Below are positions 1 through 40,466 of a stretch of DNA of 40,466 nucleotides, one piece after another. The position numbers and the translations under genes are program-made. Source of the DNA: Candidatus Hydrogenedentota bacterium (GTDB lineage Bacteria > Hydrogenedentota > Hydrogenedentia > Hydrogenedentales > JAEUWI01); assembly GCA_016791475.1 (NCBI GenBank), contig JAEUWI010000063.1, positions 1 through 40,466 of the forward strand. The letters are read 5' to 3'. Positions within the stretch are counted from its first letter, which is position 1. Every line of letters begins with the position of its first letter. The notes beneath the pieces are model-generated. The model searched no databases and had not been told where the DNA came from. It saw only the letters and a list, made by a program, of their open reading frames with translations.

Positions 1-71
1 AGAAAATATCGGACGCCGTGGATGCACTCAAAATACTGGCCACCGCACAGGCTGCACCAAACTGGGGATAG

Positions 72-446
72 CTCAGCTTCGCGGGGACGCGGGTGGAAAT
101 CTACGGCACGCGCCAGTTCATGTACCTCGGTCGCATGGGCGGTGGCTTCCAGGTCTTCAACGCAGACGGGCAAAGTATTCAAATCCAGCCGGGGCAATAT
201 ACGCCGTCCAACGTCAAGCATATGGCGAACTTCCTGGACAGCATTCGGTCGCGCGCGCAGCCAAACGCGGACATTGAGGAGGGCCATCGCTCCACGCTGC
301 TCGGCCTCTATGGGAACATTGCCTACCGGACCGGGCGCCGATTGCATATTGACGCCGCGACCGAAGGATTTATCGATGACGACGAGGCCAACAGCTACGT
401 GCGACGCACCTATCGCGAGCCGTGGGTTGTGCCGAAACAAGTTTGA
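72..446 (+). CDS. Gfo/Idh/MocA family oxidoreductase, C-terminal fragment
   Basis: The frame ending at the TGA at 444-446 encodes the C-terminal part of a Gfo/Idh/MocA-type NAD(P)-dependent oxidoreductase. The family pattern is visible: TRVEIYGT, then FMYLGRMGGGFQVF, a PNADIEEGH segment with STLLGLYGNIAYRTG, and the end YREPWVVPKQV. The N-terminal Rossmann domain is outside the window. In the same frame a TAG lies at 69-71, and the sequence before it does not continue the family pattern, so the gene is either frameshifted or disturbed at the contig edge. GTG at 93 is the first possible start after the stop, but nothing suggests translation begins there. It is followed 54 bases on by a secreted hydrolase on the same strand, as is common in sugar-degradation clusters. 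The family call is firm; the state of the 5' part is not. Confidence 0.7.
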   Translation, partial: LSFAGTRVEIYGTRQFMYLGRMGGGFQVFNADGQSIQIQPGQYTPSNVKHMANFLDSIRSRAQPNADIEEGHRSTLLGLYGNIAYRTGRRLHIDAATEGFIDDDEANSYVRRTYREPWVVPKQV

Positions 447-487
447 GCACAGGTGCAGCCGAACTGCCGACTGCGGAGTGTCATCTT

Positions 488-494
488 AAAGGAG
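488..494 (+). promoter_or_regulatory. Ribosome binding site fixing a TTG start
   Basis: AAAGGAG ends six bases before TTG at 501. No comparable site precedes the in-frame upstream start at 453, and starting at 501 puts a clean signal peptide at the N-terminus. Confidence 0.7.
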
Positions 495-500
495 ATTATT

Positions 501-1601
501 TTGAAGTACTTCGTGCGAACCTTCGCTACTGCGATGTTGTCTATCGGCCTGTCCTGCACCGCACTGGCCAGCGTGACGGTAGAAGCCCTGAGGCCCGATG
601 GCGCGCCCAACAAGGCGGCGTGGATGGCCCAGGGCTCTTTCGGCGTCATGACCCATTACCTGCTTTCGCCCGAAGGGGCCACGCCGGAGGAAAAAACAGC
701 GAACTTGAATCGTATGGTGGACAATTTCGATCTGGAGGCCTACGTCGCCCAGATCGAGGAGACCGGGGCGGACTGGGTCATCTTCACGCTCATGCAGGGT
801 ACGGGTTTTCTTTCAAGCCGGAGCGAATATGTGGACAAACTCCAGCCGGGCATCTCGCCGCGTCGCGAACTGATCCCCGAGCTGGGCCGCCTTCTCCACG
901 CGCGGGGAAAGCGGTTGATCGTTTACATGCCGAGCCCTCACACCGGTGCGGATCCCGTGGTGAAGAGCCTGATCGGCCTGGGCACCGAGGGCTATGTGGA
1001 GCGGCACAACGAACTGGTCCGGGAGTTGTCGCTCAAGGGCGGAAAGGACATTGACGGGTGGTGGTTTGACAGTTGCGGTCCCCAGGATGATGCCGCCTGG
1101 CAGCGGGAGATGGACGCATGCCGCGCCGGCAATCCGGATGCGGTCATCGCCTTCAGCGGGGCCGAATTCTGCGCGGCGGGCACGATCAAGCCGCTGTGCC
1201 CGATTGAGGATTACCACGCGGGCGAAATTCACCTGTTGGAAGACGGGAAGATCCGCACCGACTTCGTGTACCCGCCCGGAGAAGGAAACATTCTCGTAGA
1301 CGAGAACCGCAAGCTGCGCAAGCGCGGCCAGGAGGCAAAGTTCTACATGCCCGAGGGACAATTTATCGACAACGTCCAGTGGCACGGTCTGCTGCCGATC
1401 GACCTGACCTTTAACCCGGCCGTCCCCAATCAGTATTGCCACTACACCGACAAAGAACTCTTCCAGTTTGTCGACAATGTGAAGGCGGTCGGCGGTGCGC
1501 TCACGATCAACGTACCCATCGAGAACGAGAACGGTCACATCCCGGAAGACACCCACAGTCAGCTTGTCCGGCTGGGGAAGCATTTGAAGGATAAGAAATA
1601 G
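501..1601 (+). CDS. Secreted GH29 (alpha-L-fucosidase)-like glycoside hydrolase
   Basis: A 366-residue exported protein. Residues 1 to about 23 form a signal peptide (basic start, hydrophobic core, ALA-S cleavage region). The rest resembles the TIM barrel of GH29 alpha-L-fucosidases: a GSFGVMTHYLLSPEG segment near the start, an ADWVIFTLMQGTGF strand, and DIDGWWFDSCG, where the Asp of WFD (D190) sits where the GH29 nucleophile is expected. It is shorter than typical GH29 enzymes (about 450-600 residues) and lacks the C-terminal beta-sandwich, so it may belong to a GH29-like family of untested specificity. The TTG start is chosen from the ribosome site at 488-494. It follows the Gfo/Idh fragment and may share its transcript. 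It converges on the reductase downstream, with only 22 bases between the stops. Substrate is unknown. Confidence 0.75.
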   Translation: MKYFVRTFATAMLSIGLSCTALASVTVEALRPDGAPNKAAWMAQGSFGVMTHYLLSPEGATPEEKTANLNRMVDNFDLEAYVAQIEETGADWVIFTLMQGTGFLSSRSEYVDKLQPGISPRRELIPELGRLLHARGKRLIVYMPSPHTGADPVVKSLIGLGTEGYVERHNELVRELSLKGGKDIDGWWFDSCGPQDDAAWQREMDACRAGNPDAVIAFSGAEFCAAGTIKPLCPIEDYHAGEIHLLEDGKIRTDFVYPPGEGNILVDENRKLRKRGQEAKFYMPEGQFIDNVQWHGLLPIDLTFNPAVPNQYCHYTDKELFQFVDNVKAVGGALTINVPIENENGHIPEDTHSQLVRLGKHLKDKK

Positions 1602-1623
1602 CGCCGGTTCGCGATCTCAAGTA

Positions 1624-2706
1624 TCAACCCAGCGCCGGATAGTCCAGATAGCCTTCGACGCCCTCCGAGTAATAGGTCGCAGGATCGGGCTCGTTCAAAG
1701 GCGCATCCGTCTTGAAACGCAGGGGCAGATCGGGGTTGGCGATGAATTTCTGCCCGAATACGATCGCGTCCGCGCGGCCCTCGCGAATCGCGTCTGCCGC
1801 CGTGGCCTTGTCATAGCCGCCATTGGCCAGCAGGGGGCCTTCAAACGCTTCGCGGAGGTAAGGCGTCACGCGGGGCGCGTCGGGATTGTACAGACGCCCC
1901 GGTCGAATCGCTTCCGCCACGTGAAGATACGCGAGCCCAAAGGGATTCAGGGCCTTGCCCACGTGGCTATACAGCGCCACGGGATCGCTGTCGCCCATGC
2001 CGTTGCCATTCATCGTGGGGCTCAGCCGAAGGCCCGTGCGATCTGCGGACCAGGCGTCCGCCACCGCCTCCACCACCTCGAGCAGAAAACGCGCGCGATT
2101 CTCTATGGAGCCGCCGTACCCGTCCGTCCTCCGGTTCGACGCATCCCGAAGAAACTGGTCAATGAGGTAGCTGTTCGCGCCATGGATCTCTACACCGTCG
2201 AAGCCCGCTTCCCGCGCCCGGCGGGTGGCGATCTGGTAGTCCGCCACGATTCCCTTGATTTCAGAGACGCTCAACGCGCGCGGTACGGTGAAGGGCTTTT
2301 TCCCCGTCGGCGTGTGGGCCTCGCCCGTCGCAGCAAGAGCGCTGGGTGCAACCGGAGCCGCGCCACCCTGGTAGTCGGGGTGAGAGATGCGGCCCATGTG
2401 CCACAGTTGCAGCACCATTCGCCCGCCCGCCGTGTGGACCGCGTCCGTCACCTTTCGCCAGCCCGCTACCTGGTCGTCCGTGTAGATCGCCGGGGCACCG
2501 TGCCACCCGTATCCCTGCTCGCTGATGGCGGTGGCTTCGGAGATGATCAGCGCCGCCGACGCACGCTGGGCATAGTATGCCACCATTAAATCGTTCGGGA
2601 TGCGTCCGGTCGCCCGCGCCCGTGTGAGCGGTGCCATCAGAATACGATGGGGGAGATTGAGCGCGCCGAGGCGAAGCGGCTGGAAGAGCAGGTCCTTATG
2701 GTTCAT
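1624..2706 (-). CDS. Old Yellow Enzyme family alkene reductase (NADH:flavin oxidoreductase)
   Basis: A 360-residue, cytoplasmic FMN-dependent ene-reductase of the NemA/OYE type. Such enzymes reduce activated C=C bonds, nitro groups or nitrate esters using NAD(P)H. The sequence shows the N-terminal FMN-barrel start (LFQPLRLGALNLPHRILMAPLTR), the HGANSYL motif (H175, N178, Y180, the substrate-anchoring pair and proton donor of the family), DQFLRDASNRRTDGYGGS, and a C-terminal phosphate-binding stretch (ANGGYD, then DAIVFGQKFIANPDLP). Length matches the family. The start at 2706 is preceded by GAGGAA about six bases upstream; an in-frame start at 2745 would add 13 residues without family similarity. 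The PhyH gene ends 44 bases upstream on the same strand, so co-transcription is possible. Physiological substrate cannot be read from the sequence. Confidence 0.93.
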   Translation of the reverse strand: MNHKDLLFQPLRLGALNLPHRILMAPLTRARATGRIPNDLMVAYYAQRASAALIISEATAISEQGYGWHGAPAIYTDDQVAGWRKVTDAVHTAGGRMVLQLWHMGRISHPDYQGGAAPVAPSALAATGEAHTPTGKKPFTVPRALSVSEIKGIVADYQIATRRAREAGFDGVEIHGANSYLIDQFLRDASNRRTDGYGGSIENRARFLLEVVEAVADAWSADRTGLRLSPTMNGNGMGDSDPVALYSHVGKALNPFGLAYLHVAEAIRPGRLYNPDAPRVTPYLREAFEGPLLANGGYDKATAADAIREGRADAIVFGQKFIANPDLPLRFKTDAPLNEPDPATYYSEGVEGYLDYPALG

Positions 2707-2750
2707 GTTGGCTTCCTCAGTTCGAGTGGAGCGGCGTATGGGCACCGCGA

Positions 2751-3554
2751 CTAGGGCGTGGGGGCAATCAGGCGCGCGGTGGCCATCATGCGAATGTTCT
2801 TAGACGCATTAATCGATGGGGAGTGGAGTACGCGCATGTCCATCAAGAAGACGTCGCCCGCCCCACCGCACATTTCAACGATGGAGATGGGGACACCGCA
2901 CAAGTCCCGTTGTTGAAACAACGCCTCGGCATCGATGTCTGCAGGGTTGAACAGCGCACACAGTACCGGGTCCCGTCGTAGAAGGCGCTGCGCACCGTCC
3001 TCCCGGGCCTCCGGAATATAGTGGAGCCTGTGGGAGCCCGCGAGGGCGAGGGTCCCGCCTCCTCTCGCGCGAAGGTCGTCCATAAGCACAAAAGCCTGGA
3101 CGCCCGCAACCACGTCGTTCCTGGGCGGGGTCAGGTCGAGGTGCCAGTTCAGGCCGCCGAGAGACCACGCCGCCTTGTGGGGGAGAGAAAGCAATAGCTG
3201 GACCTGCGGTTTCTCCGCCGTGGAGGAAAGTCCGCCGACGTTTCGCATGCTGGCGAGGAGTTCCGGTGCGAACAAGCGCTCCAGCCAGGGGCCAGTGGTG
3301 ATCAACTGTCCGAGCCGGGTGGTTTGTTGAAAGTGGGGAAGGGCCTCAATTTTCGACGCGGACAACTTCCCACCGGTTTTCAACTTCAGGCGCTCCAACT
3401 CCGAGGTGATAAAGCGCTTCGCCGCTTCCGTCTGCTTTTTCGGAACCGCCGAAGGCAGTTTCACGATGCCCTGCGTCTTGAAAAGTAGTTGTTGCTCCGA
3501 GGTCAGCATACTGGGCTCCGCCGATGGGTTATCATTCGGACCGTGTGCATTCAT
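2751..3554 (-). CDS. Phytanoyl-CoA dioxygenase (PhyH) family protein
   Basis: A 267-residue Fe(II)/2-oxoglutarate-dependent oxygenase-like protein. The double-stranded beta-helix core shows the HxD metal motif in NWHLDLTPP, a GGGTLALAGSHRLHY strand (the usual GSH element), and a distal His in DMRVLHSPSINASKNIRMMATAR, which would supply the third iron ligand and the 2-oxoglutarate-binding Arg. PhyH proteins hydroxylate small molecules, and bacterial members are highly diverse, so the substrate is unknown. ATG at 3554 is preferred. A TTG at 3563 overlaps the stop of the HicB-like gene (TTGA), which would allow coupled translation, and no strong ribosome site settles the choice. The gene lies 5 bases downstream of that small gene and is probably in one transcript with it. 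Confidence 0.85.
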   Translation of the reverse strand: MNAHGPNDNPSAEPSMLTSEQQLLFKTQGIVKLPSAVPKKQTEAAKRFITSELERLKLKTGGKLSASKIEALPHFQQTTRLGQLITTGPWLERLFAPELLASMRNVGGLSSTAEKPQVQLLLSLPHKAAWSLGGLNWHLDLTPPRNDVVAGVQAFVLMDDLRARGGGTLALAGSHRLHYIPEAREDGAQRLLRRDPVLCALFNPADIDAEALFQQRDLCGVPISIVEMCGGAGDVFLMDMRVLHSPSINASKNIRMMATARLIAPTP

Positions 3555-3559
3555 GAGAC

Positions 3560-3733
3560 TCAAAGTTCCGCGACGTGTCTCACAGCAGGTATGCTCCCGC
3601 TGGTTAATTCGTCGTAGATATCCCGCAAGTTTTCATTGAGCTCATCCAGCGAAATGCCTTGGGTCATGTAGTCGGGAAACTCTTCCAAGTAACCGACAAA
3701 CATGCCGGCATCTTCCCAGTAGGTGTATCTCAT
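3560..3733 (-). CDS. HicB-like small antitoxin-family protein, without adjacent hicA
   Basis: A 57-residue protein matching the short HicB-like family: RYTYWEDAGMFVGYLEEFPDYMTQG followed by SLDELNENLRDIYDELTSG and ending in RHVAEL. The fold is the HicB partial RNase H-like domain, and no C-terminal DNA-binding domain is present. In typical loci this short form sits directly beside a HicA toxin (a roughly 60-80 residue dsRNA-binding mRNase). Here the downstream gene is a PhyH dioxygenase, and only about 110 bases separate it from the membrane-protein gene upstream, too little for an intact hicA. The start at 3733 has GGAG three bases upstream, which is short spacing; 3742 is the alternative. 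It may be an orphan antitoxin or a relic. The family call is good; any function is inference. Confidence 0.75.
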   Translation of the reverse strand: MRYTYWEDAGMFVGYLEEFPDYMTQGISLDELNENLRDIYDELTSGSIPAVRHVAEL

Positions 3734-3847
3734 GCTCTCCATACTGGAAATGAAATACCGCCAGGCCGAACTCTTCAACCGGCGCAACCAGGAGACTGGC
3801 GGCATGTCCCGTGGCCGTGCCTACGAATGGACAGGTGGCGCAACGGC

Positions 3848-4441
3848 TCAGTGGGCGTATTTCAGCAATGCGAAGCCGCCTACCAGTAGAACGGTAAACG
3901 CCACAACGAGCAGGTTGAACCACTTGTCGATAAAGCCCTTGATCGGCTCGCCATAGTGGTAGAGGAGGCCCGCCACGAGATAAAAGCGCGCGGCACGACC
4001 GATCAACGACGCCACGACGAACATGGGGAAAGACACGTGGAAGACGCCCGCAGCGATGGTGATGACCTTGTAGGGGATCGGCGTAAAGGCGGCGATGAAG
4101 ACCACCCAGAAGTTGTACTGCTCGTACAAATCGCCGACGGAATGAAATTTAGCTTCGGTAAAGCCCGGCACATAGGTGTAAAAGAGTTGGTCAACCGCAG
4201 CCCAGGCTCCCCAGCCGATGCCGTATCCGATAACGCCACCAACCACGGAACCCGCAGTGCAGATCAGCGCAAATCTCAGCGCGTGAGCTCGCTTGCCGAC
4301 GCACAGGGCGACCAGTAACACATCGGGCGGAATGGGGAAAAAGCTCGACTCGGCAACGGCCAGGACAAACAGGGCCACACTGCCATAAGGCGTTTCGGCC
4401 CAGCTCAGCACCCAGTCATAAAGATTTCGTACCCACTTCAT
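3848..4441 (-). CDS. YqaA/DedA-like VTT-domain membrane protein
   Basis: A 197-residue integral membrane protein of the YqaA branch of the DedA/VTT family. It begins NLYDWVLSWAETPYGSVALFVLAVAESSFFPIPPDVLL, the hallmark with Glu and Pro in the first re-entrant region. Further hydrophobic segments follow at about residues 55-80, 115-140 (AAFTPIPYKVITIAAG, the second conserved Pro-rich half), 140-160 and 170-195. Relatives are proposed lipid scramblases or transporters of the inner membrane; the exact cargo of YqaA-type members is not established. The start at 4441 has GAAGG about seven bases upstream; an alternative at 4471 adds ten polar residues. It follows surE by 42 bases on the same strand and is probably in one operon with it. 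Confidence 0.88.
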   Translation of the reverse strand: MKWVRNLYDWVLSWAETPYGSVALFVLAVAESSFFPIPPDVLLVALCVGKRAHALRFALICTAGSVVGGVIGYGIGWGAWAAVDQLFYTYVPGFTEAKFHSVGDLYEQYNFWVVFIAAFTPIPYKVITIAAGVFHVSFPMFVVASLIGRAARFYLVAGLLYHYGEPIKGFIDKWFNLLVVAFTVLLVGGFALLKYAH

Positions 4442-4483
4442 GGTTGAACCTTCTCGGTGTTTTCGCGACATGTGCCGCGTTCG

Positions 4484-5239
4484 TTACAGGGTAATGGCGG
4501 GCTCGTAAAAGCGGTGCATGACCGCGTGGTGGGTCATATCGCGATGCAGGGGAGTCACACTGACCTTGCCCTGCTCGATGGCCTCGAAGTCCGTGCCCGA
4601 CTCCATAATGTGGGAGGGCTCGTCGCCGCCTATCCAATAATAGATGCCGCCCCGGGGATCTTCCCGGCGCACAATCTCGTCGTGATAGTCCCGGCGCCCC
4701 ATCCGGGTCACCGCAATGCCCTGAAGCTCTTCAAAGGGCCGGTCCGGCACATTGACGTTCAGCGTCGTATCTTCCGGCAGGCCGTGCTGGAGCACATAGC
4801 GGGCCACCTGAGCGCCCACCTGTGCCGCCGTGGCCATGTGTTCCGGGCGATAGCTCACGTCGGACACCGCAATGGAGGGAATCCCCAGAAGCATGCCTTC
4901 AAAGGCCCCCGCCACCGTTCCCGAATAGGTCACATCATCCCCCAGGTTGGCCCCGGGGTTGACCCCGGATACGACCAGCGCGGGGCGCTCGCCCAGCAGG
5001 GATCGCACCGCCAGCATCACGCAGTCCGTCGGGGTCCCATCCACCATGTGCCATCCGGGCTCCAAAGCGTTCACGCGCAATGGTTTATGGAGCGATACGC
5101 TGTGGCCCACCGCACTCTGCTGGCTCTCCGGGGCATACACTTCCACGCGGCCCACCGCCTCAAGCGCTTCCGCCAGAAGGCGCAGTCCCGGTGCACGGAC
5201 ACCATCGTCGTTGGTAACCAGAATAAGGGGTCGGTTCAT
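4484..5239 (-). CDS. surE: 5'-nucleotidase SurE
   Basis: A 251-residue cytoplasmic metal-dependent phosphatase that removes phosphate from nucleoside 5' (and 3') monophosphates. The diagnostic N-terminus LILVTNDDG carries the metal-binding D11 and D12. YAPESQQSAVGHSVSL supplies the conserved Ser (S42), and VVSGVNPGANLGDDVTYSGTVAGA contains the metal-binding Asn (N94) and the signature of the family. The C-terminal VTPLHRDMT is also typical. Length is as expected. The start at 5239 places the first beta strand at the N-terminus as in known SurE proteins; an in-frame start at 5326 would add 29 unlikely residues. The ribosome site is weak. In many bacteria surE neighbours pcm, nlpD and rpoS; here it heads a pair with a VTT membrane protein instead. 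Confidence 0.97.
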   Translation of the reverse strand: MNRPLILVTNDDGVRAPGLRLLAEALEAVGRVEVYAPESQQSAVGHSVSLHKPLRVNALEPGWHMVDGTPTDCVMLAVRSLLGERPALVVSGVNPGANLGDDVTYSGTVAGAFEGMLLGIPSIAVSDVSYRPEHMATAAQVGAQVARYVLQHGLPEDTTLNVNVPDRPFEELQGIAVTRMGRRDYHDEIVRREDPRGGIYYWIGGDEPSHIMESGTDFEAIEQGKVSVTPLHRDMTHHAVMHRFYEPAITL

Positions 5240-5287
5240 AGGAGCTTGCGGGATGCCTTGGGGGATGGGGTCAGAAAAGCCACCTCT

Positions 5288-5316
5288 TTTATACCACAGC
5301 CGTGCGGTCCATTCAA
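5288..5316 (-). promoter_or_regulatory. Candidate sigma70-type promoter for surE
   Basis: On the minus strand TTGAAT (5316-5311) and TATAAA (5293-5288) are separated by 17 bases and lie about 50 bases before the surE start. The -10 matches five of six consensus positions, the -35 four. Confidence 0.4.
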
Positions 5317-5660
5317 AGCCGCTCAACCCGGCGGCTCACCCGCACCGCGCTGATCGGCGTATGCGTTACACCAAATATCAGGTGTGGAGAATCCAATGAA
5401 TTCTCCCACCATTTCCGGGAAATCCGGTATAATGGATCAAAAGTGAACTTAAACGGAACGTTGTGAAGCCCGGTTTCACTTCCCGGGGCCAAGGTCCGCG
5501 CAGTCTACCCGCGGTCGGTCGAGGATGAGCGTCGGCCGCACACCTGCGCGGTCTCCATCCGGGTGACGAAAACGGGCTTGAGGTCTGCGTAGATTCCGGG
5601 GATAGCGTCCGCAAATACGGGGCATCGATCGGCGAGACGGGCAACAGGAAGGCAAGTTGG
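5317..5660. other. Divergent intergenic region between surE and the receiver gene
   Basis: About 340 bases without a convincing gene. A TATAAT hexamer at 5428-5433 faces the receiver gene, but no good -35 lies 15-19 bases before it. No repeat or RNA gene was recognised. AGGAAGG at 5646-5652 is the ribosome site for the next gene. Confidence 0.5.
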
Positions 5661-6032
5661 ATGGGGAAACCCTCGATACTTATCGTGGACGATGAGGCAA
5701 ACATTCGCAGCGCGCTTCAGCGCTGGTTTCAGATCTGCGGTTTTGACGTATTTTTGGCGTCCGATGGGGCCGAGGCCGTGGCGCTGTGTGAGTCCAATCG
5801 ATTCGATGTCATAACCATGGACCTCGAGATGCCCCGGATGGGTGGCATCCAGGCGTTGACAGAAATCCGCAAGAAGCATCCCGACGTGCCGGTGCTGATT
5901 GTAACGGGATTCGCCCGGGATACCCAGCAGGCCCTCCAGGCGGGCGCGTCGAAGGTGTTGACTAAACCCCTGCGACTCCGAGACTTGGAAGAAGAAGTGC
6001 GGAGCGTTCTGGACGTCGTCCGAGAGAACTGA
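5661..6032 (+). CDS. Stand-alone CheY-like response regulator receiver protein
   Basis: A 123-residue single receiver domain with all key positions: the acidic pair D10-D11 (ILIVDDE), phospho-acceptor D54 (ITMDLEMPRMGG), T82 (LIVTGF) and K102 (VLTKPLR). No output domain follows, so it would act by protein-protein contact or as a phosphate relay, in the cytoplasm. ATG at 5661 has AGGAAGG eight bases upstream. The only histidine kinase in the window is the hybrid enzyme 16 kb away, so its partner is not evident. The following gene lies more than 500 bases downstream, suggesting a separate transcription unit. Confidence 0.92.
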   Translation: MGKPSILIVDDEANIRSALQRWFQICGFDVFLASDGAEAVALCESNRFDVITMDLEMPRMGGIQALTEIRKKHPDVPVLIVTGFARDTQQALQAGASKVLTKPLRLRDLEEEVRSVLDVVREN

Positions 6033-6569
6033 AGCTGGGGCAACGCGCGCGGGGCCGGTCCAGAGTGGATCGCGGGGCGCGCCGTGGCCGGGGCATTCTG
6101 AAAACCGGCACCCGCCAGAAAGCTCTGGACAAATACTGGAGCAACTGCTAAAATCGGTTATACTACCGGAGTAGTGCAGGCTTTTAACACTATTGGCGAC
6201 CCTTTTCCGCTCGCCAGGGAACAGCCATATCGTGCGGCAGGTTCCGAAAAAGTCACGCCGGAATGGCGGTGCTCCTGTAGCGTGTGACAAACACTTAAGT
6301 GATTGCGGGCTGGATTGTTGGGGCGAATCCCCAGCCGGAAACCCGTAGTCCAACTGGTTATTCGATAGGTTTTTGCCACGATGGTGGCGGCCAGGGTGAA
6401 ATTCGAGATTTGTACCGAGAACGGGACCGAAGCGCCATATTCACGGGCAGCGTGTATCGCCCAGTGAGATGTTCGGAGCCCGGCGCTGCAAATCGAAACA
6501 GGCGTTGGTTTCATTGCGCCTTGGGAAACCGCATGCACATGACTCGAAACAGGAACGCTAGGGGCGGCG
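6033..6569. other. Long intergenic region with clustered hairpins
   Basis: A 537-base stretch with no convincing coding signal. It holds several inverted repeats: ACTAC-GGA-type arms at 6162-6175, GTCAC/GTGAC enclosing CGCC/GGCG (6252-6288), the palindrome CACTTAAGTG (6292-6301), and a nested GGCTGG...CCAGCC hairpin (6308-6336). The cluster lies 230-320 bases before the H1-tailed phosphatase gene. I could not match it to tmRNA, RNase P, SRP RNA, 6S or a known riboswitch; it may be a structured leader or only GC-rich chance pairing. Confidence 0.35.
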
Positions 6570-8033
6570 ATGGCAACAGGTAAGAGCAAAGCGAAGGCGT
6601 CCAAAGCGGTGGCGAGCAAGAAGAGCGCGCCCAGACCCGCCGGAAAAAGCGTGGCCAAGGCCACGGCCAAACCCAAAGCCGCCCCCGCCAAAGCGGTGAA
6701 GCCCACCCAGGCATCCAAGGCGCCATCGAAATCGGCCCCGTCGGGCAAGGCAGCCTCCAAATCGCCCGCCCCCAAGGCGAAGACGCCCCCTGCCCGTGTG
6801 GCCGCGAAATCCGCGCCGGTGAAAGCGGCAGCCCCGAAAGCCTCGCCATCGAAGGTGGTTCCGCCTAAGTCGGGCTCCAAGACCTCCACCGTGAAATCTG
6901 CCCCGGCGGCCCCCAAGGCGGCTCCGGAAAAACCGGCCGTGGCGAAGGCGGCCCCGTCAAAGGCGGTTCCCTCGGCTCCCGAAGCACCAAAGCCCGCCGT
7001 CGCCAAGGCCCCCACCACGCCCGCAGCCTCGTCGCGTGAAGCCAAAGTCTCTCGCGGAAGTGGGAAACTGCTTCCCCGGACCTTCCTGTTTGGACTGTCC
7101 GAAGCCATCAAGGCCGTCGTTGCGCCGATGGTGCAGCAGGTCAAGGGCCGCGACGTGGTGGACTCCGCCGTGAGCGGCGACGCGACCTTCGAAATAGATA
7201 AAGTGGCCGAGAAGGCGCTGCTGGCCTATCTCAAGGCCGAGCGCGCGCCCGTAGCGTACTATTCGGAAGATTCCGGCTATTCAACCTTCTCCAACGATCC
7301 GCCCCAGCATCTGCTGATCGTCGATCCTATCGACGGCACCCGTGCGGCCAAGAACGGCTTCGAGGCCTGTGTGGTTGCCATTGCCGCCACCAGCGTTATC
7401 GAACGACCCACCATGGCCGACGTGGAAAGCGCTTGTGTGATGGAAATCATGGGCGAGCGGACCTTTTACGCCGAGCGCGGCAAAGGGGCCCGAATTTATA
7501 CGCCCGATGGCAAGACCAGGAAGCCGAAACTGTCTGAAAATGTGAATCTGGAAACGATCGCCTGGTCCATGACCGTGCCGGCCCGTCCGGCGGCCCTGAT
7601 TTTCCCCACAGCCGCGCCGTTGATCGATCTTACAAGCCTCAAGGGCGGTTTTTTCGCCTGTAACAGCACCTCATACAGCCTGACGCGCCTTCTGACCAAT
7701 CAATTGGACGCGTGTGTGGATTTTGCCAGCCGCTACATGAAAGAGATTCCGGATCTGGTCCAGGATCAATTCATCAATGCGGGCCGCGGCACGGTACTCG
7801 GTATCGCACCCTACGACATGGCGGCGTCCCTGTTGATTGCCCAGGAGGCCGGTTGCATCGTTACCGACGCCTTCGGCGAACATTTCGACGACGTGTTGCT
7901 GCTGGACAGCTCCGAGCACAACCACCAGTCCATTATCGCGGCGTCCAATGCGGCCTTGCACGAGAAATTGCTCAGCATCTTCGACACGCGCATCAAGCAG
8001 TATGTTGCGGCCATGCACCGCGCCAAGGGCTGA
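6570..8033 (+). CDS. Inositol-monophosphatase-family protein with histone-H1-like N-terminal tail
   Basis: A 487-residue protein of two very different parts. Residues 1 to about 165 are almost only Lys, Ala, Pro and Ser in AKA-, PAK- and SKAP-like repeats, resembling the basic tails of histone H1-like bacterial proteins. From about residue 170 comes an inositol-monophosphatase/FBPase-superfamily domain. It shows the metal-binding Glu in SEDSG (E233), DPIDGT (252-257, two metal Asp) and YDMAASLLIAQEAG (D416), so the Mg2+-dependent phosphatase site looks intact. Substrates in this family include inositol phosphates, PAP, fructose-1,6-bisphosphate and histidinol phosphate; nothing here decides among them. 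AGGGG precedes the ATG by a few bases. The tail is strongly cationic and may bind DNA, RNA, polyphosphate or anionic polymers. The domain call is solid; the role of the tail is open. Confidence 0.85.
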   Translation: MATGKSKAKASKAVASKKSAPRPAGKSVAKATAKPKAAPAKAVKPTQASKAPSKSAPSGKAASKSPAPKAKTPPARVAAKSAPVKAAAPKASPSKVVPPKSGSKTSTVKSAPAAPKAAPEKPAVAKAAPSKAVPSAPEAPKPAVAKAPTTPAASSREAKVSRGSGKLLPRTFLFGLSEAIKAVVAPMVQQVKGRDVVDSAVSGDATFEIDKVAEKALLAYLKAERAPVAYYSEDSGYSTFSNDPPQHLLIVDPIDGTRAAKNGFEACVVAIAATSVIERPTMADVESACVMEIMGERTFYAERGKGARIYTPDGKTRKPKLSENVNLETIAWSMTVPARPAALIFPTAAPLIDLTSLKGGFFACNSTSYSLTRLLTNQLDACVDFASRYMKEIPDLVQDQFINAGRGTVLGIAPYDMAASLLIAQEAGCIVTDAFGEHFDDVLLLDSSEHNHQSIIAASNAALHEKLLSIFDTRIKQYVAAMHRAKG

Positions 8034-8161
8034 AGTCGGCGTTCGCGCCTGAGTTCGGTTTCGGATTTGTCGCGATCAGAGATCCGACGAAGCGTCGACG
8101 ACGGTGGCGTGTCGTTTTTCCCGGAGCGAATGGCTTCGAGCGGCGGCGGGAAAAGTAGTAA

Positions 8162-8947
8162 ATGTCCAGTGTGCAAGGGCCGCGCACCTTGCCAGCGAGA
8201 CTTTCGTTCATGCAGTCGGCAGGATCCATTACAGAAGCACCGGGCACGGTCCTCTTCACGCTGGACGATGTGTGCAAGGAATATCATATGGGGGAGGTGG
8301 TGGTGCCCGCCCTTCGCGGGGCCACCCTCACCATAGACCGGGGCGAGTTTCTGGTGATCCTCGGGCCGAGCGGTTCGGGCAAGAGCACACTGCTCAATAT
8401 TATCGGCGGCCTGGACGGTCCCACGCGGGGCTCCATACGCTTCGGCGGGGAAGATCTCGCCCAGTTCGACGAAAGCCAGCGTACCCAGTATCGCCGTCGT
8501 TACATCGGATTCGTCTTCCAGTTCTACAACCTCATGCCCAACCTGACGGCGGAGGAAAACGTGGAACTGGCCACCGAGATCTCCCTCGACCCCATGCCCG
8601 CGCGGGAGGCCCTCGATCTGGTGCAGCTCGGCCCGCGGCGCAACCACTTTCCCTCGCAGCTCTCCGGCGGCGAACAGCAACGGGTCGCCATTGCCCGTGC
8701 CGTGGCGAAGCGCCCCGAGATTCTGCTGTGCGACGAGCCCACGGGCGCCCTGGACATTGCCACCGGCAAAGTCGTGCTGGAGGCCCTGAGCGAGATTAAT
8801 CAGCGTATCCAGACGACCCTCATCATCATCACCCACAACGCGGCCATCGCCGAACTGGCGGATCGCGTTATCCAGATGCGGGACGGCCATGTGCAGTCCA
8901 TTGAGCGCAACGCGGTCCGGAAAACGGTGGATGACCTCGTGTGGTAA
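8162..8947 (+). CDS. ABC transporter ATP-binding protein (MacB/LolD type)
   Basis: A 261-residue nucleotide-binding subunit. It has Walker A GPSGSGKS (68-75), the Q-loop in [18 protein letters not shown], signature LSGGEQQR, Walker [13 protein letters not shown] and the H-loop in IIITHN. The [10 protein letters not shown] stretch and the neighbouring FtsX-like permease place it in the MacB/LolD/DevA group, which powers export or lipoprotein release rather than import. The first 30 residues or so extend beyond the usual start; ATG at 8210 is an alternative start, with 8162 favoured by GGGAAAAG upstream. It overlaps the permease gene by seven bases, so translation is probably coupled. With the permease and the HlyD-like protein downstream it forms a three-part efflux set. 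Confidence 0.95.
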
Positions 8948-11319
8948 TCAGGGCCTTCCATAAGAAGCTAATCCGGAGCATGCTGCTGGCGTGGCCCCAA
9001 TCGCTGGGCGTAGTGGCGGTGGTCATGTGCGGTATCGCGGCCTATATCTGTGTCTACTCCGCGTACCTCAATCTGAGCCTGACCCGCGACACCTACTATG
9101 CCCAGAATCGCTTCGCCGATTTCGAGATTCTCGTGGATCGCGCGCCTGAAACCGCCGTGTACAAGATTGAGGCCATTCCCGGCGTGCGCCAGGTGCGCAA
9201 GCGCATTGTGGAAGAGGTCAATGTCGATATTCCCGGTGTGGACGAGCCGCGCATCGGGCGGCTCATCTCCATGCCCCTGCCCCGGGTGCCGGTCATCAAC
9301 GACATGGTGTTGCTCGCCGGGCGCTACTTCGAACCCGGCGCCCAGAGCGAGACCGTCCTGAGCCAGCATTTCGCCCGTGCGAATGGATTGGAGATCGGGG
9401 ACCGCGTTCACATCTCCGTGGACAACAAGAAGTATTCCCTGCGCATCGTGGGCATTGGTGCATCGCCGGAGTACGTCTACATGATTCGAAACGTGCAGTC
9501 GCTGGTGCCCAGCCCGGAGGGCTTCGGGATCCTGTGGGTACCGGAAGACTTTGCGGAGACGGCCCTTGATTTGAAATCCGCCTGCAACAACATCGTAGGG
9601 CTCGTGGACGATCCTCATGACCTCGACGTGATCCTCGACGAGGCGGACAAGATCCTCGACCCCTACGGCGTATTTGCCAAAACGAAGCGGGAAAACCAGA
9701 TTTCGAATCGATTCATCTCCGACGAGATCAAGGGACTCGGGGTCTCGGCAAAGATTATTCCGACCTTGTTTCTGGGGATAGCCGCCCTCATCATTCTGAT
9801 TCTGCTTAACCGTATGGTGCGCACCGAGCGCACCCAGATCGGACTGATGAAGGCCTTCGGCTATTCCAACTGGGCCGTAGGTGTTCATTACATTGAATAC
9901 GGTATCGTCCTCGCGCTCGTCGGATGTGTCGGTGGCTTCCTCCTCGGCCAGTGGATGGCGGGGGGGATGATCCGGATCTACGTCCAGTTCTACCAGTTCC
10001 CCATTCTCGAATCCCGCGTGTACTGGGATGTGCTCGCCCGGTCCATGGGTATCACGCTCGTCTTCGCCACGCTCGGCGCGCTTACCGCGGCCATTCAGGC
10101 GGCCCGCATCCGGCCTGCGGAGTCCATGCGCGCCGAGGCCCCGCGCACCGTGAATAAGGTCTGGATCGAGCTGTTTCCTCCCCTCTGGCGCCGGGTGAGC
10201 TTCACCTGGAAAATGATCTTCCGCAACATCTCCCGCAATCGATTCCGCGCGGGCGTCAATCTTTTTGGCGTCGCCATTTCGCTCAGCCTCCTCCTCATGG
10301 GCTTTTTCATGACCGACTCCACCGAGTTCGGGATGAACTTTCAGTTCAGGGATGTGCAGCGGGACGACGTAAAGGTTAGTTTCCAGAAGGAACAGGGGAA
10401 GGACGCCCTGCTTGAGGCCAGCCGCTTTCCCCACGTCCGACGGGCGGAGGCTTTCCTGGAGTATCCTTTCGAGATCCGAACCGAATGGAGGAAGAAAGAC
10501 ATCATCGTAACCGGCGTGGCGGCCGACTCGGAAATGTTCAAGGTGATGAATTTCAAACGCGAGGCCTTTGCCCTGGGTGGGAACACCGTCGTGCTGGCGG
10601 ACGGTCTTGCGAAGGAACTGGCCGTGGAGCCCGGTGACACCATCGAGCTGGAACCCCTGCTGGGGCGCATCGATCGCACCTTCACGATTAACGTGCGCGC
10701 CGTGGCCCAGCAGTTTGTGGGGACGGGCGCTTATATGGATCTGCACGACCTCAGCCGCATGCTCGACGAGCCCTTTGCCCTCAACAGTGCCCTCTTGCGG
10801 ATCGAGGACGGGGGACGCCCCGCGCTGAACAAGCGCCTCAAAGAAATTGGCGGGATCGCGGCGGTCAGCTTCAACCAGGACGCCTACGATTCCATCAAGA
10901 AGACGATCGGCCAGAGCATGGCGATTACCAACACCATTCTCCTTTCCTTCGCCGCCGTGATCGCCTTTTCCATCATTTACAATATCACTGCCGTGTCGCT
11001 GTCTGAGCGGCAGCGGGAGCTTGCCTCGCTTCGGGTGCTGGGTTTTTCCTCCAGCGAGGCGGGTCGAATCATGTACCATGAGAACATCTTGATGGGCGTG
11101 CTCGGCATTTTCGCCGGGATTCCCATGGGGATAGGCATCTGCGCGCTCCTCGTGAAGGCCTACAGCAACGACATGTTTCGGCTGCCCTTTCACATCGACC
11201 GGAGCACCTACGCCACGGCGATCCTGCTGACCATGTCCTTCGTGCTGCTGGCGAATTTGGCGGTGCGCAGAAAGATCGAGCAACTGGATCTGGTGGAGGT
11301 GTTAAAGGAGCGGGAGTAA
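8941..11319 (+). CDS. ABC transporter permease, FtsX/MacB-like with two permease repeats
   Basis: A 792-residue inner-membrane protein with about eight transmembrane segments (near residues 20-42, 270-293, 311-338, 364-388, 436-458, 661-683, 711-738, 757-775). A large extracytoplasmic domain follows the first segment of each half. Both halves contain an FtsX-type region; the family features LIRTER-like turns ([19 protein letters not shown]) and [16 protein letters not shown], the coupling helices that contact the ATPase, are clear in each. This duplicated architecture resembles LolC/E-like or DevC-like exporters rather than the four-segment MacB. Translation starts at GTG 8941, overlapping the end of the ATPase gene by seven bases. 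It probably moves its cargo using the ATPase and the adaptor encoded after the repeat region; cargo is unknown. Confidence 0.93.
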
Positions 11320-11386
11320 GGACGGAAGGAAAAGTTGAACCACGAATAGACCTGGAGCGGCCTCCGACCGCAACACCAAAGAGCTA

Positions 11387-11672
11387 AACCGCAAATTTAC
11401 GCAAATTAGCGCAAATTGTTTCTTCAAACGGAAGGAAACGGCCTTTAACCGCGAATGAACGCGAATAGACGCGAATTTTTCAACTGTGTGTAGGACGTGC
11501 AAGTCAGCAACCAGAATGAATTGAACGAACATGTTTAGTGAACTGCGGAAAGGACCATTCATATGTATGAAGGACAACTGGATATTCGCGTCCATTTGCG
11601 TTCATTCGCGGTTCAGCGCTCTTCCTTCTTTCCCATCAAAGTATTTGCGTGAATTTGCGTAAATTTGCGGTT
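11387..11672. repeat. Nested palindromic repeat element (copy 1)
   Basis: Two pairs of inverted arms of about 30 bases lie one inside the other. The outer arms are 11387-11417 and 11643-11672, of AACCGCAAATTTACGCAAAT type. The inner arms are 11447-11477 and 11584-11613, of AACCGCGAATGAACGCGAAT type. All arms share the period-10 motif GCGAATNNAC or its A-rich variant GCAAATTTAC. The element fills most of the 460-base gap between permease and adaptor genes (11320-11779), where no gene is visible. A related single-pair element lies at 28270-28518. No transposase is present. As RNA it could form a long cruciform-like hairpin. Confidence 0.8.
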
Positions 11673-11779
11673 CACTTCCTCTTGATTGCGGCCAACGACC
11701 GTGGTTGAGTCTGTTCACGAATTTGCAGAGACTGAATTGAAATCCGCATTCTTGATTCCCATGGATACCGCATAAACCT

Positions 11780-13108
11780 ATGACTATCAGCAGAAAGAAA
11801 ATCATCGGCACGGCCATCGTCGCCGTTCTTCTTGGATTCGCCGTGCTTTCCATGCGGCCCCAGCCGGCATTGGTCGAAATCGGCAAGCCGGAAAAGCGGG
11901 CGGTGCGCGAGTACATCACGGAAGAGGCCAAGACTCGCCTTCGCGATGAGTACACGGTGGATATGCCGCTCTCGGGCACCTTGAAGCGCATGGGCCTTGA
12001 GGTGGGAGATGTGGTGGAGGTGGGCGCCATCCTTGCGGAGATAGACACCTTCGATCTGGAGCACAAGATCCGAGCCGCGGAGTTCCTGATTCAGCAATCG
12101 CAGTTTCAGATTGACGGATTGGCCAGCGGCAAGCCGAAAAAGGAAGATACGGATACGGCCTCGGTACGTATCAAGGAAATGTCGGATCAACTTCAAATAG
12201 CCGAAACGCAGCACCGCGTCGCGGGCATTGAATCCGAGCAGGCTCGACGGGAGTACGAGCGCGTCAAGAAGCTCGTTGAAGAGGGCGTCGCCGCCCAGAG
12301 CCTGCTTGACGATGCCCAGCGCACCCACGAGGGACTGCTGGAGCAGGTGGATCGGGCCCAGCTCGCCGTGGCCGCCGCCCGAAAGAATGTCGAGATCGCC
12401 CAGTTGGCGGCGAGCCGCGTGGCGTCGTCCATGGACGACAACGAGTACATGCGTCAGGTCTATGGTGCGGAAATTCAGCGTCTGGAAGCGGAGCTGGCGA
12501 TTTTACAGAGCGACTTCAAGAAAGCCATGATCTGCGCGCCCGTGTCCGGTCCAGTGCTGGAAAAATACATTGAGAATACGCGGGTGCTGGCGGCGGGCAC
12601 ACCGATCATGAAGCTTGGCGACCTCGGCACCATGGAGATCGAAAGCGATGTCCTTTCTGAGGAGGTTGTCGCAGTGACGCCGGGCGATGCGGTGGAACTC
12701 ATCGGAAAGGCCCTGGGCGAGGCGCCCGTCCTGGGCAAGGTGGACCGAATCTACCCCTCCGCCTTTCAAAAGATATCATCGCTGGGCATCGAGCAGCAGC
12801 GGGTCAAGACCATCATCGCCTTCGACAATTCCGCACTCCAACTCCGCGCGGGCACTCGCTTGGATGTCCGCATTATCACCGACGAAACGACCGATGCCAT
12901 TGCCGTGCCGGAACGTTCGGTATTTCGCCGCGAGGGGGAGTGGTACGTCTTTGTCGTGGACGGTGGCAGCGCGGAATTGCGCAAGGTAACGGTCGGCCTG
13001 AAGAACGACACCTGGGCGGCCATCACCAGCGGATTGGAATTGGAGGAAGCTATCATTCTCGATCCCAAGAACGACCTCGAGCCCGGCAGCCGCGTCGCAG
13101 CGCGGTAG
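11780..13108 (+). CDS. HlyD-like periplasmic adaptor (membrane fusion protein) of an efflux system
   Basis: A 442-residue membrane-fusion protein. An N-terminal membrane anchor (about residues 8-26) follows the basic start TISRKK. A lipoyl half-motif (DMPLSGTLKRMGLEVGDVVEVGAILAEID) comes next, then a long alpha-helical hairpin (about 90-240, rich in Glu, Gln, Lys and Ala). The second lipoyl half (APVSGPVLEKYIENTRVLAAGTPIMKLGDL) and beta-barrel/membrane-proximal domains complete it, ending with a DLEPGSRVAAR segment typical of RND/MacA-type adaptors. It would bridge the inner-membrane ABC exporter to an outer-membrane channel; no TolC-like gene is in the window. It lies 460 bases after the permease, beyond the palindromic repeat, and may rely on its own promoter or on read-through. 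Confidence 0.93.
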   Translation: MTISRKKIIGTAIVAVLLGFAVLSMRPQPALVEIGKPEKRAVREYITEEAKTRLRDEYTVDMPLSGTLKRMGLEVGDVVEVGAILAEIDTFDLEHKIRAAEFLIQQSQFQIDGLASGKPKKEDTDTASVRIKEMSDQLQIAETQHRVAGIESEQARREYERVKKLVEEGVAAQSLLDDAQRTHEGLLEQVDRAQLAVAAARKNVEIAQLAASRVASSMDDNEYMRQVYGAEIQRLEAELAILQSDFKKAMICAPVSGPVLEKYIENTRVLAAGTPIMKLGDLGTMEIESDVLSEEVVAVTPGDAVELIGKALGEAPVLGKVDRIYPSAFQKISSLGIEQQRVKTIIAFDNSALQLRAGTRLDVRIITDETTDAIAVPERSVFRREGEWYVFVVDGGSAELRKVTVGLKNDTWAAITSGLELEEAIILDPKNDLEPGSRVAAR

Positions 13109-13436
13109 GGACGTACCGCCGCACGGGCACCCGGCGGGAACTGGCGTGACCATGGGAGATCCGGAGTGACAAAGGCCTATTGCGGGTGCCGCCTCAATTC
13201 GGCCTCAGCCCGTTTGGGGTACGCTGAGAGCAGTTTCCTATAGGCATACCGCGAAGCATCCAATCCGGCTTGTGCACCCGGCATCTTTGTGTCGATTCTT
13301 CAAAAGGCTAATCCCGGTCGCCTTCATTATGCTGGACTATCGCGTCCCAGGGCACCCAAACGAGCGTTGCTCGATTGAGGTGGCACCCGGAGTGGCTCGA
13401 ATTATCGGTTGGAGTGTGCGCGTGTCCCTCCCCTCC
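13109..13436. other. Intergenic region between convergent genes
   Basis: About 330 bases between the ends of the adaptor gene and the GH20-like gene. Short inverted repeats occur (CCGCCG/CGGCGG near 13118-13139; CTCAGC/GCTGAG near 13205-13230), but no T-run marks a classical terminator. No gene is recognised. Confidence 0.4.
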
Positions 13437-16325
13437 TTACGGAAAGCGCAGCACACCCCATTGCAGATCGGGTTGCGCGCCATAGCCGTGGGCCCAGGCG
13501 CTCCGCTCTTCACCGGCACCGTGGCGGTTGCGCACGATATTGATGGGCAGGCTGGTTCCACGCTTCGGATTGCCGACCAATCCAATCGGAATTCGGAAGA
13601 GGGCATTCCATCCGGTCCCGGTTTTCGCCGCCACCACTTCCCAGTCGCCGTCCCAGCCGACATCATTCGCCTCGCTGTCGTACTGGGTGCCCAGCGGACT
13701 GGCGACAAGCCGAAGAGGCAGCTCGCCCTCGGGCTGAAGCCAGATCTCCACGCTTTCCTGTTGCCACAAGGGGGCATCCCGTTGCGCGAGGTCCGCGATC
13801 ATGGCCGCAGGATCATGGTCGTTCGCCTGAATCGCGATGTACAGATCGCTTCGCGTGCGCGTTACCCGGACCGCCGTGGGTGACGAAGCAAAGCGGGGCC
13901 TGTCCGTATTGAGAAAGGCGCCCGCCTGTGCCTTCAGCGCCCAGGGACGTCCCTCGAAGGAGGCAGCCATGGCTGGCGTGATGGTGGCATAGCCGCACTC
14001 CATCTCCGCCGCGGGCTTATCCCCAAAGAGGCGCACTTCTTTCAGCATTGGTATGTCCTGTGCCGCGCTGAGGGTCAGCTTCAGGGTGGGGTGGACAGGG
14101 GGGGGTGAGAGTAGCCAGGCGCCCTTGGCCCCGGCGAGCCCGGAACCGGCCAGCGTTTGAAGTTCTTCGAAGTTCGCGCCGTCGTGGCTACCCGAGAGGC
14201 GGGCGGAAGCCAGGTTTACGCCGTCGATATCCAGACGCCGCGCGTGGGCCTGCCCGGACAAGAGGGGAAGAGTGGCCGTGGTCTCGGTCGGGCTTTCGGT
14301 GAGGACGGGTCGCACCGGAATCTCAAATTGCGGGTGTTCGGGGCGATCGGCGCGATAGTAGCGGAGATCCTCCAGGAAGAGTTCGGTCGGCGACACAAAT
14401 TCCTGGTGTGATGTGATACGTTCCAAGAGTTGATCATAGCGCGCAGCATCGGGTAGTGGATCGCTCGCGCGGACCTGCGCCACCAATGTAGCCAGGGATT
14501 GGAGGGATGTCTCGCTTCCTGTTTGTGCGAAGCGCTCTTCCAGGAGCAGATAGTCCGTCAGCAGGGCCACCAGACCGCGGGCCAACTCGTAGCCCGCCTG
14601 GTCGGCGGCGACAACATCGGGATTGCTCGAACAGAGGGCGTCGAATCGCTGGCGGGCATCGATTGGGCTACCGCCACGCAAAGTCTGATCGTTCAGGTAT
14701 TCCACCAGAGCGGCGCGGACCGCGCCGTGGTCGGGCCTGTCCAGGGTGGCGTCAAAATGCCGATTGAGCAGCCGCGCCCAGATCGAGCTTCGGTCCGGAC
14801 CTGACCAGGCGGCATCCAGCACCGCACCGGCTTCTTCGGGCACGCCCGAAAGGGCGATCATCCCACCGCGCTGGAGCCCCTTCGCCACCAGCCACTGTTC
14901 CATCGTCTGCGCGGCGGCCGCACTTCCGTCCAGTGCAACGATCAGCGGGGCGGAGGCGGAGGCCAGAATCTGCTCGAAGCGATCAGTCGCCTCGCCGGGC
15001 GTGTCGGCGTGGACTCGCGCGATCCGCGTAATCTGGTCCGGGACCGGCGCCGCTTCGAGGCCGTAGACTCCCGCACCCTGGCCGGGCGTCAGGAGATTTG
15101 ACCACATCAAGATCTTCACGTCACCGTCGATCTCCTTAATCATCCCCGCCATAAGCCCGAGTGACTGGGCGAAGGCATCGGCGTGGCTGAGGTTGCGGGC
15201 CTCGGATCGCGTGTCCTGGTTCATCCGCCCGATGGCCCCGTGGTCGAGGTGGATATAGCGCGGCTTCAGTTCCGTGATGAGCCGCTCCAACGCCGTGCGA
15301 AGCCAGGCGCGGCTCTCCGGGGCCGCGAAGCACAGGGAGGAAGAATCTTCGGTGGCCACGTTGTAGCGCAGTTCTACCTCCGCGCCGTCGGGGATGGCGC
15401 CGCCCGGCTGGCGTTGAATCCGCCAGTGGGGTCGCTCGGCCACAAAGGGCGCCACAAGGGGCTGGGCCTCCAGGGTGTAGTCCCGCTCATAGATACACGG
15501 CACGCCGCTGATGGAAACCTGGACGGTCTCTGGATGTTCCGCGATGATGTTGGGATAGCGGAGGTCCATCCACTCCGAACCGCGCAGGGTGAGTCGCTCG
15601 GTGACGGCCCGGCCTTCGATCATGAGGGGGTGTTCGCGCAATACCGATTCCATGCCGCGCAGGGTGGAGAAGACGGGCACCGGTTCGAGGTAATTCTCCC
15701 GCGCCATTTCAAAAACTCGGCGCCACGAGTCGGCCTTTACGCCCGACAGGTCGTGAAAGTCGTCGGACTCCAGGTACACGTGGGTGCATTTCAGCGCGGC
15801 GAGGGCCACCACATCTTCCTCGGTGGGCATGGATGTCAGCCAGGCCCCCCGCACAGACAATTCGGGCCAGTCCCGCAGATCCAGGTGGGGAAGGTTTGCG
15901 TCGTACTGGTCGGCAAGCCCCGCCAGCGCATGGAGGCCGTACCACGCGCCGCGCAGGCCGCCGCCGAGCACGACGATGCCCTCTTTCTCCACTACGATGC
16001 GGTAGCCTTCCTCACCGAGGGCGCTCGACCCTTCGAGGTAGCGCTTGAATTTCCGCTTCGCCAGCGCACCGGGATGGGCCGCCGTGCCCACGAAAATCCC
16101 CTCCGGAAGGCGGTCGGAGAGGGACGCGGGGGACATGAGCGGCGGGGCGTCGAGGGCCTCGCGAAGGGGTTTCGCGAATGCCGCTTCGTCCATCAACTCA
16201 TCGGCGAGGATAACTGGCGTCTCGGCCTTTAGATAGAAGTGCCGCTTGTCCTCGACGGTCAGCTCACGCGGCGCCGCTGAAATACACGTTGCCGCGATCA
16301 GTGCCGCAGATGCCCATGCCCACAT
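13437..16325 (-). CDS. Secreted GH20-like protein with C-terminal CBM9-type domain; catalytic pair apparently missing
   Basis: A 962-residue exported protein. Residues 1-17 are a signal peptide ending before APRELT. A GH20b-like alpha/beta domain follows (about 30-140, ending GGGLRGAWYGLHALAGL). Then comes a TIM barrel similar to family-20 beta-N-acetylhexosaminidases (RDWPELSVRGAWLTSMPTEEDV and KPRYIHLDHGAIGRMNQDTRS). In active GH20 enzymes the latter reads like HIGHDE, with the Asp-Glu pair that performs catalysis; here the pair is Gly-Ala (codons at 15234-15239). The last 150 residues or so look like a CBM9/DOMON-type beta sandwich (LYIAIQANDHDP, ESVEIWLQPEGE, GTGWNALFRIPIGLVG). ATG 16325 is chosen for its GGGAGGAAG site. 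It may bind rather than cleave glycans. Superfamily call moderate, inactivity inferred. Confidence 0.75.
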   Translation of the reverse strand: MWAWASAALIAATCISAAPRELTVEDKRHFYLKAETPVILADELMDEAAFAKPLREALDAPPLMSPASLSDRLPEGIFVGTAAHPGALAKRKFKRYLEGSSALGEEGYRIVVEKEGIVVLGGGLRGAWYGLHALAGLADQYDANLPHLDLRDWPELSVRGAWLTSMPTEEDVVALAALKCTHVYLESDDFHDLSGVKADSWRRVFEMARENYLEPVPVFSTLRGMESVLREHPLMIEGRAVTERLTLRGSEWMDLRYPNIIAEHPETVQVSISGVPCIYERDYTLEAQPLVAPFVAERPHWRIQRQPGGAIPDGAEVELRYNVATEDSSSLCFAAPESRAWLRTALERLITELKPRYIHLDHGAIGRMNQDTRSEARNLSHADAFAQSLGLMAGMIKEIDGDVKILMWSNLLTPGQGAGVYGLEAAPVPDQITRIARVHADTPGEATDRFEQILASASAPLIVALDGSAAAAQTMEQWLVAKGLQRGGMIALSGVPEEAGAVLDAAWSGPDRSSIWARLLNRHFDATLDRPDHGAVRAALVEYLNDQTLRGGSPIDARQRFDALCSSNPDVVAADQAGYELARGLVALLTDYLLLEERFAQTGSETSLQSLATLVAQVRASDPLPDAARYDQLLERITSHQEFVSPTELFLEDLRYYRADRPEHPQFEIPVRPVLTESPTETTATLPLLSGQAHARRLDIDGVNLASARLSGSHDGANFEELQTLAGSGLAGAKGAWLLSPPPVHPTLKLTLSAAQDIPMLKEVRLFGDKPAAEMECGYATITPAMAASFEGRPWALKAQAGAFLNTDRPRFASSPTAVRVTRTRSDLYIAIQANDHDPAAMIADLAQRDAPLWQQESVEIWLQPEGELPLRLVASPLGTQYDSEANDVGWDGDWEVVAAKTGTGWNALFRIPIGLVGNPKRGTSLPINIVRNRHGAGEERSAWAHGYGAQPDLQWGVLRFP

Positions 16326-16397
16326 GCGTTCTTCCTCCCTTGAAAGTGATTTCTCGGCGTGCTCGGGCAATTTAAATCTGGTTGCAGAGACATCAGA

Positions 16398-16454
16398 GAC
16401 GACAGCGACAACAGAAACCGTATTTTAGCATTGGTCGCTGCTGTCCCTGTCGTC
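16398..16454. repeat. Imperfect inverted repeat after the xse-ispA operon
   Basis: Arms 16398-16414 (GACGACAGCGACAACAG) and 16438-16454 pair with two mismatches around a 23-base loop, just downstream of ispA on the minus strand. It may help end transcription, but no strong T-run follows. Confidence 0.4.
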
Positions 16455-16469
16455 CCTGCTGCTATCCGC

Positions 16470-17333
16470 CTAAGACTCTCTATCCGCCACAAAGCGCGCA
16501 AGGTTCCGTAGATTTTCGGCTTCCTCGCCGAAGACCGCCAACGCGGCCAGAGCCGACGCCACGGCCTCCCCAGCCAGGCGCCGGGATTCGTCCAGGCCCA
16601 GCAGCGCCGGGTAGGTCGATTTGTCGCGGGATTCATCGCTGCCCACGGGTTTGCCGATTACGGCTTCCGCACCAACGACATCGAGAATATCATCCGTAAT
16701 CTGAAAGGCCAGGCCGAGGTGTCTGCCGTAGTCCGCCAGGGCGTCTACTTGTGCTGCGGTCGCGCCCGCCGCCATGGCGCCGCAGCGCAACGACACCTGA
16801 ATCAGCGCGCCGGTCTTTGCGCGGTGGATTCGACGCAGGGCTTCCAAGTCCAGTTGCTTGCCCTCGCCATCCAGGTCCAATTGCTGACCGCCCACCATGC
16901 CGCCCGCGCCCGCCGCACGGGCGAGTTGGCGGACAATTTCCGTGGAGCCCGTGTCGGCGGCCGCATCAAAGGCCATGGTCAGCAGCGCATCACCCGCGAG
17001 AATCGCCGTGGCCTCGCCATAGACCTTGTGACAGGTCGGCTTGCCCCGGCGCAGGTCATCGTCGTCCATCGCGGGCAGATCATCGTGAATCAGAGAATAG
17101 GTATGAATCATTTCCAGCGCGCAGGCCACCGGCAGGGCGATCGAATCATCGCCCGAAACCACCTCCGCCGCCGCCAGGGCCAGGGCGGGCCGCAGGCGTT
17201 TGCCGCCCGCGAAGAGGCTGTAACGCACCGCTTCGAGAAGCGAGGCTGGAACGCCCTCCCACGCGTCCACGCGGGCTGCAAGAGCCGCCTCGGTGCGCTG
17301 GGCCTTGGCCTGAAGAAATTCCACCGCGGTCAT
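16470..17333 (-). CDS. ispA: Polyprenyl (farnesyl/geranyl) diphosphate synthase, IspA type
   Basis: A 287-residue trans-prenyltransferase condensing isopentenyl diphosphate with allylic diphosphates. The family motifs are GGKRLRP (43-49), the first Asp-rich motif HDDLPAMDDDDLRRG (D84, D85 onwards), the Lys-Thr pair (AKTGALIQ) and the second Asp-rich motif FQITDDILDVVG (D214, D215). The small, Ala-rich form and its position right after xseB fit the farnesyl/geranylgeranyl class found as xseB-ispA in many bacteria. Chain length cannot be fixed by eye. Start and preceding stop overlap as TGATG with xseB, giving tight translational coupling. The dxs gene, often next in such operons, is not present downstream. 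Confidence 0.93.
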   Translation of the reverse strand: MTAVEFLQAKAQRTEAALAARVDAWEGVPASLLEAVRYSLFAGGKRLRPALALAAAEVVSGDDSIALPVACALEMIHTYSLIHDDLPAMDDDDLRRGKPTCHKVYGEATAILAGDALLTMAFDAAADTGSTEIVRQLARAAGAGGMVGGQQLDLDGEGKQLDLEALRRIHRAKTGALIQVSLRCGAMAAGATAAQVDALADYGRHLGLAFQITDDILDVVGAEAVIGKPVGSDESRDKSTYPALLGLDESRRLAGEAVASALAALAVFGEEAENLRNLARFVADRES

Positions 17334-17734
17334 CAGAAAAGCAGATCCTCTTCGTCGGGCTCGGGGGTCGGTTCCGGCTCGTAGCTCTCCTGCGGCGGGG
17401 CCACGGGCTTCGCGGGCGTTGCGGGCGCGCGCGTCGCCGCGGGGGCGGCGGCGGCGGGGACCTTCGCTGGCGCGGGCGCCGACACGGGAGCGGGCGGCGC
17501 CTCTTCGTCGAAGGGCTGGGGCTCCTGATCGCCGTCGGCGTTCTTCACCAGGATTTCGATTTTCTTCTCCGCCTCGCTCAGGGCCTTCTCGCAGCGCCGG
17601 GCCAGGGTGATGCCCGATTCGAATTGCTTCAGCGCGTCGTCGAGGGAAAGTCCACCCTCTTCCAGCGCGCCCACAATCGCTTCCAGGGCTTCCAGATCCT
17701 GCTCAAAGGTTGCGTCACTCTTGCTCTTGGCCAT
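17333..17734 (-). CDS. xseB: Exodeoxyribonuclease VII small subunit with extended acidic C-terminal tail
   Basis: A 133-residue protein. Residues 1 to about 68 are the XseB helical hairpin ([30 protein letters not shown], then [18 protein letters not shown]), which packs in several copies on the XseA helix. Typical XseB proteins stop at about 80 residues. Here a Pro/Ala-rich linker of some 50 residues follows, then an acidic end [10 protein letters not shown]. The overall plan (folded domain, disordered linker, acidic tip with terminal Phe) resembles the SSB C-terminal peptide; the last five residues also loosely resemble beta-clamp-binding peptides. The gene overlaps xseA by 20 bases and ispA by one. 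Core function is certain; the tail role is inference. Confidence 0.95.
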
Positions 17735-19079
17735 GTGCCTCTTCCTCTATGCGTCGCACCGTCGCCGTGACCGCGCCGCGTCCAAATCGTACATAAATTT
17801 CATCGTCTTGCTTCAACGCCACGGCCTCGCGTACCAAGGTCTTCTCCGGCAGCTTCCAACCCACCGCATAGCCGCGCGACAAAATCGCCAGCGGGCTTAG
17901 CGCGTCCAATTGCGCCACCAGGGGCCTGAGTTTGTGTCGGCCGGCTGCCGGAATGTCGCGTCCCGCATTATTCAGGCGTTGTTCCAGTCGTTTCAGCCGT
18001 TCGCCCGCACGTTCCAATTGTATCTTTGGCGACAACAGGGCCAGTGATCGGGCGGCCCGATCCACGCGCTTCCGGGCCTCGGCCACGCGATCCGCCATGG
18101 CGTCTTCGAGGCGCATGCGATACTCATCGCTCGTCTGACGACGCTGGCGCACCAGTTCCTGGGGACGCTGAAGCGTGTAGCTGTTCTTTGCCATTTTCAC
18201 CCGGTGCCGCGCGTCGGTCAGGCTGCGATCCAGGGCCTGGCCCAGACGTTTCCGCAGGCGCGCGACTTGTTCGCCGAGGGCCGCCTGTTCCTTCACCACC
18301 AGCTCCGCCGCCGCCGAAGGCGTGGGCGCGCGCAAGTCCGCCGCAAAATCGGACAGAGAGTAGTCCACTTCATGGCCCACGGCGGAAATGATGGGCGTCT
18401 TCGCTTCATAGATCGCGCGCACGACCACTTCTTCGTTGAAGGACCACAAGTCCTCCAGCGAGCCGCCGCCGCGCCCCACGATCATGACATCCACACCCCA
18501 GGCGTCCAGTGCGCGGATACCCGCCGCAATTTCCGCCGCCGCACCGTCGCCCTGCACCCGCGCGGGGTAGATGATGACATGAATCCCGCCAAAGCGCCGC
18601 GTAAGTACATTCAGAATGTCGCGAATCGCCGCGCCGGTGGGTGAAGTCACCACGCCGACCTTTCGCGGCAGCAGGGGCAGGGGCTGCTTATGGATGTCGT
18701 CGAAGAGCCCTTCCGCCGAGAGCTTTTTTTTCAATTTCTCGAAGGCGAGTTGCAGCGCCCCCAGCCCCTTGGGTTGCATGTCGCTGATGATGATCTGGTA
18801 CGCACCCCGGCGTTCGTACACCGTGATTTCGCCGTGGGCCAACACCTCCAGGCCCGCTTCCGGCGAAAACTTAAGCCGCGAGAGCTTGCCTTTGAACATC
18901 ACGGCGTCGATTTGGCTGTTTTCGTCCTTCAGCGTGAAATAGACGTGGCCCGACGAGGCCAATTTCCAGTTCGAGATTTCACCCGACAGCCAGACGGTCC
19001 CTAAGTCGTTTTCAAGCAGGGATTTAATGCGGCGCGTGAGCTGGGTAATGGTGAGTATGGAGTCGCTGCTGGTGTTCAT
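17715..19079 (-). CDS. xseA: Exodeoxyribonuclease VII large subunit
   Basis: A 454-residue catalytic subunit of the bidirectional single-strand exonuclease VII. It has an N-terminal OB-fold ([21 protein letters not shown]), a nuclease domain with [42 protein letters not shown] and [29 protein letters not shown], a long basic coiled-coil helix (about 260-390), and the C-terminal [14 protein letters not shown] segment. All are typical of XseA and the length is normal. No clear ribosome site precedes the ATG at 19079. It is the first gene of a three-gene overlapping operon with xseB and ispA, and is transcribed divergently from the arsM operon across a 116-base gap. Confidence 0.97.
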
Positions 19080-19136
19080 GGGTTGGATTGTAATAGATCA
19101 TCGAAGGATAGTGCGAGCCAACACGCAAAACTTCTG

Positions 19137-19165
19137 TTGCATTTTCAGTAAATTCAGAATATACT
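19137..19165 (+). promoter_or_regulatory. Sigma70-type promoter of the hgcC-like/arsM operon
   Basis: TTGCAT (19137-19142) and TATACT (19160-19165) are separated by exactly 17 bases in an AT-rich patch unlike the surrounding GC-rich DNA. The -10 ends 30 bases before the start codon, which has GAGGAG upstream. Confidence 0.65.
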
Positions 19166-19171
19166 TATATT
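19158..19171. promoter_or_regulatory. Palindrome over the -10 box, candidate operator
   Basis: AATATACTTATATT is a perfect inverted repeat of six bases with a two-base centre. It covers the -10 hexamer, a position where a bound repressor would block transcription. A candidate binder is the AbrB-fold protein encoded by the first gene. Confidence 0.45.
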
Positions 19172-19195
19172 GTTACGTTTGCAGAGGAGATTGGC

Positions 19196-19480
19196 ATGAA
19201 CGAAAGCAAGGCTCAAAGCTGCTGCGAGTCCAATGAAGCCTGTGCCACGGCTGGATTCAAAGTGGAGTCCATCATCAGCGTGGATGAGCGGGGCCAGATG
19301 CTCCTGCCCAAGGATTTTCGTGCCCGGCATGGTATCGAACCGGGTGAGAAGCTGGCGCTGGTCAGCTTTGAGAATGAAGGCGCGCTGTGCTGCATGTGTC
19401 TGATCCGTACCGAGGCGCTGGGCGGGATGATCCGCAATCACCTTGGCCCCATGCTGAACCAGATTAACCCCAAGTCCTGA
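19196..19480 (+). CDS. HgcAB-associated (HgcC-like) AbrB/SpoVT-fold protein, cysteine-rich
   Basis: A 94-residue protein whose middle (SIISVDERGQMLLPKDFRARHGIEPGEKLALVSFE) is a SpoVT/AbrB swapped-hairpin domain. Cysteines lie on both sides: C9-C10 and C16 in the N-terminus, and C65-C66-x-C68 in GALCCMCLIR. The end LGGMIRNHLGPMLNQI matches the family known as HgcAB-associated protein, which also occurs next to arsenite methyltransferases. hgcA and hgcB are not in the window. It is first in a two-gene operon with arsM, 16 bases upstream of it. The paired cysteines suggest binding of thiophilic metal or metalloid, perhaps as a sensor; that is inference. Start is set by GAGGAG upstream of ATG 19196. 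Confidence 0.78.
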   Translation: MNESKAQSCCESNEACATAGFKVESIISVDERGQMLLPKDFRARHGIEPGEKLALVSFENEGALCCMCLIRTEALGGMIRNHLGPMLNQINPKS

Positions 19481-19496
19481 ACAGGAGGATGCCAAC

Positions 19497-20330
19497 ATGG
19501 CCATCACGAAGATACATAAAGACGTGCAGAAGACCTACGGCAAGATCGCGCGCAGTGGCGGGAGCTGTTGCGGCCCGAGCACCTGTTGCGGGGCGCCGGA
19601 TCCTTCGTTCTTTCGCTCCGTAAGCGGAAACATCGGCTACAGCGATGCCGAGATGGACGCCGTGCCCGACGGCTCAAATCTCGGGCTGGGTTGCGGCAAT
19701 CCGACGGCCCTCGGTGCGCTGAATGAAGGTGACACGGTGATGGACCTCGGGTCCGGCGCGGGCTTTGATTGCTTTCTGGCCGCGCGCAAGGTGGGGGAAA
19801 CGGGCCGGGTGATCGGCGTGGACATGACGCCGGACATGCTGGAGCGCGCCCGGGCCAATGCGGAGAAGGGGGGCTTCAAAAACGTAGAATTCCGTGAGGG
19901 TCAGATCGAATCGATACCGGCGGCCGACGGCGAAGTGGACGTCATCATCTCCAATTGCGTGATCAATCTCTCGCCCGACAAGCTTCAAGTATTTCGCGAG
20001 GCGCTGCGCGTGTTGAAGCCCGGCGGTCGGATTTTTGTGTCCGACATCGTGCTGGAGCGCCACCTGCCGTGGTTCGTTCGCCGTTCGGGCGCCATGTATT
20101 CCGCGTGTATCGCGGGCGCCCTGCTGGAGCCCGAGTATCTCGGCGCAATCAAAGCCGCGGGCTTTGAGGATATCACCATCGGCAAGCGGGCGATCTACAG
20201 CGTGGACAACCTGGTGGCGGATCCCGGCGTGGGCAGGATTACCCGTTTCCTGCTGACCATACCCTACTTCCGCGCCATGGCCTCCGGTGTGGTCAGTCTG
20301 GGCGTATCCGCCACGAAGCCCCGTTCCTGA
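19497..20330 (+). CDS. arsM: Arsenite S-adenosylmethionine methyltransferase
   Basis: A 277-residue cytoplasmic SAM-dependent methyltransferase that converts As(III) to methylated arsenicals. The N-terminus carries the usual SCCGPSTCCG cysteine cluster. The Rossmann core has VMDLGSGAGFDCFLAA (SAM motif I) and GVDMTPDML. The three family cysteines that bind As(III) are present: C66 (GLGCGNP), C154 (ISNCVINL) and C204 (YSACIAGAL). Motifs and length match ArsM. AGGAGG sits about eight bases before ATG 19497, and the HgcC-like gene is 16 bases upstream, so both are expressed together. No arsR, arsB or arsC gene is adjacent, so methylation may be the stand-alone arsenic response here. Confidence 0.95.
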   Translation: MAITKIHKDVQKTYGKIARSGGSCCGPSTCCGAPDPSFFRSVSGNIGYSDAEMDAVPDGSNLGLGCGNPTALGALNEGDTVMDLGSGAGFDCFLAARKVGETGRVIGVDMTPDMLERARANAEKGGFKNVEFREGQIESIPAADGEVDVIISNCVINLSPDKLQVFREALRVLKPGGRIFVSDIVLERHLPWFVRRSGAMYSACIAGALLEPEYLGAIKAAGFEDITIGKRAIYSVDNLVADPGVGRITRFLLTIPYFRAMASGVVSLGVSATKPRS

Positions 20331-20520
20331 CCGGTAGTCCCGGCGGCACGCCACCGCGCTGCCAACGCCTGCCCGCACAAATCGATTGCGCATTTTTCAA
20401 TTTCGGGTTATTGTTGAGTTGGCAAACCTGCCTGGCTGAATGCAGAACCTGGAGAGGCGCAAGGCGGCCCGGCGTTTGTCACGTGCAGCGAGGGTGGCAT
20501 GACGCCAGGAAGCTCGGTTG

Positions 20521-21822
20521 ATGGATGGATGGACAGGAATATGGGGCAAGGTCGGTGCCCGCTCCCCGGGATTCGGGCCGGGAGTGTGGAAGCTTATGCT
20601 GCCGCTCTTCGTTCTGGGCGCGCTTCGAGGTGTTGCCGCGGAATCCGTCGAATCCCCGTCGCCCCTTGTTTTCGGCATGTCCGCCGCCCTCAGCGGGCCC
20701 GCGGCGGACCTGGGTATCGAGATGTCCCTCGGCGTTCGCACCGCCTTCGACGAACTGAACCGGGCGGGTGGAGTACAGGGGCGCCCGCTCCAGTTGATCG
20801 CCCTCGACGACGGCTATGAGCCGGAGCGGGCGGTGCCCAACATGCATCGTCTCATTGAGCAGGACAACGTGCTCGCCCTGGTGGGGAACGTCGGCACGCC
20901 CACGGCCGTGGCCGCGGTGCCCATCGCAAATCGGGCGGGGGTCCCCTTCTTCGGAGCTTTCACCGGGGCGGGGGGGGGGGGCGGGGCGCCCCCGGCGCGC
21001 GGGGGCGTGGACTACCCGGCGCGCGACGCGCCCCCGACGCCCCCGGATCGCGTGGTCGTGAACTACCGGGCGAGCTACGCGGAAGAAACCGAGGCCATGG
21101 TGGACGCGCTCGTAGAGGTCGTCGGCGTGCGCCCGGCCGAGATCGCCTTCTTTACCCAGCGCGACGCCTACGGGGACGCCGGTTTCGCGGGCGGCGCGCG
21201 CGCGTTGAAACGGCATGGGCTGGAGGATCCCCTCAACGTGGCCCATGGCCGTTACGAGCGCAATACGCTGGCCGTTGAGAACGGACTCGCCGATCTCCTC
21301 TTGCACGATACGCTCCCAAAGGCGGTGATCATGGTGGGTGCCTATGCGCCCTGCGCCGAGTTCATCAAGCTCGCCCGGACTTCGGGACTCAACGGGTTCT
21401 TCCTGAATGTGTCCTTCACCGGCGCGGAGCCCCTCCGGCTTGCCCTGGGTGAAGCGGGAGAAGGCGTGATCATCACGCAGGTTGTGCCCCACTTCGAATC
21501 CGCCCTTCCGGCCGTCGAGGCCTATCGAAAGGCCCTCAGTAGCCTCGACCCCGAAGCCGCACCCTCCTTCGGTTCCCTGGAGGGTTATATCGCCGCCCGT
21601 ATCCTTTGCCGCGCCCTCGAATCGGTCTCCGGCCCGATCGGGCGGGATGCCATCATCGAGTCCCTCGAATCCCTGGGTACATTTGATATCGGGCTCGGCA
21701 CGCCCCTGGAACTCGGACCGGACAAGCATCAGGCCTGCCACCAGGTATGGCCCACGGTGATCCGGGGCGGTCGGGTCGTTCCCATGGAATGGTCCGATCT
21801 CGCGTCGCGAAGCGGGGAATAA
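20521..21822 (+). CDS. Periplasmic substrate-binding protein (Leu/Ile/Val type), kinase-linked
   Basis: About 433 residues. A hydrophobic stretch ([17 protein letters not shown]) serves as signal peptide. Type-1 periplasmic binding-fold motifs follow: [65 protein letters not shown] and [15 protein letters not shown] 20521 has AGGAAG upstream but gives a long pre-signal segment; ATG 20596 starts directly at the signal peptide. No ABC permease or ATPase follows. Instead a hybrid histidine kinase begins five bases after the stop, so it probably delivers ligand information to the kinase sensor domain. Around residues 148-175 the usual LLR-PPDR-like stretch is replaced by a Gly/Pro/Ala run encoded by extreme-GC DNA with 12 Gs, which may be mutation or sequencing error. 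Confidence 0.85.
20965..21050 (+). other. Extreme-GC segment with a 12-G run inside the binding-protein gene
   Basis: A run of 12 G (20970-20981) opens about 85 bases that are almost entirely G and C. It encodes [12 protein letters not shown] and a Pro/Asp/Ala-rich stretch where homologous binding proteins have a short ordered loop before PPDR-VNYRASY. The frame stays open. It could be a slippage-prone phase-variable tract or a consensus error. Confidence 0.7.
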
Positions 21823-21827
21823 GCGTC

Positions 21828-24575
21828 ATGTCCCCCACACAGCAACGAACCAGCACTTCGCGTCTCGTGTGGCTGCTTACCCTCGTCGGCATGTCGGCCG
21901 GGGGAATCATGCTGCTGATCTTCGCCCTCAGTATTCAAGACATGCGCGCGGAACGGCGTTCCCGGGACGCTCTCCAGCAGGAAACGGTGCGAACCGCCGA
22001 AGTCATGCATCGGAGTCTGGGCGAGGCGGAGGCCGAATTGACGCGCCTCCTGGACGAACAAGCCGGGGCGGAGGGCGCGGGGGAGTGGATCGCCCACTTC
22101 CGAGCGGAACTCCCCACCGTCGCCCGGGTGAACCCCTCCAGACAGGAAGCCGCGACGTTGGCGATCGACGAACTGGCCGGATTGCACCGCCGGGCGGTTG
22201 ATTGGCGGGCGACCTACCTGCGCGGCCATAACCAGTTTCGAGAGCGCCGACGCGCCGTGGAGTCCGCGCTCCTGGCCCTGCGCGAGGCCGTGGAGAAAGC
22301 CGAAGGACGGGAGCGCCTCCAGCTCGCAATAGAATTGAACCGGCTTCTCGGGCGGGATGGGGCGGTACCGCCCGCCCCCGTTGATGGCGACGCGCCGCGG
22401 CCGAAAATGAATCCCGTGCTCACGGCCGCCCGGAGCGAACTTGCCGATCTTGCCCTGCTTCTGGAGCGCATGACGGCCGAACCGAACGTGGATCGACTGG
22501 TCGACTACAAAGACAATCGCCTGAAGCCGATCCTGACCAGGCTGCGCGATGCGGTGGCGCGCGCGACATCCGGGGGCGGGGTGGAAAGCGAGCTTGCGGA
22601 ACCGATGCGGAAATTTGAGACCTTGCTGCTCGGGGAGGGCTACACCATTGACTTCGACCACCAGACCATCGTTGTCGGCGGCAACGGGTTCTACGAAATG
22701 GTGGAGCAGGGACACCGGATCGAGGAAGACCGCGAACAGATCCTCCAGATGACCCGGCACGCCCTGGAAAGCGCCCATGGGGTGGTGGACGACATTCGCA
22801 AGGCGGCCGAACTCTCCGTGCTTCAGCTTTCGGCGGACACCGAAACCCGGTTCAACCAGGCCCTGTACTCCATGGTCGGTGTCGCCGTGCTGACCGCCGG
22901 CGTCTTTCTACTATTCGCAAGCCGAATTGCCCGCACGGTGAAATTGCAGGTGGAAACCATCCGCACGGCCTATCGTTCCCTGGCGGAGACAGCGGAGGCC
23001 CTGGAAGCCGCCAAGAACAAAGCGGAAGCCGCAACGGAAGCGAAGGCCCAGTTTCTGGCCAACATGAGTCACGAAATTCGCACGCCCATGAACGGAGTCA
23101 TCGGCATGACCGGCCTGCTCCTGGACACCGAATTGAGTCGGGAGCAACAGACCTACCTTGAGATCGTCCGCGCCTCCGGCGACTCGCTGCTCACGCTCAT
23201 CAATGATATTCTGGATTTCTCCAAGGTCGAAGCGGGCAAGCTCGATTTTGAAGTGCTGGACTTCGACCTCCGCGCAACGCTCGAGAGCGTCGGCGACACC
23301 CTGGGCTTCAAGGCCCAGGAAAAAGGCCTGGAAATGGTCATATCCATCGCGCCCGAATTGCCCACCGCACTCCGCGGTGATCCGGGACGCCTGCGCCAGG
23401 TGATTACGAATCTCGTGAGCAATTCCATCAAGTTCACAGAGCACGGCGAAATCGCGGTGCGGGTGTCCTGCCTGGAAAATGGTGAAGAAGAAGTTCTCGT
23501 CGAGTTTGCCGTCAGCGACACGGGCATCGGCATACCGACCGCACACTTCCCCTTGCTGTTCTCCGCGTTTACCCAGGTGGATGCGTCCACCACCCGCAAG
23601 TACGGGGGAACGGGCCTGGGGCTGGCCATTTCGAAACGGCTCGTGGAGGGCATGGGTGGAACCATCGCACTGGAGAGTACCGTCGGCGCGGGATCGACCT
23701 TTCGCGTTTCGGCCCGATTCCAGAAACAGGCGGGGAATAATGCCCCGATCGAGCGCCAGCCCTTTCCGGCCCTTCAGGTACTCATCGTGGACGACAATGG
23801 AACCAATCGCCGTCATGTCCACGACCTCCTGAGCGCGTGGGGCTGCCGTTGCGTGGCTACCCCGTCTGGAGACGAAGGATGGGAGTGCCTGCGGCATCCC
23901 GGAAACGCTTTCAGTCTGGTCCTCCTCGATCTCCAGATGCCGGGTATGGACGGAGAGGGCCTCGCCCGCCGGATACGTGCCGACGCCACCCTGGGTGCCA
24001 TTCCGATTATTTTCATGAGCACGATCGCGGGTCAGCGCGGCATGACACGGCTGGCCGACTTGAGTACCGCCTACGTCACCAAGCCGGTAAAGCAGAGCCA
24101 GCTCAGACAGACCATGGCGGCGATACCGGGTACGGGTCTGGAACGGCGCGCCGAATCCGAACCTCAGCACCCGGCCGCGGAACGAGTTGCCGGCGAGCGT
24201 CGGGGAGCCCGGATACTCCTGGCGGAGGACAATCCAACCAACCAGATGGTCGCCGTAAAAATACTGGAGCGCCTCGGCTATCGCGTGGAGATCGCCGCGA
24301 ACGGCGAGGAGGCCATCGAGGCACTGGCCGAAAGCGAATACGACCTGGTGCTCATGGACCTTCAGATGCCGGGCATGGGGGGGCTGGAGGCAAGCCGGAT
24401 TATTCGCGACGCCGATAGCCGCGTGCCCCGTCACGACATTCCCATCGTGGCCATGACGGCCAACGCCATGCAGGGCGATCGAGAAATGTGTATGGACGCC
24501 GGGATGGACGACTACATCTCCAAACCGGTAAAGCCCAACGAGCTTCGCGTGGTCCTGGAGAAATTCCTGAACTGA
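21828..24575 (+). CDS. Hybrid sensor histidine kinase with periplasmic domain and two receivers
   Basis: A 915-residue membrane kinase. TM1 (about 14-36) and TM2 (about 343-366) bracket a roughly 300-residue helical periplasmic domain. A coiled linker follows, then the HisKA domain with phospho-acceptor H415 ([15 protein letters not shown]). The HATPase domain comes next, with N box [12 protein letters not shown]1 DTGIGIP and G2 [17 protein letters not shown]. Receiver 1 has D701 ([13 protein letters not shown]) and receiver 2 has D844 ([13 protein letters not shown]), with Lys in TKPVK and SKPVK. No Hpt domain is present, so the output partner must be elsewhere. It lies five bases after the binding-protein gene, a layout like TorT/TorS, in which a periplasmic protein presents ligand to the sensor. 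ATG 21828 is chosen since the upstream frame overlaps the preceding gene. Confidence 0.95.
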
Positions 24576-24582
24576 CCCGGCT

Positions 24583-25260
24583 TCAGCCCGCCGCGGGTGC
24601 CGGGAGCAGAGGACTGACCAGCTTGGTCCACGCGGCGTACCCCGCATCGGTCATATGGAGTCCATCCTTCTGGAGAAACTCCTGTCGGGGGAGGCCGTCC
24701 TCGCCGAGCATAACGCTTTCCACGTCCACCAGTACCAGCCGGGGCTCGGACTGGGCCATCGCACGAATCGCCTCGTTGACTTTCTTCATCTCGGGATAAA
24801 GATTCCATCGGGCGGTGCTGGGCTTGATACCGATAAACAGAATTCGGGTCTCGGGGAGGTGCTCCCAGACTTTGGTCGCCAGCTTCTTGAAGTCCTCGGT
24901 GACCGTTTCCGGAGATTTGTCGCGGGCGATGTCGTTGTCCCCCGCATAGAAGACGATCGCGGACGGTTTGTAAGGGAGGACAATGCGATCAACATAGTAA
25001 AGAGAATCGGAAATTTCCGAGCCGCCGAAGCCCCGATTGAGCACGGGTAAACCGGGGAACCACTTTCCCAGTTCCCACATGCGGATACTGGAACTGCCGA
25101 GAAAAAGAACGCCCCCGGGCGCGACGGGTTCTTCCCGATCTTTGGCCTCGAAGCCCGCAATGGTCTTTTCCCATCGGGCCGGAGAATTCTCCACCTCTTC
25201 GGCGGCGACAAACCCGGACAGCAGGGTCAGGGCGAGGAGGGTGGTAACGAGCGCGCGCAT
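24583..25260 (-). CDS. Secreted SGNH/GDSL-type hydrolase
   Basis: A 225-residue protein with a signal peptide (residues 1 to about 20, ending VAAEE). The SGNH blocks are in order: FLGSSSIRMW with nucleophile S57, NRGFGGSEISD (the Gly block), YAGDND with N109, and DGLHMTDAGY with the D199/H202 pair. Family members are esterases, lipases or carbohydrate/lysophospholipid deacylases; this secreted GSSS type is common in PVC-like bacteria and of mostly unknown substrate. It starts 76 bases after the second ceramidase-like gene on the same strand, with a strong hairpin between, and converges on the kinase gene with seven bases between stops. GGGGAA precedes the ATG at 25260. Confidence 0.9.
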   Translation of the reverse strand: MRALVTTLLALTLLSGFVAAEEVENSPARWEKTIAGFEAKDREEPVAPGGVLFLGSSSIRMWELGKWFPGLPVLNRGFGGSEISDSLYYVDRIVLPYKPSAIVFYAGDNDIARDKSPETVTEDFKKLATKVWEHLPETRILFIGIKPSTARWNLYPEMKKVNEAIRAMAQSEPRLVLVDVESVMLGEDGLPRQEFLQKDGLHMTDAGYAAWTKLVSPLLPAPAAG

Positions 25261-25290
25261 CTTGAGGTTCCCCTTCGATCCGCGCCCTGA

Positions 25291-25323
25291 CGGCGGGCGG
25301 GACCGGTGTGATCCCGCCCGCCG
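25291..25323. terminator. GC-rich hairpin between ceramidase-like and SGNH genes
   Basis: A perfect 12-bp stem (25291-25302 with 25312-25323, CGGCGGGCGGGA type) with a nine-base loop, 14 bases after the ceramidase-like stop. No T-run follows, so it may be a pause, an RNA-stabilising 3' end or a partial terminator in front of the SGNH gene. Confidence 0.4.
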
Positions 25324-25336
25324 GGAGCGGACGGTG

Positions 25337-26755
25337 TTATTTCTTGAGTTCTCCCAGCAGCTCCAGAATCGTTTTCTGGATGACCGTGGCGGCCTTTACT
25401 TCCAGGCGGCTCGACTTTGCGCGCCAGGTTTCATAACCGCCGAGGGGGTGCTGTGCTTCCGTAGGCAGGTAACCATTGTACCCGTTTGCCAGCTCGATGG
25501 TGAAATTATCGGCAAAGGGGGATTCACCCTTGATGGCGAGGCCAATCTCCACAAACACTTCGCAGGGGATGGCCGCGATTCCGAGGTCGCCAATCTGGAG
25601 GGCCTGGAGGATCAGATCGTCCGTGTCGGGGTAGGCGGCCAGGTCCACGGTGCAGTTCGCGTAGATCTCACGGAGCCCCTGAAGCGGACGGCCCTCGGCA
25701 GCCTTCAGGATGGTCTTCGCCTCGTCCAGTTCAACCGCCGTGGGCTTGCGGATGCCCAGAGTGATCTCCTTTTGCACGGCATTCAGCGGCACCCAGTCCT
25801 GAAACTGGAGCTCGCCGTAGGCGCGGTGCACTTCCGCCGCCACTTTGTTGCCTACCAGAAACATTTGCTCGCCCGGCTTCTGCTCGGGTGCGGGCTTCGT
25901 GAAGTCGATGTTGTTGATATCGCCACTCGTGCCGTTGGACATGATGGCGACGAAGTCGTCGTCCGCATCCAGCAGGTCGGCAATGGCCTGGTTGAACACG
26001 CCGAAATAGTCCGCCGAGATCCCGGGCATGCCGCCCACATAGTGGAGCGAGTAGTTGGCGAGAAGGGCCAGCGGTTTACCTTCGACCGTTTCCAGCGCGA
26101 GTACGGAAACTTCCGGGTCCGTCGGGCCCGCGGGCTTGATCAGATCCGCGCTGGCACGGGGCGGATTCATCTTTACCTTATCGTTCGTCTTGCCGAAGGG
26201 GTCCTCGCCGATGGTGCCGTCCTTCATGTACCACCGACGGTTGTGCACTTCATCGGGCACGGCGCCCGCGCCCCAGGCGATCTTCGCGGGTACGCGGTCA
26301 AGCCAGGCCTGGGTGATCGCATCTCCGATCTTCCGCGTTACCAGCGTGGTATAGGCGGGGTCGGGGTCCGACTGAAAGATGTGGGCGCAGGTGCCGGCGC
26401 TGTGCGAGTGGGTTGCGGCCACCAGCATGTGAGACTGGGGGATGCCCGTTGCGGCATTGGCGCGGTCCTTGCCCCCATCCACAATGGGCCGCTCCACCAT
26501 GCAGCAGTCCACCAGCGCGATGGCGAGTTGGTTCGTGCCGTCATCCATCACGATGGCGCGCACATGAAGCTCGTCATCGACACGCGTAGCCTGACGATCC
26601 TCCATGCCGCCGGCCAGGGAATAGCCGAGCCAGGGCGTGATGTTGGCCGTGGCCGCGCCCGCCTTGAAGACCTTGGCGGCCTCCTGGGCGTGAATCGCAG
26701 CCGGCGTGAAAAGGAGCGTCGCAGCAATCAGGGTTCGAGTGAGGGAGTGGATCAT
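25337..26755 (-). CDS. Secreted neutral/alkaline ceramidase-like amidohydrolase (second copy)
   Basis: A 472-residue exported protein with a signal peptide ending near AIHAQ (residue 24). The neutral-ceramidase N-terminal domain is shown by FKAGAATANITPWLGYSLAGG, LVAATHSHSAG (H116 and H118, Zn-ligand region), LLANYSLHYVGG (second His region) and IMSNGTSGDINN, which aligns with the family catalytic loop. Full-length ceramidases (about 650-700 residues) carry an added C-terminal Ig-like domain; it is absent here. Substrate may be ceramide-like or another acylated amine; many bacterial relatives are uncharacterised. Its ATG immediately follows the TAG of the first copy, implying coupled translation. 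Confidence 0.87.
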   Translation of the reverse strand: MIHSLTRTLIAATLLFTPAAIHAQEAAKVFKAGAATANITPWLGYSLAGGMEDRQATRVDDELHVRAIVMDDGTNQLAIALVDCCMVERPIVDGGKDRANAATGIPQSHMLVAATHSHSAGTCAHIFQSDPDPAYTTLVTRKIGDAITQAWLDRVPAKIAWGAGAVPDEVHNRRWYMKDGTIGEDPFGKTNDKVKMNPPRASADLIKPAGPTDPEVSVLALETVEGKPLALLANYSLHYVGGMPGISADYFGVFNQAIADLLDADDDFVAIMSNGTSGDINNIDFTKPAPEQKPGEQMFLVGNKVAAEVHRAYGELQFQDWVPLNAVQKEITLGIRKPTAVELDEAKTILKAAEGRPLQGLREIYANCTVDLAAYPDTDDLILQALQIGDLGIAAIPCEVFVEIGLAIKGESPFADNFTIELANGYNGYLPTEAQHPLGGYETWRAKSSRLEVKAATVIQKTILELLGELKK

Positions 26756-28111
26756 CTATTCCGCCTTTGCCAGTTCGTGGATCGTTTTCATGATGTCTTC
26801 TTCGATGGAGGGCGCCCAGGGGCCGTGCACGCCATAGTAGACCATGGAATCGCCCCCTTCGTAGCCGCCCTCTTTCAATACGCGAAGGGAGGGGATGTAG
26901 GCCGGGCAATCGTTGGAATAGCCCATGACAAATTGCTTGTGCCGGGGATAGTGGTATTTGATCAGCAGGCTGTAGTCGACGGTCACTTCGCCGCTCAGCG
27001 CCGTGATCTGAACGTCGTTGCCGAGCTTGATGACCTGGACCACATAGGGCAGGCTGGTGGGGAGGGCGCCCTTTTCCGCATAGATCGCTTTCAGCTTCTT
27101 TGCGCGGCGCTGGAGGTACACATCCTGACTGGTAAGTTGCGCATCCACTTCCGCTTCGGTGGGCGGTGCGCTGAGCGCCAGGGGGATGACCTTGTAGCGC
27201 GCCGAGATGGCGCCGTCCACCGGCGTCATCTGGCCGTTGCTTACCGCCGAAACCGCGCCGCCGAGCTCTGTGCCGTACTTTTCGGCCAGCACAACTTCGC
27301 GCCGGGGCAGCGGGTTCTGATCGCCGCCGCAGCCCTGGGCGAAGAGCGCCGTGGCGCCGGGAAAGGCCTTTTCCACGGTGAGCTGGGCGAAGCCCGCATA
27401 GTCGCCGTTGAACTCCTGAATGCTCAAGGTCGTATTGTGGCAGGCATAGCCGAAGAGCACGCCCCGCACCACGCCGTCGGCGCCCTTCGCCAGCAGTACG
27501 GGAACATCATGGTCCACCGGACCGATGGGGTTGAAATCATTCGACACGCCGCCGGCGCCATAGGCGCGCCGGTTCTTCGCGAACATGGCCTCGCCAATGC
27601 CCCAGGACAGCGTTCCCGGCGCGAGATCCTTTATGGAAGCGTCAATGGCCTGGTAGACCATTTCCGCGAGTTCACGGGTGTACTCCACCGCGCGCTCTTC
27701 GTTCGCGCCCTCAAGACCATAGGTGATATGGAGACCGTCGTTCTTTACCACCGGGCCGCAATGGGTGTGGGACGAATTGAAGAGCAGGTTGCTCCGGGGA
27801 ATCCCATAGGCGTCTTCGATGCGCTTGGAGACGGCATCGGTCATGTCCAGAGAAAAGCCGATGATGTCCGCTGTTACGATCACCACCTTGTTACCAGACC
27901 CGTCCTCGATGGCCATGGCCTTGGTCCACAGATCGTGAAGCTTGCCCGAACCCGGTTCCGTGCGCGAGGCATAGCCCGCCATCCACACGGGCTTGCTGGG
28001 TGTAATGGCCACTCGGCCCAGTCCGATCTTCATACCATCCGCCATGGCCAGGGGCGCGAACAGGAGCCCCAGGAGCAGCGCAAGCCCACCCCGCTTAAGT
28101 TGTACATACAC
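26756..28111 (-). CDS. Secreted neutral/alkaline ceramidase-like amidohydrolase (first copy)
   Basis: A 451-residue exported protein, first in the three-gene minus-strand cluster. The signal peptide spans residues 1 to about 25 (LKRGGLALLLGLLFAPLAMA). Family features are GLGRVAITPSKPVWMAGYASR, LLFNSSHTHCGP (H115 and H117, Zn-ligand region), LFGYACHNTTL (another His ligand) and ALFAQGCGGDQNP (catalytic loop region). GTG at 28111 is chosen over the in-frame ATG at 28192, because GGAGGA lies seven bases before it and it puts the signal peptide at the N-terminus. It is a distinct paralogue of the next gene, not a recent duplicate by eye. Typical products would be extracytoplasmic N-acyl hydrolases acting on sphingolipid-like molecules. 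Confidence 0.88.
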   Translation of the reverse strand: MYVQLKRGGLALLLGLLFAPLAMADGMKIGLGRVAITPSKPVWMAGYASRTEPGSGKLHDLWTKAMAIEDGSGNKVVIVTADIIGFSLDMTDAVSKRIEDAYGIPRSNLLFNSSHTHCGPVVKNDGLHITYGLEGANEERAVEYTRELAEMVYQAIDASIKDLAPGTLSWGIGEAMFAKNRRAYGAGGVSNDFNPIGPVDHDVPVLLAKGADGVVRGVLFGYACHNTTLSIQEFNGDYAGFAQLTVEKAFPGATALFAQGCGGDQNPLPRREVVLAEKYGTELGGAVSAVSNGQMTPVDGAISARYKVIPLALSAPPTEAEVDAQLTSQDVYLQRRAKKLKAIYAEKGALPTSLPYVVQVIKLGNDVQITALSGEVTVDYSLLIKYHYPRHKQFVMGYSNDCPAYIPSLRVLKEGGYEGGDSMVYYGVHGPWAPSIEEDIMKTIHELAKAE

Positions 28112-28118
28112 GAAGTCA

Positions 28119-28124
28119 TCCTCC
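28119..28124 (-). promoter_or_regulatory. Ribosome binding site fixing a GTG start
   Basis: GGAGGA on the minus strand, seven bases before GTG 28111, decides the start of the first ceramidase-like gene. Confidence 0.75.
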
Positions 28125-28269
28125 AGAAGGAAACAGCTTGCCGGAGCGGCCCAAATCCGCGCCGGACTACCAAGGGAGCGATGGTACACCACGGCGGGGG
28201 GGATTTCACATTTCGCGGTTGTCCATACCCGGTTGCAGACCGCTACTGGAATAAGATTGAAGCCTAAGG

Positions 28270-28518
28270 AACCGCGAATGAACGCGTATGAACGCGAATA
28301 GAGGTGTGAGTATCGGAGCGGGTCGTCGAAATCAGAAAAATCGGAAGATAGAGACTGGCCAATGAGGACTTAGTTCGACGGTTGCCAACAGCCGGAAACG
28401 CTGAACTCAGACATGGGGAGACGAATAGTTGTGGAGGCACTGGTGCCCAGTCAGCGCCCTCGCTCGTTCCAGAAGTGGCCACCGCTTCATTCGCGTATAT
28501 TCGCGTCCATTCGCGGTT
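28270..28518. repeat. Palindromic repeat element (copy 2)
   Basis: Inverted arms 28270-28299 and 28489-28518 share the AACCGCGAATGAACGCG motif with the inner arms of the element at 11387-11672. The 189-base core between the arms is not similar to the first element's core, and no gene is visible in it. The element sits between the divergent ceramidase-like and GH-like genes, in a gap of about 550 bases (28112-28659) otherwise without features except a weak promoter-like pair. Confidence 0.8.
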
Positions 28519-28531
28519 CGGGCAGTTTTCC

Positions 28532-28560
28532 TTGATCCCCCTCCGGAATTCTGCTTAAAT
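28532..28560 (+). promoter_or_regulatory. Weak promoter-like pair before the GH-like gene
   Basis: TTGATC (28532-28537) and TTAAAT (28555-28560) are 17 bases apart, each matching four of six consensus positions, 100 bases before the start codon. Confidence 0.25.
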
Positions 28561-28659
28561 CAATGAAATCTCGGTCTATCATTCCGTGTTGGCGCGCCGC
28601 GTGTATTCGGTTTGTGATTCCAACCCGGTTCATCTCGAAATCATAACAAGGAGAGCAGT

Positions 28660-31107
28660 ATGTATTGGCGTAATCTGTTGCGACGTGCCTCGGTACCGGC
28701 CATGGTGACCCTGGCGGCCCTGCCGGTGCTGGGCCTGGATCTGAATGGCGCGACGATTGTCACGAAATCGGATTCGGCAGTCGTGGCGAAGGCGGCGGAG
28801 ATGTTGCAGGAGGAACTGGCGGAGCGCAGCGGGGTGACGCTGGCGATTGCCGCTGAGGCTCCGGCGGACGGGGTCATCATCGAACTGGGTGTCGCACCGG
28901 CGGTGAAGGGCGTCAATGTGCCCAGGAAAGCCGAGGGCTACGGCGTCACAGTGAACGGCAATACGGTGAAGCTCGCCGGTTTCGATGAGCGGGGCGCCAT
29001 GTTCGCCGCGGGCCGGCTGATCCGTCTGGCGACTTATGGTCCGGGCACGCTCGCGCTGGAACTTGCCGCTCCCATCAGCACCTCGCCCGAAGTGCCGATC
29101 CGGGCGCACCAGTTGGCCTATCGCGACACGGCGAACACCTACGACGCCTGGTCGCTGGAAACCTATGAACAGTACATTCGCGACCTGGTTATGTTCGGCT
29201 GCAACGGCGTCGAACTGATCAATAACCTGGACCCCACCGCGAAGGACGGTAAAGTCATGGTGGAGACGATGCACGGGATGAACATCAAGCTTTCCGGCCT
29301 GATCGATTCCTACGGCATCGACGTCTGGGTCTGGTCGCCCGTCATGGCGGACGAGGGCGAAGACGTGACCACGCCCGAGGGGCTCGCCGTGGCGCTGGAG
29401 AAGCGCCGGGCCTTCCTGAAGGACTTCCCCGCGGTGGATCACATCTTCGTGCCGGGCGGTGACGATGGCGACGCGCCTGCCGAGCACCTTCTCACCTTCA
29501 TGGAGGCCCTGTCGCCCATCCTGAAAGAACTTCATCCCACCGCGAAACTCTGGGTCTCGAACCAGACCTTTACGCTGGAAGAGAACGACTATTTCTTCAA
29601 CTACCTGGCGGAAAAAGACCCCCAGTGGCTTGAGGGGCTTGTCTATGGCCCGTGGACCAAAATGGGATGGGAAGAGATGCGGGAGCGCACGCCGGAGCGT
29701 TTCCCCCTGCGCCGCTACCCGGATATCAACCACACGATTCGTTGCCAGTACGGGATCCCGGATTGGGATCCGGTCTTCGCGAACACCGTGGGCCGCGAAC
29801 CCATGATGCCCATGCCGGCGATGCAGCAGCATATCTTTCAGCGCTACATGAACCTGAGCGACGGATTCGGCACCTATTCCGACGGGATCCACGACGACCT
29901 GAACAAATTTGTCTGGAACACCCTGGGATGGGACCCCGCGGCGGATCTGGATGCCGCCCTTCGGGAATACGGCAAGGTGTGGTTTGGCGAAGCCCTGGCG
30001 GACGACGTCGCGAAGGGGATGCGCCTCTTCGAAGAATGCTGGCAAGGCCCGATTCTTCAGAATAAGGCTATTCCCAAGAGCCTCGCGCTTTGGGAAGGGA
30101 TTGCGAAGAAAGTTCCGGACTGGGACACCAACTGGCGCGCTCAGATGTACCTCTTCCGCGCTCGTTTTGACGCGAACGTTCAGGCGGAGACCCGGGCTCA
30201 GCGCGGTTACGAAAAAGAGGCAAACGCGATTCTTGCGAAGGCCAAGAACGAGGGCGTCGCGACAGTCATTGACAAGGCCCGGTCGGCCCTGGCCAAGGCG
30301 GATACGCCCGCCGCACCCGAACTAAGGGCCGGTATTGAGGCGCTCGGCCCTGTGCTGTTGAAGAGCATCGGCTATCAGTTGAGCGCGGAAGCCCCCTACC
30401 TTGCGCGGAATTCGGAGCGCGGCGCACTCCTGGACTGGCTCGATCAGCCGGTGAACAATCGTCCCTGGCTCGAGCAGCGCTTCGTCAAGATTCTTGCCAT
30501 GGAGAAGCTTGACGACCAGCTTGCCGCCATCGACGAAATCCGCTACTGGGAGAATCCGGGCCCTGGTGGTTTCTATGATGATCTGGGCAATATCGGCAAG
30601 TCCGAACACGTCGTCTACCAGCAGAGCTGGGATGAAGATCCCTCCGCGTGCCACACCGCCCGTGTAGAGTTTCCGTATTACAAGGCCGACCAGAAAACCA
30701 TCAAGAATGCCGCAAGCCAGGCCCAGGCGGAGAACATGGTCTTTAAAGAAGAGCGCGCCAAGAATAGCGCTGCGGCGACGAAAGAACGTCAGGAAATGCG
30801 CATGTCCTGGCAGTCGCAGGTGGCCACGCTGTATGGCACGCCGCTGAAGATGCGCTATGAAGGACTTGATCCCAAGGCGCAGTACACGCTGAAAGTGACC
30901 TATGCGGGTCGATTCAAACCGTCCATGACGCTGACGCTGAACGACGAGTTCAGTATCCATGGGCCCGTGCCCCAGCCGGATCCCATCTGGCCGGTGTCCT
31001 ACTACCTGCCGCGGGAAGCCACCAAGGGGGGCACGCTCGACGTGGAGTGGAACCTGGTCGAAGGCCGGGGCTGTGTGGTCGCCGAGGTCTGGCTGATCAA
31101 GAATTAA
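28660..31107 (+). CDS. Large secreted glycoside-hydrolase-like protein of unknown specificity
   Basis: An 815-residue exported protein with a signal peptide (residues 1 to about 26). A GH20b/GH67N-like alpha/beta domain follows (about 30-140: ATIVTKSDSAVVAKAAEMLQEELAERSGV, then GRLIRLATYG). A TIM-barrel-like part comes next, with YDAWSLETYEQYIRDLVMFGCNGVELIN, a DHIFVPGGDDGD motif whose Asp pair (D268-D269) could be catalytic as in GH84-like enzymes, and RYPDINHTIRCQYG. The C-terminal third is helical and ends in a beta-sandwich-like region. I cannot assign it to one CAZy family. AGGAGA precedes the ATG at 28660. It is a single gene, convergent with the alpha-2-macroglobulin gene. Substrate unknown; an extracytoplasmic glycan is inferred. 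Confidence 0.72.
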   Translation: MYWRNLLRRASVPAMVTLAALPVLGLDLNGATIVTKSDSAVVAKAAEMLQEELAERSGVTLAIAAEAPADGVIIELGVAPAVKGVNVPRKAEGYGVTVNGNTVKLAGFDERGAMFAAGRLIRLATYGPGTLALELAAPISTSPEVPIRAHQLAYRDTANTYDAWSLETYEQYIRDLVMFGCNGVELINNLDPTAKDGKVMVETMHGMNIKLSGLIDSYGIDVWVWSPVMADEGEDVTTPEGLAVALEKRRAFLKDFPAVDHIFVPGGDDGDAPAEHLLTFMEALSPILKELHPTAKLWVSNQTFTLEENDYFFNYLAEKDPQWLEGLVYGPWTKMGWEEMRERTPERFPLRRYPDINHTIRCQYGIPDWDPVFANTVGREPMMPMPAMQQHIFQRYMNLSDGFGTYSDGIHDDLNKFVWNTLGWDPAADLDAALREYGKVWFGEALADDVAKGMRLFEECWQGPILQNKAIPKSLALWEGIAKKVPDWDTNWRAQMYLFRARFDANVQAETRAQRGYEKEANAILAKAKNEGVATVIDKARSALAKADTPAAPELRAGIEALGPVLLKSIGYQLSAEAPYLARNSERGALLDWLDQPVNNRPWLEQRFVKILAMEKLDDQLAAIDEIRYWENPGPGGFYDDLGNIGKSEHVVYQQSWDEDPSACHTARVEFPYYKADQKTIKNAASQAQAENMVFKEERAKNSAAATKERQEMRMSWQSQVATLYGTPLKMRYEGLDPKAQYTLKVTYAGRFKPSMTLTLNDEFSIHGPVPQPDPIWPVSYYLPREATKGGTLDVEWNLVEGRGCVVAEVWLIKN

Positions 31108-31140
31108 GAATTGAGAATTACGAATTACGAATGAAAAGCA

Positions 31141-31170
31141 GCGCCCCGCTTGACAATTCAGGCGGGGCGC
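31141..31170. terminator. GC-rich hairpin after the GH-like gene
   Basis: GCGCCCCGCTTGA pairs with TCAGGCGGGGCGC (one G-T wobble) around a four-base loop, 33 bases after the stop at 31107. It is nearly identical to the hairpin at 31405-31434. No T-run follows on the plus strand. Confidence 0.5.
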
Positions 31171-31404
31171 ATCGCATTGGGACTGTCCAATCCATAGAGC
31201 TCACCTGGTTCGGGGCGGTTTACAGGGGGGGCGGCGCACGCTTATGTGAGGCAGGTGGCGCTGGGACTGTCCCACGCTTTGAATACGCGGGACGGTCCCG
31301 CACGCCTGGCGGGCGACTCTGGTTCGGGCGGTGATTATGTTCCTGGTATCGAGTGTAAATCGACGGGCCCTGACGTGCAGGACGGTCCCGTCGCGGAAAA
31401 AGCG

Positions 31405-31434
31405 GCGCCCCGCCTGAATGTTCAGGCGGGGCGC
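31405..31434 (-). terminator. Terminator-like hairpin after the alpha-2-macroglobulin gene
   Basis: GCGCCCCGCCTGA pairs perfectly with TCAGGCGGGGCGC. On the minus strand it lies 47 bases after the stop at 31482 and is followed by a CGCTTTTTCC stretch. Confidence 0.6.
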
Positions 31435-31481
31435 ATTCATTCGTTGTCAATTGTCCATTGTCAACTGTGAATTCCAAATCG

Positions 31482-34400
31482 TCAATTGCTAATCGTCACC
31501 GAACCCGCCGCGGTTCGGCCGTTGTACTTCACTTCATACATGCACTCGGCATTGCCGCCCGGGTGCTGGAAGGTGCCCGAGGTCACGGCGCGCACGGCGT
31601 AGTAGAATCTGTGCGTTCCTCGTTCGAGGCGGTCGAAGGCGGCCACCAGTCGATCGTCGCGCATTTCGAGGAAGGACGGTATCACCCCGTCGGATTTCTT
31701 CCATACCGCCAATGCGCCACCGTCGAGTCGGGGGTTCTCGATTTCGAGGCCGCCCGGAAGCAGATCGGCCAGGATAACGTTTTCATAGGCCTGATCACAC
31801 GTGATCTCTACCGTCAGCAGATAGTTCTCGCCCTGTTTGAGCGCGCCGGGTTCGACGGGGCCACCTTTACCCTCCATGGTGCGTTTCAGTGCGATACCGT
31901 TGGCCGCCGCCTCCACATCGGGATTGACCAGAATACCGGCGGTATCGAAGTGAACATAGAGCGGCGTGCTCCCGCTGTTGGTTACGGCAAATTTCGCGCC
32001 AGGACCCTCGTGCTTGTGCTTGTAGCTGAAGTCGCCCTTCTCCTCGCTGGTTCCATCGGGCGTGAGGAAGCTGGCGTGGGCTTTGCTCAAGTCACCTGCG
32101 TTGGACTTCATATAGGCGGAGAGGGCGGTGACCACGAAGGCGGCTTCCTGGGTTGAATAGGGGGTATCCTCCAGAAAGCGAAGAAGCTTCTCGGCCTGGG
32201 GTTGGACGTATTTCGGGTCCAACTTTACCGCCATCTGAGTCATCAGCGTGATCGCGTCGTTCCGGATTCCCGAGTTCAGGGAATTGCCCTGCTCCCGGTC
32301 CATATAAGGTGCGCTCGGGTTCTTCAGCAGATAGGCCTGGGCCTGATCGGCCGCGCCCGTGAAGGTAATGGCCCCGAGGGCGAGCCATTGCCGGGCGGCC
32401 GTGGGCACAGGCAGCGCATCGAGGCTGTTGATGGCCGCCATGACCGTTTCATCCTTCGCCAGCGCGCGCACATAGCAGGCGTAGGCGTAGTTGTAGAGGG
32501 ACATGGGACCCTCATTGGGCGCAAGGGGGATGCGCTCTCTGAGGTACCGCATCAGGGCGTCGAATTTTTCATCGGGTACCTGGAAGGCCGCGTCCTGTTT
32601 CGCAAGCGCCAGGAAATGACCGCCGTAAATGCTGCCATAGGTCGACGCTTCGGTCGCTCCGGGCCAGTAGCCGAGGCCACCGCTCCGGGTCTGCATGGAA
32701 AGGAGCCGGTCAATGCCCGCCTGGATGAACTGCTGGAACTGGGTAGCGTCCATCTCGTTGCCCGTGCTCGCCGCGGCCTGGCCCAGAAGGAAGAGGGGCA
32801 GACAGCGCGAGGTCGTCTGCTCCACGCAACCATAGGGATAGCCTACTACATAGTCGAGGGCCTTCCGCAGCCGCGCCAGTGGATTGGGGGTTGCGGTTAA
32901 CGTGGCCTCCAGTTGGCCATTGTCTCTGAAGACGCTATTCTCAAATTCGCGGCTTTCTCCGGCGGGGATCACCGCCATCTCGCTGCGGACTTGGTACACC
33001 GAGGGAGACTGTACTTTAAGGGCCGTCTCCGTGGCGTACTGCTCGACCACCGCCCCTTCCGTATTGAGCACATCCATGCTCCAGCCGATCTTGCCGGACC
33101 CCGTGGCTTCCCCTGCGGCAACGGGCACCGTGAAGACTCGTTCCTCGCCACCTTCCAGTTCGGCAACCTGCTTGAGCGGCGCCATAACCAGCGGGGGAGA
33201 GGCATCGGCAGTCAGGGTGACCGACGCGCGGGTCTGAAGCATGTTCTGGAGTGACACCGTGACTGCGAAAGTGTCGCCCGGCGCCACGAAGCGAGGAAGC
33301 GACGTGCGCAGGATGACCTGACGCCGGATCGTCACATTCGCCGCCTGGCTGCCCGCCCGATCGCCCGTGGTGGCCACGGCGACCAGCCGCACCTTGCCCG
33401 AGAATTCGGGTATGTCCATGGATACGGTCGCGGTGCCGGTGGCATCGGTGGTTATTGCGCCGGACCAGAGGGCAAGGGGCTTGATCCAGTTTTCGCCCAC
33501 GGTGGAATCGATGCGCTTGCGCAGGAGTTCGTCGCCGCCGATCTTTGCGGCTTCGAAATCGTAGGCGACCTGATCATAGTAGTGCGCCCTGCGATAGGTG
33601 GGTTTCCGACTGCGCTGGAACCAGGAAACCGGATCAGGATTCTGGTATTGAAGGATCTGGTGAATACCTTCGTCCACCAGAGCGAGCGTCACTTCCGAGG
33701 CCACGGGCAGGCCGTCCGGACCGGCCACCGTGAGGGAGACATCCAGCTTGGAGGCCGGGCGAATTTCCTCGGGGAGGCTGTTGAAGTTTATGCTCAGCGC
33801 CTTGGAGGGATCGGCCACGGGCACGTTGAGCATGGCGAAGCTGGCGTAGGGATAGGTCAGCGGCGCGCCCGGCTCCACGGGATGGATGACGGTGGCCTCG
33901 AGCCACACATTGGGCACGTGCTTCAGTTCCAGGGGCAGCGTGAGCACGCCGGAGCCGTTCGCAATGGGGACGGTGACGGCCTGGTCGATCCCGCCGCCCT
34001 GGATCACAACAACGGCGTTGCCGTCGAAGGGGGACTCGATACGGACGCTGGCCGTTTCGCCAAGGGTGTATGTCGTTTTGTCAGGAACGAGCTTGATGAG
34101 GGACGGGCGGCTTCCATCCACCACCCGGGCCTGGCCGCCGTAGGACCAGAAACTCTGAGAAGCGAACTGGGGCGAATCCGCGCGGTGGACCCGAACCCGG
34201 TAGTTGCCGTAGTCCGAGGTATAGGCCAGGGTAACCGAACCCTTGCCCTCTTTCAGTGGCACGGTTTCAGTTTTAACCGTGACGAAGCCTTCGTTCCAGT
34301 TCGCCTCGTTGTGACTGGAATAGCGCCGGACGTAGTAGCTCCACTGCTTCCTTTCCAGCGTGACGAGGGCGGAATCGAGGGCGGACGCGGATCCGTCGGG

Positions 34401-37133
34401 CCGAACCGCCGCGACGGAGACATCGATGGTGTTCGATTTCGTGCCGCTGGCCACCGCCATGCCGAGCATGTCCGGGGCGGGAAAAAGGAAGGCCTTGGTG
34501 CGGCCTGCTACGTTGCGTCCGCCCGGTTCGAAGACTTCGCCGCGCAACGTACCTTCCACCGGGAACGAGATCTCCTTGCCGGGCTGCCACTTGAACGAGA
34601 AGCCAGCGTTGCCGAGTCCGTCCGAGGTGGCCTCGCCAAGGGTGCGCACGTCCCCGTTGTAGGGCGCTTCATTGGTGAAGGTGTAGTCGGGCCACTGCTC
34701 CGGCTTCCAGGGGGCTTTGTCGATGATGACGGCGGCGGAGGTGCGTCGCTCCCGCGCCGGGCCCCCGGAAAGCTGTTCGCCGGTCACCGTGATCGCGTGC
34801 TCCTCCTCCGGGAGCCAGAAGGGGGCCGCCGCAGTGACTTTGACCTCGATGCGGCTGGGCACGAAGTCTTCAATATTGACTTTCTGCGTGGTCAGGGGCA
34901 TATCGGCGCCGGGCACCCAGAGCTCGACGGTATAGGCGCCCGTGAGCCAGTCGCGCGCCGTTTCCAGGTCAAGGGAGCCGCTGCCCCAGGTGGAAAGGGT
35001 GCTGGTGAACTCTTTGGCATTCTCCGTGGAGTCGACCAGGCGCAGTTTCAGCGGCGCGTCTTTGAGGGGCGTGCCATCGGCCTGACGCACGAGCCAGCGG
35101 AGGTGCATCATCTCGCCGGGACGATAGAGATTGCGGTCAAGGTAGAGGAAGGCGTCGTAGCCGGTCGCGGTGAAGGCGGGCATGGTGTCGCTGAAGGCCA
35201 CCGGGTCATCGGTACGCTCGTTCAGTGGCAAAAAGGTGAAATCGTCCGCCGATTCCACAATAACCACGCGGGGCCGACCCAGTTCCGGGTCCCAGCCCTG
35301 GAGTCGTGCGACGCCGTCGGCGCCCGTGGTTACTTCGCCCATGGGCTGGTGCTTGGCGGAGTAGACGGTGACCTTGGCATCGGCCAGGGGCGCGAGGTTC
35401 CAGAGGTTGTGGGTGTAGATCAGCAACTGGTCGTCCTGCCAGTGGGCCAGCACGCCGATATCCGTCCAGACAACGATTTTCGTGTCGTAGTAGTCGTCAC
35501 CCGGCGTGAGCGTGAGGCCGAAAATGCCCTTCTTGCCTTCCGGCATGAAGCCATCCATCGGCAGGGCCGCTTCGACGCGGGCATCGGGCTTTCTCTCAAA
35601 ATCGATAGAGCGGGACGCGATCTTGCGGCTGAGTTCGAACCCGAATGAGCCCGAGGTCTTGCCCGCTTCCATGTAATCCAGGGCTTTTACGAGATTGGAC
35701 GGGAACAACTGGTACAGCGTGACCTCCGCCTTCTCCACATTGCGGGAGTAGACCTTTAACGGGCCCGCGAGCCGACGGGGGAAGTAATAGGGCTCTTCGA
35801 AGGCGAAGCCGGTGCCGGTCTGGCGGGGTGCTGAATCGACATTCCAGGATAGGGGTGAATCGACCGACTGAAGCTCCTGCTGGTCGGTCAGGCCTTCCGC
35901 GATATGGAGGGTGTAGGCCTGTTCCGGGACCCACTCTCCGAGGAGATCGACGCTGCCATATTCCCCGGCCTCGACTTTAAGGTCCTTCACGGCGGGGGTC
36001 ACCGAGAGGTATTTCTCCAAGGCCGAAGCGGACACGGGATTGCTGAAGTAGAGTTGAAGGCGCAGGGGATTGATGCCCCGGGAGCGCCAGTAGTGGCTTT
36101 CAATACGCAGGTTTTCCGACTGCCAGGTGACCGTGCCGTTCTGGGCCTCCTGAGGAATCAGCGGCGAGAGGGATTCAAGCGGGGGCTTGAATTCGTAGCG
36201 CAGAATCTTGCCTTGCTGAGAGGCGCGTTCGAAATCGAAAGCAATGATCCGGGATTCGCCGGATTCACCCGGTTCCAGTGCCATCGGTTCCGTGCTGTTG
36301 CCCGCAAAGAGCTGAAAATGAGAGAGAAGACTGCCGGCCGGGACATCGTGAGACACCGAAACCAGAAGGCGGTCGGTCGTGTCGTCGAGGCGGGTCCATT
36401 CAAACTTGCCCAGTTTGAAGGCATCGGGGGCGTCAAGCTTCAGCGTAGTGGGAGAGGACGTCTGAAACTGTCCCGTGGCGTCGGTCAGACCCTGAGAAAC
36501 TACCGCCGTGAAGGGGGGCAAGGATGTGCTCGGGACGACGGCGATAAACTGGGTCGCCTGATCGCGAAGGGGCAGGTTGAATTCTACCGGGTTGCCACCC
36601 TTGTCCGTGATGCTCAAATGCTGCTGCACTTGTTCCCAGCGGACGGGCATCGTGAAGTCCAGTAAGACGCTCGTGGTGATGGGGCCGACGACGCCATAGC
36701 TGAAGCGCGGTACGGAAAGCACCGCGCTTGCAAAGAGGAGAGGCTGGGCTGGGGGTGAGGGCATTTGTCCCGAGGCGTTGGTCAGGGTCGGCAGAAAGGT
36801 CGCGCGGTAGATGCCCGGAACGGCAATCGTCCCGGGCGCTATTTCCAGCGCGACAACATTGCCCTGCTGCTTCCAGGTCCCCGGTAGTGCGGGCTGCAAC
36901 TGGATCAGCGTAGCGGGGTCGGCGACTTCGGCCAGGGGCTGGTCGAAATAAAACACAATCTTGCGGTCGAAAGCCTCACCCGGAAGGGGATAAGTGCCGA
37001 CCAGCGTCGGCGCGCCGGGTTGGGTGGCGGCGGGCGCTGGCTCCGGCGGGGCCTCCTGGGCCTGGGCGAGCGCGCCCAGCACCAGCAGGTATAGGGAATA
37101 GAAAAGGGGGCGCAATACCGGATGGGTGTTCAT
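31482..37133 (-). CDS. Bacterial alpha-2-macroglobulin family protein with thioester
   Basis: An 1883-residue exported protein. The signal peptide ends near LAQAQ (about residue 26) and has no lipobox Cys. The first 600 residues are beta-sandwich domains (Ig/MG-like). MG2-type sequences follow (YDAFLYLDRNLYRPGEMMHLRWLVR; WLTGAYTVELWVPG), then the alpha-2-macroglobulin core (WSGAITTDATGTATVSMDIPEFSGKVRLVAVATTGDR). The thioester motif YGCVEQTTSR has its reactive Cys at about 1436, within the helical thioester-domain barrel, and C-terminal receptor-like sheets end the protein. Such proteins trap attacking proteases in the periplasm or on the surface. The usual partner, penicillin-binding protein 1C, is not adjacent; the neighbour upstream is a DUF4143 ATPase. 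ATG 37133 is chosen for its signal peptide; 37151 is an alternative. Confidence 0.93.
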   Translation of the reverse strand: MNTHPVLRPLFYSLYLLVLGALAQAQEAPPEPAPAATQPGAPTLVGTYPLPGEAFDRKIVFYFDQPLAEVADPATLIQLQPALPGTWKQQGNVVALEIAPGTIAVPGIYRATFLPTLTNASGQMPSPPAQPLLFASAVLSVPRFSYGVVGPITTSVLLDFTMPVRWEQVQQHLSITDKGGNPVEFNLPLRDQATQFIAVVPSTSLPPFTAVVSQGLTDATGQFQTSSPTTLKLDAPDAFKLGKFEWTRLDDTTDRLLVSVSHDVPAGSLLSHFQLFAGNSTEPMALEPGESGESRIIAFDFERASQQGKILRYEFKPPLESLSPLIPQEAQNGTVTWQSENLRIESHYWRSRGINPLRLQLYFSNPVSASALEKYLSVTPAVKDLKVEAGEYGSVDLLGEWVPEQAYTLHIAEGLTDQQELQSVDSPLSWNVDSAPRQTGTGFAFEEPYYFPRRLAGPLKVYSRNVEKAEVTLYQLFPSNLVKALDYMEAGKTSGSFGFELSRKIASRSIDFERKPDARVEAALPMDGFMPEGKKGIFGLTLTPGDDYYDTKIVVWTDIGVLAHWQDDQLLIYTHNLWNLAPLADAKVTVYSAKHQPMGEVTTGADGVARLQGWDPELGRPRVVIVESADDFTFLPLNERTDDPVAFSDTMPAFTATGYDAFLYLDRNLYRPGEMMHLRWLVRQADGTPLKDAPLKLRLVDSTENAKEFTSTLSTWGSGSLDLETARDWLTGAYTVELWVPGADMPLTTQKVNIEDFVPSRIEVKVTAAAPFWLPEEEHAITVTGEQLSGGPARERRTSAAVIIDKAPWKPEQWPDYTFTNEAPYNGDVRTLGEATSDGLGNAGFSFKWQPGKEISFPVEGTLRGEVFEPGGRNVAGRTKAFLFPAPDMLGMAVASGTKSNTIDVSVAAVRPDGSASALDSALVTLERKQWSYYVRRYSSHNEANWNEGFVTVKTETVPLKEGKGSVTLAYTSDYGNYRVRVHRADSPQFASQSFWSYGGQARVVDGSRPSLIKLVPDKTTYTLGETASVRIESPFDGNAVVVIQGGGIDQAVTVPIANGSGVLTLPLELKHVPNVWLEATVIHPVEPGAPLTYPYASFAMLNVPVADPSKALSINFNSLPEEIRPASKLDVSLTVAGPDGLPVASEVTLALVDEGIHQILQYQNPDPVSWFQRSRKPTYRRAHYYDQVAYDFEAAKIGGDELLRKRIDSTVGENWIKPLALWSGAITTDATGTATVSMDIPEFSGKVRLVAVATTGDRAGSQAANVTIRRQVILRTSLPRFVAPGDTFAVTVSLQNMLQTRASVTLTADASPPLVMAPLKQVAELEGGEERVFTVPVAAGEATGSGKIGWSMDVLNTEGAVVEQYATETALKVQSPSVYQVRSEMAVIPAGESREFENSVFRDNGQLEATLTATPNPLARLRKALDYVVGYPYGCVEQTTSRCLPLFLLGQAAASTGNEMDATQFQQFIQAGIDRLLSMQTRSGGLGYWPGATEASTYGSIYGGHFLALAKQDAAFQVPDEKFDALMRYLRERIPLAPNEGPMSLYNYAYACYVRALAKDETVMAAINSLDALPVPTAARQWLALGAITFTGAADQAQAYLLKNPSAPYMDREQGNSLNSGIRNDAITLMTQMAVKLDPKYVQPQAEKLLRFLEDTPYSTQEAAFVVTALSAYMKSNAGDLSKAHASFLTPDGTSEEKGDFSYKHKHEGPGAKFAVTNSGSTPLYVHFDTAGILVNPDVEAAANGIALKRTMEGKGGPVEPGALKQGENYLLTVEITCDQAYENVILADLLPGGLEIENPRLDGGALAVWKKSDGVIPSFLEMRDDRLVAAFDRLERGTHRFYYAVRAVTSGTFQHPGGNAECMYEVKYNGRTAAGSVTISN

Positions 37134-37274
37134 GGCAACAGGGTGCTCCATTTGTAGGGGGACCGAAAATAACCGCGCTACAATTAAACCACAAATGACG
37201 CAACGTTACGTGGAATTTTTTTGGACGACATTCCGCATGGACGCGACGCGCTTTCGGAGGGCCTCGCAAATGCC

Positions 37275-38489
37275 CTACAGCGCGCTCACGGGAACGATAT
37301 CCACGCTGTCGGTCAGCGGCAGTAACTGGTCCGCGAGACACAGGAGCGCGCCACGCCCGACGGACACGCCGCACTTCCCTAGCGTCTTGAAGCTGCCGAC
37401 CGCCTTCGGCGATGGGTTGGCTGACTTCTTGATTTCGATCGGATAAAGGACGCCATCCTGCTCTATCAGCAGGTCGATTTCCTTTTGTTCTTTGTCCCGA
37501 TAGAACGAGAAGGGCGCATGTCGACCGTTGTGCCAATAACTCTTGAGCAATTCCGTTACGACCCAGGTTTCCAGAATCGCGCCGGAGAGGGCCCCGGCCT
37601 CCAGTGTTTCCGGGCTGGACCACTCGGTCAGATAGGTACACAGTCCGGTATCGAGGAAGTAGAGTTTTGGCGTCTTGACGAGGCGCGACGTGCGGTTGCT
37701 GTGCCAGGGCGGCAACAGATAGACGATCCCCGAAGTCTGCAAGATGGAAAGCCAACGCTTCGCCGTATTTGGCGCGACGTCGGCATCCCGCGCAAGGTCC
37801 GCCATATTCAGCAACTGGGCGGAACGGGCCGCCGCGGCGCGAAGGAAACGGAGAAAGGCCATTTCGTCTCCAACCTGCGCGAGGTCGCGCACGTCTCGCT
37901 GAAGGTAGGATTGCAGATAGGATCGATAGAACAGTTCCTTTTCCATGGCGGGATTCAATGCTACGGCGGGATAGGAGCCACGCCAGATGAGTTGATAGAG
38001 CGCGGAGAGCGTTAGCGCGGCACCGGGATCTTTCGATTCCATCGCGCCCGGAAGGAAGGGCGCAGCGTCCACATCCTTTCCGGTAAGCTCCCGCCGTGAC
38101 AGGCCCAGCAGTTGCATCGTACCTACCCGCCCCGCCAGGGACTCCGACACGCCTTTCATCAGGTGAAACTGTTGCGAGCCCGTGAGCCAGAACAGGCCGG
38201 GCTTTCCCAGTTCGTCTGCCGCCATCTTGATGTGGGGCAGGAGCCCGGGAGCGTACTGGATTTCGTCGATGAGCACCGGTGGCGGAAAACGCTGGACGAA
38301 CAGGGCGGGTTCTTCCTGTGCCAGCCGCAGCAGCAAAGGGTCGTCCAGCGTGACGTAGCGCCGGATCTGTCCGGCGGCGTGTCGCAGCAGCGTGGTTTTG
38401 CCAACCTGCCGGGCGCCGGTGACGAGCACTACCGGAAAGAGCCCGCTGGCCTTGTTCAGGAATGCATCAAGGGATCTTGGGGTGTACAT
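37275..38489 (-). CDS. AAA+ ATPase with C-terminal DUF4143 domain
   Basis: A 404-residue cytoplasmic protein. Walker A GARQVGKT (25-32) and Walker B PVLIDEIQ lie in the N-terminal AAA domain, with sensor-like WLTGSQQF after. A small winged-helix-like segment (LNMADLARDADVAPNTAKRWLSIL) precedes the DUF4143 C-terminal domain. There LYFLDTGLCTYLT and EIDLLIEQDGVLYPIEIKKS recall a PD-(D/E)xK nuclease fold. The family is widespread, patchily distributed and functionally unresolved. ATG 38489 has only a weak ribosome site. The promoter and palindrome described below lie just upstream. It ends 141 bases before the alpha-2-macroglobulin start on the same strand, which may be its own unit. Confidence 0.92.
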   Translation of the reverse strand: MYTPRSLDAFLNKASGLFPVVLVTGARQVGKTTLLRHAAGQIRRYVTLDDPLLLRLAQEEPALFVQRFPPPVLIDEIQYAPGLLPHIKMAADELGKPGLFWLTGSQQFHLMKGVSESLAGRVGTMQLLGLSRRELTGKDVDAAPFLPGAMESKDPGAALTLSALYQLIWRGSYPAVALNPAMEKELFYRSYLQSYLQRDVRDLAQVGDEMAFLRFLRAAAARSAQLLNMADLARDADVAPNTAKRWLSILQTSGIVYLLPPWHSNRTSRLVKTPKLYFLDTGLCTYLTEWSSPETLEAGALSGAILETWVVTELLKSYWHNGRHAPFSFYRDKEQKEIDLLIEQDGVLYPIEIKKSANPSPKAVGSFKTLGKCGVSVGRGALLCLADQLLPLTDSVDIVPVSAL

Positions 38490-38504
38490 AGAATTTCGTC
38501 CAAT

Positions 38505-38521
38505 ATGCAATCTGATTGCAT
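38505..38521. promoter_or_regulatory. 17-bp perfect palindrome, candidate operator of the DUF4143 gene
   Basis: ATGCAATCTGATTGCAT reads as two eight-base arms around one central base. It overlaps the end of the -10 box and the expected transcription start, 16 bases before the start codon, a typical repressor position. Confidence 0.6.
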
Positions 38522-38548
38522 TATAGACGGAAATTGTTGTGGCGTCAA
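38520..38548 (-). promoter_or_regulatory. Near-consensus sigma70-type promoter of the DUF4143 gene
   Basis: On the minus strand TTGACG (38548-38543) and TATAAT (38525-38520) are 17 bases apart: five and six of six consensus matches. It follows directly after the htrA terminator. Confidence 0.8.
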
Positions 38549-38553
38549 TGTAC

Positions 38554-38584
38554 AAAAAAAACGCCCCCGGAATTTCCGGGGGCG
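38554..38584 (-). terminator. Rho-independent terminator of htrA
   Basis: On the minus strand a GC-rich stem (CGCCCCCGGAA with its complement, 38562-38584, tight loop) is followed by eight T residues (38561-38554). It starts 26 bases after the htrA stop. Confidence 0.92.
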
Positions 38585-38610
38585 CTCGATGGGGGCTTGT
38601 TCCGCGAAGT

Positions 38611-40140
38611 CTAACGGTTGATTTTTATCGTCACGTAGCGGGATACGTCCTTCTCACGGACGCGAAGGAGGACGGCGCGCTCGCTGGTGTTTTCTTCCAG
38701 CGCGGCATTGAACTCTTCCACGTTCTTCACGGGCTTGCGGTTCACTTCCTGGACCAGCATGCCTTCGATGAGGCCGGTCAGGGACGCGGGAGAGTTGGGC
38801 GTCACTTCCGTAATCAGGACGCCTTCCATGCCCTCGAAGCCGAAGCGCTCCAGCAGTTCAGGCGTAAGATCCTGCACGGAAATGCCCAGAGAGTCGCTCT
38901 TGCTGACGCCTTTCTCCACGGCGGCGGCGCCGGCTTCGAGATTGTCGGGGCGCGCCGCGACGGTCACGCTCTTGACGATTTTTTCGCCGTTTCGCATGAT
39001 GGTCAATTCGGCGGCCTGTCCGGGGGGGATAATCGACACCCGGCTCTTGAAAGAGTCCGCCGTCTTTACGGGCTGGCCATTCAGGGCGATGATGACGTCC
39101 TCGCGGTGGATGTCCGCTTCGGCGGCGGGTGTGCCTTCAATGACATCGCCCACGAGAACGCCCTGATCCACGCCTTCAAAGAAGTTGGACATTTCAGCGT
39201 CGAAATCCTGAATCTGGACGCCCAGGAACCCACGGGTCACTTTGCCGTTGGCGATTAACTGTTCGGATACATATTTGACCATGTTGATGGGAATGGCGAA
39301 GCCGATACCCATGTAGCCGCCGCTCCGGCTGAGGATGGCGGTGTTCAGACCGACCACCTGGCCGTCCAGGTTGAGCAGCGGGCCGCCCGAGTTTCCGGGG
39401 TTAATGGCGGCGTCGGTCTGAATGAAGTCTGCGATGAGCCCGCCTTCGCGCAGGCCTACATCACTGCGGCCCCGGGCGCTGACGATACCGGCGGTGACGC
39501 TGTGGCTCAGGCCGAAGGGGTTGCCAATGGCCAGTACCCATTCGCCCACCCGCAGGGCGTCGGAGTCGCCCAAGCTGATGGTGGGAAGGTCGGTGGCATC
39601 GATCTTGATCACCGCAATCTCGGTTTCCGCGTCCGTGCCGACGATGGTGGCGTCGAATTCACGCCCATCGTCCAACTGGACGGCAATGTTATCGGCGCCA
39701 TCCACCACGTGGTGGTTCGTGATGATATGGCCATCCGAACTGATAATGAAGCCACTGCCCTGGCCCACGGGAACGGGGGGCGTATTCTCCGGGTCCTCTT
39801 GCGGCGGCGCCTGGCGCAGTTCGGGCGCGGGTTGCCCCGGAATTCCGAAGAAGCGCTCAAAGAAATCGTCCGGAATCTGACCATTCTGTCCAAAGCCCAG
39901 GGCCTGATTGCTGAGCCGCTTTTCATAGCGGATAAAAACCACGGCGGGCGAGGTCTTGTCGGTGATATCGGCGAAGGCATTACCGAGGTTTTTCAGCGCG
40001 GCGATGGGGTCCTGGGCAGGTGCTGGCGCGTCCTGGGCGAAGGCCAAGTGGGGCTGGGCCAGCAGTACAGCGGCGGCAAGCGCCAGCGCGGCGCGACGCG
40101 CAAGGGCGGGCGTTCTGGTCCAGAATGGGGCAATCAACAT
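38611..40140 (-). CDS. htrA: HtrA/DegP-type periplasmic serine protease with two PDZ domains
   Basis: A 509-residue exported protease. Signal peptide: residues 1 to about 36 (ending AFAQ). The trypsin-like domain holds H144 (ITNHHVVDGADN) and S251 (NPGNSGGPLL). The position usually taken by catalytic Asp, in the motif TDIAV/TDLAL, reads TEIAV here with E174, an unusual substitution. PDZ1 is at about 295-395 (GFLGVQIQDFD, QGVLVGDVIEGTPAAEA) and PDZ2 at about 420-500 (LGISVQDLTPELLERF, GVLITEVTPNSPASLTGL). Its role would be degrading or refolding misfolded envelope proteins. The start is set by AAAGGAGA six bases before ATG 40140. A clear terminator follows the gene. Confidence 0.95.
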   Translation of the reverse strand: MLIAPFWTRTPALARRAALALAAAVLLAQPHLAFAQDAPAPAQDPIAALKNLGNAFADITDKTSPAVVFIRYEKRLSNQALGFGQNGQIPDDFFERFFGIPGQPAPELRQAPPQEDPENTPPVPVGQGSGFIISSDGHIITNHHVVDGADNIAVQLDDGREFDATIVGTDAETEIAVIKIDATDLPTISLGDSDALRVGEWVLAIGNPFGLSHSVTAGIVSARGRSDVGLREGGLIADFIQTDAAINPGNSGGPLLNLDGQVVGLNTAILSRSGGYMGIGFAIPINMVKYVSEQLIANGKVTRGFLGVQIQDFDAEMSNFFEGVDQGVLVGDVIEGTPAAEADIHREDVIIALNGQPVKTADSFKSRVSIIPPGQAAELTIMRNGEKIVKSVTVAARPDNLEAGAAAVEKGVSKSDSLGISVQDLTPELLERFGFEGMEGVLITEVTPNSPASLTGLIEGMLVQEVNRKPVKNVEEFNAALEENTSERAVLLRVREKDVSRYVTIKINR

Positions 40141-40196
40141 GTAAGTCTCCTTTGAAGTCACGCATGCCTTCGGCGGCCGGGCCGACCACCTGCTTC

Positions 40197-40205
40197 GTTA
40201 TATCA
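40197..40205 (-). promoter_or_regulatory. Extended -10 element upstream of htrA
   Basis: TGATATAAC on the minus strand, 57 bases before the htrA start, fits an extended -10 (TGN plus TATAAC). No good -35 is seen. Confidence 0.35.
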
Positions 40206-40310
40206 CACCGGGCGGCGTTTTTGATACGCCTTGAGCGCGGCGGGTCCGCCTCGTGCCGCTCCAGCGTAGTCCGTATAGATTCTCAGGAGAACGTCTTTCA
40301 TACCAGCGCA

Positions 40311-40404
40311 GTTGACAGTTGACAGCGAGGAGGGGATGGGTCTTATGGGTCTTATGGGTCTTATGGGTCTTATGGGTCTTATGGGGTCGCTGTCAACTGT
40401 CAAC
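40311..40404. repeat. Inverted arms enclosing a 9-mer tandem array
   Basis: GTTGACAGTTGACAGCGA (40311-40328) and its exact reverse complement (40387-40404) flank five copies of the nine-base unit ATGGGTCTT (40336-40380) and a partial sixth. The DNA could form an 18-bp stem. No gene is recognised in 40141-40466. Confidence 0.85.
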
Positions 40405-40466
40405 TGTCAACTGTCAACTGTCAACTGTCAACTGTCAACTGTCAACTGTCAACTGTCAACTGTCAA
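40390..40466. repeat. Heptamer tandem array at the window end
   Basis: Eleven uninterrupted copies of CTGTCAA (77 bases) run up to the last base. The array overlaps the right inverted arm, which contains its first two units. The window probably ends inside the array, so the real copy number may be larger. Confidence 0.9.

Follow-up and report, generated by a model that had tools for sequence, protein, structure and literature searches.

A cysteine-rich HgcC-type protein encoded ahead of arsM: a probable autoregulator of genes that methylate arsenic and mercury

Introduction

To our knowledge, small cysteine-rich DNA-binding proteins of the HgcC type are known solely from mercury-methylation gene clusters. 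In archaea, and in some bacteria as well, an AbrB/PrlF/MazE-like gene stands ahead of hgcA (PMC10349881), and a putative regulator upstream of hgcAB has been reported in 112 genomes (PMC7438021); judging from position and annotation, these reported regulators appear to be HgcC. Arsenic has also been tied to hgcAB control: as cited in a passage of PMC10349881, hgcAB is controlled in Pseudodesulfovibrio mercurii ND132 by an arsenic-responsive ArsR-like protein. How the methylmercury genes hgcAB are controlled outside ArsR-bearing bacteria is an open question, and in the open-access literature that we searched we found neither an operator for HgcC nor a link between AbrB and arsM.

Here we describe an HgcC-type gene that, like the regulators reported upstream of hgcAB, belongs to that family by its curated cut-off and opens an operon whose role is to methylate a thiophilic element, but which precedes arsM in a genome where hgcA is absent. 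AbrB of Bacillus and relatives shares its DNA-binding domain family; the site given for AbrB, TGGNA-N5-TGGNA (PMC11497800), is similar in half-site length and spacing, and close in geometry, to the TCWGA-N4 arrangement in our window. The HgcC-type proteins differ from AbrB in that their putative units are TCWGA with a 9-bp spacing, most loci having three of them, in that Cys pairs have been added, and in that they seem to act on a single operon and not on a global regulon. If the model proposed below holds, they would resemble the ArsR repressors of ars operons in being small, Cys-bearing autorepressors encoded first in an arsenic operon, while belonging to another protein family; likewise, the ND132 regulator, as cited in that passage, links arsenic to hgcAB through an unrelated protein.

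An HgcC-type gene paired with arsM

The window (the whole stretch of 40,466 nucleotides that was analysed) is contig C63 within a 7.7-Mb genome (G000). On its + strand, a gene of the AbrB/MazE family at 19196-19480, preceded by a ribosome binding site read from the sequence (AGAGGAG, 19183-19189, + strand), encodes 94 amino acids with Cys at positions 9, 10, 16, 65, 66 and 68. The product scores 104.4 bits against the HgcC model NF040962 of NCBIfam (2e-30; cut-off 70) and passes PF04014 (MazE_antitoxin/AbrB) narrowly, at 25.3 bits against a gathering score of 24.7; no ArsR family, and hence no ArsR/SmtB winged helix, is among its Pfam and NCBIfam matches. After a gap of 16 nt that holds a second ribosome binding site read from the sequence (AGGAGG, 19483-19488, + strand), arsM follows on the same strand (19497-20330, +) and encodes an arsenite methyltransferase of 277 amino acids that scores 340.5 bits against NF008823 (cut-off 263). 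Its Cys 66, 154 and 204 stand in the contexts LGCGNP, SNCVIN and SACIAG, which we take to be those of the arsenite-binding and catalytic cysteines.

The annotated neighbours of this pair are the divergent xseA (17715-19079, - strand; TIGR00237, 512 bits), which lies outside the operon, and a gene for a periplasmic binding protein (Peripla_BP_6); arsR is absent among these two. A long G-rich run within the Peripla_BP_6 gene (20963-20987) may be an assembly or sequencing error that distorts the protein there.

Across the whole of G000 HgcA gave zero matches at E<=1e-10, and none of the 68 genomes analysed from the phylum contains an HgcA over the cut-off. Since arsM is the next gene and G000 holds no such HgcA, the 94-residue protein is a sequence member of the HgcC family, by score, without the hgcAB neighbourhood that stands behind the family's name. 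The earlier note on this DNA had described an HgcC-like protein translated just before arsM without hgcAB, and both the gene pair and the absence of hgcA proved real. Elsewhere in the phylum, an HgcA-like protein (L062, G054:C332:6556-7290) reaches 171.5 bits against the cut-off of 275 and is perhaps a related corrinoid protein.

Partner genes among relatives

Screening the 68 phylum genomes with NF040962 at its cut-off identified 7 with an HgcC-type gene, and in 7/7 loci arsM lies directly 3' of it; the arsM products of the six relatives are 49-66% identical to that of the window. A wider draw of 386 genomes added 11 HgcC genomes from outside the phylum, carrying 14 loci between them, and eight of these loci (L084, L085, L086, L087, L089, L090, L091 and L093) have arsM immediately 3', making arsM the commonest partner overall (15/21 loci). 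The remaining partners are more varied. At L083 they are hgcA and hgcB, both above their cut-offs, and at L098, a further locus, a 5'-damaged hgcC stands ahead of hgcAB; second HgcC-type copies in three genomes of one small phylum (L094, L095 and L096) are followed by a 4Fe-4S/nitroreductase fusion gene. Some copies have neither arsM nor hgcAB beside them, namely L092, with a distant methyltransferase, and L088, with no recognisable partner gene. An hgcAB-bearing genome (G296) and an arsM-bearing one (G156) belong to the same genus, so the partner varies even among close relatives.

A protein tree of the 21 copies is poorly supported as a whole; the copies of the window's phylum cluster together (90/93), and the hgcAB-linked copy is not firmly placed. 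No HgcC was found in 398 genomes of the phylum of Desulfosporosinus, a search of genome contigs with the single 94-residue protein returned only distant AbrB-type matches, and the same protein had zero matches in viral contigs, phages and plasmids.

The promoter and a putative 9-bp operator

The operon promoter is of the sigma70 type, with a -35 element TTGCAT (19137-19142, + strand) and a -10 element TATACT (19160-19165, + strand). Across the 7 aligned phylum promoters the spacing of 17 nt is constant, TTG of the -35 element and the entire -10 element are invariant (7/7 each), and TCAG units within the spacer are conserved; in many relatives the -35 element reads TTGACA.

The conserved element of this promoter, an array that the earlier note missed, consists of TCWGA-like units that keep strictly to a 9-bp lattice, which overlaps the promoter. 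The unit is pseudo-symmetric, and successive W positions lie 9 bp apart. In the window the lattice spans 19145-19167, overlapping the spacer and the -10 element, with putative operator units TCAGT (19145-19149, + strand), TCAGA (19154-19158, + strand) and a degenerate third, ACTTA (19163-19167, + strand), which overlaps the -10 element and reads ACTGA in 4/6 orthologues; the 9-bp lattice of the first two is conserved in 21 loci, and the lattice position of the third is likewise conserved. With TCAGT, TCAGA and ACTTA the window's lattice scores 12 of 15, placing it among the weaker ones, and 1/300 shuffles equals that score.

A promoter-anchored pattern version of the motif, TCNGNNNNNTCNGNNTATACT, occurs once in the 7.7 Mb of G000, at the operon described here. 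It is present at all 7 phylum operons, with 3 further sites in the same 7 genomes, the number that a reversed-pattern control also gives, and it is absent from G001, G003 and G010, three relatives without an HgcC over the cut-off.

Because the motif was first spotted by eye in the 7 phylum loci, the fair test is the one that used the 14 other-phylum loci. There, the summed best three-unit scores reach 184 at period 9, against 121-139 at the other periods from 5 to 15. In the 21 upstream regions together TCAG/CTGA occurs 61 times, against a mean of 20.3 and a maximum of 31 in 300 shuffles. Between pairs at most 25 nt apart in these regions, same-strand offsets are 9 (13 cases) and 18 (11), TCAG-to-CTGA offsets 10 (9 cases) and 19 (4), and CTGA-to-TCAG offsets 8 (7 cases) and 17 (2), values that together define a single 9-bp lattice; pairs at any non-lattice offset number only 3. 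A lattice score of at least 13 of 15 is reached by 62% of the regions upstream of hgcC and by 0.1% of background windows, and 24 of the 27 lattices at that level in 285 kb lie upstream of hgcC-type genes, whereas 11 weaker AbrB-type genes have upstream scores of 8-11, with none above 11. At the low end, 4/21 loci score just 11, a value that 16-21 of 300 shuffles reach.

The lattice is found also at L083, the sole intact hgcAB example, and upstream of L094-L096 it is built of the related weaker units ACGGA, ACTGA and TCAGA. On this comparison it is a predicted cross-phylum operator for HgcC-type proteins, common to arsM operons and, on the hgcAB side, to L083 only. Its units lie across the spacer and the -10 element in the window's phylum, and at or just downstream of the -10 element in most other-phylum loci, which have a TTGACA -35. 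Because in either position the units coincide with DNA that RNA polymerase has to sit on or move past, repression would be favoured; given the mostly downstream position in other phyla, the precise way in which the polymerase would be blocked may differ between loci.

The earlier note had also placed the -10 element inside a palindrome, AATATACTTATATT, and had read this as the operator, to be conserved in orthologous operons. The repeat is present at 19158-19171 and does enclose TATACT, but it is not a conserved element: inverted repeats of this size (6-nt arms, short loop) arise in 125/1000 dinucleotide shuffles of 19080-19200 (12.5%), and in six orthologous promoters complementarity survives at just 2-4 of the 7 position pairs of AATATACTTATATT, so that the symmetry is not kept, an outcome that the note itself had named as refuting. 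Autoregulation by an AbrB-type protein, the other part of that proposal, finds support in the 9-bp lattice across 21 loci rather than in AATATACTTATATT. A 22-bp palindrome suggested by the consensus of the phylum's 7 promoters was rejected as well; it amounts to two lattice units plus the -10 element and fails in other phyla. At one of the loci (L009) the contig end upstream of hgcC is an almost pure run of G, an assembly artefact.

Cysteine pairs and predicted structure

Nearly all arsM- and hgcAB-linked copies carry an N-terminal CC and a second CC in the predicted strand 63-71, and many have a third CC just ahead of the DNA-binding region; L085, L090 and L093 do not have every pair complete. 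The nitroreductase-linked paralogs have lost two of the three pairs, keeping only the one ahead of the DNA-binding region. Since these paralogs lack the first and last pairs and keep the lattice, the operator type seems not to require those pairs; they accompany the metal(loid) methylation genes, as would be expected of a sensing site, a pattern that is suggestive only. An AlphaFold2 monomer of the 94-residue protein (pLDDT 76, pTM 0.60) puts C65, C66 and C68 in a predicted strand (residues 63-71), and its N-terminal pair falls where confidence is low; for the swapped-hairpin fold of the AbrB/MazE family, comparison of this model with the PDB (Foldseek, VIA-align 2) gave no confident match.

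A proposed mechanism and its alternatives

We propose that the hgcC-like gene and arsM form a two-gene operon controlled by its first product. The HgcC-type protein would bind along the promoter's row of TCWGA-like units, which have a 9-bp spacing, and would thereby block RNA polymerase. Thiophilic metal(loid)s, with As(III) or a methylated arsenical the likeliest here, would bind the Cys pairs and loosen the protein from the DNA, whereupon regulator and ArsM would be made together and arsenite methylated; the same type of regulator and operator would also serve hgcAB in some other bacteria. We give this model as a whole (an AbrB-family autorepressor on a 9-bp lattice whose Cys pairs sense metal(loid) and release arsM or hgcAB) a probability of roughly 0.6. 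Its parts differ in strength. Comparison of genomes shows the gene pairing, the conserved candidate operator and its overlap with the promoter, and by the same comparison autoregulation through the 9-bp array is well supported; DNA binding by the 94-residue protein, repression rather than activation, and the identity of the inducer are what we infer from these, and sensing of arsenite by the Cys pairs is plausible.

The same autoregulator on the same lattice might instead sense thiol or redox state, sulfide or another soft metal through its Cys pairs. Such pairs would bind many soft ligands, and the partner genes do vary, from arsM and hgcAB to the 4Fe-4S/nitroreductase protein; we nevertheless hold this to be unlikely, as arsM is the partner at 15/21 loci and the ArsR-like hgcAB regulator cited in the passage of PMC10349881 is also arsenic-responsive. 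The assignment of the lattice to the HgcC-type protein, whose binding there is itself inferred, could be questioned too, with some other, unlinked regulator acting at the units and the HgcC-type protein doing something else. That the lattice tracks hgcC across phyla and three kinds of neighbour gene, that the anchored motif is nearly unique to the window's promoter in its genome, and that the bipartite AbrB site TGGNA-N5-TGGNA has a similar geometry (PMC11497800) make this very improbable.

Release of AATATACTTATATT by arsenite, the version first suggested, has in its favour the presence of the repeat around the -10 element, yet with one shuffle in eight giving such a repeat and its symmetry lost in orthologous promoters we find it scarcely credible. 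Hardly any weight, similarly, goes to the protein being the antitoxin of a MazE/PrlF-type toxin-antitoxin pair. The Pfam MazE_antitoxin match points that way, and this role has been proposed for archaeal hgcAB neighbours (PMC10349881), but the partner is arsM or hgcA, and no small toxin-like gene lies downstream in the loci inspected.

Preferring, then, the metal(loid)-responsive autorepressor, we regard the HgcC-type protein as a probable switch that controls its own gene along with those for arsenic and mercury methylation. More tentatively, and at somewhat short of even odds, HgcC-type proteins may be widespread as a class of autorepressors that respond to metal(loid)s without being ArsR proteins, defined by a 9-bp TCWGA lattice and having arsM as the usual target and hgcAB as another, which would place both methylations under one shared switch; this would add a further family of arsenic sensors alongside ArsR. 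An operator common to arsM and hgcAB operons makes the unexplained HgcC gene a testable regulator, and a defined operator allows its regulon to be predicted from sequence.

The hgcAB operon at L083 encodes one more small Cys-rich protein, MENEIKKENNGSSCCSGNESKKEQTSSCGCGCSQESSSCCRSGIIIVVVVLIAAAVWFFVK, between hgcC and hgcA (about 5440-5630, - strand); it has a hydrophobic C-terminal stretch and is possibly a membrane-held thiol protein of that operon.
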